Below are positions 1-64,000 of a stretch of DNA of 64,000 nucleotides, one piece after another. Below the pieces are notes generated by a model. That model made no database searches and was not told where the DNA came from. It worked only from the letters and a program-made list of their open reading frames with translations. Made by a program: the position numbers and the translations under genes. Where the stretch lies: positions 62,001-126,000 of the forward strand of contig JABFSH010000008.1 in assembly GCA_013140705.1 (NCBI GenBank), in the 5' to 3' direction. This DNA comes from Methylococcaceae bacterium. Its GTDB lineage: Bacteria > Pseudomonadota > Gammaproteobacteria > Methylococcales > Methylomonadaceae. The first letter of the stretch is position 1; each line of letters begins with the position of its first letter.

Positions 1-1
1 C

Positions 2-82
2 TACTTTCAGGACACCAAAAAAGAGCCCGGTTTGAGTGACGAGGACAAAAAGGCCCTGATTGCCTTCCTGAAAACCTTGTAA
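2..82 (+). CDS. C-terminus of a c-type cytochrome or di-heme peroxidase (partial)
   Basis: Only the last 26 codons are in the window, ending in TAA at 80-82. The peptide ends LSDEDKKALIAFLKTL, the helix that commonly closes c-type cytochrome and MauG/CcpA-type peroxidase domains. It reads toward the GMC oxidoreductase 129 bp downstream, so it may be its electron-transfer partner, but that is inference. The heme motif itself lies outside the window. Confidence 0.55.
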   Translation, partial: YFQDTKKEPGLSDEDKKALIAFLKTL

Positions 83-211
83 TCCGTCCATCGGTTGTGC
101 AGGTCGATAACTCAGTGAGTGGTCGCCCTGCACAACATTTCATGAAAACAGATAAAGTTTACCGCTTGTTGCAACACGACAAACAGCAACTTATTCATCA
201 AGGAGACCCTT

Positions 212-2083
212 ATGACTGACACGAAAAGCGCAGATTATGAATACATTGTGGTGGGATCGGGAGCAGGAGGCGGTACTGTCGCCGCGCGTCTAGCTGAACG
301 TGGCAAGAAAGTGCTGGTACTTGAAGCGGGCGGCGATCCAAAAGCCCTGCAAGGCAGCAACCTCGCCTTTCCCGATGCTAATCGACTCCCCGAAGATTAT
401 GACGTCCCGGTATTTCACACGTTTTCAACCGAAAATGAGGCCATGAAATGGGATTTCTTTGTTCGCCATTTTGGCAATGAAGAGACCCAGAAAAAAGACC
501 CTAAATACACGCCGGAAGAACAGGGTGTGCTGTATCCACGCGCGGGATGTCTCGGGGGCTGTACCGCCCACAATGCCATGATTACCGTGTATCCGCATAA
601 TGCCGACTGGGACGATATTGCCAATCTGACTGGCGACAACTCCTGGCGTGCCGACAATATGCGCAAATATTTTGAACGCATGGAAAACTGCAAGTATCGA
701 TCTATCAATCGGCTGAAGGCAAAACTGGGCATTAATCCTTCACGCCATGGCTGGAGTGGCTGGTTTCAGACCGAAGCAGCCCTTCCGCTGGAAGCGCTGT
801 CGAAAGATAAAAAACTGGTGCTGGCCATTATTAAGTCCGCCGAAGAAGCAGTCGAAAAATTACCCCATCTATTCGAGCGTATCAAATGGTTTGTACAGGG
901 CCTGGCCGATCCGAACGACTGGCGACTGGTTAAAGAAAACGCTACCGGACTGCGCTATCCACCTCTGGCAACACAAAACGGTGTTCGCCATAGTACCCGT
1001 GAACGCCTGCTGGATGTACAGAAGAAATTTCCGGACCGACTCACCATTGAATTGGATGCGCTGGTAACAAAAGTCATCCTGGATCAGGATAAACGCGCGA
1101 TCGGCGTTGAATACTTAAAAGGTGCCAAACTCTATAAAGCCCATCAGCATCCGAGCAAGGAACATGGCAAACCGCTCAGCGCCCACGCCTCCAAAGAGGT
1201 GATACTGTCTGGCGGCGCTTACAATACACCGCAACTGTTGATGCTATCAGGCATCGGTCCTAAAGAAGAATTGGTCAAACACAGTATTCCGCTCAAGCTT
1301 GATTTGCCTGGCGTCGGCACCAACCTGCAGGATCGTTACGAAGTCGGCGTGGTTAATCGCATGAATAACGACTGGGAAGTATTGAAAGGCGCAAAATATT
1401 CAAAAGGCGATCCACAGTATGCTGACTGGCAACAAGGTAAAGGCGTTTACACCACCAATGGCGCCGTTCTGGCCGTCATTAAACGCTCATTTGGCGAACA
1501 ACCCTTACCTGATTTGTTTTGTTTCGCCTTACTGGGGAAATTCAGAGGTTATTTTCCTGGCTATTCAAAATTGATCCGGGAGAACCTGAATTACCTGACG
1601 TGGGCCGTATTGAAAGCGCACACGCTGAACCGGGCTGGCGAAGTGCGACTGACTTCCTCTAACCCGCGAGACCGACCCTATATCAATTTCCGCTACTTTG
1701 AAGAAGGCAACGACACGGAAGGCAAGGATCTGGATGCTGTCGTCGCCGGTGTTAAATTTGTCCGCAGCCTGGTAGCCCCCCTCATCGAACAAGGTATCAT
1801 CGCCGAAGAGGAAGCGCCAGGAAAAGACGTGCAAACGGACGAACAACTGCGCGACTTCGTCAGGTATAACGCCTGGGGACATCACGCTTCCTGTACCTGC
1901 CCCATCGGCAGCGACCAGGATCCCATGGCGGTTCTGGATAGCCAATTCAGAGTGCGCGGCTTAAAGGGTCTGCGTGTCGTTGATGCCTCGGTATTCCCAC
2001 GCATCCCGGGATTCTTTATCGTCAGCTCCATTTACATGATTGGTGAAAAAGCAGCCGATGCTATTCTAGGCGTTGAGGCCTGA
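212..2083 (+). CDS. GMC-family FAD-dependent oxidoreductase
   Basis: Encodes a 623-residue flavoenzyme of the glucose-methanol-choline family, which oxidises alcohols or sugars with FAD. The dinucleotide-binding motif VVGSGAGGG is at residues ~13-21, a second FAD-contact segment with CLGGCTAHNAM at ~113-123, and the family signature GAYNTPQLLMLSGIGP near 337-352. The catalytic-His region GHHASCTCPIG is at 556-566. The usual Asn-Pro of the C-terminal signature is replaced by GFFIVSSIYMIG, which is unusual and may affect the second catalytic residue. There is no signal peptide. The start has a good Shine-Dalgarno (AAGGAGA). The preceding gene encodes a cytochrome-like C-terminus, hinting at a dehydrogenase that passes electrons to cytochrome. 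The substrate cannot be read from sequence. Confidence 0.85.
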   Translation: MTDTKSADYEYIVVGSGAGGGTVAARLAERGKKVLVLEAGGDPKALQGSNLAFPDANRLPEDYDVPVFHTFSTENEAMKWDFFVRHFGNEETQKKDPKYTPEEQGVLYPRAGCLGGCTAHNAMITVYPHNADWDDIANLTGDNSWRADNMRKYFERMENCKYRSINRLKAKLGINPSRHGWSGWFQTEAALPLEALSKDKKLVLAIIKSAEEAVEKLPHLFERIKWFVQGLADPNDWRLVKENATGLRYPPLATQNGVRHSTRERLLDVQKKFPDRLTIELDALVTKVILDQDKRAIGVEYLKGAKLYKAHQHPSKEHGKPLSAHASKEVILSGGAYNTPQLLMLSGIGPKEELVKHSIPLKLDLPGVGTNLQDRYEVGVVNRMNNDWEVLKGAKYSKGDPQYADWQQGKGVYTTNGAVLAVIKRSFGEQPLPDLFCFALLGKFRGYFPGYSKLIRENLNYLTWAVLKAHTLNRAGEVRLTSSNPRDRPYINFRYFEEGNDTEGKDLDAVVAGVKFVRSLVAPLIEQGIIAEEEAPGKDVQTDEQLRDFVRYNAWGHHASCTCPIGSDQDPMAVLDSQFRVRGLKGLRVVDASVFPRIPGFFIVSSIYMIGEKAADAILGVEA

Positions 2084-2241
2084 TTCTTCAGATCAACTCG
2101 TACTACACACATACAACCGGGATTGACACTCAGGAGCAGGCACCCAGGCCAGGGACGGCAGGCCCAAATTCATTGATGTACTCTTATTACGCTTTTTGCA
2201 TTTACAGACCAGACAAGTTACCGTAGCGTTTCAATGCCAAA

Positions 2242-3528
2242 ATGTCCTACTATTCAAATCAACCTATAAAATCCATGCATCCCCATCCATCGCCCCATCC
2301 ACCCAATCGTCAAACCCTCTATGTTGCCACGGCGCTGGTACTGGGAATTGTGGTCGGTGAACTGCTCAACCTGACGTTTACCAAAGACAGTGCGACCCTG
2401 CTACATAGCATTGAAATTTTCACGGTATTGACGGACATTTTTTTACGTTTGATCAAAATGATCATAGCCCCGTTGGTCCTGTCTACGCTGGTCGTCGGCA
2501 TGGCCAAAATGGGCGATGTCAACACGGTGGGACGCATCGGCCTGAAAGCCATGCTCTGGTTTTTTTCGGCCTCGCTATTCAGTCTGTTATTGGGCATGGT
2601 GCTGGTCAATCTATTACAGCCAGGCAGTACATTACACATCCCGTTGCCTGCACTGTCTGCTACTACGGGCTTGCCAGAGGTCAAACCTACGCTGTCCAGT
2701 TTCGCTGACCACATGTTTCCTAAAAGCATCATTGACGCCATGGCCGGCAATGAGATCTTACAAATTGTCGTATTTTCGATGTTCTTTGGCGTGGCTTGCG
2801 CATCTTTGGGCGAACTGGCTCGCCCAACCGTAAAGCTGCTCGATTCGCTTTCGCACATCATGCTCAAAATCACCAGCTATGTCATGCATTTTGCGCCTGT
2901 TGCGGTATTTTCTGCCATGGCTGCCGTCATTGCCCAAAACGGCATCGTTGTCCTGCTGTCTTATGGTCTTTTTATTGGTGAATTTTATTTTGCACTGTTG
3001 CTGTTGTGCACAACGTTGGGTGCATTCGCTTTTCTGTTTTTGCGGCGTCGTATCTGGTCCCTATTGCGCCACATTCGTGAACCGATGCTGTTGGCCTTTG
3101 GCACAGCCAGTAGCGAAAGTGCCTATCCCAAATTGTTGCAGCAATTGGAGCGCTTTGGTTGTGATGACAAGGTCTGTGGGTTGGTTCTCCCGCTGGGCTA
3201 TTCATTCAACCTCGATGGCAGCATGATGTACATGACTTTTGCGGTGTTGTTCATCGCCCAGGCTTATGGCATTGATTTGCCGATATCCGAACAGTTTCTG
3301 ATGTTGCTCGTATTACTGTTTACCAGTAAAGGCGTGGCTGGCGTACCAAGAGCGTCGCTCATTGTCATTGCCGCCACCTTGTCGATGTTTCACGTTCCTG
3401 AAGCCGGACTATTGTTGCTGTTGGGTATTGATCAACTGCTCGACATGGGGCGCAGCGCCACCAATGTTTTTGGCAACAGCATCGCTGCAGCCCTCGTCAG
3501 TCGCTGGGAAAAAGCACTGGCTCATTAA
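2242..3528 (+). CDS. Dicarboxylate/amino acid:cation symporter (DAACS family)
   Basis: A 428-residue inner-membrane transporter with eight or more hydrophobic segments. Family hallmarks visible are [14 protein letters not shown] near residues 285-298 (the serine-rich hairpin), [13 protein letters not shown] near 320-332 (the substrate/Na+ site NLDGT is here NLDGS), and [13 protein letters not shown] near 352-364. These proteins take up glutamate, aspartate or C4-dicarboxylates with Na+ or H+. The N-terminus is His/Pro-rich ([10 protein letters not shown]), and a second Met at 2275 is an alternative start. A paralog follows 29 bp downstream on the same strand, so the two are probably co-transcribed. 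Confidence 0.88.
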
Positions 3529-3557
3529 CCGCAGCCCGTTACTATCAAACAGTCTCC

Positions 3558-4856
3558 ATGCCCTTTGCACCAATCAATTCAAATCACCATCATCGGCTCT
3601 ACCTGCAGGTGATTACGGCCATCCTTTTGGGTATCCTGCTAGGCCACTTTTATCCTGAAACCGCGATCAAGATGAAGCCCCTGGGCGATGGCTTTATCAA
3701 ACTCATCAAGATGCTTATTGCACCCATCATTTTTTGCACTGTGGTTTCCGGTATTGCAGGCATGCAGGCTTTGGACAAGGTAGGACGCGTCGGCCTTAAA
3801 GCCCTGATCTATTTTGAAGTAGTCAGCACACTGGCATTGGTGATCGGCTTACTGGTTGTCCACATCATTCAACCCGGACAAGGCATGAATATCGACACCA
3901 GCACGCTCGATACCAAAACGCTAAGCACCTATACCGAAAGTGCCAAAATGCATAACGTTGTTGATTTTATACTCAATATCATTCCTGGCAGTATTGTAGA
4001 TGCCTTTGCCAAAGGTGATGTTTTACAAGTCTTGCTGTTTTCGCTTTTGTTCGGTGTGTCCCTTGCTGCCATGAAAGAAACGGGCTCAGAAGTAGTCTGC
4101 TTTATTAACAAAATTTCACAAGCCCTGTTCGGCATTGTCGAAACGATCATGAAACTCGCTCCCATTGGCGCATTCGGCGCCATGGCGTTTACCATCGGCA
4201 AGTATGGCGTGGCGTCACTCGCGCCATTGGCAACATTAATGGCCAGCTTTTATCTGACTTGTCTGTTGTTTATTTTCGTTGTCCTCGGCATCATTGCCCG
4301 CCTAACCGGTTTCAGTATCTGGCGCTTTATCTTTTACATCAAGGATGAATTACTCATTGTCCTGGGCACGTCATCGTCAGAATCTGTGCTGCCACGCATC
4401 ATGATCAAACTGGAGCGCCTGGGTTGTTCCCGTTCGGTCATCGGCCTGGTGATTCCCACCGGTTATTCCTTCAATCTCGATGGCACTTCGATTTATCTGG
4501 CGATGGCGGCCATCTTTATTGCTCAGGCAACCAACACGCCCTTGACGATAATGCAGGAAATGACTTTACTAGCCGTCTTGTTGCTAACATCCAAAGGCGC
4601 TGCCGGGGTTACGGGTAGCGGATTTATAACCCTGGCGGCGACCCTATCCACCGTCCCGACCATTCCGGTCGCCGGCCTCGCATTAATTCTCGGAATTGAC
4701 CGTTTTATGTCTGAAGCGCGTGCGCTGACAAACCTGATCGGCAATGGCGTGGCGACGCTGGTCGCAGCGAACTGGGAAAACGAACTGGACCAACACCAAC
4801 TTGAAAGTCAGCTTCAGCTTCGTGCAAAATCTAATGACTCTGGGCCCAAATCTTAA
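3558..4856 (+). CDS. dctA: C4-dicarboxylate transporter DctA-like (DAACS family)
   Basis: A 432-residue symporter paralogous to the preceding gene and closer to DctA. It shows [14 protein letters not shown] near residues 275-288, [16 protein letters not shown] with the canonical NLDGT near 308-323, and [15 protein letters not shown] near 339-353. It should import succinate, fumarate or malate, or related acids, across the inner membrane with protons or sodium. The 29-bp gap from the upstream gene suggests an operon of two DAACS transporters with different substrate-site sequences. The exact substrate is uncertain. Confidence 0.85.
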
Positions 4857-4887
4857 GAGGAGGGGAATTACAAGCTGATCCCTGTGG

Positions 4888-5469
4888 CTATTTAGCCTGG
4901 GCTGCCAGCAACATCGATTTCACCGGATTAAAGGTTTTTCTATGCACCGCCAAAATACCGAACTGTTGGATTTCAGACAGATGCAGTTTGGTACCGTAGC
5001 CTTTATGGACATGAAATGAGCATTGCGGGTATTGCTGATGGTACTGAACCATCAACTGATCCCGATGCACTTTGGCCAGTATGGATGCCGCACTGATGGC
5101 TTGGACCTTACTATCACCTTTTACGATGGCTTGGCCGGAAATCCCACAATCCGGCACATGAATGCCGTCAACCAGAAGATGTTCGGGAGTGATGGATAAA
5201 CCAAGTACAGCACGCCGCATGGCAAGCAATGTTGCTTTAAGAATGTTTAAGGCATCAATTTCTTCAACACTGGCTTCGGCGATCGACCAGCTCAAAGCAG
5301 CATGAGTGATTAGTGTAAACAGGTGATTACGATTTCGCTCACTCAGTGTTTTAGAATCGGCCAGTCCGGCAATCGGCCGATTGGGGTCCAGAATGACTGC
5401 GGCGGCGACAACCGGGCCGGCGAGTGGTCCGCGTCCTGCTTCGTCTACGCCAGCAACCAGACAGTTCAG
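4888..5469 (-). CDS. rnhB: Ribonuclease HII, with an apparent CTG start codon
   Basis: RNase HII removes RNA from RNA-DNA hybrids and single ribonucleotides from DNA. The N-terminal active-site motif [16 protein letters not shown], the ADSKTLS segment and the [19 protein letters not shown] region are all visible, giving ~193 residues, normal for the family. The first ATG (5293-5295) would delete the catalytic Asp and DEAGRG motif, so it cannot be the start. Upstream in frame there is no ATG, GTG or TTG before a TGA that overlaps the end of lpxA. A GAGG ribosome-binding site at 5477-5480 lies 7 nt before a CTG at 5467-5469, giving a peptide beginning [14 protein letters not shown]. It directly follows lpxA, whose TAA sits between that ribosome-binding site and the CTG. 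Confidence 0.85.
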
Positions 5470-5473
5470 ATGC

Positions 5474-6244
5474 TTACCTCAGGATGCCCCGGGTAACATT
5501 TCGTAAAAAGCTGACCATCTCCGACAGTTCCTTGCTGTCACCGGCAAGATCTTCCATCTGGTCGATGGCGTCATCCATGCGCAGATTCATTTTATAAATC
5601 ATCTTATAGGCTTTTCTGATCAAACGAATATCCTCAGGGGAAATTCCGTTACGCTCCATGCCGACCGAATTGATGCCGTGCGGACGAGTGGGGCGCCCAC
5701 CGACCATGACAAAAGGTGGAATATCCTGAGTGATCGCGCTTCCCATCGCGGCGAAACTGAATTGTCCGATTTGGGTAAATTGATGCACCAAGGTAAATCC
5801 ACCCAGGATGGCATGACTATTCAACCGGACATGCCCCGCCAAAGAAGCACCATTGGCCATGATGACATGATTGCCAATCACACAATCGTGGGCCACATGA
5901 GTGTACGCCATAAACAGGTTATCGTTACCAATCTGCGTCAGACTTCGATCTTGCTTGGTACCTCTATGCAGGGTTGCAAATTCTCGAATGGTATTTCGAT
6001 CGCCAATCTCAAGCCGAGTGATCTCGGCAGCATATTTTTTGTCCTGGGGATCTTCTCCGATTGAAGAAAACTGGTAGATACTGTTATCTTTACCAATGCG
6101 AGTTGGTCCCTTGATGACAACATGAGAACCAATGACGGTCCCGGATCCAATTTTAACATCGGGGCCTATGACAGAAAACGGCCCTACAGTAACGTTGTCG
6201 TCCAGCTGTGCTTTGCTGTCAATGATCGCTTGTGGATGAATCAA
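5474..6244 (-). CDS. lpxA: Acyl-ACP--UDP-N-acetylglucosamine O-acyltransferase
   Basis: First enzyme of lipid A synthesis: it transfers a 3-hydroxyacyl chain to UDP-GlcNAc in the cytoplasm. The N-terminal half is a left-handed beta helix of hexapeptide repeats ([42 protein letters not shown]), and the catalytic His region [20 protein letters not shown] is clear. A TTG at 6242-6244 gives 256 residues beginning M-IHPQAII, matching the usual length and N-terminus. An ATG at 6266-6268 would add eight residues (MCGCGRLV) and overlap fabZ. The gene lies 2 bp after fabZ and is followed by rnhB. Confidence 0.9.
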
Positions 6245-6246
6245 AA

Positions 6247-6690
6247 CTAATCTACCACAGCCGCACATCTGATTTCGGCGCTTGCCACAAACTCGCCGTC
6301 CACTTCAGCTCGACAGTCAAAGGCCCAGATATTGCGTTTACTCTTAACAAATTTTGCCTCCAACATGAGCTGATCGCCGGGCACCACCGGCCTTTTAAAT
6401 TTGACTTTATCAATGCCAACCAAATAATAAATCATACCGACCAGTTCATCCCCGGCTGTTTCTGAAGCTAACAAACCGGTAGCTTGAGCCAGTGCCTCAA
6501 GAATCAGGACACCCGGCATAATGGGTTTTTGGGGGAAATGACCTTGAAAGAATGGCTCATTATAAGTAACGTTTTTTACCCCTAACAATCGCACTCCGGG
6601 TTCACATTCAACCACTTTATCAACCAAAAGGAAGGGATATCGATGCGGTAAGAAATCTTGAATTTGTAGAATATCTAGCGTTATAGCCAT
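6247..6690 (-). CDS. fabZ: 3-hydroxyacyl-[acyl-carrier-protein] dehydratase
   Basis: A 147-residue hot-dog-fold enzyme that dehydrates 3-hydroxyacyl-ACP in fatty acid elongation. The family core [13 protein letters not shown] carries the catalytic His (residues ~14-26), and [23 protein letters not shown] carries the second conserved segment with the catalytic Glu (~48-70). It is in its usual position directly before lpxA, linking membrane fatty acid supply to lipid A acylation. Confidence 0.93.
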
Positions 6691-6744
6691 AGCTTATGTG
6701 AGTTTTTTAATTGGGGGCAACCGCTGAATGATAAAGATACTGTC

Positions 6745-7245
6745 TTATTCAGGCATTTTTGACAGTTTTTGTTGTACCTGGGTTGTCACATCAATCTGAT
6801 CGCTGGCATAAATAACGCCATCTGTCAGCAAAAGATCGAATTTTTGGTCTTTTGCTATTTCACGAATCGCTTCAATGATACGGCGTTGTAATTTACCCAA
6901 TTCCTCATTACGGCTGGCGTTAAAATCTTCACTGAACTCTTGTTGTGATCTTTTTGCATCGCGCTTTTTGTTAAGAATATCTCTTTCCAGGTTGCTGCGC
7001 TCAGTATCGCTGATCACGGCAGAATCACGCGTCATTTTTTCTTCAAGGGTTTGGATTTCCTTTTGTTGTGAAACTAACTGTTTGTCTCTGGGTGAAAATT
7101 TTTCTTCCAGACGTTTTTTGGCTTTTTCTGCTTGAGGTGCTTTTTCAAGAACCGCAGGTATATTGACGAAGCCGATTTTTAAGTCGGCATAGCTCACATT
7201 AGCAATCAATAACAGTCCTAAAAATAAAGCAATTTTTGTTTTCAT
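6745..7245 (-). CDS. skp: Periplasmic chaperone Skp/OmpH
   Basis: A 166-residue secreted protein with signal peptide MKTKIALFLGLLLIANVSYA, then a short beta segment (LKIGFVNIPAVLEKAPQAEK) and a long charged coiled coil rich in K, E, Q and R (residues ~40-130), the tentacle of the jellyfish-shaped trimer. Skp holds unfolded outer-membrane proteins for BamA, whose gene lies 100 bp upstream in the same orientation. The size is typical. Confidence 0.9.
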   Translation of the reverse strand: MKTKIALFLGLLLIANVSYADLKIGFVNIPAVLEKAPQAEKAKKRLEEKFSPRDKQLVSQQKEIQTLEEKMTRDSAVISDTERSNLERDILNKKRDAKRSQQEFSEDFNASRNEELGKLQRRIIEAIREIAKDQKFDLLLTDGVIYASDQIDVTTQVQQKLSKMPE

Positions 7246-7345
7246 CGGTGAATGTGTCTCCGCTTCGAGTTAAATTAAAAATTTATATTGTGTAAGTAAA
7301 ATGTTGTTAATTATATGGGATAAGCCCGATAAACCAAAATTCTTG

Positions 7346-9643
7346 CTAGAAATTTTGGCCAAAGTTGAACTGGAACATCTGTTTTTGATCTCCAGGATCA
7401 GTCCCGGAGGCAGACTGGGCGTTTATCGGATACGCTGCACTGACGGATAAGGCACCGAAGGGTGATAACCATTCTCCTGAAAGCCCTGCCGAGTATTTCA
7501 TGTCGCTGAAACCGAAGTTATTCGCAATTCTTCCCGCATCAAAGAAAGTCCCGAGTCTGACCGACTTTGTCTCTGACAGAAACGGTACAGGGAAGAATAA
7601 TTCGGCATTACCAATAAGCTTATTGGAGCCTCCAAACGGAAAGTTGTTGGAATCAACGGGTCCGACTGTATTATTCTTGTAGCCACGTATCGAACCGGTA
7701 CCGCCACCAAAATAGTTTTCAAAGAAAGGCAAGTCGTTGGTATTTCCGTAACCGTCTCCATAGGCCACTTCGCCGTGAAGTCTAAAGGTTAAATCCTTGG
7801 CTAAGGGAAAATAAATCTGATGTTTGTAGCTGGCTTTATAATATTCCAGGTCGCTGATGCCAGGCGTGGTCACATAGGCAGAAAGGCGCTGCTGGCCACC
7901 ACTGTTGGGAAAAATGGCCCGATTCAGGGTATCGTGCGTCCAACTTAAAGTAGGCGCGAAGGTGAGATATTTATCCCCTTCATCCGCCACAAATTCCGTA
8001 ATTTGTGTCGAAGTAAACGCGGAGGTAATCAATTCGGTATGTTTTAAATCAAGTCCAAACCGCAAGGAATCAAACTCGTTCAACGGTATACCGAAGTCCA
8101 GTCCCGCGTTGGCGACATTGGTGGAATAGTTGGCAATGTTGATCTGACCGGCGTTTCGCTTCGTATAGCCGAGGTTGTACCCCAAACTGACACCATCCGG
8201 TGTAAAGTAGGGATTAAAAAACCCAAACTGATAACTGGTCGCGTAATCACTGTTATTAAAGGCCAGATTCACGCGCTTGCCTGAACCAAACACGTTATCC
8301 TGCGAGATATTGGCATTCAATACAATTCCTTGTACCTGCGAAAAACCTATACCAGCCGACAGGTTTCCGGATGGCTTTTCCACTACGGTATAGTCAACAT
8401 CAATCTGATCCGAGGTACCAACTACCGGCGGTGTCTCTACATTGACCGACTCGAAATAGCCCAATCGTTCCAGACGCGTTTTGGAACGCTCAATTTTGGA
8501 ACTGGATGCCCAGCTGGCTTCCATTTGCCGCATCTCACGGCGTAACACTTCGTCCCGGGTTTTAGTATTGCCTTTAAAATTGATGCGATGCACATAAGCG
8601 CGCTTGCCAGGATCGACGAAAAAAGCCATATCCACGGTTTTCTTGGCTTCGTTGATTTCCGGCACCATGTTCACGTTGGCAAAGGCATAGCCTTTATCAC
8701 CCAGCTTATCTGAAATGGCCTTGGAGGTTTCCGTAGCATTTTTTCTGGAAAATATCTCTCCAGGACCTACCGTTACCAATTTGATCAACTCTTCCGGCGG
8801 TACCACCAAATTACCGGTGAGTTTAACTTTATCCAAGGTATAAACAGCGCCTTCCTTTACATTGATGGTGACATAAATGTCCTTTTTATCGGGTGTTATT
8901 GCAACTTGTGTGGACTCAATTGAAAAATTGATATAACCGCGATCCAGATAATAGGATTTCAAGGTTTCTAAGTCTGCGCCCAGTTTTTGTTTGGAATACT
9001 GATCATCCTTGCTATAAAACGATAATAAGTTGGTGGTGCTTAATTCGAATGTTTTTAGCAGTGTCTTGTCATCAAAAGCGGCGTTACCCACAATGTTGAT
9101 CTGCTTGATTTTAGTAACCCGGCCCTCGGAAATCTTGATATGAATACCAACACGATTGCGGGTTAGCGTAGAGACATCGGTTTTGATCTTCAAGGCATAT
9201 TTGCCATGACTGAGATACTGGCGATTCAATTCCTGCTCAACCTTATCCAATACCTGTCGATCGAATACCTTTCCTTCCGACAAGCCGATTTTATCCAAAG
9301 CTTTGGTCAAATCATCCTTGCTGAGATCCTTGTTGCCTTCAAAAATAATTTTTGCAATGGAAGGCCGCTCGACGACGTTAACAACCAGCGTTGAACCTTC
9401 CTTTTCAAGGGTAATATCCTTGAAAAATCCGGTTTTAAATAAGGCCTTGATGGATGGTCCGACGTTACGCATCGAAAACTTGTCCCCCACGTTGACGGGG
9501 AGATAGTTATAAACCGTACCCAAGGAAATGCGTTGCAAGCCTTTGACCTGGATGTCCCTAACGATAAATTCATCATCAGCCTTAACTGCTTGGGAAAGGA
9601 GCAGACATAACAGTAGCAAGCGAGAGAATATGAGTTGTTTCAT
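7346..9643 (-). CDS. bamA: Outer membrane protein assembly factor BamA
   Basis: A 765-residue outer-membrane protein with a cleavable signal (ending QAVKA) and five POTRA domains in the N-terminal half (first begins FIVRDIQVKGLQRISLGTVYNYL). The C-terminal 16-strand barrel contains the conserved loop-6 motif as GTGSIRGYKNNTVGP and ends in the aromatic signal FQFNFGQNF. It inserts beta-barrel proteins into the outer membrane. It is followed by skp, fabZ, lpxA and rnhB. The rseP and dxr genes often found upstream are absent here, because ppnP on the other strand lies beyond the start. Confidence 0.95.
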   Translation of the reverse strand: MKQLIFSRLLLLCLLLSQAVKADDEFIVRDIQVKGLQRISLGTVYNYLPVNVGDKFSMRNVGPSIKALFKTGFFKDITLEKEGSTLVVNVVERPSIAKIIFEGNKDLSKDDLTKALDKIGLSEGKVFDRQVLDKVEQELNRQYLSHGKYALKIKTDVSTLTRNRVGIHIKISEGRVTKIKQINIVGNAAFDDKTLLKTFELSTTNLLSFYSKDDQYSKQKLGADLETLKSYYLDRGYINFSIESTQVAITPDKKDIYVTINVKEGAVYTLDKVKLTGNLVVPPEELIKLVTVGPGEIFSRKNATETSKAISDKLGDKGYAFANVNMVPEINEAKKTVDMAFFVDPGKRAYVHRINFKGNTKTRDEVLRREMRQMEASWASSSKIERSKTRLERLGYFESVNVETPPVVGTSDQIDVDYTVVEKPSGNLSAGIGFSQVQGIVLNANISQDNVFGSGKRVNLAFNNSDYATSYQFGFFNPYFTPDGVSLGYNLGYTKRNAGQINIANYSTNVANAGLDFGIPLNEFDSLRFGLDLKHTELITSAFTSTQITEFVADEGDKYLTFAPTLSWTHDTLNRAIFPNSGGQQRLSAYVTTPGISDLEYYKASYKHQIYFPLAKDLTFRLHGEVAYGDGYGNTNDLPFFENYFGGGTGSIRGYKNNTVGPVDSNNFPFGGSNKLIGNAELFFPVPFLSETKSVRLGTFFDAGRIANNFGFSDMKYSAGLSGEWLSPFGALSVSAAYPINAQSASGTDPGDQKQMFQFNFGQNF

Positions 9644-9876
9644 GTCAACGTAAAAATTAATTTCTTGATCTGAATATCAAAAACGGGGCGATTATAGCAC
9701 AGTAAAAATTTTATCCACTTAAGCAGGCATTATTAATCTTAACATTATTAGCCCTTTACCCAATCATTTCGAGCATAAATCAACCGATCAGAAGTTCCAA
9801 TTTTTAGTCCCATTAGCGACCTCCCGATCACAATCTGCTATTATTGCCACCATTTAACCATAGATAAGGTCGAATA

Positions 9877-10191
9877 ATGTCAGAATTCAGCAATGTCACC
9901 GTTATTAAGAAAGCCAATGTTTATTTTGGCGGCAATGTCAGTAGTCGCACTCTACAGTTCGCAGACGGTTCGTTAAAAACACTGGGCTTCATGCTACCGG
10001 GTGAATACGTCTTTAATACGGCGGATAAGGAGCTAATGGAAATCCTCGATGGCGATCTTGACGTACTGTTGCCCGGCGCCGACACCTGGCAATCCATTAA
10101 AGCCGGTGAAGCCTTTGACGTGCCGGCCAATGCACAATTCACGGTTAAGATAAAAGCACCAACCGATTACTGCTGTTCATTCCTTAAATAA
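9877..10191 (+). CDS. ppnP: Pyrimidine/purine nucleoside phosphorylase (PpnP/YaiE)
   Basis: A 104-residue cupin-type protein (formerly DUF1255) that splits nucleosides with phosphate. Recognisable motifs are [14 protein letters not shown] (residues ~13-26), [20 protein letters not shown] and the closing [11 protein letters not shown], which resembles the family ending DYxCSY. The length is exactly that of the family. An AAGG stretch precedes the ATG. It stands alone and is divergent from bamA. Confidence 0.88.
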
Positions 10192-10204
10192 TTTCCGATG
10201 AATT

Positions 10205-10240
10205 ACTAGTAGAGACGCTAAATCTTGCGTCTCTACATAC
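10205..10240. terminator. Perfect hairpin between ppnP and the DUF45 gene
   Basis: An inverted repeat GTAGAGACGC...GCGTCTCTAC with an 8-nt loop lies 14 bp after the ppnP stop. It could end ppnP transcription, but the 3' side is not T-rich, and the same kind of hairpin occurs as a dispersed repeat in other bacteria. Its role is therefore uncertain. Confidence 0.4.
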
Positions 10241-10246
10241 TAAACC

Positions 10247-11005
10247 GTGAATCACTTTCTCACGTCATTAATTAAAAAAGCAGGCCTGACCGAACTGCCT
10301 TTTTCCTATTCCATCCGGCGCAGTCAGCGGGCCGTAAAAGTGCGTATTGTGGTCAAGCCTGGCCGGGTTGAAGTAGTCGCTCCAGCAAAAACGAAAGACG
10401 CCAGCATTCAACAGTTTGTTGAGGCTCAACAGTCGTGGGTGGTTCAGGCTTTAGCCAAAATGGCTGAAAAAATGCAACAGCACAAAACCCTGGCTCCCGC
10501 TCACTATGGTCAGGGCGTTACTATTCCCTACCAAGGCGAATTTTTTAGCCTGACCACCAAACCCACCCCATTAAAGCGCATTAAAATTGAATTTATCGAT
10601 GCTTTTATCGTACATTTGCCAGATACCTTGGATCCGAATAACTGCAGTGACGCCATCAAAGCCGCGTTCATCAACTGGCTTAAAAAGCAAACCCAAATCG
10701 AAGTGGAACAACTGGTGGATCAGCATGCCGGCAAGTACCGGCTATACCCCCGCAACATTACGATTAAAAGACAAAAAAGCCGCTGGGGAAGCTGCGGCAT
10801 ACATAACGACATTAGCATCAACTGGCTATTGTCGCTGGCACCCAAGCAGATATTGGAATACGTTGTCGTCCACGAACTTTGTCATATTCGAGAAAAAAAT
10901 CATTCCCGCCAGTTCTGGGCTTTGGTTTCAGAACATCTCCCCGATTATCAGCAGCACCGGCTGTGGCTTAAAAAAAATGGCGCTCGCCTGATGATGGGTA
11001 TTTAG
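10247..11005 (+). CDS. YgjP-like M48-type metallopeptidase (DUF45)
   Basis: A 252-residue cytosolic protein with the zinc site VVHELCHIREKNHS (HExxH form HELCH) near residues 206-219, and a third ligand probably in the following HSRQFW segment. The preceding RQKSRWGSCGIHNDISINW is the standard DUF45/WLM-related signature. E. coli YgjP belongs to this family and has been reported as a UTP pyrophosphatase. The activity of this copy is not known. It is co-directional with ppnP but separated by a hairpin. Confidence 0.85.
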   Translation: MNHFLTSLIKKAGLTELPFSYSIRRSQRAVKVRIVVKPGRVEVVAPAKTKDASIQQFVEAQQSWVVQALAKMAEKMQQHKTLAPAHYGQGVTIPYQGEFFSLTTKPTPLKRIKIEFIDAFIVHLPDTLDPNNCSDAIKAAFINWLKKQTQIEVEQLVDQHAGKYRLYPRNITIKRQKSRWGSCGIHNDISINWLLSLAPKQILEYVVVHELCHIREKNHSRQFWALVSEHLPDYQQHRLWLKKNGARLMMGI

Positions 11006-11126
11006 GATTTTGGTAAAAAACTTTCCGAAAAATAGTTCTAAATCGCGGCAAGGCCACCGCTCCTTCGGTTTTCTCATTAGGTCAATTTCTTAAAGCTATC
11101 CATGTCATTTGAAAGCGTCTGACCGC

Positions 11127-12203
11127 TTAGTCACAAACAATCTGAACTCTCTGCGTAATGCCGCAGACCAGCGTATAGGGAATGGTTCCGGCGCAATGGG
11201 CGATTTCTTCGACCGGCAAATGTTCACCCCATAAAATCACGGGGTCACCCGGTTTAGCCAGTGGCTGCGTTTCCAAATCAACCGTAATCATATCCATGGA
11301 AACCCTGCCTATCAGTGGCACGCGTTTTCCATTCACGAATACGGGAGTCCCGGGGCTCGCATATCGAGGATAACCATCGCCATAACCGATAGCAACAACA
11401 CCTAGCAACGTTGATTTTTCACAACGCCAACTGCCACCATAACCCACGGTATCGCCTTTTTCGATAGGTTTTACTGCAATCAATCGCGAATGCAGGGACA
11501 TAACCGGTTTCAAATCCAACTGCGATCCCACTAATTCGGGGAAAGGCGAAATACCATATAACATGACACCGGGGCGCACCCATTCCGCCAAAGCAGCGGG
11601 CCAGCCCAGAATGCCGGCTGAATTGGCAATGCTACGTTGTCCGGGATACTTGGCAACCGCTTCGTCAAATAAACGAATTTGCCTAAGAGTCATGGCGTCA
11701 TTTTTATCATCGGCACTGGCCAGATGCGTCATTAAATGTATCGACGGTTTGATGACAGAACAAGCAGATAAGCGTTGATACACCGAATCCAGTTCCCGCA
11801 CTTTAAAGCCGAGCCGATTCATGCCGGTATCCAGCTTTAGCCATACCGTTATTTGATTATTTTCATGCCTCTTATCAAGAAGTTCCAGTTGCACTGACGA
11901 ATGTACTACCGTATCCAGCTGGTAGTTCATAAACGCATCCAGTTCATCAGCATAGGTAAATCCTTCCAGCACGACAATCCGGTTGGCAAATCCGGCATTC
12001 CGCAACCGGATCCCCTCATCTACCCTGGCCACGGCATAGGCATCAACACCCTGTAACGCTTCGGCAATGCGCAATAAGCCATGCCCATAACCATTCGCTT
12101 TGATAACGGCCATGACTTTGGCGTCAGGTGCATAGTGTCTGACAACAGCCAGATTGTGCTGCACGGCATCCAGATCAAGTATCGCATAAGCGGCCGGTAT
12201 CAT
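11127..12203 (-). CDS. alr: Alanine racemase
   Basis: A 358-residue PLP enzyme that makes D-alanine for peptidoglycan. The PLP-lysine motif AVIKANGYGHGL is at residues ~32-43, and the catalytic Tyr region AIGYGDGYPRYASPG near 250-264. The C-terminal RVSMDMITVDL is also conserved. The start overlaps the end of dnaB by 4 nt (ATGA), a frequent gammaproteobacterial arrangement indicating translational coupling. Confidence 0.95.
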   Translation of the reverse strand: MIPAAYAILDLDAVQHNLAVVRHYAPDAKVMAVIKANGYGHGLLRIAEALQGVDAYAVARVDEGIRLRNAGFANRIVVLEGFTYADELDAFMNYQLDTVVHSSVQLELLDKRHENNQITVWLKLDTGMNRLGFKVRELDSVYQRLSACSVIKPSIHLMTHLASADDKNDAMTLRQIRLFDEAVAKYPGQRSIANSAGILGWPAALAEWVRPGVMLYGISPFPELVGSQLDLKPVMSLHSRLIAVKPIEKGDTVGYGGSWRCEKSTLLGVVAIGYGDGYPRYASPGTPVFVNGKRVPLIGRVSMDMITVDLETQPLAKPGDPVILWGEHLPVEEIAHCAGTIPYTLVCGITQRVQIVCD

Positions 12204-13588
12204 TCATAGTCCTCATAGCTACTGCCGGCATGATTTTCAAAGCGGGTGTACTGACCCAAAAACGTGAGTCTGACAATGCCGAGCGGACCATTCCGTTGTT
12301 TGCCGATAATAATTTCAGCGGTGCCTTTGTCAGGACTGTCTTCGTGATAAACCTCATCACGATAGACAAAGACAATCAAATCTGCATCCTGCTCAATGGC
12401 TCCGGACTCCCGAAGATCCGACATGACCGGACGTTTATTCGGGCGCTGCTCAAGATTACGATTCAACTGTGACAAGGCAATGACCGGCACATCCAGTTCC
12501 TTGGCCAGCGCCTTTAAGGATCGGGAAATATCAGAAATCTGCTGCACGCGGTTGTCGCCGCTGGACGGTGATTGCATCAATTGCAAATAATCCAGCACGA
12601 TCAAGCCCAACTGGCCATGCTCCCGCGTCAAACGCCGTGCTCTGGAACGAACTTCTGTCGGTGTCAGTGCGGGCGTATCGTCGATAAATAATTTGGTTTC
12701 TGCCAGCAAACTCATGGCCGAAGTCAGGCGCGGCCAATCATCGTCTTCCAGTTTACCTGTTCTGATTTTATGTTGATCAATGCGGCCCAATGATGACATC
12801 ATCCGCATCGCCAACGAATCGCCTGGCATTTCCATGCTGAATACGGCTACCGGTTTATTGCCCTTAATAGCTACATTCTCCGCCATATTCATCGCAATGG
12901 TGGTTTTCCCCATCGAAGGCCGACCCGCCACAATAATCAAATCGGCAGGCTGCAAACCGGACGTCAATCGATCCAGTTCAGTAAATCCGGTGCTGGCACC
13001 CGTGATCGATCCCTCCTGACCGAACATGATTTCGATCTTGTCAACGGCTCTGGCGAGCAACGACTTGATGGGCATGAAACCACCCTGCCCGCGCTGTCGT
13101 TGTTCAGCGATTTTAAAGACTTCGCGCTCGGCATTTTCCAGTAATTCAGCCGTTTCCCGGCCTTCCGTATTGAAGGCGGAGTCTGAAATCTCGGTGCCCA
13201 CATGAATCAATTGGCGCAGCACCGACCGATCGCGAACAATGTTGGCGTAAGTCACAATATTGGCCGCACTGGGGGTATCTTTCGCCAGCATGCCCAAATA
13301 CGACAAACCACCGGCATTTTCAAGTTCGCCAATCGACTCCAGCGACTCGGAAATGGTGATGACATCGAAAGGAATCTGCTTTTCCGCCAACTGCTCAATT
13401 GTACGAAAAATCAGACGATGATCCTTCCGATAAAAATCACTCTCACCCACCTTGTCCGCAATGGAGTCCCAGGTTTGGTTATCGAGCATCAAGGCACCCA
13501 ACACCGACTGCTCGGCCTGAATTGAATTAGGCGGAATTTTTAAAGACTCATAGGCAGCATCGCGATCAAATAAATAACTTTCAGACAT
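12200..13588 (-). CDS. dnaB: Replicative DNA helicase DnaB
   Basis: A 462-residue hexameric helicase that unwinds DNA at the replication fork. The N-terminal DnaG-interaction domain starts with PPNSIQAEQSVLGALMLDN. The C-terminal RecA-like domain has Walker A AGRPSMGKTT (~residues 219-228), Walker B LIVLDYLQLM and the DnaB motif SQLNRNLEQRPNKRP. The size is normal and no intein is present. It is coupled to alr by a 4-nt overlap. Confidence 0.96.
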   Translation of the reverse strand: MSESYLFDRDAAYESLKIPPNSIQAEQSVLGALMLDNQTWDSIADKVGESDFYRKDHRLIFRTIEQLAEKQIPFDVITISESLESIGELENAGGLSYLGMLAKDTPSAANIVTYANIVRDRSVLRQLIHVGTEISDSAFNTEGRETAELLENAEREVFKIAEQRQRGQGGFMPIKSLLARAVDKIEIMFGQEGSITGASTGFTELDRLTSGLQPADLIIVAGRPSMGKTTIAMNMAENVAIKGNKPVAVFSMEMPGDSLAMRMMSSLGRIDQHKIRTGKLEDDDWPRLTSAMSLLAETKLFIDDTPALTPTEVRSRARRLTREHGQLGLIVLDYLQLMQSPSSGDNRVQQISDISRSLKALAKELDVPVIALSQLNRNLEQRPNKRPVMSDLRESGAIEQDADLIVFVYRDEVYHEDSPDKGTAEIIIGKQRNGPLGIVRLTFLGQYTRFENHAGSSYEDYE

Positions 13589-13828
13589 ACGTATTCAATG
13601 TTTAATAACGGTTAATAATCAGCCAAATACAGACTTTAACAAAGCACTTGAAGCAACAGAGTTAATCTCATGAGAGATCATACAATCATTCTGTCAGACC
13701 TGACCTCGCAGAAGTTGTTCTAACAGTTTATCTGATGCTAAATTGCGTTGTATTGTTAATTAATGATTGCACTATCCGGGTAACTGGCTTAAATTAATAG
13801 GGAATGTACATTATCAAGGGTGCCTATT

Positions 13829-14275
13829 ATGCCTGTTACTGCGCAAGTTACCACAGAACGAAGACAACAAGCCAACCAACTCATTAGCGAACTGCAAAAT
13901 GAAAGACAGGAGCTATGGTCCTTATATTTTCATGTCGCTGAATTAAAACCTTTTTCAGCCCAGAAACAAGTCAAAAGCAAATTAACGCAATTTTCCCAGA
14001 TTTTGGTTGATTATGTCTCTCTGGGTCATTTCGGTGTCTATGAACGCATCCTCAAAGGTAACGAACGTCGCACCGGCGTGTTGACAGTTGCCCAGGAAAT
14101 TTATCCGGAATTCACTGCAACGACAGAGGCTGCTATTTCCTTCAATGACAAGTATGAAAACATCGATAAAATAGCGACTTTCGATACGCTGGAGCAGGAA
14201 TTATCCACCCTGGGTGAAAAGCTGGCCAAACGAATCGATCTGGAAGACAAACTTTGCGAGCTATTGAAAAAATAG
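13829..14275 (+). CDS. rsd: Rsd/AlgQ family anti-sigma-70 regulator
   Basis: About 148 residues, mostly helical, with the Rsd/AlgQ signature LIDYVSxGHF seen as LVDYVSLGHFGVYERIL. Rsd binds sigma-70 and shifts RNA polymerase toward alternative sigma factors; AlgQ is the Pseudomonas counterpart linked to alginate control. An upstream in-frame GTG at 13820 is possible, but the AGGG at 13817-13820 is well placed as a ribosome-binding site for the ATG at 13829. A sigma-70 antagonist near genes with sigma-54 promoters is suggestive only. Confidence 0.82.
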   Translation: MPVTAQVTTERRQQANQLISELQNERQELWSLYFHVAELKPFSAQKQVKSKLTQFSQILVDYVSLGHFGVYERILKGNERRTGVLTVAQEIYPEFTATTEAAISFNDKYENIDKIATFDTLEQELSTLGEKLAKRIDLEDKLCELLKK

Positions 14276-14417
14276 CCGACTTTCAGCAACACCTCATCAA
14301 TTAACCCAGCTTGATCCTTAGACTGCAGATGTTCGGGCCGGGTGTTTAGACCTTGCTGCTAACCGACAGCCTGCTGCATACAAGGTATGCATTTGCTGTC
14401 TCTATAATAAATCAAAC

Positions 14418-15164
14418 GTGCCAAACCTAAAACTCCTCCTTCTGGCGCTCAGTTTTTATACGCGTTTGCCTTGTCCCCGACCCCTGGATTATCAAAAGCT
14501 GCCTCAGGCCGCGCGCTATTTACCACTGGTAGGCTGGGTGGTTGGAGCCATGTCGGCGGCCAGTTTTTACCTGCTCGATTACCTATGGCCTCAAACGACG
14601 TCGGTGATCATCACCTTGATACTCGGTATTTTCATCACGGGCGCCTTCCACGAAGATGGCTTTGCCGATGTCTGTGACGGTTTCGGCGGTGGCTGGGACA
14701 AGCAGCAGATACTCAGCATCATGAAGGATTCGCAAATCGGCACTTACGGCGCTGTGGGCCTGATACTGATGCTGCTATTAAAAATAAGCTTACTGAGTGC
14801 ATTGCCTCCCACTTCAGTTCCCCTGCTTTTCCTGACAGGCCACAGCATTAGTCGTCTCCCGCCCTTATTGCTGATGTACCGTTATGACTACGCCCGAGGG
14901 GACAACAGTAAAAGCGCTGTTGCTGTTTTCAAGCCAGAACGCCGACAAGTGCTTATTGCTGCGGTTTTGGCTGTCTTCCCGTTGCTGCTGCTGCCGGGTC
15001 TCTGCCTGTTGGCGCTAATACCCTTACTGTTTGTAAACTGGCAATTAGGCCGTTATTTTCATCGGCATATCGGCGGTTATACCGGTGATTGTCTGGGTGC
15101 AAGCCAACAAATTGCCGAGACTATTTTTTACCTGAGTGTGACGGCGCTATGGACATATATCTGA
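14418..15164 (+). CDS. cobS: Adenosylcobinamide-GDP ribazoletransferase (cobalamin-5'-phosphate synthase)
   Basis: A 248-residue inner-membrane enzyme that joins adenosylcobinamide-GDP to alpha-ribazole in the last steps of B12 synthesis. The active-site signature HEDGFADVCDGFGGG (residues ~77-91) followed by KDSQIGTYG is unmistakable, with several hydrophobic segments after it. A GTG start at 14418 fits best. The next gene, an alpha-ribazole phosphatase, overlaps its end by 16 bp. No B12-box riboswitch was seen in the 140 bp upstream. Confidence 0.92.
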   Translation: MPNLKLLLLALSFYTRLPCPRPLDYQKLPQAARYLPLVGWVVGAMSAASFYLLDYLWPQTTSVIITLILGIFITGAFHEDGFADVCDGFGGGWDKQQILSIMKDSQIGTYGAVGLILMLLLKISLLSALPPTSVPLLFLTGHSISRLPPLLLMYRYDYARGDNSKSAVAVFKPERRQVLIAAVLAVFPLLLLPGLCLLALIPLLFVNWQLGRYFHRHIGGYTGDCLGASQQIAETIFYLSVTALWTYI

Positions 15165-15718
15165 TACGTCACACGAAAACAGCCACGGAGCAAGGTCTAT
15201 GCTATGGTCGAAGCAATGTTGCCTTGAGCTCGACTTTTATTCAGGATGCCAAACAAATACAAGCCAGGCTGCCAGCACTGGGCACAAATTACAAAGTTTA
15301 CAGCAGCCCATTGAGTCGCTGTTTACAATTGGCGGAACTGTTTTCCCAATCCGTCATCACCGATGCCCGCTTACTTGAACTTGACTTTGGCGACTGGGAA
15401 AACCGATCGTTTGATGCGATTAACCCCGATGAACTCAGTCACTGGACGCAACACTTTGTGGAAGTAGGACCGCCAAACGGTGAAAGCTTTGCCTCGCTGT
15501 GCGAACGTGCGGGCAATTTCTGGCAGGAATTGCTATTAACTCCCAGTGAACAAGTGATCATCATCACTCATGCCGGTGTCATTAGAGCCTTATTGGCCCA
15601 TATATTGAAACTGCCGCTCGGGAATGCCTTCCAGTTTCGGATCGACTCGGGCTCAATACATAAATTTCAATATCGGGACAATTACACGCTTATTCATTTT
15701 CTAAATCAATCCTCATAG
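15149..15718 (+). CDS. cobC: Histidine phosphatase, probable alpha-ribazole phosphatase CobC
   Basis: A 189-residue phosphoglycerate-mutase-like phosphatase. The catalytic motif LIRHTKT is at residues ~4-10, and the second catalytic His is in IIITHAGVIRALL. Start at 15149 (MDIYLIRH), because the longer frame from 15089 only re-reads cobS. It overlaps cobS, so it most likely removes the 5'-phosphate of alpha-ribazole or adenosylcobalamin phosphate in the same pathway. The specificity rests on context. Confidence 0.85.
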   Translation: MDIYLIRHTKTATEQGLCYGRSNVALSSTFIQDAKQIQARLPALGTNYKVYSSPLSRCLQLAELFSQSVITDARLLELDFGDWENRSFDAINPDELSHWTQHFVEVGPPNGESFASLCERAGNFWQELLLTPSEQVIIITHAGVIRALLAHILKLPLGNAFQFRIDSGSIHKFQYRDNYTLIHFLNQSS

Positions 15719-15923
15719 TGTCACGGGGCTACTGCCAGCAACCTTATCAGATTATTTGAATTTTCTTGTTGAATACGTTCAAGCGTCAGCCAAAATTGAC
15801 GTGAGGTCATGATGCTTAGGTTGCGTCACCCCGACAAACTGTGTGTCATTTCTAGCGCTCTGGTTCGTATCGCGTTCTAAAGTTTCCCAATAACTGACGG
15901 AATGAAGACTGACTGAGAAGCGC

Positions 15924-16712
15924 TCAATTGCTTCGCCAACTTGAAGTAGGCCTGGGCAAAGCAGTTGCCGGTTTTTGGCCTGCTTTGATTAAAGCATTTT
16001 TTGAAGTTTTCTGTTGGACGCCAACCAATTCGACATCATAAATCAAGGCTTCATTTGGCCCCAATCTGCCGTCCGGTGCTCCTTCTTCGCCATAAGCCAG
16101 ATCGGATGGAACATAAAGTTGCCATTTGGCTCCTTCCGACATTAATAATAAGGCTTCCTGCCAGCCCTTAACCAGACTACCAACATGAATGGCTGGCAGT
16201 TTAACGTCATTTTGTGTGGAGGTTAATTCCTTACCATCAATCCGGGAAATTCGATATCGCACATAAGCATTGTCGCTCAACGTTGGCTTACGCGAACCTT
16301 TTCCATCCTTCACTATTTTGTATTGTAAACCACTGGCCAGAGTCTTTACGCCAGGCCTGGACCTGTTGGTTTCCAGAAAAGCCTTGCCGGCCGCCAAATT
16401 TATTGCCGCCACTTTGTTGTTATGAAAAATACGCTGGGCAAATACCCAGTCCGTCGCTTTTTGCAAATCACTTGGCGAAAGTCGAATATTGTTATTGTTA
16501 CGCACATCGTTCAGCCCCAACAAAAAACTTTCCTGATCGAACGCGACATCGTCCTGATGCAAGTTTTTCATAAACGCGACGCCTTGCGCATAACTGGCTT
16601 TCCGTACGTCGGTGCGGAGGATAATTTCGTTTTCTACTGATTCTTTCGGTTTGGCTGCACAACCGCTTAGAAGATAAATACCGATAAAAATTAATGTGGA
16701 TGTACGAATCAT
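15924..16712 (-). CDS. FKBP-type peptidyl-prolyl isomerase lipoprotein (Mip/FkpA-like)
   Basis: A 262-residue lipoprotein: signal ending LLSGC gives an acylated Cys at ~18. Residues ~38-110 form the helical FKBP_N dimerisation domain (SYAQGVAFMKNL...), and residues ~125-232 form the FKBP domain with VRYRISRIDGKEL and WQLYVPSDLAYGEEGAPDGRLGPNEALIYDVELVG. The tail of ~30 residues is unusual and basic. It should help fold periplasmic or outer-membrane proteins. It stands alone between the B12 genes and the accessory region. Confidence 0.87.
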   Translation of the reverse strand: MIRTSTLIFIGIYLLSGCAAKPKESVENEIILRTDVRKASYAQGVAFMKNLHQDDVAFDQESFLLGLNDVRNNNNIRLSPSDLQKATDWVFAQRIFHNNKVAAINLAAGKAFLETNRSRPGVKTLASGLQYKIVKDGKGSRKPTLSDNAYVRYRISRIDGKELTSTQNDVKLPAIHVGSLVKGWQEALLLMSEGAKWQLYVPSDLAYGEEGAPDGRLGPNEALIYDVELVGVQQKTSKNALIKAGQKPATALPRPTSSWRSN

Positions 16713-17030
16713 TAATTAAATTAACCCGTGATTAAAAAATTTGAATTTCCGGGGCGAAGTCCCTGTTTCATAAATGTCAGCTTGACGTGTAGCCTGTTCA
16801 TAGCTGTAAATCGATCCATGTTTCCCATGCCCTGTTACTGACACCTTAAATGTAATCCGAAAATTTTTTCCGGTCAGACCTTATAAAAGAAAGTGAGCCG
16901 ACAAGCCGGATGACTTGCCGACTACTTCAATCCAAATTTGCTGCTTTTCTGTTGACTTATGGTCCACCTTCATTTCCAAGCATTGAAAACCATTGAAAAC
17001 TTGCAATAAGTCTACACGAAGGGAGCCAAA
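16713..17030. other. Intergenic region with a weak hairpin
   Basis: No gene is visible. A weak GGCAAG/CTTGTC hairpin near 16893-16922, followed on the minus strand by a T-rich run (CTTTCTTTTAT), could terminate the small secreted gene at 17031. Nothing else stands out. Confidence 0.3.
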
Positions 17031-17579
17031 TTATTGATTGATGATTTGCGTGAAATCAGCAACCGGAGGATTGCCACCTACGCCCGTGCCGGTATGGGCG
17101 CCAAAGCCGTTGGCTGCTGCACCACCGGCAGGCGTTGTTGATCTTTCGCAATGGATTTCTGCGAGATAGCTATTGGTATTCGCATTCGTATGAGAGACTG
17201 CAAACACATAATCACCGTTACCGTTACTTCTGGCGACAAATGCACTGGGATTACCATTATTAGAGCTATCTGATACAGATGCACCAGAGCCCGCAACACC
17301 GATTTTGGCTATTGAAAGCTTAACGCTGTTATTTCCGGCTGTTTTATTTATTCTGCCCACAAAACGAGCTGCTGGACCTGAATATTCATCAATAATGCCA
17401 TCACCATCAAAATCCTGATCAGCTGCCCAACTGAAACAGCTAGTGTGATAAACATCGATGGCCGAAGCATTATTAGCCAGTGAGCCCAAGGCCTCATGAG
17501 CTGAACTTGTTCCGGAAAATCCGGCAGCGGACATCAACAATGCCGATAAAACGGTTCTTTTTACTGTTTGAGATTTCAT
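17031..17579 (-). CDS. Small secreted protein with predicted mature N-terminal His (paralog 1 of 3)
   Basis: A 182-residue protein that I do not recognise. The signal peptide ends GTSSA, so the mature chain should begin HEALGSL. It shares a pattern with the proteins at 44941 and 50750: a mature N-terminal His, D-x-Y-x3-C (DVYHTSC), V-x-HT (VSHT), Y-x4-HC and HTGT near the end. Four His and two Cys are thus conserved among the three, and an N-terminal His can act as a copper ligand (histidine brace) in other families. This copy also has a calcium-loop-like DQDFDGDGIIDE. Start at 17579 because AGGAAAG lies 6 nt before this ATG. An STN-HEAT protein lies upstream in the same direction. Confidence 0.75.
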   Translation of the reverse strand: MKSQTVKRTVLSALLMSAAGFSGTSSAHEALGSLANNASAIDVYHTSCFSWAADQDFDGDGIIDEYSGPAARFVGRINKTAGNNSVKLSIAKIGVAGSGASVSDSSNNGNPSAFVARSNGNGDYVFAVSHTNANTNSYLAEIHCERSTTPAGGAAANGFGAHTGTGVGGNPPVADFTQIINQ

Positions 17580-17695
17580 GTATACTTTCCTAGTGGTCAA
17601 GCCACAATTTGTTAAGATAAAAAAGTCTGACGCAGCATCCTGTTGCGTTCAGCGGGGACAGCCACAACAATAAGTTCATTGTGACGATCCTATCC

Positions 17696-17728
17696 TGTTT
17701 CGCTCTTCTTGCGGCGAAGAACGAAACC
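17696..17728 (-). other. Hairpin in the leader of the small secreted gene
   Basis: GTTTCGTTCTTC and GAAGAGCGAAAC pair with one mismatch around a 7-nt loop, ~120 nt upstream of the start at 17579. It could be part of a structured leader or a terminator of the STN-HEAT gene. Confidence 0.4.
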
Positions 17729-17877
17729 TTGGCAACTCCCTTCCTTGTTACCAATGAGTTTCAATGACTGATGCTTTTTCAGGGCATCAGTTATTGAAAT
17801 ATTTTTTGCAGTCCCTTTGCAGACTGCCAAGTTTAAGGCACTAACATCTAGCTACGAAACTGTCCATTAGCCAGTTC

Positions 17878-17985
17878 GAAGGAGGTGCGATTAAAAGTGC
17901 AGGCTTAACCTGCCACCCTACATGAAATGAACATGGCGCTATAATTAAAAACCGCACTTTTAATCACACCCTTTCGAAGGGTGAA
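17878..17985. repeat. Family E element (intact copy)
   Basis: A ~108-bp element bounded by inverted repeats TTCGAAGGAGGTGCGATTAA and its near complement, with GCACTTTTAATCACACC on the right. The inside carries CCTACATGAAATGAACATGG and GGCGCTATAATTAAAAACCG. The same body recurs at 20081, 39312, 56500 and, inverted, 60780-61040. It sits between the STN-HEAT gene and its small secreted neighbour. Confidence 0.65.
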
Positions 17986-18009
17986 TGAAAAATCCAAAAT
18001 GGACAGGAA

Positions 18010-18897
18010 TTAAGATCCCTCTTTTCTCCTGATTTCCGCCAATTTTGCGGCCGCGTAATCGCGAACACCGGCATCGGTATCGACGAGTGCTTGCTGCAAT
18101 ATTCCAACATCATGAGCACTATCCACCGCGAGCATACGAACCGAAACGTCCTTGTCCTGTAAAGCACGGCCCAGAACTGCGGTAGAGCGCTGCTTGTCCA
18201 GGTTTGCCAGGGTAGCCAGGGCTTGTGCCCGAATGCTGGGATTCTTGTCGTTTATCGCTTCATCAAGCGCTTTACGCACGTCCGCATCCTCAATATCGCC
18301 ATCCGATGCCAGGTTAGCCAGCGCTTCCACCCTGTGTTCAGTGCTACCTGCACTATTGAGCTGTTGAAGAAGCTGGTCCGATTGCTCGTGTCTTGCTATT
18401 TCAGCCAGGGCCTCTTGTTCCTGAGCAGTCATAAACCGTTGCCTGTAAGTCGCGTGATTTTTAGCAATTGCCGGCTCGATGGTGATCGCCTTACAACTTC
18501 CTACGCTGGAACCCAGCAACCAGAATTCAGCCACTTTTCCCGGCTGCGGACTACTCGCAACCAGGCCTAATTGAGTACCCACCAGGCAGTCCATAATTTG
18601 CCTGACTGATACTCCGGCACAGGTAGCAGTGACAGGCGCCTCCGGCAACACGGAATAATGTATCAATGCGCCTGTTTTATCGGCGATCTCTTTCAGAATA
18701 GCGCCGAGACTGGCTTGTCTTGCTTCCAATATAAGCGCAGTGCCTGTTTCATTATTTATCTGCAAACTGATGCCTGGTTGACTCGGGTTCACAGGATGTT
18801 CAGCAGCGCACATCACAACTGAAAAAAACACTAATCCAATTCCTGTCAGGCAAAAAACAATCGAATGACAGGAAAACCTTGATAAGCTTAAATTCAT
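18010..18897 (-). CDS. Secreted STN-like/HEAT-repeat protein (copy 1)
   Basis: A 295-residue protein with an N-terminal hydrophobic signal ending VVMCAAE. Residues ~50-115 resemble the STN/secretin short domain (LEARQASLGAILKEIADKTG, then TCAGVSVRQIMDCLVGTQLG). Residues ~180-290 form HEAT-like helical repeats (DADVRKALDEAINDKNPSIRAQ, DKDVSVRMLAVDSA, DTDAGVRDYAAAKLAEI). The paralog at 51560 has the same architecture and also precedes a His-N-terminal secreted gene. The ribosome-binding site TGGAGTCAT is shared with the paralog. STN domains usually contact partners at the outer membrane and HEAT repeats bind proteins, so a periplasmic adaptor is a reasonable guess, not a known function. Confidence 0.75.
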   Translation of the reverse strand: MNLSLSRFSCHSIVFCLTGIGLVFFSVVMCAAEHPVNPSQPGISLQINNETGTALILEARQASLGAILKEIADKTGALIHYSVLPEAPVTATCAGVSVRQIMDCLVGTQLGLVASSPQPGKVAEFWLLGSSVGSCKAITIEPAIAKNHATYRQRFMTAQEQEALAEIARHEQSDQLLQQLNSAGSTEHRVEALANLASDGDIEDADVRKALDEAINDKNPSIRAQALATLANLDKQRSTAVLGRALQDKDVSVRMLAVDSAHDVGILQQALVDTDAGVRDYAAAKLAEIRRKEGS

Positions 18898-19002
18898 CAT
18901 GACTCCAGCTTGGGGTAGTTAACTTCAAACATCTGCAAGATTAAGGTTATCCAGCTTTCTATTCACAGTTTAAATAATGCTTACAGCGCTGATTATCGAA
19001 CT

Positions 19003-19824
19003 TTATGACTTTCGTGTTCTTCTCATGCCGAACAAGCCCAGCAAACCTGAACCCATCAACCAGATGGCGGCCGGTACAGGCACGGAGGCCGGTAATATCG
19101 TCAACACGGATCTATAGCCTCTTGCCTGAAATGCATCGTTTTCTATATCAATGATGAAATTCTCATAGTTTGGATCGAAAGTCGGACTGTTTGGGTCAAG
19201 CCTGTCATAATGCGGATAACATTCATAACAGGTGCCACCCAAAACTACTGTATATTGGCCTGCAGCCAGATAATAATTATTGAGTGAGACACTCGTTGCC
19301 GTTCCATTGACATCACCGACATGCGTGAGATAGGTAATGGTTTTAATCTGCCCGGCATCATTGGCCATTGTCGTATTGCCGAGGGCATTCCAGGCCCCTT
19401 CCTTTCCGGGCGGAACAGGTAATGCAGCGGCGCCTTCATGTGCTGCACCGGGAACCGTGCCGCTATACAGACTAAATGCAGGCGTTAGATCACCCAACGG
19501 CGTTAAACCCGGATTGCTGGGAATTGATGTAATGCCACCGGAAATGGATAAATTAATATAGGCGCCTGCCGGATCGGTAATGTTAATCAGATGCCAGGGC
19601 ACAGTATGGCTGTCAGCCCAATTGGCGTCCGTTCCGTTTGCCCAGGCGCCGTTACTGGTAACCACCCAGTCCCTTTGGTAGGTTGTCGAACCATCGGCAT
19701 TGGCTGTCAGGGTGGTATTGGGTGCGGTTAGCATGTTTATATAGGCGACATGTGCCAATGCCTGCTGAGAAGTGGCCGCAAACAATAAGCATAAAACGGT
19801 TATCGGTAAAAATTTCCTGATCAT
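19003..19824 (-). CDS. PEP/VPxPA-CTERM sorted protein with predicted mature N-terminal His
   Basis: 273 residues. The signal ends QQALA, so the mature protein starts HVAYINML. The C-terminal sorting tail is SVPVPAAIWLMGSGLLGLFG followed by RRTRKS, the tripartite signal cut by exosortases. The middle contains GGTCYECYPHYDRLDP, a CxxC with nearby His that could bind metal or form a disulfide. The body is otherwise unrecognised. A sigma-54-like promoter lies ~105 bp upstream. Followed by the STN-HEAT and small secreted genes on the same strand. Confidence 0.8.
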   Translation of the reverse strand: MIRKFLPITVLCLLFAATSQQALAHVAYINMLTAPNTTLTANADGSTTYQRDWVVTSNGAWANGTDANWADSHTVPWHLINITDPAGAYINLSISGGITSIPSNPGLTPLGDLTPAFSLYSGTVPGAAHEGAAALPVPPGKEGAWNALGNTTMANDAGQIKTITYLTHVGDVNGTATSVSLNNYYLAAGQYTVVLGGTCYECYPHYDRLDPNSPTFDPNYENFIIDIENDAFQARGYRSVLTILPASVPVPAAIWLMGSGLLGLFGMRRTRKS

Positions 19825-19923
19825 GTTGTTACCCTCTTGATAGTCGTTGATTGATTCAGGAATCAGGGTTCGATGTTATGAAACTCATCATTCCTTTTGG
19901 ATAATTCAATTTCTCCTTTACTT

Positions 19924-19945
19924 TAAAGGCAAATATTGGTCCAAC
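19924..19945 (-). promoter_or_regulatory. Sigma-54-type promoter (-24/-12)
   Basis: On the minus strand TTGGACCAATATTTGCC has GG and GC separated by exactly 10 nt, matching the RpoN pattern TGGCAC-N5-TTGC. Transcription would start near 19915, ~90 nt before the start codon of the sorted protein at 19824. Confidence 0.55.
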
Positions 19946-20080
19946 CAGGATGTGTTTCAATGAAATTGTTTTGAAACAGATTCAGGCGAACTGCTAATTC
20001 TACCTGGTCAGCGCGTCATACCCGTCGGGAAGCGTGTATACGAAATGACAAGGCTGAAAAGTAGTTAGTCTCTTACCGGA

Positions 20081-20295
20081 GGTGAGATTATAAATTGCGG
20101 TTGAAGATCCAGTGCAGGCTTAACCGTTCGTTCTGAGCCTGTCGAAGGATGATCGGTTAAGCCGTTCATGGTTCGACAAGGCTCTTCTGAGCGCAGTCGA
20201 AGGGCTCACCACGAACGGCTTAACCTGCCGCCCTAGATGAAATGGACATAGCGCTATAAATAAAAACCGAACTTTTAATCACACCCTCTTATCGG
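20081..20295. repeat. Family E element carrying REP palindromes
   Basis: Begins GGAGGTGAGATTATAA and ends TTTTAATCACACCCTC, the same ends as the 17878 element, but holds an extra ~100 bp of REP-like palindromes (CGTTCGT...GAGCCTGTCGAAGGA, TTCGACAAGGCTC...). It lies in the otherwise gene-free 19825-20725 interval. Confidence 0.6.
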
Positions 20296-20455
20296 TCAAG
20301 TCTTGTTATTTAGTTTGAAAATAATGCTAACTATTGAATGTAGCCAGATAGTCATGCTATACGGGGCGTGTTGCTACAAGGGGCGAATTCATTCGCCTTG
20401 TCGGCATGATTCCAAGCCAGGAGTCGAATGAATTCAAATTCGGTGAATAGTTACG

Positions 20456-20574
20456 AAAAAACCAACAATTGAGTCATATGACACATTTTCTTTGAAGCTA
20501 CCTTCGAAACAGCCCGAAAATTGCGTGATATGACCCACTGCCCATAAAATAACTATGTTATTTAACGTATTTTT
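20456..20574. repeat. Family F triple-palindrome module
   Basis: Contains GAGTCATATGACACA, GCGTGATATGACCCA and a third related TAACTATGTTATTTAACG, spaced as in the copies at 25846, 31856, 56184, 56910 and 58856. It lies ~150 bp beyond the 3' end of the di-heme peroxidase gene (20726). Confidence 0.5.
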
Positions 20575-20725
20575 CATATTTTGCGACTTCGCTTTCGCTA
20601 AAATGAAATGTAATGGTGTCAACCAGCGACTGTTTCTTGGTATCGCCCCACTGAGCGAAGCAGGAGGGCTCTCTCGAACGAATTCCACTATTTATAATGA
20701 AGCGACGACAAGTTACGTAGCATGT

Positions 20726-22900
20726 TTATTGAACTAAATATTGATCAAATGGCTCCAGTGGGCTTGTTGAGCCATCGGCACCAACAGCATCGATCACCAG
20801 ATAGTCATCTCCTGCGAGATCAGGTGAGAGGGGATTGGCATTGGCAGAATGACCGTGTGGAATTTTGATTTCAGGATGATCAAATGGCGCCTTTTCAAAA
20901 CGAACCCTGTCATCGGTTAAGGTCTTCAGAAAGGCAACAATATCTGCACGATTTTGAGGGAAAGCGCCCAGATCACCCTGACCGAATACAAAACCAAAGT
21001 TTTTGCCCGGGGTATTAAAATTGCCTCCCCTTGAGTAAAACTCCAGCACTTCATCCAGCGTTGCCATGCCGCCGTTATGCATGTAAGGCCCTGTCAACTC
21101 AATATTACGCAATGATGGAATTTTGAAAGCCCCGGCAACCACGGCTCTTGCTTTGCCGTTATCAGGCTTGGCAAGTTCAACGGCAGTAGCGGCAGGTGTT
21201 GGCTGGAATGCCCAAACCGGGGTAATGCAGTTTTCTATCGATTGAACTTGCGGCATGATGCCGTCAGAGGCAGTGAAATTTTTTGTACTGATGCTTGGAC
21301 TATCTACAGCAAACAGTATCTGGAAATCGCAAGGCCGCACATTGGCGACTTCAGCATCAAAAACCTTAGCGGTATTACCCACCAGAAATTGCTGGTACTG
21401 TGCGCTAAAGGACAATGGATTTCCGAAGCTGTCAACACCACCCAGTCCGATATCCGGCTCAACCGGCGTGACGCCGGTTGATGTAAATCCGGTATCGCTT
21501 AAGGTCGAACCCGCGTTTGACAGCATCCGGGTCACCACGTTTTGCGATGTTTTCAGTCCCGCTGTGGCATTACCAAATGCTTCCGGATGAGTTTTCATTA
21601 ACTGGGCATTGGTGGCGACTGTAGCCGACGTGAATGTTGGGCCCACATGACACAGGGCGCAATGTGCATTTCGAAACAAATCAAGACCGTTTAGTTCTGC
21701 TGCGGTTAAATCGATGGGTAGGCCTTCGGCATTTCGGGCGCTTCGGTCAAAAGGCGAATCATCGGAAATCAGAGTGGCTTCATAAAGCTGAATGGCCAAC
21801 GCAAAAAACATGGAAAAATTGGCCTCCACCTGACTGTAGGGATCCTGCCCAACCGGTTGCCCGAAGGCGCCACGTCGAGTATACGACCAATATTTGGCAT
21901 TGAATGCTTGTCTGATCAGCGCTTCATAAGTCGTTTTCAGTCCTGGTTTGCTGTTGCCGGCGCTACTTAAACTCAAAGCCCCCAGCACGCTGTCCTGGTA
22001 ATGCACTTTTTGATTTTCCAGCGGTCTGCGATTCAGTAATTTTCGAGCCAGGTCTTTAAATGTTCGCTGGCGACAGGCCATTTCGGTGTCGCTTAATGGT
22101 GGCGCCACTGCCAAAGACGCCAGCGATGAATTGATTAAATGCAGGCGCTGCTTTTGAACATTCCGGCTGTTGATTTTTACCCAGACGCCTGCATCCGGAT
22201 CACGATCGCCCCAAGGACTGCTGCCATTAAAGACATTATTGGCCCTGCCATCCCAAAAGCTGCGATGATTGAAAATGGCATTAATGACGGTTGGCGTATT
22301 GCGGGGTTCTACTCGGCGTGTGCCTTTGGCGCCAACGTGAAATACTGCATCAGGACTGCGACTACAGGCATCATTGCCGTTTCCAGCTCGCGAGCTAGAT
22401 GAAAATTCACCGCTGAACGTGCCGGAAGAGGAAACCACATCATCACTATTAAAAAGAACCTGTGAAAATGAATCAAAAGGATCGGCCAGTTGATAAAATG
22501 GAAAATCCGTTCGTTTTAACGTGTAATTCGGACCACCGGCGGCGTTTGAAGCCATGCCGTCAAAAATTTGATTGGCGAAACTGGTCGATTTACCACCGGG
22601 CGATAACTGATTTTTGGTTCTCGTATCGGCTCCGGCATGAAAATGGCAACTGCCGCAGGCAATGCCATCGCTGCCCACATTCGTATCCCAGAATAGCGCC
22701 TTACCCAGAACAATGGCTTGCTCCTTGTTGACTATTATTGGATCAGTACCATCGAGCAGACCGGGAACTTCTGGAATCGGTATATTTTTCAAGCTGATCG
22801 GCAATGGGCCGAACCCTACAGCAAACGCTGATCTGACAAGTCCAATACTGGCCAGAATAATAAAAATAACAGCAGATTTATAAACAAAGGTAGCAAACAT
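20726..22900 (-). CDS. Secreted di-heme cytochrome c peroxidase-like protein (SACCP-like), copy 1
   Basis: 724 residues with a signal peptide ending RSAFA. Two heme-c sites are visible: CGSCH at 82-86 and CALCH at 414-418. FKIPSLRNIELTGPYMHNGG carries the PYMHxG motif typical of MauG/CcpA-type peroxidases. At ~78 kDa it is far larger than periplasmic CcpA (~35 kDa) and matches the surface-associated cytochrome c peroxidase group known from Methylococcus and the CorB-like proteins of Methylomicrobium. That group is copper-regulated and paired with MopE/CorA in those organisms. No obvious MopE/CorA gene adjoins it here. A close paralog is at 28503. Its electron donor and substrate are unknown. 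Confidence 0.82.
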   Translation of the reverse strand: MFATFVYKSAVIFIILASIGLVRSAFAVGFGPLPISLKNIPIPEVPGLLDGTDPIIVNKEQAIVLGKALFWDTNVGSDGIACGSCHFHAGADTRTKNQLSPGGKSTSFANQIFDGMASNAAGGPNYTLKRTDFPFYQLADPFDSFSQVLFNSDDVVSSSGTFSGEFSSSSRAGNGNDACSRSPDAVFHVGAKGTRRVEPRNTPTVINAIFNHRSFWDGRANNVFNGSSPWGDRDPDAGVWVKINSRNVQKQRLHLINSSLASLAVAPPLSDTEMACRQRTFKDLARKLLNRRPLENQKVHYQDSVLGALSLSSAGNSKPGLKTTYEALIRQAFNAKYWSYTRRGAFGQPVGQDPYSQVEANFSMFFALAIQLYEATLISDDSPFDRSARNAEGLPIDLTAAELNGLDLFRNAHCALCHVGPTFTSATVATNAQLMKTHPEAFGNATAGLKTSQNVVTRMLSNAGSTLSDTGFTSTGVTPVEPDIGLGGVDSFGNPLSFSAQYQQFLVGNTAKVFDAEVANVRPCDFQILFAVDSPSISTKNFTASDGIMPQVQSIENCITPVWAFQPTPAATAVELAKPDNGKARAVVAGAFKIPSLRNIELTGPYMHNGGMATLDEVLEFYSRGGNFNTPGKNFGFVFGQGDLGAFPQNRADIVAFLKTLTDDRVRFEKAPFDHPEIKIPHGHSANANPLSPDLAGDDYLVIDAVGADGSTSPLEPFDQYLVQ

Positions 22901-22959
22901 AGGTAGCCCCGCAGGTGTAACAAGATGTAAAAGTATTCAATCCAATTCCTTTTAATTGG

Positions 22960-23050
22960 TAACTATTCAGTGCGAAAGACCATAAGCCTTCTTCGGAGTA
23001 AACGCAGCTCATAAAGAAGATGGAACGCAACGAATGCACTGAATAGTCAC
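22960..23050. repeat. Separated inverted repeat upstream of the peroxidase gene
   Basis: GGTAACTATTCAGTGC and GCACTGAATAGTCACC form arms ~58 nt apart. A related CACTGAATAGTTATG occurs at ~38300. This may be a dispersed palindrome or a leader structure. The 22901-23322 interval otherwise has no gene. Confidence 0.45.
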
Positions 23051-23322
23051 CTTTAATTTTTATTCTCTTCCGTAAATAGCCTGGTGTTACGCAAGCCATA
23101 TTCATTGCCTGTCAAAAATTAATTCATCCCACTGAGAAGTTCAGCAGCCCGCGCCCAGCATAAAATCCAAAATAACTTGCGGGCACGGGCTGGATGAGAG
23201 CAATGTTAGACATGATTCTAATGAAAAGTGGCTTGCAATTCATTGGGCAGACAAATGTCTTTTTGTTTGCCCGCAGATTCCCTATGCTGAAATGTCGAGA
23301 AACGATAAAGCCGTTGCCTGAC

Positions 23323-24033
23323 CTACCCGGCCTTACTCTTAAATCGTCCGATGATGCCCAAACCGCTTAACGCACTGCCAAACAACCACACGGCGGCAGG
23401 AAGCGGCACCGCAGCAACATTACCCGGCGCAACGGCCCAAACGTTACTATACCTGGGGATGATGCCATTCATCAGTGTAAAGTTATCGATCGATCCGAAG
23501 AGCGGCCGCGCAACATCGGCATTCGTAGCACTGGTCAGGTTCGATGTCCAATAGAAGGGAAGAACCTGGGTAAATGGTGGGATTGCGCCAGAGCCTTGGC
23601 CAAGCTGAGTCAACAGGCTAAGAGCTTCTGTGCTGGTCGGCAGCCGCCAATCGGTGATGGTTTGACTGCCGTTTTGATAGTTAAAACCATCAGCCCAAGC
23701 GGTGGCAGCCCACCAACTACCCACCCACCGCGAGAGGGATGTCTGATAACTGAGATCGTCGGCGGCAATCGTGTGGGGATCGCCCAGCGAAGGCGTCACT
23801 ACCGTACCCAAAAGCGGCCCTGTGTAGGGGTTGGCAGTTGGATTGGCTGTCGTACTTGCAATGTCATTGGTAAATGCAAAGCCATCGGATATCCAGGTTA
23901 CATTGGACACATCGTCATAAATCAGTCCATTACCGACATCCACCAGACTCGCCTGGGAAGATGCACAGAACAGGGACGTTGACAGCAAAAATGTGGAAGT
24001 TATTAGTGTTTTATAATTATTAATTGTTTTCAT
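23323..24033 (-). CDS. PEP/VPLPA-CTERM protein with DUF1566-like domain
   Basis: 236 residues. The signal ends CASSQAS. The body has NGLIYDDVSNVTWISD and TDWRLPTSTEALSLLTQLG, matching the Lcl/DUF1566 pattern of a W-rich start plus WRLPT, a C-type-lectin-like fold found in many surface proteins. The sorting tail is AVPLPAAVWLFGSALSGLG followed by a basic RFKSK. Carbohydrate or surface binding is plausible but unproven. It lies between a sorted protein and the peroxidase gene on the same strand. Confidence 0.82.
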   Translation of the reverse strand: MKTINNYKTLITSTFLLSTSLFCASSQASLVDVGNGLIYDDVSNVTWISDGFAFTNDIASTTANPTANPYTGPLLGTVVTPSLGDPHTIAADDLSYQTSLSRWVGSWWAATAWADGFNYQNGSQTITDWRLPTSTEALSLLTQLGQGSGAIPPFTQVLPFYWTSNLTSATNADVARPLFGSIDNFTLMNGIIPRYSNVWAVAPGNVAAVPLPAAVWLFGSALSGLGIIGRFKSKAG

Positions 24034-24039
24034 GTTGGA

Positions 24040-24180
24040 TACTCATAAATACAGGTGGACGGAAACCTCCGCCCGTGATAATGAATTATCAGGCAACGAT
24101 AAAGCCGTGGCCCGATCCTGTTGACCAACTTGTATTGACAGCCTGTCATAACAAGTTGGCCACCAGATGCACGGCGCCTC
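24040..24180 (-). other. Possible structured leader of the DUF1566-like gene
   Basis: On the minus strand GCCGTG...CACGGC enclose GGCCAACTTGT...ACAAGTTGGTC, with an inner TGACAGGCTGTCA palindrome, followed by a small GGGCGGA...TCCGTCC hairpin just before the gene. This is a long potential stem-loop in the 5' leader, different from the leader motif at 25307 and 60099. Confidence 0.35.
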
Positions 24181-24216
24181 CACTTATTTATCCCTTAAAA
24201 GAGAGACACAGGAGCC

Positions 24217-24250
24217 GGCTCATTACTTGCTTAATTGCAAGTAATGAGCC
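24217..24250 (-). terminator. Perfect 14-bp stem-loop terminator
   Basis: GGCTCATTACTTGC and its exact complement flank a 6-nt loop, 16 bp past the stop of the sorted-protein gene at 24267. The following minus-strand sequence is moderately T-rich (TCTCTCTTTT). It probably ends that transcript. Confidence 0.65.
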
Positions 24251-24266
24251 GCACAATCCGTTAACT

Positions 24267-25133
24267 CTATGCTGCTAGTCGTTTTCTACGACCGGTAGCC
24301 ATTAATCCAGCCAACGCAGAGCCGAACAGATAGACAGCCGCCGGAACCGGCACTGAACTGACCGTCAGATTGAACGTCGATGTTCCGGTTACGGAATTAT
24401 CCGCACCGCCCTGGAAGATCGTGTACCAACCGGGCTGTAGATTCAACAATGTCATCTCGGCAAAATCAAGCCCGGTACTTCCGGTCACGCCACTAAAGTA
24501 AGTGCCTGTGGTGCTAACCTGATTGACGCCAGACAGGATGGTCTCACCCCAGTCATTGCCGGAGTGTGCATTACCGGAGTTGACATAAGCCAGCGTTTCC
24601 AGCATGTTGCTGACACCTGGAACATTATCAGGAGCGCCTGGCGAAACGACAGTGGGGGAAGACATCCAGTAGGTGCCCGGGCTACCGAGTTGTCCGGTTG
24701 GGTTGAAGCTATGCGGGGCATTGCTCCAGGAAGTACCGCCATTAGTTTCGGTGCTATATAATGTTCCGCCATCCCATTGGTTAGCGCCTGAAGCCCAAAC
24801 CGTGAATGCATTTTTAACCGCACCGGTGACATCGGTTGCCCTAATGGTGATGTCGTTGACTGAGGTCAGTTGAAAGGTAAACCATCTACCGGCATGACCC
24901 CAGGACGAGTTCTCCAATACGGGATTGTCTGTATAGGTGTTTTTGTTATTTCCCAGTGCTATAGTACTAATCGTTTCATTGGATCCAATTACATTATCCA
25001 AACCAATCCAGGAGGGTGTAGAAGCGCCACCGTCAATTGTAACGGCATTTGCCGCATAAGCGCCTGCACTTGCCAAAGATAAGGCTGTGCCGGCCAGAAC
25101 CGACTTTATAGCAATTTGTAATTTACTGCTCAT
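24267..25133 (-). CDS. PEP/VPxPA-CTERM sorted protein
   Basis: 288 residues using the ATG at 25131-25133 (MSSKLQIAIKSVLAGTALS), which has GGAGAG ahead of it and opens a clean signal peptide ending GAYA. The longer frame adds 33 non-signal residues. The body is Ser/Thr/Gly-rich with no family I recognise. LQPGWYTIFQGGADNSVTGT near residue 240 resembles the C-terminal module of small PEP-CTERM proteins. The tail is SVPVPAAVYLFGSALAGL plus GRRKR. It has a long leader with a structured RNA motif and a sigma-54-type promoter. Confidence 0.8.
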   Translation of the reverse strand: MSSKLQIAIKSVLAGTALSLASAGAYAANAVTIDGGASTPSWIGLDNVIGSNETISTIALGNNKNTYTDNPVLENSSWGHAGRWFTFQLTSVNDITIRATDVTGAVKNAFTVWASGANQWDGGTLYSTETNGGTSWSNAPHSFNPTGQLGSPGTYWMSSPTVVSPGAPDNVPGVSNMLETLAYVNSGNAHSGNDWGETILSGVNQVSTTGTYFSGVTGSTGLDFAEMTLLNLQPGWYTIFQGGADNSVTGTSTFNLTVSSVPVPAAVYLFGSALAGLMATGRRKRLAA

Positions 25134-25285
25134 TTTATATTCTCTCCATTGTGCTTGCGCACATTGTCCATCATTCACTACCCGTACAATTAAGCACGGT
25201 ATCTGATGATGCTTGTTAATATTGGATTTCAATTGCTTGGCTCAATCAATGCCGAAGAACTCATTAACTATTTCCTGGCTCTTCA

Positions 25286-25380
25286 GCCTCCCGATTACCT
25301 TGAGGAGGCAGCCCGGCGATCTCGGTCAGATCCGTGGCTTTCCGGCCCCGCCTTACGGAGGGTGTGGCTAAGCAGGTGCC
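25286..25380 (-). ncRNA. Structured leader RNA motif, GEMM-I-like
   Basis: On the minus strand the leader reads AGCCACACC, a hairpin capped by a GUAA tetraloop, then GGCCGGAAAGCCACGGAUCU, a GAUCU/AGAUC hairpin and GCCGGGCUGCC. The same order occurs in the leader at 60099-60178. It resembles the GEMM-I c-di-GMP riboswitch core (GNRA-capped stem, GGGACGCAAAGCC, CGGGUCU, GCCGGGUUGCC), but the 5' GGCAAACC is not conserved. A GCCTCC/GGGAGGC hairpin follows immediately. The gene start is ~170 nt downstream. Confidence 0.4.
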
Positions 25381-25462
25381 AAGAATAAAACCGTTAGACT
25401 GGAACCCCTCATTTCATGGCCCAGCATAGCGTGATTTACCCCTGACAACCTGCCTAGTGTAT

Positions 25463-25483
25463 TTAAGCATTATTTATGCCACG
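25463..25483 (-). promoter_or_regulatory. Sigma-54-type promoter (-24/-12)
   Basis: On the minus strand TGGCATAAATAATGCTTAA has GG-N10-GC. The transcript would begin ~70 nt before the leader RNA motif at 25286-25380, so promoter, structured leader and sorted-protein gene line up. Confidence 0.6.
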
Positions 25484-25681
25484 TTAAGAGAATTGTCTTC
25501 CTGGTGGCCATGCAAATTAAATGACAATGAAGCTAAGTGAAACCTTAAAAATAGAACTTCTTAAATCTGTGCAAAATCCCGAATCTAAGCCGTTACCGGT
25601 TAAATTTAAGAAATATTTCTTAAAAAGAATTAAACAAGAAACGCTATTTTTCAATTAATCGATAATGACGCCATATATAAA

Positions 25682-25801
25682 GGGAACCTCAAAAATTATT
25701 CGTTCATGCTTCGACAAGCTCAGCACGAACGGATAAGTAACTGATTTAACTAAACACTCGTTCGCACTGAGCTTGTCGAAGTGCAATTTTTAGAGGTTCC
25801 C
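25682..25801. repeat. Family J element
   Basis: 120 bp with terminal inverted repeats GGGAACCTCaAAAATT / AATTTTTAGAGGTTCCC. The inside holds two REP palindromes (CTTCGACAAGCTCAGCACGA and TTCGCACTGAGCTTGTCGAA). Confidence 0.6.
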
Positions 25802-25845
25802 TTAAGGTGATCGATGATTATGAAAACCCAATTAATTAAACTGTG

Positions 25846-25975
25846 TTATTTAACTGTGTTATATGACACAGCAATAATGTGAAATATTCCAGCACCCACA
25901 GACAGTCCATAACCTGTGGCCTGTGTCTCAAATCAAAAAATTAAAATTGTGTGATATGACACACTTTTCAAATTT
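25846..25975. repeat. Family F triple-palindrome module (inverted orientation)
   Basis: Includes AACTGTGTTATTTAAC, CTGTGTTATATGACACAG and TTGTGTGATATGACACAC. The GGCCTGTGTC segment between palindromes is a degenerate form of the GTGGCCTGCAG found in other copies. Confidence 0.5.
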
Positions 25976-26004
25976 TACTCAGAACAAGGGGGAACCTCTA
26001 TAAA

Positions 26005-26237
26005 CCTATAAAAATCAGTTGAAAGGCGTGAAATCCGTTCGTGCTCGGCTGCAGGGATGCAGGAGGTAGAGCACCGACAGTAGGCGCTTTAGGCGACGCA
26101 TGGAGCAGTTGCCGAGAGTTTATCGAAGCATGAGCTGATTTCACAACCAACCCACTGGGTGAGCATTCCAAATCCCGTACATCCTTCGACTGCGCTCGGA
26201 CGAACGGGATTTGGAGTGCTCATCTGATTTTTCTAGG
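26005..26237. mobile_element. Family D MITE-like element, copy 1 (with 70-bp insert)
   Basis: A 233-bp element with ends CCTATAAAAATCAGTTGA and CATCTGATTTTTCTAGG, flanked by the 5-bp direct repeat ATAAA (26000-26004 and 26238-26242). It contains two REP palindromes. The first is interrupted by the 70-bp insert at 26046-26115. It encodes no protein. Confidence 0.7.
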
Positions 26238-26301
26238 ATAAATTGCGCTTCGACAAGTGCAGGACTATCAACAGGCGTTAGCAAGCACCTCAATCAGTCA
26301 T

Positions 26302-27951
26302 CTATTTATTCAGGAGTAGCGAAAAAGGGGTTTCATAGCCATATACCTTAATATAGGTATCAAGAATGGGGAGAACTGTCTGAAAATGTGTTTCGTAATT
26401 ACGCCAGCGCTGCCTGGAGGTTGTATACAAGGGCCGTGTTACCTGGTCGAAACTTGGGGTTTTGATGATTTTCTGTTGCGAGTGGCGATAAAATTCACTG
26501 CATTCGGCTGACCAGTCCAGACCCATTTTTGCAAATATGGGTCGAAATTGTAATTCGAGATCATCAAGCACATCTTCATAGCGAAGCTCAACCCATCGAA
26601 GCGACAGACTATCGCGAACCGAGAGCCAGTAATTCATTATTAAATCGTAAAATCTGGCGCCTTCCTCCCAGGACAGAAAATGAACCGTCAAGGATGAAAT
26701 GGCAAACGGCTGCATAAAACAACTCAGACACACATCACGTGGATCACGCACGGCAAAGATTATGATTGCATTCGGAAAAAGGATGTTAATCAGTTCAACA
26801 TTCAGCGTATTCATCGCTGTTTTATCAACCAGCACCTTGTGCAGGATTCCCTGCCCCAGTGTCTGCACAGCAACATCCCAATAATGCCGCCTTAAATAAG
26901 TAATTTGATCGCTATCCAGAGCCTTAATACGTTCCGGTAAGGTCATTGAGGGCGATGTGATTTTTAATATCTCATTCAGGACATGCGTGATTATATGTGT
27001 CTCGTCGCTTGTGACCACTTGCGAATGTGCTGCAAGTATCTGTTCGGCAAGCGTTGTTCCGGAACGATAAAATCCGATTAAAAATACCGGTGACGGCAAG
27101 TCATCTGCCAGTACGCGTTTGCCTGTGGATTGTATGAATTGCCGATTGAAAGATTTTTTATACTCACGAACGTCTCGATAGACGGCTTTTTTATCGATAG
27201 CCCGTATGCCTCGGGAGGCCAGGTTGATTTTACCCGATTCGGTCAAATGCTTGAAGGCCCCGTCATAATCTTCGGCTTTATCCAGTATTATCCCAAGTTC
27301 CATATGCGCCCTGGCCGTATTGTGGTCGCTCACAGTGTCGACAAGACGCTCAAGACGATGCCTGGCATCATCCAGCTTATCCAGCTTGGACTCCAAAACA
27401 GCCAGCAAAATGATGGCGTTGGATTCTTGAGGCGCAAGATCAACTGCGCGCACTGCCCACGGATATGCTTCGGAAAATCTGTTTAGCCCCTGAAAGCCAA
27501 GGGCGGCAATGTAGTTTGCATTGGCGGATTTCGAGTCAATATGAACGCAGGCTTTGGCGAAAATCAGGGCTTCCTCCGGCGCATGCCAGTGAATCAGTTG
27601 ATAAGCAAGATCAAGCAGGTTAGCAAGATTCCTGTCGACTTTGGCTTTAGTTAATAAAACCTTACCGGCCTGGCAAAGATACGGAATGCCTTCATTAATT
27701 CTATTCAGATGGCATAAACATTGCCCGAGACTCGCCAGCGCAACAGCAGATTTTTTCTTAACAGCCAGCGCTTTGCGGAGATAATTTTCAGCGCTCCTGT
27801 AATCCTTGCTCGATATTGCTGCTTGAGCGGCACTCATACATCGATCATGGTTGTCGACAGGCTTCCTGGGTGAGTTTATGGTTAATTTCATACAGCATTT
27901 TTTAAATTTTTTACCACTACCGCAAGTACACGGATCGTTCGGCTGCGGCAT
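26302..27951 (-). CDS. SEC-C/TPR/sulfotransferase fusion protein
   Basis: 549 residues in three parts. Residues 6-22 (NDPCTCGSGKKFKKCC) are a SEC-C zinc-binding motif. Residues ~30-240 are TPR repeats (AENYLRKALAVKKKSAVALA and others). Residues ~285-540 are a sulfotransferase domain with the PAPS 5'-phosphosulfate loop GFYRSGTTLAEQI and the 3'-phosphate motif FAVRDPRDVCLSCFM. TPR-sulfotransferases are frequent near exopolysaccharide genes and move sulfate from PAPS to saccharide or protein. There is no signal peptide, so it is cytoplasmic. The acceptor is unknown. It sits between sorted-protein genes and a di-heme peroxidase gene. Confidence 0.85.
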   Translation of the reverse strand: MPQPNDPCTCGSGKKFKKCCMKLTINSPRKPVDNHDRCMSAAQAAISSKDYRSAENYLRKALAVKKKSAVALASLGQCLCHLNRINEGIPYLCQAGKVLLTKAKVDRNLANLLDLAYQLIHWHAPEEALIFAKACVHIDSKSANANYIAALGFQGLNRFSEAYPWAVRAVDLAPQESNAIILLAVLESKLDKLDDARHRLERLVDTVSDHNTARAHMELGIILDKAEDYDGAFKHLTESGKINLASRGIRAIDKKAVYRDVREYKKSFNRQFIQSTGKRVLADDLPSPVFLIGFYRSGTTLAEQILAAHSQVVTSDETHIITHVLNEILKITSPSMTLPERIKALDSDQITYLRRHYWDVAVQTLGQGILHKVLVDKTAMNTLNVELINILFPNAIIIFAVRDPRDVCLSCFMQPFAISSLTVHFLSWEEGARFYDLIMNYWLSVRDSLSLRWVELRYEDVLDDLELQFRPIFAKMGLDWSAECSEFYRHSQQKIIKTPSFDQVTRPLYTTSRQRWRNYETHFQTVLPILDTYIKVYGYETPFSLLLNK

Positions 27952-27984
27952 AGCTTTGTGTTGAGTATTTATAAATTTTCTCCA

Positions 27985-28200
27985 TCAGGTAAGGATATGG
28001 CAATAAATCACTTACCAATTGGCTGTCGAGAAAATTTTACCGTTCGTCCCTTCGACTGCGCTCAGGAGAGCCTTGTCGAAGGATGGACGGAAAAATTCCA
28101 CTCTGTAGCGGCAAGCCATTCATGCTTCGACAAGCTCAGCACGAACGGCTTGCCGGGCGATTTTGCGATTTCGGGGAGTTATTGTTTACGGAATCCTAAT
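27985..28200. repeat. Family G composite REP element
   Basis: About 210 bp running from GGTAAGGATATGGCAATAAA to TTTACGGAATCCTAATTG, with imperfect inverted ends and two REP palindromes inside. A second copy lies at 62774-62965 and partial copies at 59008-59085 and 63150-63245. Confidence 0.55.
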
Positions 28201-28202
28201 TG

Positions 28203-28300
28203 AATTACTTCAACGAAAGTGTGGTGCCTCGCCGCGATTGAGCACCCAGAATGCCCTGTTCGCGGCGAGGGCGCCGCTCTTACGAAGATTTCAGGAGACC
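28203..28300. repeat. Family H palindrome (GCGGCGAGGGCGCCGCTC)
   Basis: Inverted repeat built around CCTCGCCGCGA...TCGCGGCGAGGGCGCCGCTC. A near-identical unit is at 39604-39674 and a relative at 38198-38270. REP-like palindromes of this type are common in gammaproteobacteria. The 27952-28502 interval otherwise holds the promoter at 28391. Confidence 0.55.
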
Positions 28301-28390
28301 GCAGCCCCGGACAGTTAGTTTTTGCCATATCCAAATTAAAAGCAAAAACTATTCCAGAACTGGGTGGTGTTTGATATTGAAAATATGTCA

Positions 28391-28409
28391 TTGGCTTAAA
28401 TATTGCTTA
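28391..28409 (+). promoter_or_regulatory. Sigma-54-type promoter (-24/-12)
   Basis: TTGGCTTAAATATTGCTTA matches the RpoN consensus with GG-N10-GC. Predicted transcription start near 28418, ~85 nt before the peroxidase-like gene. The leader contains GTAAGTT...AACTTAC, a possible hairpin. Confidence 0.65.
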
Positions 28410-28502
28410 ATTTCAAACCGTAGTTTTCGTAAGTTTTTCACGGGGGCTGAGTTAAGAACTTACCGAAGCTACGCACAATTATTCATTTTACTGAGGTGAA
28501 CA

Positions 28503-30707
28503 ATGCAATTATCAAAACGATGTATGTTAATTTTAGGCTTGCTGGTATGCCAGGGAGCGCTGGCACATGGCCCGCTTCCATCCTCCCTGCAAGGTGTACC
28601 CATACCCCCTGTGCCTGGCCTGGTTGATGGCGCCGATCCAATTGTTGTCAATAAGAACGCCGCCATTGCCCTGGGGAAAGCCCTGTTTTGGGATGTCAAT
28701 GTCGGTAGCGATGGTATGTCGTGCGGTTCATGTCATTTTCATGCCGGCGCGGATCGACGCGTTAAAAACCAGATCAACCCCGGTCAAAAAAGCAGCAATC
28801 CCAGCGGACAAACATTTCAACCGACAGCATCGGGAGCAGCCGGCGGGCCTAACTACACGTTAAATGTCGATGACTTCCCGTTCCACCAGTATGTCGATCC
28901 CGTTGATGTATCTAGCGGACTGTTATTTTCGAGTGACGATGTTGTCTCATCGTCCGGTACGTTCAGCGGCATTTTTTCCGGTACATCGCGGATCGGCGGG
29001 GTTAATGATGACTGTTCGCGCACCGTCGATCCGGTATTTCATGTCAATGCCGCCGGTACGAGACGAGTAGAACCGAGAAATACACCCACCGTGATCAATG
29101 CGGTATTTAACCACCGGAATTTCTGGGACGGTCGCGCCAATAACATTTTTAATGGCAGTAGCTTATGGGGGGAGCGCGATCCTAATGCAGGCGTCTGGGT
29201 TAAAATGAATAGCCGAAGTGTTGAAAAGCAACGACTGCATCTGCCTAATTCCTCCTTGGCATCTCAAGCCGTGGCTCCACCCTTGAGTGAAGTTGAAATG
29301 GGTTGCGGCAGTCGCACATTCCCCGATCTTGGCAGAAAACTGCTGATGCGCCGCCCCCTTGAAAACCAGAAAGTGCATTATGAAGATAGCGTCCTGGGTC
29401 CATTAAGCCGAAGTTCAGCCGGCAATCTGCAGCCTGGGCTCAATACAACCTACACCGCTTTGATCAGACAAGCCTTTAACCAAAAATACTGGTCATATAC
29501 GCGCCTCGGCGCTTTCGGGCAACGTCCCGGCCAAATCGCCTACAATCAGATGGAAGCCAATTTTGCGATGTTCTTTGGTCTGGCCATTCAGTTGTATGAG
29601 TCTACGTTAATATCGGATCAGGCACCCATCGATACCAGCGCCCGGACACCTATTGATCCAAGCGATGGCGACGAAGGTGATTTTTATCCCACTGATTTAA
29701 CGCTTACTGAACGCAGAGGGCTGGATTTATTCACCGCTTTTCATTGCAACATCTGTCATGCGGGCCCTTCTTTAACTTCCGCGGCGGTTACCACCAATGC
29801 CATGTTGCTGGAAGCCAATCCTAATGCCATGGGTCCTTATAATCTGGTCAAACCAGCCGGAATATCCAGGAATATTATTAGCCATGACAGCACCGTCAAC
29901 GGCAAAAAACTCATGGACTTCGGTTTTTTCAACACCAGCGTTGGCGATCCGGCGGCCGACCCCGGAGTCGGCGGGATTGACGACTTTGGCAATCCACTAT
30001 CCTTTACCGGCCAATACCTACAATATCTCGTAGGGAATTTGTCGGCAGTCAAGGATCCGGGGGTCACATCGGTCCGTTCCTGTGATTTCATACAAGCATT
30101 CGCAACGAACTCCACAATCGCCAATGCTGAAATTTTTACGACAGTGGACGGCGTAATTCCGGATCCCAATGGTAACCAAAATTGCTTGAGGGCAGGCGGT
30201 GACGGGGCATTCATTCCCACTGCAGCCGCCGCAACGCTGGAGTTGGCAAACCCCTTAACAAGAAAAATGGATGTTGCCACTAAAGCCGCTTTTAAAGTAC
30301 CCAGTTTACGCAACATTGAGTTGACGGGCCCCTATATGCATAACGGCAGCATGGCAACCCTGGACCAGGTCATTGAGTTTTATAGCCGGGGTGGCAATTT
30401 CTTCAATAACAGTTTGCACTTCTTTATTTTCCCATTGGATACCCTGCAGGTAGATCCCGACAGTCGGGCTGCTCTAATTGCCTTTTTAAAGACATTTACC
30501 GATGAACGCGTCCGTTACGAAAAAGCTCCTTTTGATCATCCGGAGCTTGTTGTTCCAAACGGACACAGTGGCGATCATTTGTTTGTATCAGGAAATAATC
30601 CGCTGAATGCCAACTTGGGAGCCGATGAAGTAATCACCATTCCAGCCGTTGGTGCGAATGGTTCAACCCAGCCGCTGCTGCCCTTTGACGCTTACTTGGC
30701 ACCTTAA
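28503..30707 (+). CDS. Secreted di-heme cytochrome c peroxidase-like protein (SACCP-like), copy 2
   Basis: 734 residues, closely similar along its length to the protein at 20726. The signal ends CQGALA, so the mature chain probably begins HGPLPSSLQG with an N-terminal His. Heme-c sites are CGSCH (74-78) and CNICH near residue 420. KVPSLRNIELTGPYMHNGSM is the peroxidase-type C-terminal motif. Copy 2 has an insertion before the second heme (PIDPSDGDEGDFYP). A good AGGTGA ribosome-binding site and a sigma-54-type promoter precede it. The two copies flank the sorted-protein and sulfotransferase block and are divergent. Confidence 0.83.
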   Translation: MQLSKRCMLILGLLVCQGALAHGPLPSSLQGVPIPPVPGLVDGADPIVVNKNAAIALGKALFWDVNVGSDGMSCGSCHFHAGADRRVKNQINPGQKSSNPSGQTFQPTASGAAGGPNYTLNVDDFPFHQYVDPVDVSSGLLFSSDDVVSSSGTFSGIFSGTSRIGGVNDDCSRTVDPVFHVNAAGTRRVEPRNTPTVINAVFNHRNFWDGRANNIFNGSSLWGERDPNAGVWVKMNSRSVEKQRLHLPNSSLASQAVAPPLSEVEMGCGSRTFPDLGRKLLMRRPLENQKVHYEDSVLGPLSRSSAGNLQPGLNTTYTALIRQAFNQKYWSYTRLGAFGQRPGQIAYNQMEANFAMFFGLAIQLYESTLISDQAPIDTSARTPIDPSDGDEGDFYPTDLTLTERRGLDLFTAFHCNICHAGPSLTSAAVTTNAMLLEANPNAMGPYNLVKPAGISRNIISHDSTVNGKKLMDFGFFNTSVGDPAADPGVGGIDDFGNPLSFTGQYLQYLVGNLSAVKDPGVTSVRSCDFIQAFATNSTIANAEIFTTVDGVIPDPNGNQNCLRAGGDGAFIPTAAAATLELANPLTRKMDVATKAAFKVPSLRNIELTGPYMHNGSMATLDQVIEFYSRGGNFFNNSLHFFIFPLDTLQVDPDSRAALIAFLKTFTDERVRYEKAPFDHPELVVPNGHSGDHLFVSGNNPLNANLGADEVITIPAVGANGSTQPLLPFDAYLAP

Positions 30708-30738
30708 GACATTGACTTACTGCCTGTATTAAACATTA

Positions 30739-30952
30739 GGGGACCTCTAAAATTGCACTTCGACAAGCTCAGTGCGAACGGTAATCTCTTTAAATCAGCG
30801 ACTTATTCGTTCACACTCGACTGCATGGATGCAGGTGGTAGAGCACCGACAGTAGGCGCTTTAGGCGACGCATGGAGCAGTTGCCGAGAAACTGTCGAAG
30901 CCTGTCCAGAGCGTAGCCGAAGGGCATGAATGGATAATTTTTAGAGGTTCCC
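30739..30952. mobile_element. Family J element with a 70-bp insert
   Basis: Ends GGGGACCTCTAAAATTGCAC and GGATAATTTTTAGAGGTTCCC, flanked by the 4-bp direct repeat ATTA (30735-30738 and 30953-30956). One REP arm is interrupted by the 70-bp insert at 30818-30887. It fills most of the gap after the peroxidase gene. Confidence 0.6.
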
Positions 30953-31069
30953 ATTAATCAATCCCCCTGAAGATAACCGGGTATCAGTTATTCCAAGGGG
31001 GAACGAAACTGTTAAAGGCTGATTACGGAAACCTTAATATTTACAACAATTAACTGACGGACCCTTTTT

Positions 31070-31858
31070 ATGAAATTATTCACCCAATTTTGTGGCCTAT
31101 TTTCCACCGCTATCTTCGCATTATTTTTCTTGATGCATCCTGTTTACGCTGCCAGTTCATTTAACACGAACTCACTCGTAAGCTTTACACTGACCGGAAT
31201 TACCAATTTAACAACGCCCGGCGATCTGACGGATCTCGAAGTGGCAGGCTCATTTGCACTGGACAATGGCTCAATCGTTACATCAAGTCCAATCCTGCTG
31301 GATTACATTCCCGGCTCGCTGTCAAGTCCGGTTAACCCAGGCAACACTTTCAGTCAAACATTTGGAGCCAGTGGCAGTGTCAGCAACGATAATGCAACGG
31401 CTTATTTCCTGGCGACGCGTGATCCTCTATTGAGCGGGGACCCCAGTTTAGCCAACCTGTTTTTGAGAAATAACTCCCTGACTGATTCCTATCAACTTGG
31501 CATAACGCTCGATTACACACTATCGGCAAGCGCCAGCGGAGATGTCGCCAATACGGATGTTTCTCTGGACTATTACAGCCTGAATTCACCTTCATTTGAA
31601 GGCTTTGCCCTGGCCGCCGCCTCGGCCTTTATCGCGCCCTTTGGCGAAACCACATCAAATTCAGTCTTTCTCAGCTTAACCCTGAATCCCGGTGATTTCG
31701 AAGCGCTGTCTGCCGATGTAACCATTAACGGTTATATACAAGCCGCATCCCCCGTGCCCCTGCCTGCAGCTTTCTGGCTGTTTTTCTCGGCTCTTTTGAC
31801 AATGCCGGTGTTTAGAAAATCAACCCGACTTAACCTGTCAACTATTAAGGCACACTAA
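31070..31858 (+). CDS. PEP/VPLPA-CTERM-like secreted protein
   Basis: 262 residues. The signal peptide ends HPVYA. The body is a Ser/Asn-rich beta protein (SFTLTGITNLTTPGDLTDLE; LGITLDYTLSASASGDV) without a recognised family. The C-terminus PVPLPAAFWLFFSALLTMPVF then RKSTR fits the sorting tail, but it runs on for another ~10 residues, longer than usual. No sigma-54 site was seen in the ~110 bp upstream. Confidence 0.72.
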   Translation: MKLFTQFCGLFSTAIFALFFLMHPVYAASSFNTNSLVSFTLTGITNLTTPGDLTDLEVAGSFALDNGSIVTSSPILLDYIPGSLSSPVNPGNTFSQTFGASGSVSNDNATAYFLATRDPLLSGDPSLANLFLRNNSLTDSYQLGITLDYTLSASASGDVANTDVSLDYYSLNSPSFEGFALAAASAFIAPFGETTSNSVFLSLTLNPGDFEALSADVTINGYIQAASPVPLPAAFWLFFSALLTMPVFRKSTRLNLSTIKAH

Positions 31859-31983
31859 AAGTGTGTGATATCCCGCATTTTTTTAATTAAACTGTGTCAT
31901 ATAACACAGTTTTTTTTAAAAGAGCCTGATAAATCGCAGCGTTCAGAAAATGAAAAGTGTGTGATATCACACACTTTTCCATT
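31856..31983. repeat. Family F palindromes, possibly acting as terminators
   Basis: Overlaps the stop of the preceding gene. It contains AACTGTGTCATATAACACAGTT followed by eight Ts, which has the exact form of an intrinsic terminator, and AAAGTGTGTGATATCACACACTTT (24 bp, perfect). It is the inverted orientation of the module seen at five other places. Confidence 0.55.
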
Positions 31984-32039
31984 TCATTAAAAATTCCGAC
32001 CAAATTCATTCCTGTAAAGTTATAACAGTCTTCGCCTTC

Positions 32040-32188
32040 AGAGTTTCGACAAGCTCAGTACCTACAGGGCATAAATGAACGGGTAATTCGTTAAATCACC
32101 TCAGTTACTTGTCCGTTCGTACTGAGCCGACTGAGCTCAGGAGAGCCTTGTCGAAGCATGATCGGATAATTTTTAGAGGCTCCCTTTA
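32040..32188. repeat. REP palindromes with a family J right end
   Basis: GTTTCGACAAGCTCAGTACC and a second REP near 32120-32155 are followed by ATAATTTTTAGAGGCTCCC, the right end of family J. A matching left end is not evident, so this is a truncated copy. Confidence 0.45.
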
Positions 32189-32265
32189 GTAAACAGCATT
32201 GACCTTGCTATCTTCGATTCACGACGACAGACAGTTCTTTAATGGCAACTTTAACCGATCAAATA

Positions 32266-32285
32266 ATGGCATTTAAATTGCTTAA
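32266..32285 (+). promoter_or_regulatory. Sigma-54-type promoter (-24/-12)
   Basis: ATGGCATTTAAATTGCTTAA has GG-N10-GC. It lies ~145 bp upstream of the sorted-protein gene at 32429. The leader includes a TTCACTCA/TGAGTGAA hairpin. Confidence 0.62.
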
Positions 32286-32428
32286 TCATATTGGAATTTC
32301 TGATTTGAAAGAAAACACATTGGTACCAATCAGGAATTTAAAAGGATTCATTCACTCAGGGACTTGAGTGAAGTCGCATGGATTGCGGCACCCATTATTT
32401 TTAGCTTTAACAATAATTAAGGTAAATC

Positions 32429-33190
32429 ATGAAAACAAATAATATCAAACTACTTAAATTGGCGACAGCCGGTGTATTGACAGTTGGCGCCTTTGCAGCC
32501 TTTTTGGCGCCAACAACGGCCAGCGCCGCGCTGGTAGGCGGCACTGCCACCATTACCATCGATAATACTGCGTTTACCGCGTCCAACGCATTCGGCGAAT
32601 ACGTGGAAACGTTTTGGGATGCCAGCTACAACACTACCAATATTACCGGCGCCACCACTGGCGGCCTTACATTGCCGACAACCGGCAGTACAGCCATGGC
32701 ATTTACGGTAAACACTAACACTGTCACCAACACTGTCGCTCCCAGCAACCCCCTTTCCACTCCACCCACCTACGGTCGTACCGAACAAGCCACCACTATG
32801 GATGCCGGCAATACGTCGGTCGGACAGATCGGTCTGAGCGGTGCATGGCGAATAAACGGCCCCGGTGGCGTCCTTACCCCTTATGATTTCAGATTGGTCA
32901 AAACCGGAAGCACCTGGAATATCAGTACATTTGACAGTTCCTTTAGTTACCAAAACTTTTTGACACTCGCCAACGTCTCTGAATCGTTGAACGGCAATGG
33001 CGAACTGCTGCTGAGCGGTGACCTGAAATGGACGGGTCTGTGGGCGTCGTTGGCGGGAGCGAGCACTAGCGCCGTGGTCGGTACATTTAACCTGGCGCCG
33101 TCTGCCGTGCCCGTACCTGCCGCAGTCTGGCTGTTCGGCAGCGCTCTGATGGGATTCCTGGGACTGCAAAAACGTAAAATGGCCGCATAA
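32429..33190 (+). CDS. PEP/VPxPA-CTERM sorted protein (NLDRxAL-type paralog 1)
   Basis: 253 residues. The signal ends TTASA. The mature part begins GGTATITIDNTAFT followed by YVETFWDAS, which aligns with the TMNLDRxAL...FWD start of the three proteins encoded at 33799-36355. Later blocks (QIGLSGAWRI, then ELLLSGDLKWTG) also match in order. The tail is AVPVPAAVWLFGSALMGFLG then QKRK. The function is unknown; a repeated surface or matrix protein family is likely. It is separated from its paralogs by nested mobile elements at 33198-33605. Confidence 0.8.
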   Translation: MKTNNIKLLKLATAGVLTVGAFAAFLAPTTASAALVGGTATITIDNTAFTASNAFGEYVETFWDASYNTTNITGATTGGLTLPTTGSTAMAFTVNTNTVTNTVAPSNPLSTPPTYGRTEQATTMDAGNTSVGQIGLSGAWRINGPGGVLTPYDFRLVKTGSTWNISTFDSSFSYQNFLTLANVSESLNGNGELLLSGDLKWTGLWASLAGASTSAVVGTFNLAPSAVPVPAAVWLFGSALMGFLGLQKRKMAA

Positions 33191-33197
33191 TAAAGCT

Positions 33198-33605
33198 TCC
33201 TGATTACTTCTACTTTGTCAGATTACATGTTAACTATTTTCCAAGATCGTCATTCCGGCATGGATTGAAGGACCCGATAGAGCGCGAAGCGAATCCAGAC
33301 TCCATGGATGGATTTGAGCTTGCCATCCATGGCGCTGGATACCCTTCCCGGCGAGTATGACGAGCCTGTGTAAATCTGACAAAGTAGAATTACGTATAAG
33401 CTTCAGCCGATATCTAAGAGTCATAAGTTTCCAAAAACGTCGCCCCGGCATGGACTGCCGGGGTCCAGGCTACACGGATGTAAACACAGCGATTAGCTCT
33501 CTCCTGTTGAGTCACATCCCTGTGTTCTGGTTACCGGCAATCCATGCCGGCATGACGGAGACTTGAGTGTCTGCTGTTTCAGCTGGAGCTTGTGGGTAAT
33601 CAGGA
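33198..33605. mobile_element. Family C element, copy 1, interrupted by a family B element
   Basis: Ends TCCTGATTAC and GTAATCAGGA, flanked by the 6-bp direct repeat AAAGCT (33192-33197 and 33606-33611). The left end is split by family B copy 1 (33208-33389), with TTAC duplicated on each side. The inside contains a GTCGCCCCGGCATGGACTGC palindrome. It encodes no protein. Confidence 0.72.
33208..33389. mobile_element. Family B MITE-like element, copy 1 (nested in family C)
   Basis: 182 bp with terminal inverted repeats TTCTACTTTGTCAGATTA / TAAATCTGACAAAGTAGAA and TTAC on both sides (33204-33207, 33390-33393). The internal body includes CGTCATTCCGGCATGGATTG and GAGCGCGAAGCGAATCCAGA. Confidence 0.75.
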
Positions 33606-33798
33606 AAAGCTTTGATTGTGGTTTCTGGAGCTGTTGTTGATGTTGCTTGCTCCAGAAACCTCAATATCGCCCCCGCCTCGTATTTGTTAGTTGAAATCTC
33701 GGACGCGTGCGAATTGTGACAAATGCATTCTTACTCAGACAAGGCGACAGGATCCGTTTGAGCATCTCGTCGCCATGAGGCAAATTTACAGGCAACTT

Positions 33799-34653
33799 AT
33801 GAAAAAGATCATTAAACCTCATTCATCGATAGCCTCTTTTACTTGCGCTACTCTGGCTATCACCACAGCGCTGGTTTGGACTAGCGCTGACGCAGCCACC
33901 CTGAATGCCCCGTCCAGCGGCACTTTTACAATGAATCTGGATCGGAGCGCGCTGACACCTTACTATGGCTATTTCTTGTCCACCTTCTGGGACACCGCAG
34001 CATCCAACCCCAGCAACCCGACCAATACCGGCAATTATTTGGTAGGCAATATCGCCACAACGGAAATCCCCGCTGTTAATCGGGTATTCGATCTTGCCCC
34101 AATCGGTAGCGACCCAGTCAATCAGCCTGTGCAACGTTTTGTAAAAGCTACATCGGCGGGCTTCAGCATTGATTCAGACACTCTGGCCGGGGTATCCAAC
34201 ACTCAAATCGGCATGACGGGTGTGCAAGGTTTTTATGCGCCCTTATGGCCGCCCAGTGGTGGCGGCGTTTTGAACGGCGACTTTTCTGTCGTTTACGACG
34301 CCAGTCGTCAAAGCAGTGGCCAAACCGGCTGGTATTTGGCCAACAACATCTATTTCACCATGGCCGTTTACGATTTCAGCAATCTAAGTATCGCTTTCAC
34401 CGATGCGAATAACTGGCGGTTCAGCGGCGATTTGCTGATGTCGCCGGAAAATGGCGGGATGCTGCAGGGCGCTTCCTTGAACGATGTCGGCGATTTTTGT
34501 CTGGGCACAGGCTCTTACGCCGGTTGCGGGCAAGTATCATCCGTACCTGTGCCCGCTGCAATTTGGTTATTCGGAAGTGGTTTTCTTGGTTTTGCGGGCA
34601 TCGCAAACAGGAAGCGTCAACACTCATCCACCTTGAAAAAAGAACAATTATGA
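33799..34653 (+). CDS. PEP/VPxPA-CTERM sorted protein (NLDRxAL-type paralog 2)
   Basis: 284 residues from the ATG at 33799 (MKKIIKPHSSIASFTC), preceded by ACAGG. An upstream frame from 33691 only adds 36 non-signal residues. The signal ends SADA. The mature start SGTFTMNLDRSALTPYYGYF, then FWDTAAS, GWYLANNIYFTMAVYDF, FTDANNWRFSGDLL and FCLGTGSYAGCGQ are shared closely with the protein at 35495. The tail is SVPVPAAIWLFGSGFLGFAG plus NRKR. First gene of a coupled four-gene operon. Confidence 0.82.
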   Translation: MKKIIKPHSSIASFTCATLAITTALVWTSADAATLNAPSSGTFTMNLDRSALTPYYGYFLSTFWDTAASNPSNPTNTGNYLVGNIATTEIPAVNRVFDLAPIGSDPVNQPVQRFVKATSAGFSIDSDTLAGVSNTQIGMTGVQGFYAPLWPPSGGGVLNGDFSVVYDASRQSSGQTGWYLANNIYFTMAVYDFSNLSIAFTDANNWRFSGDLLMSPENGGMLQGASLNDVGDFCLGTGSYAGCGQVSSVPVPAAIWLFGSGFLGFAGIANRKRQHSSTLKKEQL

Positions 34654-35468
34654 AAATCAACGAAAAACCAACTGTTCGACGAAATTTTACCATCAGCGCT
34701 TTTGTCGTGATCGGCGCACTGGTTTTCACAAATTCGCAAGCCTCCACGGTATCCGGAGGCGTACTTACCGTGAATCTGAACCGGGATGCGTTAATTGCCG
34801 GCACTATTCTTGATAATACGCCAGCCCCGTCTATCTACGCGGAAGAGTTTTGGGATGCCTCTGCAGCATCCAAAACATTTTTAGAGGTCAGAGACGATAA
34901 TACGCCTCTAAATTTAACCGACTATGCAGCCAATGAAATTTACGCCATTGGCCTTCAATACGCCGTCAACAGCGCCAGCATCGCGCCCAATCCACTAGGA
35001 CGTCAAAATAGAGCGACCAACTTTTCTTTCGATCCTAACGATTTGTTTGGCACAGCAACCGGCGGCATAGGTCTTAACGGAGTCATACGGTTCAGGGTGG
35101 ATGTCAACCCTCCCACCAACAGAGTCCTGCTTGGCGACATGACGCTGGAATACCATCCCGAACTCGAAGGCGCTACACCAGGCCGCTCCGGCTGGTTACT
35201 AGTCAATCATATCGGCTTCGATGCCGATGGATTCGAACTGTTCGACGTCACTACCCAACTAACGGGTGACAGCCTGACGTTAAACGGCAATCTTGGCTTC
35301 GGCTGGGGCTTTGATCATGTTGGTGCACAAGCTGCGCGCTTGAATGATACCCGTATCGGCACGTTCAGTTTTCAGACTACAGTCGTTCCTTTACCTGCGG
35401 CTGTCTGGATGTTCCTGTCCGGCGCAATTGGCTTAGGCCTTGCTAGTTATAGAAAACGGCAGGTCTAA
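34650..35468 (+). CDS. PEP/VPLPA-CTERM sorted protein (NLDRxAL-type paralog 3)
   Basis: 272 residues from the ATG at 34650, which overlaps the stop of the previous gene (ATGA). The signal ends NSQAS. It has the family start GGVLTVNLNRDALIAG, EEFWDASAAS, the block GGIGLNGVIRF and GWLLVNHIGF, but lacks the C-terminal FCLG...GCGQ segment. The tail is VVPLPAAVWMFLSGAIGLGLA plus RKRQ. It is the most divergent of the three operon paralogs. The function is unknown. Confidence 0.82.
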   Translation: MKINEKPTVRRNFTISAFVVIGALVFTNSQASTVSGGVLTVNLNRDALIAGTILDNTPAPSIYAEEFWDASAASKTFLEVRDDNTPLNLTDYAANEIYAIGLQYAVNSASIAPNPLGRQNRATNFSFDPNDLFGTATGGIGLNGVIRFRVDVNPPTNRVLLGDMTLEYHPELEGATPGRSGWLLVNHIGFDADGFELFDVTTQLTGDSLTLNGNLGFGWGFDHVGAQAARLNDTRIGTFSFQTTVVPLPAAVWMFLSGAIGLGLASYRKRQV

Positions 35469-35494
35469 ACCGCATTCATAATACGGAGAAAACA

Positions 35495-36355
35495 ATGAAC
35501 CCTAATAAAAAGAACTCCCAAAAACGTTTCATTACGCTGACGTTTGTATTCGCAGTAAGCATCGCTACTTTGACCCCAGCTTCGAATGCCGCCATATTGA
35601 ATGCCAGTTTGGGTGGCACTTTCACGATGAACTTGGACAGAAATGCCCTGGCACTGGCCACCGGCGGCAATCCCGGCAATCCAGGACATTTTTTGGTCAA
35701 CTATTACGACACCGCTGAATCGGATTACACTACGCGTTCCGATTCGTCCTTCTATTTCAACAATCCGCTACGCACCGAAGTGTCGGCATTGAATCTGGTC
35801 CATGACATTACGCCAATCAGTCCCACCAACCCTTCCGGACAGTCACCAGGCCGCTATGTCAAAGCAACCACGCCGGATTTCGCCGTTGATTCGGATAGCT
35901 TGACCGCGACTGGCTCAGTGGGCATGTCCGGTATCGAATTATATAAAGGGTTGTATAACGGGGCGCTGATCTATGGCGATTATTCCCTGACCTATAACCC
36001 GGCTTATCGTCAGTTGGTCTATGACGATTTCGGCTTAGCCAATTATCCGAGCGGCTGGTATTTACAAAACAACGTCAGTTTCAGTGTCGTGGTTTACGAA
36101 CTGTCTAATTTGAATCTGATTTTTACTGACGCCAATAACTGGCAACTCAGCGGTGATCTGCTATACAGTCCGGAAAACGCCGGCCTGCTGAAGACCGCAA
36201 TACAAGCTGACGCCGGCGACTTTTGTCTGGGTTTCGGCACTTACTCCGGATGCGGACAGGTAAGCGCCGTGCCGCTACCGGCGGCCATCTGGCTATTCAT
36301 TTCCGGTTTAGCCGGTTTTGGAGTTAACGCCTGTCGCCGTAAGAGGAGATCATGA
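35495..36355 (+). CDS. PEP/VPLPA-CTERM sorted protein (NLDRxAL-type paralog 4)
   Basis: 286 residues. The signal ends ASNAA. GGTFTMNLDRNALALATGGN opens the mature chain, and GWYLQNNVSFSVVVYELSNL, FTDANNWQLSGDLLYSPENA and FCLGFGTYSGCGQ match paralog 2 almost block for block. The tail is AVPLPAAIWLFISGLAGFGV plus CRRKRR. It lies 26 bp after the previous gene and overlaps the next by 4 nt, so the four genes are coupled. Confidence 0.84.
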   Translation: MNPNKKNSQKRFITLTFVFAVSIATLTPASNAAILNASLGGTFTMNLDRNALALATGGNPGNPGHFLVNYYDTAESDYTTRSDSSFYFNNPLRTEVSALNLVHDITPISPTNPSGQSPGRYVKATTPDFAVDSDSLTATGSVGMSGIELYKGLYNGALIYGDYSLTYNPAYRQLVYDDFGLANYPSGWYLQNNVSFSVVVYELSNLNLIFTDANNWQLSGDLLYSPENAGLLKTAIQADAGDFCLGFGTYSGCGQVSAVPLPAAIWLFISGLAGFGVNACRRKRRS

Positions 36356-38040
36356 TGAAATATTTGAATAAACGGCCTCTGCCGATGGTGATCAGGCGTC
36401 GCGACAATTTTTATACACTGGCAATCATTACCAGCTTGCTTGGTACGCAACTAGGGGTCGCCGCGCCGTCGGAATTCGCTTACGGTTCCTATGTCAGCAT
36501 ACAAATGAACGTCGATGCATTGGGGCAAAACATCACCGGCGATGCCGCTCACGAGCCCACCATCGCTTTCGATCCCAATAATCCGGACAGGCTGGTGGCC
36601 GGCTGGAAGCAATTTAACTCCGTGCTGTCGGGTAATCGTCAAGGCGGCTGGGCATATAGCGATGACGGTGGCAGTCACTGGCAGTTTCCAGGTGCATTAA
36701 CCCCTGGGGAACAACGCACCAATATCATGGTGGATGTCGATTCCGCAGGCAATTTTTATTATCAAAATCTGCATTATGATCCCAGCGGCAATTTCGCACA
36801 GGATGTACAGGTCTTCAAGTCTGTTGACGGTGGCGTCAGTTGGCTGGACCCGGTTTACGCCCATGGCGAAGGCGCAGATAAGGGCCGTATCGGTATCGAC
36901 CGTAGCGGCACCGCCAGCGACGGCCATATTTATCTGCATTGGCGAGAAGGCCTGGACGACAAGCATTTCACACGTTCCACCGACCATGGCGCAAGCTTCG
37001 AGACCCCGATCAGCATACCGGGCAACCCGGCCTTCGGAACAATAGCCGTCGGCCCAGAGGGCGAAACCTATTTGAGCGGCAGAAGCGAAATCGGCAGTCT
37101 GGTCGGGGCAAAACTGGTTTTCGATGGCTTTTTGCTTTCAACGTCGCTCAATGCACGCGATCCCTCGGTCACGCCGAGTTTTACCACCCAGACTATCGAC
37201 CTGGGTGGCGTACCGGTAATGTTTCTGAATAGCAACAATCCGAACCCAATCGGTCCTATTGGCGACGTACAGGTCAGTGTCGATCAGTCGGTAGGTCTGC
37301 TGCGCGGTAATGTCTATGTATTCGGTCCAGTTGATCCGGCAGGCATCGACAATCAGGATGTGAATTTTATTCGCAGCATCGATGGCGGTCAGAGCTGGTC
37401 GGCACCGATGCGTATCAACACCGATACGGCGGATCGAAATGCGTACCAATGGTTTCCGATGCTCGGTGTGGCCGGGAATTCTCGTATCGATGCGGTGTGG
37501 TACGACACCCGCGCAAGCCTGCAGCCAGGAGTATCGCAATTGTTCTATTCGTATTCCTGGGATGGCGGGCTGACCTGGAGTCCGAACAAGGCAGTGACGG
37601 CGCCTTTCAGCACCCACATTGGTTTTCCGTTAGGCGCTGAAAAAATTGGCGACTATAGCCATCTGGTCTCCGATTCCAACGGCGCGCATGTGGCCTACAC
37701 TGCATCATACAATGGCGAACAGGACGTTTATTATCTGAACGTCTTTCCGGACTGCAATGACAATGGCCAATCCGATGTAGTCGATATCCAGCAACGACTT
37801 AGCGGCGATACCAATGTCAATCACACCCCGGATTCCTGCGAAAACATCATAGTCACAGGCGATATTGACGGTGACCGCGATGTTGACCAGCTTGATCTCA
37901 ATCAGGTTGTCGCGGCAAGAAACAAGCCGGCATCAGGTCCGAATGATCCCAGGGATCTGGACAAAAACGGCGCTATTAACGCATTGGACGCACGTAAGCT
38001 GACGCTATTATGCACCCGGGCGCGCTGTGCAGTGAACTGA
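36352..38040 (+). CDS. Secreted Asp-box beta-propeller (sialidase-like) protein with C-terminal dockerin
   Basis: 562 residues, translationally coupled to the preceding gene. After a signal ending LGVAA, residues ~60-460 contain at least five Asp-box motifs (SDDGGSHW, SVDGGVSW, STDHGASF, SIDGGQSW, SWDGGLTW), typical of BNR/sialidase-type propellers. DCNDNGQSDVVDI near 465 resembles a calcium-binding type-3 repeat. Residues 503-562 form a type-I-like dockerin: DIDGDRDVDQLDLNQVV and DLDKNGAINALDARKL are two calcium F-hands. It has no sorting tail, so it should be retained through dockerin binding. Whether it is enzymatic is unclear: sialidase catalytic residues were not identified. The cohesin-like protein at 38354 is the obvious partner. 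Confidence 0.82.
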   Translation: MMKYLNKRPLPMVIRRRDNFYTLAIITSLLGTQLGVAAPSEFAYGSYVSIQMNVDALGQNITGDAAHEPTIAFDPNNPDRLVAGWKQFNSVLSGNRQGGWAYSDDGGSHWQFPGALTPGEQRTNIMVDVDSAGNFYYQNLHYDPSGNFAQDVQVFKSVDGGVSWLDPVYAHGEGADKGRIGIDRSGTASDGHIYLHWREGLDDKHFTRSTDHGASFETPISIPGNPAFGTIAVGPEGETYLSGRSEIGSLVGAKLVFDGFLLSTSLNARDPSVTPSFTTQTIDLGGVPVMFLNSNNPNPIGPIGDVQVSVDQSVGLLRGNVYVFGPVDPAGIDNQDVNFIRSIDGGQSWSAPMRINTDTADRNAYQWFPMLGVAGNSRIDAVWYDTRASLQPGVSQLFYSYSWDGGLTWSPNKAVTAPFSTHIGFPLGAEKIGDYSHLVSDSNGAHVAYTASYNGEQDVYYLNVFPDCNDNGQSDVVDIQQRLSGDTNVNHTPDSCENIIVTGDIDGDRDVDQLDLNQVVAARNKPASGPNDPRDLDKNGAINALDARKLTLLCTRARCAVN

Positions 38041-38049
38041 CATAAAGAT

Positions 38050-38160
38050 ACCTGATTACGTAAAAGCTTCAGCCAATATAAAAACTATATGTTTACCCAA
38101 AAACGTCACACCGGCAGGGCATGACGCAGTCCGGGCCTGGCGCAAAACTCTTGCTAATCA
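38050..38160. repeat. Family C element, partial copy
   Basis: Starts CCTGATTACGTAAAAGCTTC just after the dockerin gene and continues with AAAAACGTCACACCGGCAGG. The right part is shortened and ends in CTTGCTAATCAAG. No target duplication was found. Confidence 0.5.
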
Positions 38161-38197
38161 AGAAAGAATGTAACATTCAGCGACTCGGCAAAGATCG

Positions 38198-38270
38198 TCT
38201 GTAGGAGTGGGCCATGCCCGCGATTGGGAAGCTGGCAACAGCTATCGCGGGCATGGCCAGCTCCTACTAA
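38198..38270. repeat. REP-like palindrome (family H relative)
   Basis: GTAGGAGTGGGCCATGCCCG and CGGGCATGGCCAGCTCCTAC form an imperfect ~28-bp stem around a 15-nt loop. Confidence 0.55.
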
Positions 38271-38353
38271 CCGCCAGAGAAATAGCGGATGTATCAGTAC
38301 ACTGAATAGTTATGAAAGAATTTGAATATGACCCATAATGAGAGAAAGTTACA

Positions 38354-38938
38354 ATGAACCTCAAACTTTACAAACTGTTGAATCTAACTGCGTTATTTTT
38401 GGCAAACGGAATAGCGCAGGCCGCCATTAACCTGGATATTAACCCGATTGCTCAATCAGGAAATTCCGTTGATATCGGTATTGTCATTTCAGGACTCGAT
38501 TCCGGCGCAGCGCCATCTTTAAGCACTTATGATCTTGATTTAAATTTTGATCCAAGCCAGTTGTCTTTTGCCAGCGCCGATTTCGGCAATCAACTGGATT
38601 TATTCAATTCCGGATCAAATTTAACAACTGCGGAGATTACCAGTCCGGGAGTCCTGAATCTGTTTGAGCTGTCTTTTGATTCACCTGCCGATTTGAACAT
38701 CTTGCAGGCAGATAGTTTTACACTGGCCACACTCACTTTTAATATTGTGAATGCCGGGACCAGTCAACTGGAAATCTTCATCAATGCGTTGGGAGATGCC
38801 GACGGGAATCCTCTGGCTAATGTCGCTCTCACGTCTGCGTCGATTACCACGGTGCCGTTGCCGCCAGCGTTTTTTATGATGGCGCCGGTCTTGGCAGGAT
38901 TGGCTTATAAAGGCAAAAATCGCAAAATAGTTTTGTAA
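38354..38938 (+). CDS. Cohesin-domain protein with VPLPP-CTERM sorting tail
   Basis: 194 residues. The signal peptide ends IAQA. Residues ~25-160 match the cohesin pattern: GNSVDIGIVISGL, then LSTYDLDLNFDPSQLSFASA, and the C-terminal FTLATLTFNIVNAGTSQLEI. The tail TVPLPPAFFMMAPVLAGLAY plus GKNRK is a recognisable but variant exosortase signal. Cohesins bind dockerins, and the gene 314 bp upstream encodes a dockerin protein, so this may be the outer-surface anchor for it. This is one small cohesin rather than a multi-cohesin scaffold. The pairing is inferred from domains and proximity. Confidence 0.8.
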   Translation: MNLKLYKLLNLTALFLANGIAQAAINLDINPIAQSGNSVDIGIVISGLDSGAAPSLSTYDLDLNFDPSQLSFASADFGNQLDLFNSGSNLTTAEITSPGVLNLFELSFDSPADLNILQADSFTLATLTFNIVNAGTSQLEIFINALGDADGNPLANVALTSASITTVPLPPAFFMMAPVLAGLAYKGKNRKIVL

Positions 38939-39023
38939 CTTTATAAGCTTCTGATATTAAAGGCACATAAAAGCTGTTTCTTGAGAGCCTGTCGAAGGAT
39001 GATCGGTTAAGCCGTTCATTCAT

Positions 39024-39247
39024 CCTATAAAAATGCGTGAAATCCGTTCGTGCTCGACTGCAGGGATGCAGGCGGTAGAGCACCGACAGTAGGCGCTTTA
39101 GGCGACGCATGGAGCAGTTGCCGAGAGTTTATCGAAGTATGAGTTGATTTCACGACCTACCCACTGGGTGAGCATTCCGAATCCCGTTCGTCCTGAGCCT
39201 AGTCGAAGGATGTACGGGATTTGGAATGCTCATCTGATTTTTCTTGG
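39024..39247. mobile_element. Family D MITE-like element, copy 2 (with 70-bp insert)
   Basis: Ends CCTATAAAAAT and CTGATTTTTCTTGG, flanked by the 5-bp direct repeat TTCAT (39019-39023 and 39248-39252). The 70-bp insert is at 39055-39124. About 10 bp of the left end (CAGTTGAAAG) is missing compared with copy 1. Confidence 0.7.
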
Positions 39248-39344
39248 TTCATGGTTCGACAAGGCTCTCCTGAGCGCAATCGAAGGACACACCACGAACG
39301 TCAACCTGCCACCCCACATGAAATGGACATGGCGCAATAATTAA

Positions 39345-39528
39345 TTCTACTTTGTCAGATTACATGCTAACTATTTTCCAAGATCGTCACTCCGACATGG
39401 ATTACCGGACCCGATAGAGCGCGAAGCGAATCCAGACTCCATGGATGAATTTTAGCTTGCCATCCATGGCACTGGATACCCTCTTCCCGGCGAGTATGAC
39501 GAGCCTGTGTAAATCAGACAAAGTAGAA
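39345..39528. mobile_element. Family B MITE-like element, copy 2
   Basis: 184 bp, ends TTCTACTTTGTCAGATTAC and AATCAGACAAAGTAGAA. Flanks TTAA and TTAT give at best an imperfect 4-bp duplication. It sits inside a family E body (GGACATGGCGCAATAATTAA on the left). Confidence 0.7.
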
Positions 39529-39603
39529 TTATAAATCGCGCCATTAATCACACCCGGTAAGGATACAGCTAAAAATAGTATCCCTAATGATTTGGGGGAA
39601 ATG

Positions 39604-39674
39604 TAGGAGCGGCGTCCTCGCCACGAACAGTGCATCCTGGATGATCATTCGCGGCGAGGGCGCCGCTCCCGCAA
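39604..39674. repeat. Family H palindrome
   Basis: GTAGGAGCGGCGTCCTCGCC pairs with GGCGAGGGCGCCGCTCCCGC around GTGCATCCTGGATGATCA. This is the same unit as at 28203. Confidence 0.6.
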
Positions 39675-39881
39675 AGATTTGAAGATACTGAGTTATACCG
39701 ATTGTTTGTCAAAATTTGGTTTTCAAACCCTCCTCACCCCGGCCTTCTCCAGCTGGAGAAGGGGCGAGCATGCCAAATTTTGAAGTGCAATGAGTGTATA
39801 TTTCGGAAAGATAATTTTTTACCCTGTCCTAAGTATGGCAAATGAATTTGGTAGTAGTCAGCCAAAGATAAAATGACGATC

Positions 39882-39930
39882 ATGTAGGTGCGGATTTATC
39901 CGCACTGTGCGAATAAATTCGCACCTACAA
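39882..39930. repeat. REP-like hairpin
   Basis: TGTAGGTGCGGATTTATCCG and CGAATAAATTCGCACCTACA form an imperfect palindrome downstream of the TPR lipoprotein gene. It could end its transcript or simply be a dispersed repeat. Confidence 0.5.
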
Positions 39931-39981
39931 TCGCACCATCCGTCAAAACTTCATCGGGACACTAGTAGTATACCTATCGGA

Positions 39982-42402
39982 TCAAGATTTGGCCGCCGGT
40001 GGCGCTACATTGCCACCCAGTCCCTTCAGCGTTTCCTTTGCTTCATCAAGACCAAAAAAATCGACATTTTTATCGACGGATTTCTGCAAAAGCTCGCGGG
40101 CCTTGGCAGCATCATTTTGTTTGAAATAGGTCATGCCTAAATGAAATTGAATTGGCGCACTCTCCGGCTCCAATGCAAGAGCCTTTATGAATAAATCCTG
40201 GGCCTTCTTGTAATTACCCTGCTTATAAGCAACCCAGGCCACCGTGTCGAGCATGTTGGGATTGTTAATTTGAATCAAGGGTTCGGCCAATTTGGCTGCG
40301 CGTTCAAGACCTTCCTTATCCTTGGCATAGTCAGACAAATAACTGGCCAGATTATTCACCGCCTCCATCGATTCCGGATATTGCTTGTGAATATCTTCGT
40401 ACACAGCAATCGCCTTATCGTGTTCACCCGTTTTGTTATAAATGCCAACCAGATCGTTCACCAGATCTTTCGATCCTTTGGTTTTAACAATGCCTTCCTG
40501 ATACGTTTTTATGGCTTCAGGCAACTTGTTTTGAGCACCATAAGTCAATGCAATCATCCGGTAAGGAACCGCCCAATCCGGTTTAATGGCGTTGGCTTTT
40601 TTAAAGGCAATCATTGCTTCAGCATACTGTTTGTCACCCAGGTAGACACCGCCCAGTAAATTCTGGGCAATAGGGTTCTTGGGCTGTTGCTTGATTGCTT
40701 CATTCAGTTTGGCTACTGCCTTGTCGGTTTGCTTTTGTGCCAGGTAGCTTTTAATTAACTGGGTCAGCGGTTCTACCGAATCAGGCTGTTTAGCCAGTGC
40801 GTTTTCAAAAGCAGTAACACTTTTTGAAAGCTCTCCTTCCACCTGATAAGCCAGACCCGACAAATAAAAGCCCATGCCTTCGTCAGGAATGGCTTCCTGC
40901 AGGCGATTGGCGGCATCCTGTGCCTTTTCCCACTGTTTCTTAGATAACGCAATCCTGAAATCGCCTTCCAGTGCCTGTCTGTTTTTCGGATTTAATTTTA
41001 ATACAGCATTGATCTGTTCCGCTGCGCGATCAATATCTCCCGTCTGTTGCAGCAGATTGGCCAGTTCAAGTCTGGCGCTCTCATCTTCTGGGACAATTTC
41101 AATAATTTTCTCCATGTTTTCACGCGCCAAAACCTTGTCCTTGTTCAGCATATGCGCAGTGCTCAGCAATCTAAGCACTCTCACGTTTTTCGGCTGATCA
41201 ACCAGAACCGCGCGAAAATCGCCAATGGCATCGTTAATTTTAGACTCGGTCATCGCAAACTCACCGCGTAAAGTCAGTGCATCAACATCGCGAGGATTTT
41301 CTTCAATGATGGTTTTAATAAGCGCTTTGGCCTCATCCAGTCGTTTGGTTGCCACATAGATTCTGGCAAGTTTGTTACGGGCTTTAATCGATTGAGGACC
41401 GAGCTTGTCAAGTTCAACGACCTTTTTTAACACTTCTTCAGCCTTGTCGCCGTGCTTTTGTGAAATTTCCAAATCAGCCAACACAAAACGCAATTCATAT
41501 TTGTCCGGATTTTGCTCAATCATCGGAGCCAAATCGGCGATGGCTTTTTCAGGTGAACGCTTTGCAACTAAAAAGCCGATCAACGCAGTTTTGGCGGAAA
41601 TATCGTCCGGGATCTGTTTAACGGCCTCACGTAAGACTGATTCCGCATTATCCAGCTGGTTATTGGCCATAAAGAAAGTAGCCAGGCGCTTGTGATTTTC
41701 CAGTTGTTTGGGCTGTAATTTTATTATGGCTTCCAGGGTTTGCTGCACTTTATCATTTGCCTTCGTATCCATATAAAGCTTGGACAACATCAGCAACGGT
41801 ACAGTACTGGTCGGATTTTTTTCACTATTTTTTTGAGCAATGGCAATGGCCTCCTCCATTTTCCCGGACTGTGCCGTCAGCGATGTCAATAGCAGGTTGG
41901 CCGGCAGATCATCCGGGTGTTTTTGAAGTCCCGATTGAATCTGAGCGAGAGCGCCCTGAATATCTTTATTGAATGCCTTGATACCTGCGGAGAGTACTAT
42001 GCCTTCCATGTTGTCCGGATCGATGGCCTGAACCTCCTTTGCCATTTTGTCCGCTTCTTCGGGTTTTTTGACCAGCAAATAAATCTGACCCATTCTTAAC
42101 CGGGACATGATATGTTTGGGGTCCTCACCAATAACAGCCAGATACTGACTGACAGCTTCCTTGATTTCACCCATCTTGCTCAAGGCTTCGGCCAGTTGAT
42201 AACGCGGCTCGGGATCCTTGGGATCAATTTGCAGCACGTTTTTGAATGAAAGCTGGGCTTTTTCATAGTCACCCTTTTCCATTAATTGCTTCCCTTCTTC
42301 CATGTATTTGGCTTTTCTTTCAGAAGAGCCGCCGCATGCGGTTAGCAGACCGATAGTCACAATGAGGAAAACTACTTTTAAACTGGGTACAACTGGTTTC
42401 AT
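39982..42402 (-). CDS. prsT: PEP-CTERM system TPR-repeat lipoprotein (PrsT-like)
   Basis: 806 residues. The signal ends LLTACGG, giving a lipidated Cys near 23. The rest is almost entirely TPR repeats (YMEEGKQLMEKGDYEKAQLS at ~35-54, through AKARELLQKSVDKNVDFFGL near 775). This matches the PrsT-type lipoproteins that sit in PEP-CTERM/exopolysaccharide loci and are thought to act in the periplasm during polysaccharide export or protein sorting. It is somewhat shorter than the ~900 residues usual for that family. The symbol is tentative. Confidence 0.8.
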   Translation of the reverse strand: MKPVVPSLKVVFLIVTIGLLTACGGSSERKAKYMEEGKQLMEKGDYEKAQLSFKNVLQIDPKDPEPRYQLAEALSKMGEIKEAVSQYLAVIGEDPKHIMSRLRMGQIYLLVKKPEEADKMAKEVQAIDPDNMEGIVLSAGIKAFNKDIQGALAQIQSGLQKHPDDLPANLLLTSLTAQSGKMEEAIAIAQKNSEKNPTSTVPLLMLSKLYMDTKANDKVQQTLEAIIKLQPKQLENHKRLATFFMANNQLDNAESVLREAVKQIPDDISAKTALIGFLVAKRSPEKAIADLAPMIEQNPDKYELRFVLADLEISQKHGDKAEEVLKKVVELDKLGPQSIKARNKLARIYVATKRLDEAKALIKTIIEENPRDVDALTLRGEFAMTESKINDAIGDFRAVLVDQPKNVRVLRLLSTAHMLNKDKVLARENMEKIIEIVPEDESARLELANLLQQTGDIDRAAEQINAVLKLNPKNRQALEGDFRIALSKKQWEKAQDAANRLQEAIPDEGMGFYLSGLAYQVEGELSKSVTAFENALAKQPDSVEPLTQLIKSYLAQKQTDKAVAKLNEAIKQQPKNPIAQNLLGGVYLGDKQYAEAMIAFKKANAIKPDWAVPYRMIALTYGAQNKLPEAIKTYQEGIVKTKGSKDLVNDLVGIYNKTGEHDKAIAVYEDIHKQYPESMEAVNNLASYLSDYAKDKEGLERAAKLAEPLIQINNPNMLDTVAWVAYKQGNYKKAQDLFIKALALEPESAPIQFHLGMTYFKQNDAAKARELLQKSVDKNVDFFGLDEAKETLKGLGGNVAPPAAKS

Positions 42403-42474
42403 GGATTAATCCTGTGTATCTTTATGACGTGTGTGTATTATAAAAAAGAGTAGACTGCCAGTACCGCAGGCTCT

Positions 42475-44025
42475 TCAACGTACCAGCAATTCAGGGCCGA
42501 ACATCTCGACAATCAGACGTCTGTATTGTTCGGACTTGGCGGTCTGCAGGTGCTCCAGCGGATTGAAGTTATCGGTAAGAATGATGCCCTTACTGCTATC
42601 CAGCGGCACATTTCTCTCCTTTAACCAGGCAATTTGATCGGCCAGCAGTGATTTTGCCTGCAAATCGATCGGTTGATTGGCTGCCAGAAAAATATAATCA
42701 TTAAAATTTTCACCGGGATCCGCAACAAAAAACGCTTGTTGTGAAAATACCTGGCGCAGGGTTTTCGAAACTGCCGCCAGCGAGGGATTATGACCGCCAT
42801 CATAAAAAGCCACAAAATTGAGTGCCAGAATGCCCTTTTCCGACAACAATCCGCGCAATTGTTTCAAGGTCTCGACCGTCAATAAGTGCGAAGGCTCCGT
42901 GCCGCCGGTAAAGCAATCATGAATAATCAGATCATACGGCCCTTTCAAATGCCGGATTTCATAACGCGCGTCACCGATGATCGACATGCCTGCAGGTGTG
43001 AAGCCGAAAAAATCGACTGCAGCGTCCGCAACCGCCGGATCAATTTCCAGGGTATCGGTCTCGATACCATACTGATCACTCAGCACTTTCTTCATCAAAC
43101 CTGCGCCCAGGCCAATGATTAAAGCGCGCTTCATGGGGGGAGCCATGGCAGGAATCAGACCGACAATACTCTGGTAAGTCAGCCGGTTTTCACCATGGGC
43201 TATCCCGGCAGCGCCAATTGCCGATGCATCGGAGGTCAATACACGAAGGTCCTTTTCGCTTTGATCCATCACCCGTACCCAGCCGTAAAGGCTTTCGTGC
43301 TCGGACAGAATTTTAAATTTGCTGTTGCCTTTAACGTGACCGGCACCGGCGATTTGCGGCAACAGGCACAAACCCAGTATTGTCAGTACCACACAGGGAA
43401 CAAAGGCGGCCGAGGCGCCCAGTCGCTTTTGCTCAAAAAAAGCCACGACAACAGACAACAAGAGCAATACAAAACCCAGGCCGATCAAAATTTCACGAGA
43501 CCCCAACAGGGGAAACAAAAAGAAGCCCAACACCAGCGTACCGACCACACTGCCCAGGGTGCTGACGGCATAGATGGAACCGGACGATGCACCCACGCCA
43601 TCCAGTTGCGTCGTCGAAAGTTTGATGGCAAAGGGACCCACCATGCCTAGCAACGTCAAACTCGGTGAAAACAGAATCAATGCACTAACGAAAGCGCCGC
43701 CGCGTAACCCCAACGGATCTGTGGCCAGCAACACCGGGCGGGTCAGCCATGGAATCAACAGCGTCAGGAACGCCGCCAGCGCAATAATCAGCGAAAGCCC
43801 GGTGCGCTCGGCCCGATCCGCCCATCGACCGCCGACGAAATAGCCAATTGCCAGGGCGATCATCGTTACTGAAATCAAGGACGACCAGACATAAAGACTG
43901 GCCCCGTAAAACGGTGCAATCATCCGCGTGCCCAACAGCTCAATGACCATGACCCCGGCCCCCGTCATGAAGACGGTTAAAAAAAGACCAGCACGACCGC
44001 TGGCATGTAAGGGGCTGTTGCTCAT
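42475..44025 (-). CDS. Fused membrane transporter/spermidine-synthase-like protein
   Basis: 516 residues. Residues ~10-215 form about seven or eight membrane helices (VMVIELLGTRMIAPFYGASL is the conserved opening). Residues ~290-500 form a spermidine-synthase-like Rossmann methyltransferase fold with LIIGLGAGLMKKVLSDQYG, DTLEIDPAV, GDARYEI and DLIIHDCFTGG. This fused family is widespread but its substrate is not established. It lies 72 bp upstream of prsT on the same strand, so the two may be co-transcribed. Confidence 0.83.
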   Translation of the reverse strand: MSNSPLHASGRAGLFLTVFMTGAGVMVIELLGTRMIAPFYGASLYVWSSLISVTMIALAIGYFVGGRWADRAERTGLSLIIALAAFLTLLIPWLTRPVLLATDPLGLRGGAFVSALILFSPSLTLLGMVGPFAIKLSTTQLDGVGASSGSIYAVSTLGSVVGTLVLGFFLFPLLGSREILIGLGFVLLLLSVVVAFFEQKRLGASAAFVPCVVLTILGLCLLPQIAGAGHVKGNSKFKILSEHESLYGWVRVMDQSEKDLRVLTSDASAIGAAGIAHGENRLTYQSIVGLIPAMAPPMKRALIIGLGAGLMKKVLSDQYGIETDTLEIDPAVADAAVDFFGFTPAGMSIIGDARYEIRHLKGPYDLIIHDCFTGGTEPSHLLTVETLKQLRGLLSEKGILALNFVAFYDGGHNPSLAAVSKTLRQVFSQQAFFVADPGENFNDYIFLAANQPIDLQAKSLLADQIAWLKERNVPLDSSKGIILTDNFNPLEHLQTAKSEQYRRLIVEMFGPELLVR

Positions 44026-44106
44026 TGTTGTACCTAAGGTTATTTTTCCGGTAATTATAGAAATTTAAGAGGCTCTAATCAAAAAATCTCATTGTAACAA
44101 GCTAGT

Positions 44107-44272
44107 GGGAACCTCTAAATTTATCCGTTCGTGCTTCTACAAGGCTCTCCTGAGCGCAGTCGAAGGGCATGCAGGTGGTTCGACAGGCTCACCACGAACG
44201 GTAAAAGTGAATGGTTTCCACACAGGCACCGTTCGGCCTGAGCCTGTCGAAGTGCAATTATTAGAGGCTCCC
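44107..44272. mobile_element. Family J element
   Basis: 166 bp, ends GGGAACCTCTAAATTTATCC and GCAATTATTAGAGGCTCCC, flanked by the 4-bp direct repeat TAGT (44103-44106 and 44273-44276). It contains several REP palindromes. Confidence 0.65.
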
Positions 44273-44399
44273 TAGTGATGATATTCGGCGTCATGTTGTT
44301 TCGGCATGATTCTAAGCCCAGGAGTCGAATCAATAACACCTATATTCTATACAACTAACCGATTAAGTCGGTGGTGGTGTGTAGTTTAAGGAGGGACTT

Positions 44400-44940
44400 A
44401 CTAAACTCCCTGCAATTGCCCTTCGACAGGCTCAGGCCGAACGGTGCCTGTGTGCAATTCATTCACATCTTTCCGTTCGTGGAAACCATTCACTATTACC
44501 GTTCGTGGTGAGCCTGTCGAACCACCCAATTGCCCTTCGACAGGCTCAGGGCGAACGGTGCTTGTGTGGAAATCATTCACTTTTTTCCGTTCGTGGAAAC
44601 CATTCACTATTACCATTCGTGGAAATCATTCACTTTTTCCGTTCTTGGAAATCATTCACATTTTTCCGTTCGTGGTGAGCCTGTCGAACCACCAGCATGC
44701 CCTTCGACAGGCTCTCGGCAACTGCTCCATGCGTCGCCTAAAGCGCCTACTGTCGGTGCTCTACCTCCTGCATCCATGCAGTCGAGGGCGAACGGTGCCT
44801 GTGTGGAAATCATTCACTTTTTTCCATTCGTGGAAACTATTCACTATTACCGTTCGTGGTGAGCCTGTCGAACCACCAGCATGCCCTTCGACTCACTCAT
44901 GCGAAAAGTAATTGTGTGGAAATCATTCATTTTTTCCGTA
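44400..44940. repeat. Dense irregular REP cluster
   Basis: Alternating GCCCTTCGACAGGCTCAGG units, GTGGTGAGCCTGTCGAACCA units and near-tandem GGAAATCATTCACTTTTT / GTTCGTGGAAACCATTCAC phrases, at least eight REP cores in ~500 bp. It includes an inverted copy of the 70-bp insert at 44715-44784. No gene is credible here. Confidence 0.7.
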
Positions 44941-45414
44941 TTACTCATTTTGTATCGAATTTATTTGAGTCCCTGTATGTTGCTTGGCTGCATCCTGACA
45001 ATGGTATTGCAACATATAGCTCTCGGAGATTTTTTCGGTGTGGTTAACGAACACCAGGTAATCGCCTTCACCCGCTGTGAGAATGATATCGGGACTTGGA
45101 TTATAATCGCCTCCGATAGGATCAGTCGCGGTTTTGGTAATACCTCCGGTGGCTGTCGCCTTATACACGACAACGCTCATCACGCCGCCACCTTTGACAT
45201 TATCCCTCACATTGACAAACAATTGATGCGGCGTTTCGGAAGGGTTTTCAGCATCCTTAAAACAGGAAATCGAATACAGATCGGTAGCACCTGCACCAGA
45301 CGCAGCCATAAGACTACCTTCAGTTTCATGGGCAGATACGCTGTTGAAACACGCCAATACCATGAGAAAAAATCCGCACGGCAGTCTGACTGTATTAGAA
45401 ATGCTGTTGTTCAT
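44941..45414 (-). CDS. Small secreted protein with predicted mature N-terminal His (paralog 2 of 3)
   Basis: 157 residues. The signal ends NSVSA, so the mature chain begins HETEGSL. It shares D-x-Y-x3-C (DLYSISC), V-x-HT (VNHTEKISESY), Y-HC and HTGT, with a C-terminal IQNE like the IINQ/LQNQ of the other two. The middle VNVRDNVKGGGVMSVVVYK aligns with IQIRDDSPGGGALTAVATI at 50750. It is the last gene of the minus-strand run DUF4266, DUF3570 fusion, this gene, 104 bp after the fusion gene. Metal binding is inferred from the conserved His and Cys only. Confidence 0.75.
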   Translation of the reverse strand: MNNSISNTVRLPCGFFLMVLACFNSVSAHETEGSLMAASGAGATDLYSISCFKDAENPSETPHQLFVNVRDNVKGGGVMSVVVYKATATGGITKTATDPIGGDYNPSPDIILTAGEGDYLVFVNHTEKISESYMLQYHCQDAAKQHTGTQINSIQNE

Positions 45415-45518
45415 AAGACTCGTCGATGGTAATTGAAACTCTGATTGATTCTACTTTGTCGTGCGCACGGGTGAAAACTGTAATCTGAAAGCGCATCAAA
45501 CAGCTTTTTAGTCAAGCT

Positions 45519-48173
45519 CTAAAACGCATAGCTCCAGGTCGCAGAAAGTGCGCCTTCTCGATCCAGTTGATAGCCATTGTAATCCGTACTAACCGGTTGC
45601 AGCCATTCGAAGTTCAAACTGTTACCGGCCAGATCGCCGCCGATCACCGCTGCATTCAAACCCAAGCCAAGATCCCAGAATTTGCCGCCATAGTTTTTCG
45701 AATAGTCCATCGGCCCCAGGGTCTGTATCAAACCTTCAAACTCATGCCTGACCGGGCCTTGTGAGGTGTAAACACCACGCACCGACGCCGACAACCAGTC
45801 CAGCAACTGGTAACTACCCCAGGCGGTCGACTGAAAAATATCGCCCAAGGCATAACCAGACGAGTTCTTGTGTTCCAGACGCTTGGTGCCACTCACTTGC
45901 GCACCCCAGGACCACTGATCCATTTTACCGGTATAGGTCAAAGCCGGTTTGAAATCCCAAGTGCCGCTACCCAGCTGCATGCCGTAGTGGATAATGCCGC
46001 CGGGTACTTTATGGTTGTCCCGTAACATTATCCCCACATCGCCGGTCGGCGCCGTTACACCCAAGGTCAGATTGACATGATGATTGGGCTCGCCCCATAA
46101 TTTGAATAAGGCATACATCCCGGTATCACCAACGCCCCCGGTATTATGACCCACGCCCAGGTGATGTTCGATATGCCTAGATTTGTCTTCAGTGCTGGGA
46201 CCACCAGCCTCAGCATCATCCGGTGTACCCGCTAAATGTCGCATATGCATGTTCATGTTCATAAACTGCGGCATCAACATCAGATTCAGCCAGTCAGTCG
46301 GCGCATACATGATGTCCAGCATGTGCATATGCATGTTCATGTTGTTGGGCGTTACATAACAGGCATTGGCAATGTCGGCACCACAACCCTGAGTAACAAT
46401 GGCCGGATCGGAAACATCGTTAGAACCGTGCAGCATGTCTCCAGCCTGGGTGCTGTACATGTAGCGATAACCGACCATAAAATCGCCGGGCTTGTCCATC
46501 ATATGCGCAAACATGACCCCGGCCGGTATCGGTGCGCCGTGATGATGGCCATGATGACTGTGTTCGTCACCACTGCCGCCACCCTGACCCAAAGCTCCCA
46601 GACTTACTTTTAATGATGCATTGGCAAAGTAATAATCAAAATTGGAATAATCACCTTCGCCACTACCGCCGATCATTAACGAACCGGAGTGAGTGTAATA
46701 TTCAAATCCGGTTTCCAGTGTGACACCTTTCGTAAATTGCTTGCTGATCGAAACGCCGCCGCTCAAGGCGCCATAGCCGGACAAGCGCTGATCGCTGGAA
46801 TAATAAGCCGGTAACAGTTGATATGCGGTAAGTGAATCTGTTCTTGCCTGATTCACCACCAGATACGGCGTATAAAAGTCAGCCGCATCCTGTGAATAAT
46901 AGCGAACTCTCGGTGTGATCGTCCAGCCATTGCCGACCGGTTGCACCCAGTCAGCCGCAATGGTATGGGCATGAATGCCCCAGTCGTCGGCGGCAAAATG
47001 ATAATCAAAATGCAGGGCCGAATCCAATGCATTGATATACTGCACAAAACGCGTACCGACGGTCCACTGATTTCTGATCTCCGGCCTGACTTCCGAATAA
47101 CTCCCTACCTGGGCAGTAAAAATATCGACGGAACGGACACCCTCAATGCCTGTAACAAAATCACGGCCATCGCCAAAACAGTCGGGGCAATCAGGATTCA
47201 AATTTTGATTGGGATTCACAAACAAGGCAGTCACAGACTTATATGGATTGGCCATATAGCCGGTACCGCGGCTATAGCCGACAGAGGCCTGAATCAGCGA
47301 GTCTTTCGTCAACACCTGAGTCAGATCGAGATTCGCCGCCCAATCCTGACGTTTTCCGTTTAAATGTACAAATTGATCAATTACTTCAGCCTGACCATTA
47401 TCCTGATATCTTGACGCATTAATATATGGAGCGGCGTCATGATCGAGAATGGCCTGCGTATCGCTATTGGTATAACTGACACCCACATTCAGCGTGGTCC
47501 GTTTTTGGTTGAAATCGAATCGCCCTCCCAGACTGCCAAATCGTGATTCATAATCCGGTTCGACCGACAGCCCCCCCCCCACATCGATGGCCGCTTCATC
47601 CCATTCGTAGCTGAGCTTGAAATCACCCTGCCGGCGGGTTTCCGGTGATGCTACCGACATTGTATGGACGACCTGAGTATCCGGGCTATAAGTCTCTATG
47701 CCGGTATTCTCGTCCAGACTCACGAACTTCAAGGGCGTCAACGTATTTTTATCGACAACTACTTGTCCTATCCCCAGCACATACGGCGATGCACCACCTT
47801 GCGTTGTTTGATTATTATTGCTGTTCATCGACAGCGGCGCTGTTGACACCGGTGTCGCACCACCCCAGGTGTCCTCGGTATAATTAAAGGCAAATTTGAT
47901 ACGGTCAGCCAATGCTATTTTGGCACCACCGTGAATCGAATCGACTTCAATCGGGTTTCTGTTATCCGGTACAAGACCGTAGAGATTTCGTTTGCCTTCC
48001 TGATAATGGCTGTATTGAAAGCCCACTTCCTCATCGTCGGCAGCCTGTGCCGAACCGGGCATAATCAAACCCGGCAACACCAGGGCCGCTGCGGTCAGGG
48101 CCAGAACACCAGGGTTACTGGAAGCTCTCAGAATATTTTTGGTAACCGGCTGTCCGTTGTGCACCGTGGCCAT
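45519..48173 (-). CDS. DUF3570 outer-membrane protein fused to a second barrel-like domain
   Basis: 884 residues from the ATG at 48173, which has GAAGG four bases ahead; a longer frame re-reads the DUF4266 gene. The signal ends GSAQA. Residues ~45-470 match DUF3570 (DEEVGFQYSHYQEGKRNLYG). A linker near 545-565 is His-rich (DEHSHHGHHHGAPIP). Residues ~570-884 resemble the outer-membrane MetA/phenol-degradation-type transporter group (GDFMVGYRYMY, MHMHMLDIMYAPTDWLNLML, then LGVTAPTGDVGIM) and end in the barrel signal ATWSYAF. The Met/His density (NMNMHMHML, NMNMHMRHL) suggests metal-ion contact. DUF3570 proteins normally stop at ~400 residues, so this is a fusion. Confidence 0.82.
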   Translation of the reverse strand: MATVHNGQPVTKNILRASSNPGVLALTAAALVLPGLIMPGSAQAADDEEVGFQYSHYQEGKRNLYGLVPDNRNPIEVDSIHGGAKIALADRIKFAFNYTEDTWGGATPVSTAPLSMNSNNNQTTQGGASPYVLGIGQVVVDKNTLTPLKFVSLDENTGIETYSPDTQVVHTMSVASPETRRQGDFKLSYEWDEAAIDVGGGLSVEPDYESRFGSLGGRFDFNQKRTTLNVGVSYTNSDTQAILDHDAAPYINASRYQDNGQAEVIDQFVHLNGKRQDWAANLDLTQVLTKDSLIQASVGYSRGTGYMANPYKSVTALFVNPNQNLNPDCPDCFGDGRDFVTGIEGVRSVDIFTAQVGSYSEVRPEIRNQWTVGTRFVQYINALDSALHFDYHFAADDWGIHAHTIAADWVQPVGNGWTITPRVRYYSQDAADFYTPYLVVNQARTDSLTAYQLLPAYYSSDQRLSGYGALSGGVSISKQFTKGVTLETGFEYYTHSGSLMIGGSGEGDYSNFDYYFANASLKVSLGALGQGGGSGDEHSHHGHHHGAPIPAGVMFAHMMDKPGDFMVGYRYMYSTQAGDMLHGSNDVSDPAIVTQGCGADIANACYVTPNNMNMHMHMLDIMYAPTDWLNLMLMPQFMNMNMHMRHLAGTPDDAEAGGPSTEDKSRHIEHHLGVGHNTGGVGDTGMYALFKLWGEPNHHVNLTLGVTAPTGDVGIMLRDNHKVPGGIIHYGMQLGSGTWDFKPALTYTGKMDQWSWGAQVSGTKRLEHKNSSGYALGDIFQSTAWGSYQLLDWLSASVRGVYTSQGPVRHEFEGLIQTLGPMDYSKNYGGKFWDLGLGLNAAVIGGDLAGNSLNFEWLQPVSTDYNGYQLDREGALSATWSYAF

Positions 48174-48189
48174 GAAACCTTCACCAGAA

Positions 48190-48414
48190 TTAGTAACAGC
48201 CACAACCACCTCCACCGCTTGAACCGCTGCTGGCTGCCGCTTCCCGGCTGCCATAGTTGTGTCCGCGCATGGTATTCAGCATGGGATAGGGATCCAGCGC
48301 CATCTGCGACTTGGCAAGAGTGCCGCGTTCCCAGGGCTGCACAGGCGCACACCCCGCTATGTACAGACTACTGAATACCAGCAGCCAATTGAAACTAATA
48401 ATAAATTTTCTCAT
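48190..48414 (-). CDS. DUF4266 small lipoprotein
   Basis: 74 residues. The signal ends YIAGC, giving a lipidated Cys near 21. The motif VQPWERGTLAKSQMALDP and the glycine-rich tail ending GGGGCGCY identify DUF4266. DUF4266 and DUF3570 genes are usually neighbours, often with a thioredoxin-like gene and ApbE. Here DUF3570 follows after 16 bp and a thioredoxin-like gene lies 1.4 kb upstream, but no ApbE is present. The C-terminal CGC could be a thiol or metal site. Confidence 0.88.
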   Translation of the reverse strand: MRKFIISFNWLLVFSSLYIAGCAPVQPWERGTLAKSQMALDPYPMLNTMRGHNYGSREAAASSGSSGGGGCGCY

Positions 48415-48589
48415 GGTATTTTCCTGTTGATTAGCTTACCAGTCGCTAATTTTTTGCAGTCGAGCGTACTCGATATTGCTTCATTTAACAATCGATTCTG
48501 TTCAGGCCTCTTCTGCCTGTATACCCTTCAGGTTATTTTACCCTTTGGATATAGAGGGAGAAAAACTTTTACTCCTTGGTTTGTTGCCA

Positions 48590-49236
48590 ACAGCCTTACC
48601 CCCCCTCTCCTGCTGGAGAGGGGGGGTAAGGAGATTTAGAATAAAGTGATCGCTTCAGCCTTCCCTCTAAACCAATCCTTCAGGTCTTTGGAAACTAAAT
48701 CATTAACCTGGGTTGATGAAAAAATTATGTAAATTTATTTTATTTCTCCTCACCCAACCCTCTCCAGCAGGAGAGGGCTTTTCTGCTGTATCTTAAAGTC
48801 CTGAAGCTATACTCATCGCACTTAAAAAATTCGGCACATTCGCCCCCTCTCCAACAGGAGAGGGCTTTTTCTGCAGTATCCTAAACGCCAGCAGCTATGT
48901 ACTCTATCGCATCCGTGCATGACGCCAGCACATTTAACCCCCTCTCCTGCTGGAGAGGGTCGGGGTGAGGAGATTTAGAATAAACTGATCGCTTCTGACT
49001 TCCCTCTAAATCAATCCTTCAGGTCTTTGGAAACTAAATCATTAACCGGTGCTGATGAAAAAATTATGTAAATTTATTTTATTTCTCCTCACCCAACCCT
49101 CTCCAGCAGGAGAGGGCTTTTTCTGCAGTATCCTAAACGCCAGCAGCTATGTACTCTATCGCATCCGTGCATGACGCCAGCACCTTTAACCCCCTCTCCT
49201 GCTGGAGAGGGCCGGGGTGAGGAGATTTAGAATAAT
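48590..49236. repeat. Large direct repeats with CCCTCTCCTGCTGGAGAGGG palindromes
   Basis: The block from GAGATTTAGAATAAA through CTTCAGGTCTTTGGAAACTA and CCTCACCCAACCCTCTCCAG occurs at 48631 and 48970. GAGATTTAGAATAA appears again at 49222, giving unequal units of 339 and 252 bp. Each carries one or more perfect CCCTCTCC(T/A)GC(T/A)GGAGAGGG palindromes, also seen at 39740 and 49690. It lies in the gap between DUF4266 and the thioredoxin gene. Confidence 0.7.
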
Positions 49237-49267
49237 GGAAATTCATTAATATCGATACCTTGTTAAA

Positions 49268-49654
49268 CTACTTATCTCCATTTAGACATCCATCAGGGTG
49301 GTCTGTATTCAAGCCATACTCAATTCCTTCTATTAGCCGACGAATAACCTCTAAAACACCGTCACTATTTTCAGTGACCTCGTTATTCCAGAACCTTATA
49401 ACTTTAAATCCGCGATTTTCAAGAAATAAACTGCGCTGTTGGTCATAGTCTGCTTGATTGGCGTGCTGCCCTCCATCCAGTTCAATAATCAGTTTTAAAT
49501 CAAAACATATAAAATCAACAATATAAGGTTCAATAGGATATTGTCGACGAAACTTGTAGTTAAATACATTTCTATTACGCAGTTGTTTCCATAACAGTTG
49601 CTCAACATCAGTCTGATTTTTTCTCAGGGATCTTGCTTTGTTAAGTATGCCCAT
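49268..49654 (-). CDS. DUF559 domain protein (endonuclease-like)
   Basis: 128 residues from the ATG at 49654. The upstream extension runs through a repeat and is unlikely. ARSLRKNQTDVEQLLWKQLR, then FRRQYPIEPYIVDFICFDLKLIIELDGGQH and GFKVIRFWNNEV, form the DUF559 core, which resembles the restriction-endonuclease/Vsr fold (D, ExD-like ELDGGQH). Such genes travel with repeats and mobile DNA. It stands between the thioredoxin-like gene and DUF4266, apparently as an insertion. Confidence 0.88.
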   Translation of the reverse strand: MGILNKARSLRKNQTDVEQLLWKQLRNRNVFNYKFRRQYPIEPYIVDFICFDLKLIIELDGGQHANQADYDQQRSLFLENRGFKVIRFWNNEVTENSDGVLEVIRRLIEGIEYGLNTDHPDGCLNGDK

Positions 49655-49786
49655 ATCGGTAATTTTACTTAAAGTCAGAACCAAACGCCCTCTCCAGCAG
49701 GAGAGGGAACGAAGGTGCCGAATTTTGAAGTGCGATGAGTATAAAACAAACATGGAACAATTGCCGGTAAGGCTGGGTAAAATAAT

Positions 49787-50308
49787 TTATTTTCCGGCCT
49801 GTTTGCTTTCGGCAAGCAATTTTTCAACCAGTGCCCGAAACTCTTGCGCTTCGCCGGGTCGAAAGCCTAAATGCAGATGGCGTATGACACCGTTGCGATC
49901 AATCAAATAAGATGATGGCATGGCTTTTACACCAAAACTCTTGGCACAGCGTTCTTCAGTATCTGTTGCAATAGTGAAACTGGCGGGAGTTTGTTCCAAA
50001 AAAAGTTTTGCCTCGTCTACATTTTCATCCAGGTTGACACCAATGACCTGTAAGCCCTGCTCTTTCAGGTCATGATCCAGCGAATTCATAAATGGAAACG
50101 ATTTGATACACGGACCACACCAGGAAGCCCAAAAATCGACATAGACGACTTGGCCTTTGAACTGCTTTAAATCCAGCGACTGCTTGTCCGTAAAAGTAGT
50201 CAACGCACAGTGTGGCGCCGGGCGTTGTTCAGTTTCTGCCGCCTGGGACGATAGCGACCAGAACGGTAACGCCAGGGAGACACAAATGAATAAAATTCGT
50301 AAGTTCAT
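49787..50308 (-). CDS. Periplasmic TlpA-like thioredoxin
   Basis: 173 residues. The signal ends SSQAA. The fold shows VVYVDFWASWCGPCIKSFPF, with the redox pair WCGPC near residues 62-66, GVNLDENVDEAKLF and the cis-Pro region AMPSSYLIDRNG. It reduces or exchanges disulfides in the periplasm. Genes of this type commonly neighbour DUF4266-DUF3570, so its likely clients are those Cys-bearing surface proteins; here a DUF559 gene and repeats intervene. Confidence 0.88.
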   Translation of the reverse strand: MNLRILFICVSLALPFWSLSSQAAETEQRPAPHCALTTFTDKQSLDLKQFKGQVVYVDFWASWCGPCIKSFPFMNSLDHDLKEQGLQVIGVNLDENVDEAKLFLEQTPASFTIATDTEERCAKSFGVKAMPSSYLIDRNGVIRHLHLGFRPGEAQEFRALVEKLLAESKQAGK

Positions 50309-50448
50309 AACTTTCTCAGGCTCTCTTTATAATTGATGTTATTGTTGAGCCGACACATTATTTTGATATATAACACCGATGCTCGAATCGTCCGTCTTCA
50401 AAATAAGCCAACACCGTTACGCGTAGGCAGACAATAACAGTCGCTTAA

Positions 50449-50635
50449 TTCTACATTTGTCAGATTCCATGCTAACTATTTTCCAAGATCGTCATTCCGG
50501 CATGGATTGCCGGACCCGTTAGAGCGCGAAGCGAATCCAGGCTCCAGGGATGGATTTGAACTTGCCATCCATGGCACTTGATACCCGCTTCCCGGCGAGT
50601 ATGACGAGCTTGTAGATAATCTGAACAAAGTAGAA
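50449..50635. mobile_element. Family B MITE-like element, copy 3
   Basis: 187 bp, ends TTCTACATTTGTCAGATTCC and TAATCTGAACAAAGTAGAA. The flanks GCTTAA and TAAGC extend the palindrome instead of forming a direct repeat. It lies between the thioredoxin gene and the third small secreted gene. Confidence 0.7.
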
Positions 50636-50749
50636 TAAGCGTAACGGTATTGGCCTCATCCAGCCTTCTGACCCCTGTAGCAAGGTTTTTGAGCTTATAA
50701 GATCCCTAACAACTTTGCTTAACCGGTCAAATGATTGACCGAAGTGTTG

Positions 50750-51289
50750 TTATTGATTTTGCAAAGGCGCCAGTTCCTCGGTACCGGTATGGGCATTGTT
50801 GATATCTTCACAATGTGCCGTCAATAAATAAGTATCGGCAGCATTTATAGTGTGGTGCACAAACACTTCAAAAGTAGGCTCAATTTCTGTGGTCGGGGTT
50901 CCAACATTATAAACCTTTAGCCTTCTGACCGCACCGGCAACGCCATCGGCTGGAGCAAAATCCGTTGTACTGAGGGATCGTTGGTAACCCAGCGGACCAT
51001 TCGGAGCCGGCGTAGCGTCAAGAATTGTGGCGACCGCAGTCAACGCTCCACCACCTGGTGAATCGTCCCGGATCTGAATATACAAATGATCGGTAGGAAG
51101 TTGCGAGGCCGCCAGCGGATCGGCTATGCATTGCACGCGATAACTGTCCACCACGGAATTACCGCGACCGCCAGCCACACCATTTGTCAGTGTACCCACG
51201 ACGTCATGGGCGAAGACAGGGTTTACGTCCATAATTGCAGTAAGGCTTAAGACGGCCATTAAACTTGTTGTTAATTTTATTTTTTTCAT
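50750..51289 (-). CDS. Small secreted protein with predicted mature N-terminal His (paralog 3 of 3)
   Basis: 179 residues. The signal ends NPVFA, so the mature chain begins HDVVGTL. It shows D-x-Y-x3-C (DSYRVQC), V-x-HT (VHHTINAADTY), Y-x4-HC (LLTAHCED) and HTGT, ending PLQNQ. As with paralog 1, an STN-HEAT protein is encoded just upstream on the same strand, so the pair is a repeated module. The family is not one I recognise. Cu(I/II) binding is a testable guess from the N-terminal His plus three more conserved His and two Cys. Confidence 0.75.
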   Translation of the reverse strand: MKKIKLTTSLMAVLSLTAIMDVNPVFAHDVVGTLTNGVAGGRGNSVVDSYRVQCIADPLAASQLPTDHLYIQIRDDSPGGGALTAVATILDATPAPNGPLGYQRSLSTTDFAPADGVAGAVRRLKVYNVGTPTTEIEPTFEVFVHHTINAADTYLLTAHCEDINNAHTGTEELAPLQNQ

Positions 51290-51367
51290 TGGTTTTTACT
51301 CTCTCATTTAATAAATTTAATGAAACCGACCGAATGATTGGTCGCATCGCTTGATTATTGCTACTTC

Positions 51368-51567
51368 TCTATTAGCCAAAGCATCAGCCAGTGCCAAAAT
51401 TTCGTCATCCCGGCAGGGATGCCGGTATCCAGGTCCATGGAGGTAACTTGCCAAGTACTCAGTCGCTCAACTGAGGCACCATGCAAACCATGCATTCACA
51501 TCCATGTGACTGGATACCGGCATCCCTGCCAGTATGACGGTGCTGGCTGAATATCCTTGCTAATCAG
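51368..51567. repeat. Family C relative, diverged, ending inside a gene
   Basis: Left CTATTAGCCAAAGCATCAGC and right GGCTGAATATCCTTGCTAAT are inverted ends around CGTCATCCCGGCAGGGATGC...GCATCCCTGCCAGTATGACG. The right end overlaps the last codons and supplies the TAG stop of the STN-HEAT gene at 51560. Confidence 0.5.
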
Positions 51568-52399
51568 TTTGCACTTTGTTCAACAATTGCAGCTTGGTCG
51601 TTGCGTACTGCCGGATATTCTCATCGCTGTCCTTGAGGGCCTGCTGCAATAAAGCCATATTGTTGCCCACGCTTTCCACCGCCATTCGACGCACCTCCGC
51701 ATTGACATCCTGCAGCGCTGCCTCGATCTCCGGCAGGGCTGCCTGGCCTTCGCGCTGCGCCAGTTCAAAGACCGCCTGCGCCCTGACACCCGGATCCTTG
51801 TCCGACAGGGCATTTTTCAAAACACGCTGCACCTGCGCGTCACCCTCACGGCCGGCCCGGGCCAAGGAGATAATGGCGTTCATCCGCTCCCGAGGATCCC
51901 TGGCCAATTCCAGCAACTGGTCGGTTATCTCGGCTATTTCCGAATCGGTGGCGGCAACCCGCTGTGGCGGTTTCAACGCAAGTGCGGGGTCATCGTCAGA
52001 GACAGGGTGGACCGATGATATGACCGGCATCTGCAGCAACCAGACTTCCGACTGAGCGTCCTTTGTTTGATAATCGTTTTCCGCTGATCCGTTGCGAAAC
52101 ACCCTATCAACATGGGAACCCAGCAAGCACTGCAACAATGACTTTAAACTGCCTTGACAATCGACCGTCAGTAAAGCATCAGGTAAAGCCAGTGTGTGTA
52201 TGGTAGCGCCGGTTTTTTCGCTGATCGCATCAAACACCTGTCGCAATGTCGCCTCCCTGGCAGATAATCGTAAGCGATGTTGCGCATCGTGCTCCAGGAT
52301 TATTGAATGCCTCGGCTTCGATTCCGGCGGGCTTTGCGCGCCGGATAGACAGGATGTCGACAACAGCAAAAACATGAGAATAGCCCGAATAAGCAACAC
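51560..52399 (-). CDS. Secreted STN-like/HEAT-repeat protein (copy 2)
   Basis: 279 residues from a GTG at 52399, chosen because TGGAG lies 7 nt before it and because it opens a good signal (LLIRAILMFLLLSTSCLSGA). An ATG at 52474 would add 25 charged residues. The STN-like part (LSAREATLRQVFDAISEKTG, VDCQGSLKSLLQCLLGSHVD) is followed by HEAT repeats (DAQVQRVLKNALSDKDPGVRAQ, DVNAEVRRMAVESVG, DSDENIRQYATTKLQ). It is paralogous to 18010 and again sits before a His-N-terminal secreted gene. The last codons coincide with a family C repeat end. Confidence 0.75.
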   Translation of the reverse strand: MLLIRAILMFLLLSTSCLSGAQSPPESKPRHSIILEHDAQHRLRLSAREATLRQVFDAISEKTGATIHTLALPDALLTVDCQGSLKSLLQCLLGSHVDRVFRNGSAENDYQTKDAQSEVWLLQMPVISSVHPVSDDDPALALKPPQRVAATDSEIAEITDQLLELARDPRERMNAIISLARAGREGDAQVQRVLKNALSDKDPGVRAQAVFELAQREGQAALPEIEAALQDVNAEVRRMAVESVGNNMALLQQALKDSDENIRQYATTKLQLLNKVQTD

Positions 52400-52698
52400 C
52401 GAATGACTCCAGATTTCCTGTTGATTTCGACCTCTACTGTCTAACCGAGCCTTTGTTGCTCGTAGGTCTCGCATGATTTATATCACTTTGCGCTTCATGC
52501 TTTAACGTCGAACACTCGTTGAAACATGAAGCCGAGCAGATATTTCCTGAACAAACACCTGAAGCTCATTGATTTGAACAATTTGATACAGCCTCAATCC
52601 TTTGACTGGCGAATCCATTCGAAACTGGATTGAACTGCATTCCCTTCATCGCGAATTCCCCGGCAGAACCCGAACGAAATCCCGATAACCCGTGCGCT

Positions 52699-53460
52699 TT
52701 AAGCCGCCATGCGGCTTTCTTTTTTGCGACCGACCACACCCAGACCGGCCAGGGCTGAACCGAACAACCAAAGCGCCGCGGGTACCGGCACAGCAGCCGG
52801 TGCAGTTGTTGTTACAACATTGCCCGTTACAGTTAAATCGTAAATATTATTTACCGAAAATGCGGGGTCGCCGATAGGAAAAAAACTATTCCACAAAGCA
52901 GCTTGCAAATTGGATCCAATGGCTATAGTTTGCCCCAAAGCACCCGTCAAGTGCACGTCATTGCTTAACGAAGTAGGGCCATTTAAGTAATCTGATTGAA
53001 GGATCAGATAAGTGGAACCGCCCGTCAAATTCAATGTCAAGCCCGGATCAGATATGCCGCCTGCGGGGGATGGGGGGGTAGTAGTGGGGTTAGCGGGAAT
53101 GTACTGATGCACCGGGACAAAGTATGCGTTAAGGTCTGGTGTCAGCCCCGTAGTAACATTGGTCAACCCAAACGGCGCATTATCATTGGCGCCGACCAAC
53201 ACCCAATTCGAACCCACTTGTTGCCAAACGCTCAAAAGTCCGTTCATGAAAACTTCATTACCATCAGTACTCATGGCTGAACTCAAAAATATATCAGAAG
53301 AACCTGATGACAGCGCCTGAATATAATAAGCTTCTAGACCGTTGCCTCCTGGCGCATTAGCATCTTGAGTTGTGTGAGTAAGACCAGTGATTGTTAATGC
53401 CTGTGCTGCGCCTGTTGACAAACTTGCGAGTGCCAGCAGGGCTAATGCTGTTTTTTTCAT
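52699..53460 (-). CDS. PEP/VPxPA-CTERM sorted protein
   Basis: 253 residues. The signal ends GAAQA. The body GSSDIFLSSAMSTDGNEVF, VLVGANDNAPFGL and GSTYLILQSDYL is a beta-rich secreted protein, similar in layout to the protein at 53719 (both have VLVGxND and a late beta strand before the tail), so they may be distant paralogs. The tail is AVPVPAALWLFGSALAGLGV plus GRKKESR. The leader carries a GGTACTAAAT/ATTTAGTACC inverted pair. No sigma-54 site was found. Confidence 0.8.
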   Translation of the reverse strand: MKKTALALLALASLSTGAAQALTITGLTHTTQDANAPGGNGLEAYYIQALSSGSSDIFLSSAMSTDGNEVFMNGLLSVWQQVGSNWVLVGANDNAPFGLTNVTTGLTPDLNAYFVPVHQYIPANPTTTPPSPAGGISDPGLTLNLTGGSTYLILQSDYLNGPTSLSNDVHLTGALGQTIAIGSNLQAALWNSFFPIGDPAFSVNNIYDLTVTGNVVTTTAPAAVPVPAALWLFGSALAGLGVVGRKKESRMAA

Positions 53461-53615
53461 GTAAATTTCCTCATCTTGGTTATTGAAATTGGTTGGTACT
53501 AAATAGCTTTAGCCATCATAACAGTGCGCCAAATATATTTAGTACCAAATCAAACACTTTGCACTACGAATCCGGCCTTTTGGCGAAGAACTTGGTTAAT
53601 AACAACTTCACGCTG

Positions 53616-53650
53616 TAGACCTACGAGGTTTTAAAAACCCCGTAGGTCTA
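53616..53650 (-). terminator. Stem-loop terminator after the 53719 gene
   Basis: TAGACCTACG...CGTAGGTCTA with an inner GGTTTTtaAAAACC stem, a near-perfect 17-bp palindrome ~70 bp beyond the stop of the 53719 gene. A dispersed hairpin cannot be excluded. Confidence 0.5.
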
Positions 53651-53718
53651 TGGTGAATTAACGAATATTATATCTGACCAAATCCTGACTACTCAAACAG
53701 CCGGTTCAATAGTATTTT

Positions 53719-54282
53719 TCAAGCTACCAGGCGCTGACTTTTTCTTTTTGAAAGACCCAGAAAGCCCATCAAACCGGTACCAAACAACCAGACCGCCGCA
53801 GGTACTGGCACGGCAGAAACGTTGCCATCCACTGTGAAGTTATAAGCAAAATAAGATTCCGTGCTGGAGCCAATGAATCCATCTGCCAATGACGTTCCCG
53901 CCGGGGTATAACCGGAACCGGTAATGGTCGCCAGATACGTTCCTTCGGCCAAATTTAATTTTAATTGTGAATCAAAAGGTTGCCCTACTTCAAAATAGTT
54001 AACCAAAGCGGTGTCATCATTGGACCCCACAAGCACCCAATCAGATGCTAATGTTGGATTGGCCGCTGTTGTCGACCACAGTGTCAAATACGGATTGGCT
54101 GGCGCACTGGTGTTTGTATATATGTTTACAATATCGGTGTTGCCGGCATCAACGTTAAACGCAAAGGCATCAACGGCATCGGCAGCGACATGTTCCTGAT
54201 AGCCAAAATCCAAAACGTTTGCCTGCGCAGCGCCTGTTAGCAGCGCAAACAACGCAAAAGCGGAGTAAATATGTTTTTTCAT
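53719..54282 (-). CDS. PEP/VPxPA-CTERM sorted protein (DVUA0089-like)
   Basis: 187 residues. The signal ends GAAQA. The body has FGYQEHVAADAVDAFAFNVD, YLTLWSTT, DWVLVGSNDDTALVN and a GTYLATITGSGYTP strand, the compact jelly-roll-like layout of DVUA0089-type PEP-CTERM proteins. The tail is AVPVPAAVWLFGTGLMGFLG plus SKRKS. Encoded between two other secreted proteins on the minus strand. Confidence 0.82.
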   Translation of the reverse strand: MKKHIYSAFALFALLTGAAQANVLDFGYQEHVAADAVDAFAFNVDAGNTDIVNIYTNTSAPANPYLTLWSTTAANPTLASDWVLVGSNDDTALVNYFEVGQPFDSQLKLNLAEGTYLATITGSGYTPAGTSLADGFIGSSTESYFAYNFTVDGNVSAVPVPAAVWLFGTGLMGFLGLSKRKSQRLVA

Positions 54283-54404
54283 TATCTTTTCCTTGAGTTA
54301 TTGGGAATTAGCACCTGATCACCCTGTTTTGAATCACCGGATCGTCGCCATCTGACAACGATCCGTTCTATCCAAACCGGCGGTTCAGTTGCCTCTCAGC
54401 ACTA

Positions 54405-55340
54405 TTATCTGAACATGTTTCCGTTAGCACCGGCAGCAGGTGTTATGCCAACACCCCAACCAGGGAACTGCAATGCATTGATGTCGTCAGCCGATGGTTT
54501 GACAGTGATCGTGAAAACCGGATTAGTACCGCCCGCTGGCACACAGTTGGCAGGATATGGGTTGACAACAGGATCGCGATTAATTGTCAGATTCGTTGTG
54601 GCGGCACCATTTTCTGTAACTTGAGGAGGGAAGGCACTGGTAGCAAGACCCGGCGTGGTGTTATCAAGCCACAGGTTATAGCCGATGCCGGCAGTCTCCG
54701 AACCCGGAAGACCGGCAGGATTAGCCGCAACGAAAGGTGGCTGGGGCGTTGGCTTGGAGATATCAGCCACTGCAACAGCGATCACCAATTTGTCTGCGCA
54801 CAAATCAGCAGTTGTCAAGGCATTTGGATTGGCGGCAGGTAAAATTGATCTGAAATGCGGGGCAGCAAAGCGGAAAGGCACTTCACCGTGCAGGTTAACT
54901 TGCAGCAAACCTTTGGTTGATACCCAGCCAATGGTTTGATTGGAGGCATTGGCCTGTTCAATTTGCTGACTAAAAACATCTTTGCTTTGCACCAATTGTG
55001 GCGCACCGGCTACAGAAACCCATGGCAAAAGACCTGTTGTGTTGGCACCAGCCGCGCTGGTTGAAAAGAAATCACCCAGGTTGCTAACCGAGGCACCTAC
55101 GCCGGTACGACCCAGTATAGGATTGACGGTCGGGAACACAACCGATTGAGCAACAACCGGTGTTGGAGGAGTAGTATGGTTAACTGCATGATTAACGCCG
55201 ACACGGCTGAAGCCTGTTCCGCCACTGTTAATTGCATTCAAAATACTGGCATGCGCAAAAGCTGCCTGGCCTGCGCCCATCATTAATACTGTGCCTACAC
55301 CTAATGTAACTGCTTTCAATTGTTTAGCGCTTAATTTCAT
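54405..55340 (-). CDS. Secreted protein of unknown family with predicted mature N-terminal His
   Basis: 311 residues; I do not recognise the family. The signal ends QAAFA, so the mature chain begins HASILNAINSGG. It is Pro/Ala/Asn-rich, with NHAVNHTT near 50, VNLHGEVPFRFAAPHFR near 165 and one Cys pair (DLCADK, PANCVP). There is no exosortase tail. A strong AAGGAGGA ribosome-binding site precedes the start. The N-terminal His and internal His make it worth comparing with the copper-binding MopE/CorA proteins of methanotrophs, since SACCP-like partners occur in this window. No sequence match is claimed. Confidence 0.7.
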   Translation of the reverse strand: MKLSAKQLKAVTLGVGTVLMMGAGQAAFAHASILNAINSGGTGFSRVGVNHAVNHTTPPTPVVAQSVVFPTVNPILGRTGVGASVSNLGDFFSTSAAGANTTGLLPWVSVAGAPQLVQSKDVFSQQIEQANASNQTIGWVSTKGLLQVNLHGEVPFRFAAPHFRSILPAANPNALTTADLCADKLVIAVAVADISKPTPQPPFVAANPAGLPGSETAGIGYNLWLDNTTPGLATSAFPPQVTENGAATTNLTINRDPVVNPYPANCVPAGGTNPVFTITVKPSADDINALQFPGWGVGITPAAGANGNMFR

Positions 55341-55680
55341 AAAGTCCTCCTTCGGACATTGACAGTAATTTTTTTATAATTTAGCGACTTTGATTTTAAA
55401 TTGCCCTACCCTGGCAATACACGAAGTCACTGCGATATATGCATGCACCATTCGTGCCAAACATATAACAAGCACCCGATTTTGTACACCCAGGCAGACT
55501 TGTCTGAAATCCAGTGCTTACAGGCTTGTTATACAACGATTTTACGACTCCATGCCGGCGCCATAGAACAATGATCGCAAATTTCACAAGCTTAAGCACG
55601 CTGCTCTACTTAAGCTTTAATATTCTATCACTGCCGATAAGTTCAATTAGGTGTTTTTATTTTGAAATCCCGATAATTAT

Positions 55681-55844
55681 CCTAAAAAAATCAGTTGAAA
55701 GGCGTGAAATCCGTTCGTGCTGAGTTTATCGAAGTATGAGCTGATTTCACAACAAACCTACTGGGTGAGCATTCCAAATCCCGTACATCCTTCGACTGCG
55801 CTCAGGACGAACGGGATTTGGAATGCTTATCTGATTTTTCTAGG
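55681..55844. mobile_element. Family D MITE-like element, copy 3 (without the 70-bp insert)
   Basis: 164 bp, ends CCTAAAAAAATCAGTTGA and TATCTGATTTTTCTAGG, flanked by the 5-bp direct repeat ATTAT (55676-55680 and 55845-55849). CGTTCGTGCTGAGTTTATCG is the uninterrupted version of the site filled in copies 1 and 2. Confidence 0.72.
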
Positions 55845-55938
55845 ATTATTGTTTAATTTATTGATTTTACAGGCTTTCGATTTTTACTTACTTTGTTTGA
55901 AGGTTATTGCACTTAATTGATGGTCGACTCAATATCCA

Positions 55939-56154
55939 TCCTGATTACCCACAAGCCTCAGCTGAAATAGCAAACACTGAAGTATACGTCACCCCGGCAG
56001 ATTGCCGGTATCCAAAACACAGGGATGTGACTCGTCAGTAAAGTTAATCGCCGGGTTTACATCCATGTAGCCTGGACCCCGGCAATCTGCCGGGGTGACG
56101 TTCCTTGGTAAACTTATTGTTTTTATGTTGGATGAAGCTTATATGTAATCAGGA
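55939..56154. mobile_element. Family C element, complete copy
   Basis: 216 bp, ends TCCTGATTACCCACAAGCCT and GAAGCTTATATGTAATCAGGA, flanked by the 6-bp direct repeat TATCCA (55933-55938 and 56155-56160). The inside forms CACCCCGGCAGATTGCCGGT...CCCCGGCAATCTGCCGGGGT. Confidence 0.75.
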
Positions 56155-56183
56155 TATCCATTGTCGAGAATTATCAACCAGGC

Positions 56184-56292
56184 AAAATGGGGCATTTGAC
56201 ACACTTGTTATCCGCTAGTTACGTGGCCTGCAGGTTGAGTGTGTCATATGACGCATATTCAGTGTGTTAAATAACACAGTTTAATTATTTGT
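56184..56292. repeat. Family F triple-palindrome module
   Basis: A degenerate first palindrome (GGGCATTTGACACAC), TTACGTGGCCTGCAGG, then GTGTGTCATATGACGCA and GTTAAATAACACAGTTTAAT. Same order as at 56910 and 58856. Confidence 0.55.
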
Positions 56293-56394
56293 GGCTGAAT
56301 CTGTTTTGGGCTGCGAGCATAATTATTATTTTGTACTAAACTATGTGACCCTCCTTAAACCGACAGGGCCTTGAACCGGGACGCCATTAAGCTC

Positions 56395-56579
56395 CAGTGC
56401 AGGCTTAACCCTTCGTCCTGAGCACTTCGACTGCACTCAGGAGAGCCTTATCGGTAAGCCGTTCATGGTTCGACAAGCTCACCACGAACGGCTTATCCTG
56501 CTACCCCACATGAAATGAACGGCTTATCCTGCCCTACTTGAAATGGACATGGCGCTATAACTAAAAACCGCACTTTTAA
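56395..56579. repeat. Family E body with REP palindromes
   Basis: CAGTGCAGGCTTAACCCTTC, REP cores and GAAATGGACATGGCGCTATA then ACCGCACTTTTAA, interrupted at its right end by family B copy 4. Confidence 0.55.
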
Positions 56580-56855
56580 TTCTACTTTGTCAGATTACCT
56601 AAGCCGGATAAACCGGAACCAAAATACAAATGACTTATCTCTATGTTTTTAAATAGAAATTAGACAATTCTTGTCAAAAAATGTAAAGACTTGGCTGGTA
56701 AGAGACTAATCACTATTTTCCACTATCGTCTTTCCGGCATGGATTGCCGGAATCCAGGTGTCATGGATGAATTTAAGCCCGCCATCCATGGCACTGGATA
56801 CCCGCTCCAGGCGAGTAGAGTATGTCGAGCTTGAGCATAATCTGACAAAGTAGAA
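56580..56855. mobile_element. Family B MITE-like element, copy 4, with a 107-bp internal insertion
   Basis: Ends TTCTACTTTGTCAGATTAC and TAATCTGACAAAGTAGAA, flanked by TTAA on both sides, inside what would otherwise read CTTTTAATCACACCC. Compared with copy 6, 107 bp (56601-56707) is inserted between ATTACCT and AATCACTATTTTCC. Confidence 0.75.
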
Positions 56856-56909
56856 TTAATCACACCCGTTTAACCAATGGGTGAAGAAAGGGATTGACAA
56901 AGCATCGGA

Positions 56910-57014
56910 AATAAAAACTGTGTTATATGACACACTTTTGATTCACGTATTTCGTGGCCTGCAGTGGAACTGTGTCATATAACACAGTTCAGGTGCGTTA
57001 AATAACACAGTTTA
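56910..57014. repeat. Family F triple-palindrome module
   Basis: CTGTGTTATATGACACAC, CGTGGCCTGCAG, AACTGTGTCATATAACACAG and GTTAAATAACACAGTTTAAT, the best-preserved copy. It lies 3' of the PEP-CTERM subtilase-like gene. Confidence 0.55.
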
Positions 57015-57163
57015 ATTATATTTTCGATGGGTTTCATGCTTTTCACTTGCAAATTTCAATTCTTGAACTATGTTTCCCGTCCATTTTCTGCAATGCTGGC
57101 AGTCCGAGTGAAATCGCCCATCGTTATCCAGGTCAATTTCACGCAGCAGACAATCGAAGATAA

Positions 57164-57296
57164 GAGAATCTCTAATAATTGCACTTCGACAAGGCTCTAC
57201 TGAGCGCAGTCGAAGTATGGATGGAAAAATACCTCTCCGTAGCAGCAAGCCATCCGTTCGCACTGAGCTTGTCGAAGTGCAATTATAGAAGCTCCC
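57164..57296. repeat. Family J element
   Basis: GAGAATCTCTAATAATTGCA and GTGCAATTATAGAAGCTCCC are the ends, with REP palindromes inside. The flanks (ATAA, TTAA) give only a weak duplication. The 57012-57163 stretch next to it holds nothing I can assign. Confidence 0.45.
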
Positions 57297-57343
57297 TTAA
57301 CTTCTAAATTCATCCCGATTGCGCTGACAAACCCGCCTAAAGC

Positions 57344-58837
57344 TCAGAGCTTACGGCGACGGGCAGCGACAGCCAGCCCGGCGATTGCGCTGGCGAACAG
57401 ATAAACCGCACCCGGCAGCGGCACGGGCGCGGCTTGCAGAGTATTCATCTGCCAGGCCAGCGCGTAATCCCAGGAGAAATTACCGGTTTCGCCGGCCTTG
57501 ACCTGCAACTCATAGTCATGGCCCGTGATCAAACTCACCCAGAGATTCTCGGTGTTATCGAGAGTGCTGGCCGACAGCGCTGTCGTGGTTTGCGTGGTCA
57601 CATCAAACAATTCCAGATTCAGATTGTGCAAGGTGGTCGCAAGACCGCTGTTATTGGCCACTCCCAGGTTCCAGACCAAAGCGGCCGTCAGGGTCATGTC
57701 GGCCGTGGCATTAAAGGCATAGGTTGCCGTGCGATTGGCGCCGGCACTGCCGCCGAATGCGGCATCGTAATCAAAGCCATAGTTAGCAATGGCACCGGCA
57801 TTGCTGCCGCCATCCTGCAAACTGTTTTGTTCGCCGGCGGCAATAATTTGATAGCTGTGCAGAATATTGATCTGCCCGGCGCCAAAGCGATCATCCAGGC
57901 CGTTACTGGTCTGATGGCCGCTGCTGCGATAATCGGTAATATTTGCAGGCGCCAGAAAGCCATTGGCCGTTACCCGGTCCGCACCGGCCATCAACGCGGC
58001 TTTAATGGTTTCGGAGCGTTCTGCATTATAAAGTGTACCAACACCGTTCACAGTGGTTGAGCCTTTCGACAGGCCCAGACCACCGGCATGACCGGTTTCA
58101 ACCAGCAAGGCGGCGGCCGCCGATACAATCGGCGTGGCTGCGCTGGTTGTGGTCTCGGGCGCCACCAGGTCAGGCCGCGTGCGTCCTGCCACATAAACCG
58201 AATCAATAGCATCGGCCCCGGCATCATGGCCACCGTCGGTTCTGCCGACTGCAATGACGTTATAGGCATTGCCCAGTAATGGCGAAAAGCTGCTGCTGTT
58301 GGCCATGCCGACAACCTGGATGGTTTCATTGCGCTCAACCTGGCGATCAACGTATCGCAATATCGCACTGTCATCAGCCGATGTAGCCCCGGCGCCAACC
58401 CAGCTATGATTGGCAATTCGACTGCCGTTAACCGGCGCCTGCACCGTGTTTGTGGCAATGCTGTTGAGCCAGTTGTTGACTTCATAGCTGCTGATCTGCG
58501 TAATTCCGGCTGCAATAGCATTGGAACCGTAAAATAATGCACCGACGCCACTTGCATGGCTGGACGGTGATGTGCTGGTCAGGCCGGGAAAACTGAAGTT
58601 TTTGTCAAGGGCAAACTGCGTGCTATCCGGCGCAAAAACGGGGAAAGCTGAATCAGCGGTCGGCACCTGTGAGGCTTCCACTTGAGTGACGCTGACTCCG
58701 ACTCCTGCCGGTGTACTTGTTCCCAGCCAGTCAGCCAGCGCGGTATAACCAATATCGGTCTGATAATCCGCCAGGGTTGGCGACGTCCAGCACAGGACCG
58801 GAATAAGGCAGAGCCAGCGGTTGTTATAATTTTTCAT
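57344..58837 (-). CDS. PEP/VPLPG-CTERM subtilisin-like (S8) serine peptidase
   Basis: 497 residues from the ATG at 58837, with GAGAGA ahead; a frame from 58867 adds ten residues that read into a repeat. The signal ends PTLA. Subtilase landmarks are GVGVSVTQVEAS at ~45-56 (where the catalytic Asp should be; here Q-V-E), SSHASGVGALFYG with His 94, ANHSWVG with Asn 143, and TTTSAATPIVSAAAALL with Ser 232. A C-terminal beta domain (~370-465) precedes the tail APVPLPGAVYLFASAIAGL plus ARRRK. If Glu 54 replaces the Asp, this may belong to a Glu-type subgroup or be impaired. It may trim or mature surface proteins. Confidence 0.8.
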   Translation of the reverse strand: MKNYNNRWLCLIPVLCWTSPTLADYQTDIGYTALADWLGTSTPAGVGVSVTQVEASQVPTADSAFPVFAPDSTQFALDKNFSFPGLTSTSPSSHASGVGALFYGSNAIAAGITQISSYEVNNWLNSIATNTVQAPVNGSRIANHSWVGAGATSADDSAILRYVDRQVERNETIQVVGMANSSSFSPLLGNAYNVIAVGRTDGGHDAGADAIDSVYVAGRTRPDLVAPETTTSAATPIVSAAAALLVETGHAGGLGLSKGSTTVNGVGTLYNAERSETIKAALMAGADRVTANGFLAPANITDYRSSGHQTSNGLDDRFGAGQINILHSYQIIAAGEQNSLQDGGSNAGAIANYGFDYDAAFGGSAGANRTATYAFNATADMTLTAALVWNLGVANNSGLATTLHNLNLELFDVTTQTTTALSASTLDNTENLWVSLITGHDYELQVKAGETGNFSWDYALAWQMNTLQAAPVPLPGAVYLFASAIAGLAVAARRRKL

Positions 58838-58855
58838 GAATCTCTCTCTTTTGCA

Positions 58856-58957
58856 AAAATGGGTCATATGACACAGTTTGATGCCGCCAGTTACGCGGCC
58901 TCCAGGGAAAGTGCGTCATATGACACAGTAACGCTACGTTAAATAACACAGTTTAAT
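58856..58957. repeat. Family F triple-palindrome module, directly upstream of the peptidase gene
   Basis: GGGTCATATGACACAG, TTACGCGGCCTCCAGG, GCGTCATATGACACAG and GTTAAATAACACAGTTTAAT end ~20 bp before the peptidase start. This is the one copy placed where it could act as an operator. The rest of 58838-59247 holds part of a family G repeat (59008-59085). Confidence 0.5.
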
Positions 58958-59247
58958 TGAGGTAGCTGCAAAACGCGCCAGTTAGTCCTAAAGAAAACGC
59001 TTGGGCTTATAGAAGCCCACTTAGCACGAACGGCTTGCCGGGCGATTTTGCTATTTCGGGAAGATATTTTTAGCGGAATACTAAACGAGGTGATCCCCAA
59101 AGCATGGTTCCGGCATACCCACCGGGGCACAAGTGGATATGCCGGAACAATGCCTTGACTGAAGCATCCTGCCAATCAGTCTTGGTCAATGAAATAACCA
59201 CGTTGGCGGGGTCTGGGCCAACGTGGTGTCCTGCGGGTTAGAGCCGT

Positions 59248-60078
59248 TTAAAGCGCTATTTTCTTGCTGCTTTTACGATTCAGGCCAAGTACCGTCATCA
59301 TGCCGGTCAGGAACAGCCAAACCGCTCCCGGTACCGGCACGGAAGACACAGAGACCACACCATTAATGGTAACTGCCTTGCTTGAGTTGAACAGCGAACT
59401 CAACGTACCATTGCTCGTACTGCCATCCAGGGCTTTGACCAGATTAAAGAAGCCAGAACTTAAACCAGCCAGCCATAAGCTTTCACCCAGTGATCCACCC
59501 GTCAAACCAGGCACCGTCGTTGCCCAGCCTCCGGTAAATTGAGTGTTAAAACCTAACGCAAAACCGCCAAAGGTGCCGATGGCATCGGCGGTACCGTTGG
59601 TAGGATTTATATCCAGCAAATTGGCCTTTAACAACAACTGGTTTGGCTTGGCCGTCCAGGAGGTCGGGCCAAAGTTACCGGCCGGCAATGAACCGTTGAT
59701 TTGCAGATAGTTGGTTAACGACGTGGAACCAATTGAGGTAATCAATTTGCCTGCGGAATTGAAATTGGCCTCATACTTGATTTTATCGCTGCCTACCGCG
59801 TAACTTTTGAATGTTGATCCGTTCAACGAGTCAAAAACAGCGGTAGTACCGGAACCGGTCAGCTTCCAGTAAGTATTCGCGCCCGTGCCAAACTTTTGTA
59901 CTTTAACCACTTCGTTAGTACTTAAAAAGTTTGGGAAACTTGGGGCGATAATACCCGGTGCAGTAAATCCGGGCAAAGTGCTTGAAGCCGTCGGAAGACT
60001 TAAAGCTGCATGACCCGCAGTCGCTGCCAAAGGTAACACGAGGGCTAACGCCCATCGCGCATGGTCAATTACTTTCAT
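59248..60078 (-). CDS. PEP/VPxPG-CTERM sorted protein
   Basis: 276 residues. The signal ends GHAA. The body is beta-rich and Ser/Gly/Asn-rich (TNEVVKVQKFGTGANTYWKL, FGGFALGFNTQFTGGW), with no family recognised. The tail is SVPVPGAVWLFLTGMMTVLGL plus NRKSSKK. An AAGGAG ribosome-binding site is embedded in a CCTTAATTAATTAAGG palindrome immediately after a structured RNA motif, so translation may be controlled by the leader. A sigma-54-type promoter lies ~470 bp upstream. Confidence 0.8.
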   Translation of the reverse strand: MKVIDHARWALALVLPLAATAGHAALSLPTASSTLPGFTAPGIIAPSFPNFLSTNEVVKVQKFGTGANTYWKLTGSGTTAVFDSLNGSTFKSYAVGSDKIKYEANFNSAGKLITSIGSTSLTNYLQINGSLPAGNFGPTSWTAKPNQLLLKANLLDINPTNGTADAIGTFGGFALGFNTQFTGGWATTVPGLTGGSLGESLWLAGLSSGFFNLVKALDGSTSNGTLSSLFNSSKAVTINGVVSVSSVPVPGAVWLFLTGMMTVLGLNRKSSKKIAL

Positions 60079-60098
60079 TAATAACTCCTTAATTAATT

Positions 60099-60178
60099 AA
60101 GGTGGCAACCCGGCTATCTTGTGCATTAAGCCTCAAGACCCGCAGATTTCCGCCCCCGCCTCACGGCAGGTTAGGCTT
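60099..60178 (-). ncRNA. Structured leader RNA motif, GEMM-I-like, next to the ribosome-binding site
   Basis: On the minus strand: AGCCUAACC, a perfect UGCC-GUGA-GGCG stem with a GNRA loop, GGGGCGGAAAUCUGCGGGUC, a variable hairpin, then AGAUAGCCGGGUUGCCACC. It shares order and key bases with the leader motif at 25307 and resembles GEMM-I (GGGACGCAAAGCC, CGGGUCU, GCCGGGUUGCC). It ends ~20 nt before the start codon, where CCTTAATTAATTAAGG could sequester the AAGGAG ribosome-binding site. Confidence 0.42.
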
Positions 60179-60546
60179 TTTCACACTCAGCTTGGTAATA
60201 AGAAACACGAAACCAGGCAATATTCACCGGGTTTCCCCACCATGCAGTTATGGGTACCTTCCAAAGCGCCTTAACCCCCAACATTTTTATCTGCCTGTTA
60301 GTGCTGATGCACGTAAAGTCAATAAAAAGGCTGTTGTAGTCGACTCTGTATTGCAGGACAATTGCTTGATGCGATTGTCCCGCCAATTGATATTACTTTT
60401 ATTTAAGAGTCGCAGGGCGTTCAGTTACCTTGAAAGACATGTAATACTTGTATTTGGATTAGCCAGCAAACACCAAAGAACCCAAAAGCAACTCAACAAT
60501 CTTCCTTCAAAGCAACCCAACCTATTTTAAAAGCATGGCACATTTA

Positions 60547-60566
60547 TAAAGCAATACTTGTGCCAC
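60547..60566 (-). promoter_or_regulatory. Sigma-54-type promoter (-24/-12), near-consensus
   Basis: On the minus strand AGTGGCACAAGTATTGCTTT is an almost exact TGGCAC-N5-TTGCT match with GG-N10-GC. The transcript would contain the structured leader at 60099-60178. Confidence 0.65.
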
Positions 60567-60644
60567 TATTGTCGCCAATTCGGTAAAAATGAAACTCCAA
60601 ACTAGCGCTTCGAACCTGTAATATCAGACCCGATAAGTTGTTAG

Positions 60645-61013
60645 TAGGGTGGCAGGTTAAGCCGTTCGTGGTGAGCTTGTCGAACCATGAACGACTTAAC
60701 AGATCATCCTTCGACTAGGCTCAGGACGATCGGGATTTGGAATGCTCAACTGATTTTTATAGGATGATGGGGGTAATTAAATGTGTGGTTTTAAGTTGTA
60801 GCTCCATGTCCATTTGATGTAGGGTGGCAGGTTAAGCCGTTCGTGGTGAGCTTGTCGAACCATGAACGGCTTAACCGATCATCCTTCGACAAGGCTCAGG
60901 ACGAACGGGATTTGGAATACTCATCTGATTTTTATAGGATGATGGGGGTAATTAAATGTGCGGTTTTAAGTTGTAGCGCCATGTGCATTTCATGTAGGGT
61001 GGCAGGTTAAGCC
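60645..61013. repeat. Tandem duplication of a composite repeat
   Basis: GTAGGGTGGCAGGTTAAGCC begins units near 60645 and 60818 and again, shortened, near 60995. Each unit (~175 bp) joins a family E body, REP palindromes and a family D right end (TGATTTTTATAGGATGATGG). Confidence 0.65.
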
Positions 61014-61136
61014 TGTCCTGGAGCTTAAACCTCACTTTTAATCGCCCCTCCGTGAATGATACAAAAATTCAAATGCACAGGCATTTATTTTATAATTGCC
61101 TTATGCTTACGGATTAGATATCGTCTGCGGACTTTG

Positions 61137-61320
61137 TTCTACTTTGTCAGATTGCCTGGTAATTATTTTTAAAGCCCGTCTTTCCGGCATGGATTGCAGG
61201 GCCCGATAGAGTGCTAAACGAATCCAGGTTCCACGGATGGATTCGAGCTTGCCATCCTTGGCGCTGGATACCCGCTTCCAGGCGAGTATGACGAGCTCGT
61301 GAAAATCTGAAAAATTAGAA
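61137..61320. mobile_element. Family B MITE-like element, copy 5 (decayed right end)
   Basis: 184 bp. The left end TTCTACTTTGTCAGATTGCC is intact, but the right end is AAATCTGAAAAATTAGAA. It ends 37 bp before the sugar transferase gene, so it may carry or disrupt that gene's promoter. Confidence 0.65.
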
Positions 61321-61357
61321 TTAATTAACTTCAATCTCACTCGATTTAAACCTGTCC

Positions 61358-62776
61358 ATGAACCAAGTACGTTATAAAGGATTTATTCGTCCCCTCCATT
61401 CCAAACTCGAGGCCCTGGCTCGAACCCTCGACATTGCCTTGATCGTGATCTCGTTATACGGCTCGTTAAACCTGTACCAGGTTCCTCTCGATCGTGAATA
61501 TTTGTTGCCTTGCCTGACAGCGGCGGCCTTATTCAGTATTTTTGCTGAAAACAACGAACTCTATCAAGGCTGGCGCGGCGAAGCCCTGTTCGATGAAGCG
61601 CTGCGCATCCTGTTTTCGTGGCTGGGGGCATTTGCCTTGGTGATCAGTTGCGTTTATCTCTATAGACCAGCTTATAACTATTCACTGGAAGTCATCGAAT
61701 TATGGCTGCCACTGGCCCCCACCAGCATTATCTTCACACACGCCCTAAAACGTGGCTGTCTGTCCTATTTAAGAGCTCATGGCTTTAACACAAGGACTTT
61801 CGCCATTCTTGGAGCCAATCCGTTAGGACTTCGACTAAGTCTCGTGTTCTCGGATATGCCCTGGCTCGGCTATAAGTTTGTCGGTTTTTTTGATGACCGT
61901 GATGCATGCGAAGATAGACGATTGAATTCTGAACAGGTTGGCAATATCGCCGGAGGATTTGAACAACTGCTGGAAAAATCAAAAAACGGTGAAATCGATC
62001 ATATTTACATTACGCTTCCCCTGCGGGCCGAACAACGTATTAGTCAGTTGATCCAACAACTGGCCGACAGTACGGTTTCCGTTAACATTGTCCCCGATTT
62101 TTTTACCTTCAACCTGATCCAGTCCAAATGGAGCAACGTACAGGGCATCCCTGTTGTCAGCGTGTACGACACACCCTTTAATGCCGTAGACGGCATCACC
62201 AAACGCATTGAAGACCTGGTTTTGTGCCTGATCATCATACCGATCATTCTCGTTCCAATGATCTTCCTGGCCATTGCCATCAAAATCACCTCGCCGGGAC
62301 CGGTCATTTTCAGACAGCAGCGTTATGGCGTAAAAGGCGAAAAAATTGAAGTGTGGAAGTTCCGTTCCATGACGGTCTGCGAAAATGGCGACCAGATCAA
62401 ACAGGCCACCACGAATGACAGCCGGGTGACGCGACTCGGAGCTTTTATGCGTCGAACCTCGCTGGATGAACTGCCTCAGTTTTTTAACGTGTTGCAGGGC
62501 ACCATGTCGGTCGTCGGCCCACGACCTCATGCTGTTGCTCATAACGAATACTATCGCAAGCAGATACAGGGCTACATGCTGCGCCATAAAGTAAAACCCG
62601 GCATTACCGGTCAGGCACAGATCAACGGCTGTCGCGGCGAAACCGACACGCTGGACAAAATGCAGGCCCGCATCCATTACGATCTGGAATACATGAAACA
62701 ATGGTCTTTGTGGCTGGATTTAAAAATAGTAATCGTCACCATCTTTAAAGGCTTTATCAGCAAGCAAGCCTACTAA
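61358..62776 (+). CDS. Undecaprenyl-phosphate sugar phosphotransferase (exopolysaccharide initiation)
   Basis: 472 residues with a polyprenyl glycosylphosphotransferase layout: four N-terminal membrane helices (~20-130), a CoA-binding-like domain (FAILGANPLGLRLSLVFSDM), one more helix (~290) and the catalytic domain with RQQRYGVKGEKIEVWKFRSM, RRTSLDELPQFFNVLQGTMS, VGPRPHAVAHNEYY and KPGITGQAQINGCRG. It loads the first sugar-1-phosphate onto undecaprenyl phosphate in the inner membrane. WcaJ-type glucose transfer is most likely. Such genes accompany PEP-CTERM/exosortase systems, fitting the window. No other glycosyltransferase follows here. Confidence 0.9.
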   Translation: MNQVRYKGFIRPLHSKLEALARTLDIALIVISLYGSLNLYQVPLDREYLLPCLTAAALFSIFAENNELYQGWRGEALFDEALRILFSWLGAFALVISCVYLYRPAYNYSLEVIELWLPLAPTSIIFTHALKRGCLSYLRAHGFNTRTFAILGANPLGLRLSLVFSDMPWLGYKFVGFFDDRDACEDRRLNSEQVGNIAGGFEQLLEKSKNGEIDHIYITLPLRAEQRISQLIQQLADSTVSVNIVPDFFTFNLIQSKWSNVQGIPVVSVYDTPFNAVDGITKRIEDLVLCLIIIPIILVPMIFLAIAIKITSPGPVIFRQQRYGVKGEKIEVWKFRSMTVCENGDQIKQATTNDSRVTRLGAFMRRTSLDELPQFFNVLQGTMSVVGPRPHAVAHNEYYRKQIQGYMLRHKVKPGITGQAQINGCRGETDTLDKMQARIHYDLEYMKQWSLWLDLKIVIVTIFKGFISKQAY

Positions 62777-62965
62777 GGATATGGCAAAAAATAACTTACC
62801 GGTCCGGCATCAAAAAAAGTTTTCCGTTCATCCTGAGCCTGTCGAAGGACGGACGGAAAAATTCCACTCCGTAGCGGCAATTCGTTCATACTTCGACAGG
62901 CTCAGCACGAACGGATTGCCGCGCGACTTTGCTATTTCGGGAAGATATTTTTAACGGAATCCTAA
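62774..62965. repeat. Family G composite REP element
   Basis: Starts TAAGGATATGGCAAAAAATA, overlapping the stop of the transferase gene, and ends TTTTAACGGAATCCTAA, with two REP palindromes inside. Family B copy 6 adjoins it directly. Confidence 0.55.
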
Positions 62966-63149
62966 TTCTACTTTGTCAGATTACCTAATCACTATTTTCC
63001 ACTATCGTCTTTCCGGCATGGATTGCCGGACCCGTTAGAGCGCGAAGCGAATCCAGGTGTCATGGATGAATTTAAGCCCGCCATCCATGGCACTGGATAC
63101 CCGCTCCAGGCGAGTATGACGAGCTTGAGCATAATCTGACAAAGTAGAA
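62966..63149. mobile_element. Family B MITE-like element, copy 6
   Basis: 184 bp, ends TTCTACTTTGTCAGATTACC and ATAATCTGACAAAGTAGAA, flanked by CTAA on both sides (62962-62965 and 63150-63153). It lies between a full and a partial family G unit and serves as the insertion-free reference for copy 4. Confidence 0.75.
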
Positions 63150-63245
63150 CTAAGGACATGGCAAAGAATAACTTACCGATCTGTTGCCGTGAAAATTTTT
63201 CCGCTAGTCCTGAGCCCTTCGACTGCGCTCAGGACGAACGGGATT
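63150..63245. repeat. Family G partial copy
   Basis: CTAAGGACATGGCAAAGAAT onward repeats the left half of family G, ending in a REP core and GGACGAACGGGATTTGG. Confidence 0.45.
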
Positions 63246-63266
63246 TGGTGGGAAGGTCTTGCAGCC

Positions 63267-63545
63267 TTACTGTTTTGACCCATTCTCCCAGCCAGTATTT
63301 TTATCAACCCATCTCAGACACAACATATACCACAGCACCATTGGCAACATGAAGGCAAACCAGCTCCAGTCATCAATTAAAAACAGTTTGGCAACCCAGC
63401 CATTGCCATCAAAATATTTTACCCACGGAATGCAGTAAACACTAAAAAGCGTGCTACTCCAAATTAATAGCAGAGCACCCTTTCGCGTTTGAATACTTGA
63501 AAAGGCTAAAACTACCCACAGTGGCATTGAACTTTTCATTGTCAT
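63267..63545 (-). CDS. Small integral membrane protein, unknown function
   Basis: 92 residues with three hydrophobic stretches: PLWVVLAFSSI (~8-18), ALLLIWSSTLFSVYCIPWV (~24-42) and WSWFAFMLPMVLWYMLCLRW (~60-79). GAAGAA precedes the ATG at 63545; a second ATG at 63539 is possible. The charged loop VDKNTGWENGSKQ closes it. I do not recognise the family. It is surrounded by repeats, which lowers confidence slightly. Confidence 0.55.
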   Translation of the reverse strand: MTMKSSMPLWVVLAFSSIQTRKGALLLIWSSTLFSVYCIPWVKYFDGNGWVAKLFLIDDWSWFAFMLPMVLWYMLCLRWVDKNTGWENGSKQ

Positions 63546-63659
63546 CGTTCTTCTTACCCGTTATTTTCAATATTTAACATTAAATCAATTGAGGAATTTG
63601 TCCTTCGACAGACTCAGTGCGAACGAATGCCGTTATGAAATACCAATCCCAAAATATTT

Positions 63660-63867
63660 TCTGATTACTTAGAACTTTCAGCTAAAGTAGCAATGTCTGA
63701 ACTTACCGTCATACCGGCATGGATTGCCGGTATCCAGAACACAAGTACGTGGCCTGAAGTGAATTTTGTTTACATCCATGTAATCAATCCATGCCGGGGT
63801 GACGCAGCGTAAGCATCGCAGAAGTAGTTTTGCTCCTGGCTTGGCTGAAACTTATACGTAATCAGGA
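63660..63867. mobile_element. Family C element
   Basis: Ends TCTGATTACTTAGAACTTTC and GAAACTTATACGTAATCAGGA. The flanks AATATTT and AATGTTT may be a decayed duplication. Inner palindrome TACCGTCATACCGGCATGGA...ATCCATGCCGGGGTGACG. Beyond 63890 a degenerate trace of the 70-bp insert (CTCGGCAACTGCTCC) is visible. Confidence 0.65.
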
Positions 63868-64000
63868 AATGTTTTGATCCAAATCTCCTCATCCTGACCT
63901 TCTCGGCAACTGCTCCTGCGTTGCCCTGCTTACCTACATCCATGTTGGTATCCTGCGGGAGAAGGCATAATTGTCGACCATATCGGGATTGGTATTACTC

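Follow-up and report, generated by a model that had tools for sequence, protein, structure and literature searches.

The fused gene and its authenticity

The window, that is, the whole stretch of 64,000 nucleotides analysed here, comes from a Methylococcaceae bacterium and carries on its reverse strand, at 45519..48173, a gene for a predicted two-barrel outer-membrane protein of 884 amino acids. Judging from the open reading frame, its translation and Pfam matches, the chain consists of a signal peptide, a DUF3570 barrel, a His-rich linker and a barrel with a methionine ladder. Translation runs from an ATG at 48173 to a stop at 45519, reading through 884 codons without interruption. The C-terminal half, ~335 residues long, has a high content of Met and His; its terminal TWSYAF and the linker stretch GDEHSHHGHHHG, both quoted in the first-pass annotation of this DNA, are present in the protein.

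The fused architecture is conserved across 83 aligned proteins. The host genome (4.28 Mb, 82 contigs, >99% complete) holds two further fused paralogues, on contigs C27 and C66, with ~60% identity to the window copy, and one ordinary unfused DUF3570 gene on contig C73 (L009:1916-3223). The latter encodes 435 aa, in keeping with the unfused form of ~430 aa and with the earlier statement that DUF3570 proteins usually have ~400 residues. Elsewhere, 77 fetched loci from Nitrosomonas and from methanotrophs of the Methylococcales contain the complete fusion. When genome contigs were scanned with the C-terminal half, 80 loci were recovered, almost all of which bear the label Methylococcales or Nitrosomonas (a few have just a broad label such as ‘uncultured proteobacterium’), and every complete gene among them is fused. 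The fusion is therefore confirmed as genuine. The merging of adjacent genes by an assembly frameshift or a lost stop codon, a concern raised for the region near 46500 and for which a poly-C run at ~47571 would be a typical error site, has a negligible chance of being the explanation, because the identical fusion occurs at the two other loci of the host genome and the 77 loci elsewhere. No description of the fusion or of the Met-ladder family was found in open-access full texts.

A conserved gene cluster

The genes around the fused gene follow a conserved order: a HEAT protein, one to three small secreted proteins, TlpA, DUF4266, the fused gene and apbE. Among the 77 loci, TlpA is found in 68, DUF4266, adjoining the fused gene, in ~75 and ApbE in 55. 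The window keeps this order except for a DUF559 insertion and a 157-aa gene in the place of apbE. Directly upstream of the fused gene, on the reverse strand like the other cluster genes, lies a DUF4266 lipoprotein gene (48190..48414; PF14086, E=9e-19), whose product ends in CGCY and belongs to a family with a CXC redox motif. It is preceded by genes for a TlpA/ResA-like periplasmic thioredoxin identified by profile (49787..50308), a secreted 179-aa protein (50750..51289) and a secreted HEAT-repeat protein (51560..52474; PF13646) that is found in 42 of the 77 loci. A secreted 311-aa protein with a predicted mature N-terminal His (54405..55340) belongs to a family that lies upstream in related loci. 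The secreted 157-aa protein at the usual apbE position (44941..45414) is a second member of the family of the 179-aa protein. No apbE gene lies beside the window copy; the two apbE genes of the host genome are on contigs C22 and C39.

The 157/179-aa secreted family has no Pfam family, occurs in 68 of the 80 loci (L046-L125) and reaches three tandem copies at most. A mature N-terminal His is predicted in 66 of 79 members, and two Cys are invariant. The 179-aa protein shares this predicted N-terminal His, together with conserved Cys54, His159-Cys160 and His167, and His159 and His167 are invariant in the closer set. These conserved residues are possible metal ligands. A copper-chaperone fold was considered for the family and rejected, the AlphaFold2 model being a jelly roll with weak matches of the YPM and collagenase PPC type (Z 8-10); no copper-specific structural match to this model was found.

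Several other features of the neighbourhood may be recorded. A DUF559/MTES_1575 nuclease-like ORF (49268-49753) breaks the TlpA-DUF4266 order and adjoins repeated sequence of the CCCCTCTCCTGCTGGAGAGGG type (~48590-48960). The ~311-aa secreted family (L050, L056, L075 and others besides the window) has no Pfam family, and its relatives begin with AHTGVRD after the predicted signal peptide. A gene at 42475-44025, recognized by eye as encoding an MFS/spermidine-synthase-like protein, has counterparts behind the operon in 34 of the 80 related loci. The contig of the window also carries a gene for a pMMO/AMO-type subunit (G000:C64:6874-7572), one of three such matches in the host genome.

Distribution of the fusion

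Across 369 genomes of the class, the fusion is present in four and the pMMO/AMO subunit PF02461 in 11, and all four fall within those eleven. The nominal chance of this overlap is 4e-7 if genomes are independent, a figure that is too small because the genomes are related and represent three lineages at most. Relatives of the Met-ladder barrel are matched in 62 of the 369. In the order, represented by 121 genomes, most have the fusion and some have many copies of it. Within this order the two are only loosely linked in either direction: the fusion is often missing where pMMO is present, and the complete genome G484 carries the fusion but yields no match to pMMO. That the fusion is common in methanotrophs is a point that the first reading had missed. 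In genomes G459 and G465 of genus g283 the fused gene is greatly expanded, each genome having many copies, in tandem arrays on several contigs.

Two predicted barrels in one chain

The whole-protein AlphaFold2 model, built on 71 sequences, has a mean pLDDT of 83 and a pTM of 0.80. DSSP assigns to it ~16 long strands in residues 49-524, where the inner turns are tight and the outer loops long, and 12 strands in residues 565-883; between them the linker falls below a pLDDT of 50 at residues 532-544. In structural alignments of the model, residues ~44-525 align to 16-stranded barrels (BamA, Z 21.6; PelB, Z 20; BcsC, Z 18). Residues ~545-884 align instead to the COG4313 channel 4RL8 (Z 23.6, rmsd 2.7, 253 residues) and to FapF (Z 23), the matches to these two structures spanning Z 22-23.6, rmsd 2.7-2.9 and 244-253 residues overall. 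Long Foldseek matches to TonB receptors, spanning ~900 columns, raised the possibility of a single large barrel. These matches are not real, since their TM is ~0.2 and their rmsd ~21, and since alignment domain by domain gives two barrels. Two separate barrels in one chain are thus well supported by the model, as the first-pass annotation had proposed: the halves align to different solved barrels, with a low-confidence linker between them.

The N-terminal barrel (residues 49-524, 46602..48029, reverse strand) is a full DUF3570 domain, as had been supposed: PF12094 matches residues 25-516 with 387 bits against a cut-off of 25, covers profile positions 3-427 of 427 and reaches E=1.2e-115. The protein does not belong to the TonB-dependent receptors, whose domains (plug, TonB_dep_Rec) are absent from its Pfam matches. 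TonB-dependent copper receptors also differ in having 22 strands, as against the 12 predicted for the C-terminal barrel here.

The two barrels are joined by a His-rich linker (residues 525-549, 46527..46601, reverse strand), which is predicted to be disordered. Over 83 sequences it contains 25% His, compared with 2% and 4% in the two domains, and this enrichment is therefore more than chance composition. Its placement comes from counting the strands of the model from a periplasmic N-terminus, from which we infer that the linker is periplasmic. Of the earlier proposal of metal-linked surface transport, the metal link is supported for the second barrel, with evidence that indicates copper; the linker would lie in the periplasm instead of on the surface, and transport would be a matter of interpretation.

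Predicted flavin sites in the DUF3570 barrel

DUF3570 is a flavinylated redox family, a second point that had escaped the first reading. In Chlorobium luteolum, it has been shown experimentally that DUF3570 is flavinylated by ApbE at two [S/T]GA[S/T] motifs (eLife 2021, PMC8238504). Clusters of this family also hold DsbD, a thioredoxin-like protein and the CXC protein DUF4266, and the role of the system is described as uncertain (PMC8238504). This is the sole text naming DUF3570 among open-access full texts, in which no literature on DUF3570 in methanotrophs was found. The window resembles this system in its full-length profile match, in its flavin-acceptor residues and in its partner genes, both the DUF4266 CXC lipoprotein and a thioredoxin-like gene being near the fused gene. 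It differs in that the described members have ~420 aa, whereas here a second barrel is appended behind, in a Gly at position -3 of the motifs and in having no adjacent apbE.

Family alignment, together with the published motif (PMC8238504), places motif 1 at residues 101-108 (DTWGGATP, 47850..47873) with T107 as the predicted acceptor, and motif 2 at residues 126-130 (GGASP, 47784..47798) with S129 as the predicted acceptor, both on the reverse strand. All 83 fused proteins have Thr as the acceptor in motif 1 and either Ser or Thr in motif 2. In the window copy the motifs read GGAT and GGAS, so that the acceptors are kept and position -3 is Gly in both; among fused relatives, position -3 of motif 1 is mostly Ser, the motif being SGAT in 66 of 83. 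The fused relatives most likely carry flavin, and the window copy may do so. A coupling between loss of the motif Ser and loss of apbE was tried and proved weak, with apbE adjacent in 46 of 61 cases with Ser versus 4 of 11 with Gly (P 0.03, for sequences that are related).

The C-terminal barrel and its methionine ladder

The 12-stranded C-terminal barrel (residues 550-884, 45522..46526, reverse strand) is COG4313-like by predicted fold and marginally so by profile. PF13557 gives 23.3 bits against a cut-off of 22 for the C-terminal half alone and is unlisted in the whole-protein scan; a PDB sequence search of this half retrieved, among barrels, only FapF (E 0.2-0.3). The COG4313/PF13557 channels (Pput2725, PDB 4RL8) and FapF share its fold, with 12 strands in the predicted model. 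Identity to COG4313 channels is however only ~15%, and the Met ladder and the copper context are peculiar to the family of the C-terminal half. Described COG4313 channels have been linked to hydrophobic compounds (PMC4493636), and copper is not among their described substrates. The lead-in to the barrel is invariant as PAG..M..H, and the pair Cys597/Cys605 is conserved. The segment PAGVMFxHM is a candidate for a lumen-occluding N-terminal element such as that of COG4313.

The methionine ladder, defined by conservation and by face parity, comprises M612, 614, 616, 618, 622, 632, 634, 640 and 642 (46242..46340, reverse strand). Invariant in 83/83 fused proteins are M566, M614, M616, M618, M622, M632, M634, M640, M642, M732 and H557, and M612 is conserved in 81 of the 83. 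Nine of the ten invariant Met (M732 being the exception) are located in strands 1-3, on a face that is otherwise polar, the opposite face being more hydrophobic. Because the other residues of their face are polar, the ladder Met should line the barrel lumen, an assignment based on the sequence periodicity of strands 1-3. Unfused relatives from the Gammaproteobacteria and beyond the class keep most ladder positions in 17-25 of 25 sequences; M612, 614, 616, 618, 622, 632, 634, 642 and 732 are kept in 20-25 of 25, position 640 being excepted.

Copper marks in relatives of the C-terminal barrel

Three independent marks tie the barrel family to copper. In one small-genome lineage a PCuAC copper chaperone is fused ahead of the barrel (E=6e-31 and 2e-27). 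At locus L149 a PCuAC gene (E=1.5e-32) lies ~14 bases downstream of the unfused barrel gene. In six genomes the barrel gene is preceded, at ~60-120 nt, by CruR-type uORFs that combine a CXXC motif, a length of ~45 residues and a terminal RAPP; in the scan of 8113 ORFs no others showed this pattern. Of the six, one passes the cut-off of Pfam DUF2946, four match it weakly as their sole match and one has no match, so that five of the six calls rest on the pair of CXXC and RAPP motifs. CruR-type uORFs precede unfused relatives only, being absent from the window and from all fused loci. In Bordetella, CruR is a copper sensor that shuts down an operon for copper acquisition (PMC9426467). These sequence associations make a strong case for copper as the metal of the C-terminal barrel family.

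Known copper proteins of the outer membrane offer partial parallels. The TonB-dependent copper transporters OprC and CrtA/BfrG have a CruR uORF (PMC9426467, PMC12914433), and the unfused barrel relatives share uORFs of this type. No CopB-family Pfam match was reported in any member scanned. CopB/PcoB are Met/His-rich outer-membrane barrels and resemble the C-terminal half in that respect.

Most genes around unfused barrels are unrelated housekeeping genes, besides two siderophore receptors and some two-component regulators; of all these neighbours, only the ORFs immediately upstream and the PCuAC gene are informative. No copper-specific TonB names occur among the receptors near unfused barrels. 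At L135:7101-8915 a PilS/RegB-like histidine kinase and a Fis-type response regulator, identified by profile, adjoin an unfused Met-ladder barrel. Gene pairs of similar size are located near unfused barrels in L133, L136, L138 and L140; only that of L135 was identified by profile.

A proposed route for copper and its alternatives

The reading that we prefer, with a probability of about one half (0.52), is that the two barrels of the protein form an outer-membrane unit for redox chemistry and transport that serves copper acquisition. The DUF3570 barrel would bear FMN bound covalently at two extracytoplasmic Ser/Thr sites, and electrons would reach these flavins from periplasmic thiol carriers, namely TlpA and the CXC lipoprotein DUF4266, and ultimately from DsbD. 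At the outer membrane the flavin barrel would reduce Cu(II), and the resulting Cu(I) would be held or passed by the second barrel via its lumen-facing Met ladder; the periplasmic His linker would capture the metal and hand it on towards copper enzymes, for example pMMO/AMO. Reduction, transport, the direction of import and hand-off are all steps that we infer. By strand counting the flavin sites would sit towards the outside, which is in tension with electrons arriving from the periplasm.

Defence against copper (or silver), in which both barrels would bind, oxidise or expel surplus periplasmic copper and import none, is an unlikely alternative, though the best placed of those considered. Met/His-rich proteins are frequent in copper resistance, and the C27 copy of the host genome is situated after genes for a DUF3240 protein and for a heavy-metal RND efflux set resembling CusCBA/CzcCBA. 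However, a copper-type RND pump at this locus was rejected and no metal is assigned to it, because its nearest solved relative in sequence is the zinc pump ZneA. Among the markers searched, efflux genes are moreover missing at the two remaining copies and at most orthologous loci, and the CruR-type uORFs, which precede the unfused relatives, are of a kind that shuts acquisition genes off in high copper (PMC9426467). At the C27 locus itself (L007:414-7482), the paralogue follows the RND efflux set, the DUF3240-like protein and its own DUF4266 lipoprotein.

Somewhat less probable still is the reduction of iron or minerals, in which extracellular Fe(III), or another acceptor, would receive electrons from the flavin barrel, and the second barrel would be structural or carry Fe(II). 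Some DUF3570 clusters contain the ferrous-iron transporter VIT1 (PMC8238504), and siderophore receptors lie near two unfused C-terminal barrels; the PCuAC fusion and the CruR-type uORFs are nevertheless copper markers. Thioether ligands, too, are typical of Cu(I), not of iron. It is improbable that the Met-rich barrel is a channel for small hydrophobic substrates, as its fold match to COG4313 channels implicated in hydrophobic uptake might suggest, or a redox buffer whose oxidisable Met would be repaired from the sulfoxide by the thioredoxin and flavin chain, TlpA and flavin being in the operon, since this leaves the invariance of the alternating Met and of His557, the copper-chaperone fusion and the CruR-type uORFs unexplained.

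Significance for copper-dependent bacteria

Methanotrophs and ammonia oxidisers rely on copper enzymes. To our knowledge, it is unclear by what route copper passes the outer membrane, and how its reduction takes place, in those that do not use methanobactin receptors. A wider proposal, which we advance tentatively and hold to be somewhat less probable than the reading preferred above, is that a single polypeptide combines a flavin-containing outer-membrane reductase with a Met-lined Cu(I) channel, that it provides TonB-independent copper acquisition in methanotrophs and ammonia oxidisers, and that a widespread, unnamed Met-ladder family stands behind it. If this is true, the reduction of copper and its passage through the outer membrane would be coupled in a single chain, and the DUF3570 flavin system would gain a concrete substrate. 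An unnamed family of barrels with a Met ladder emerges from the analysis as well, and several of its members lie behind copper-responsive uORFs.
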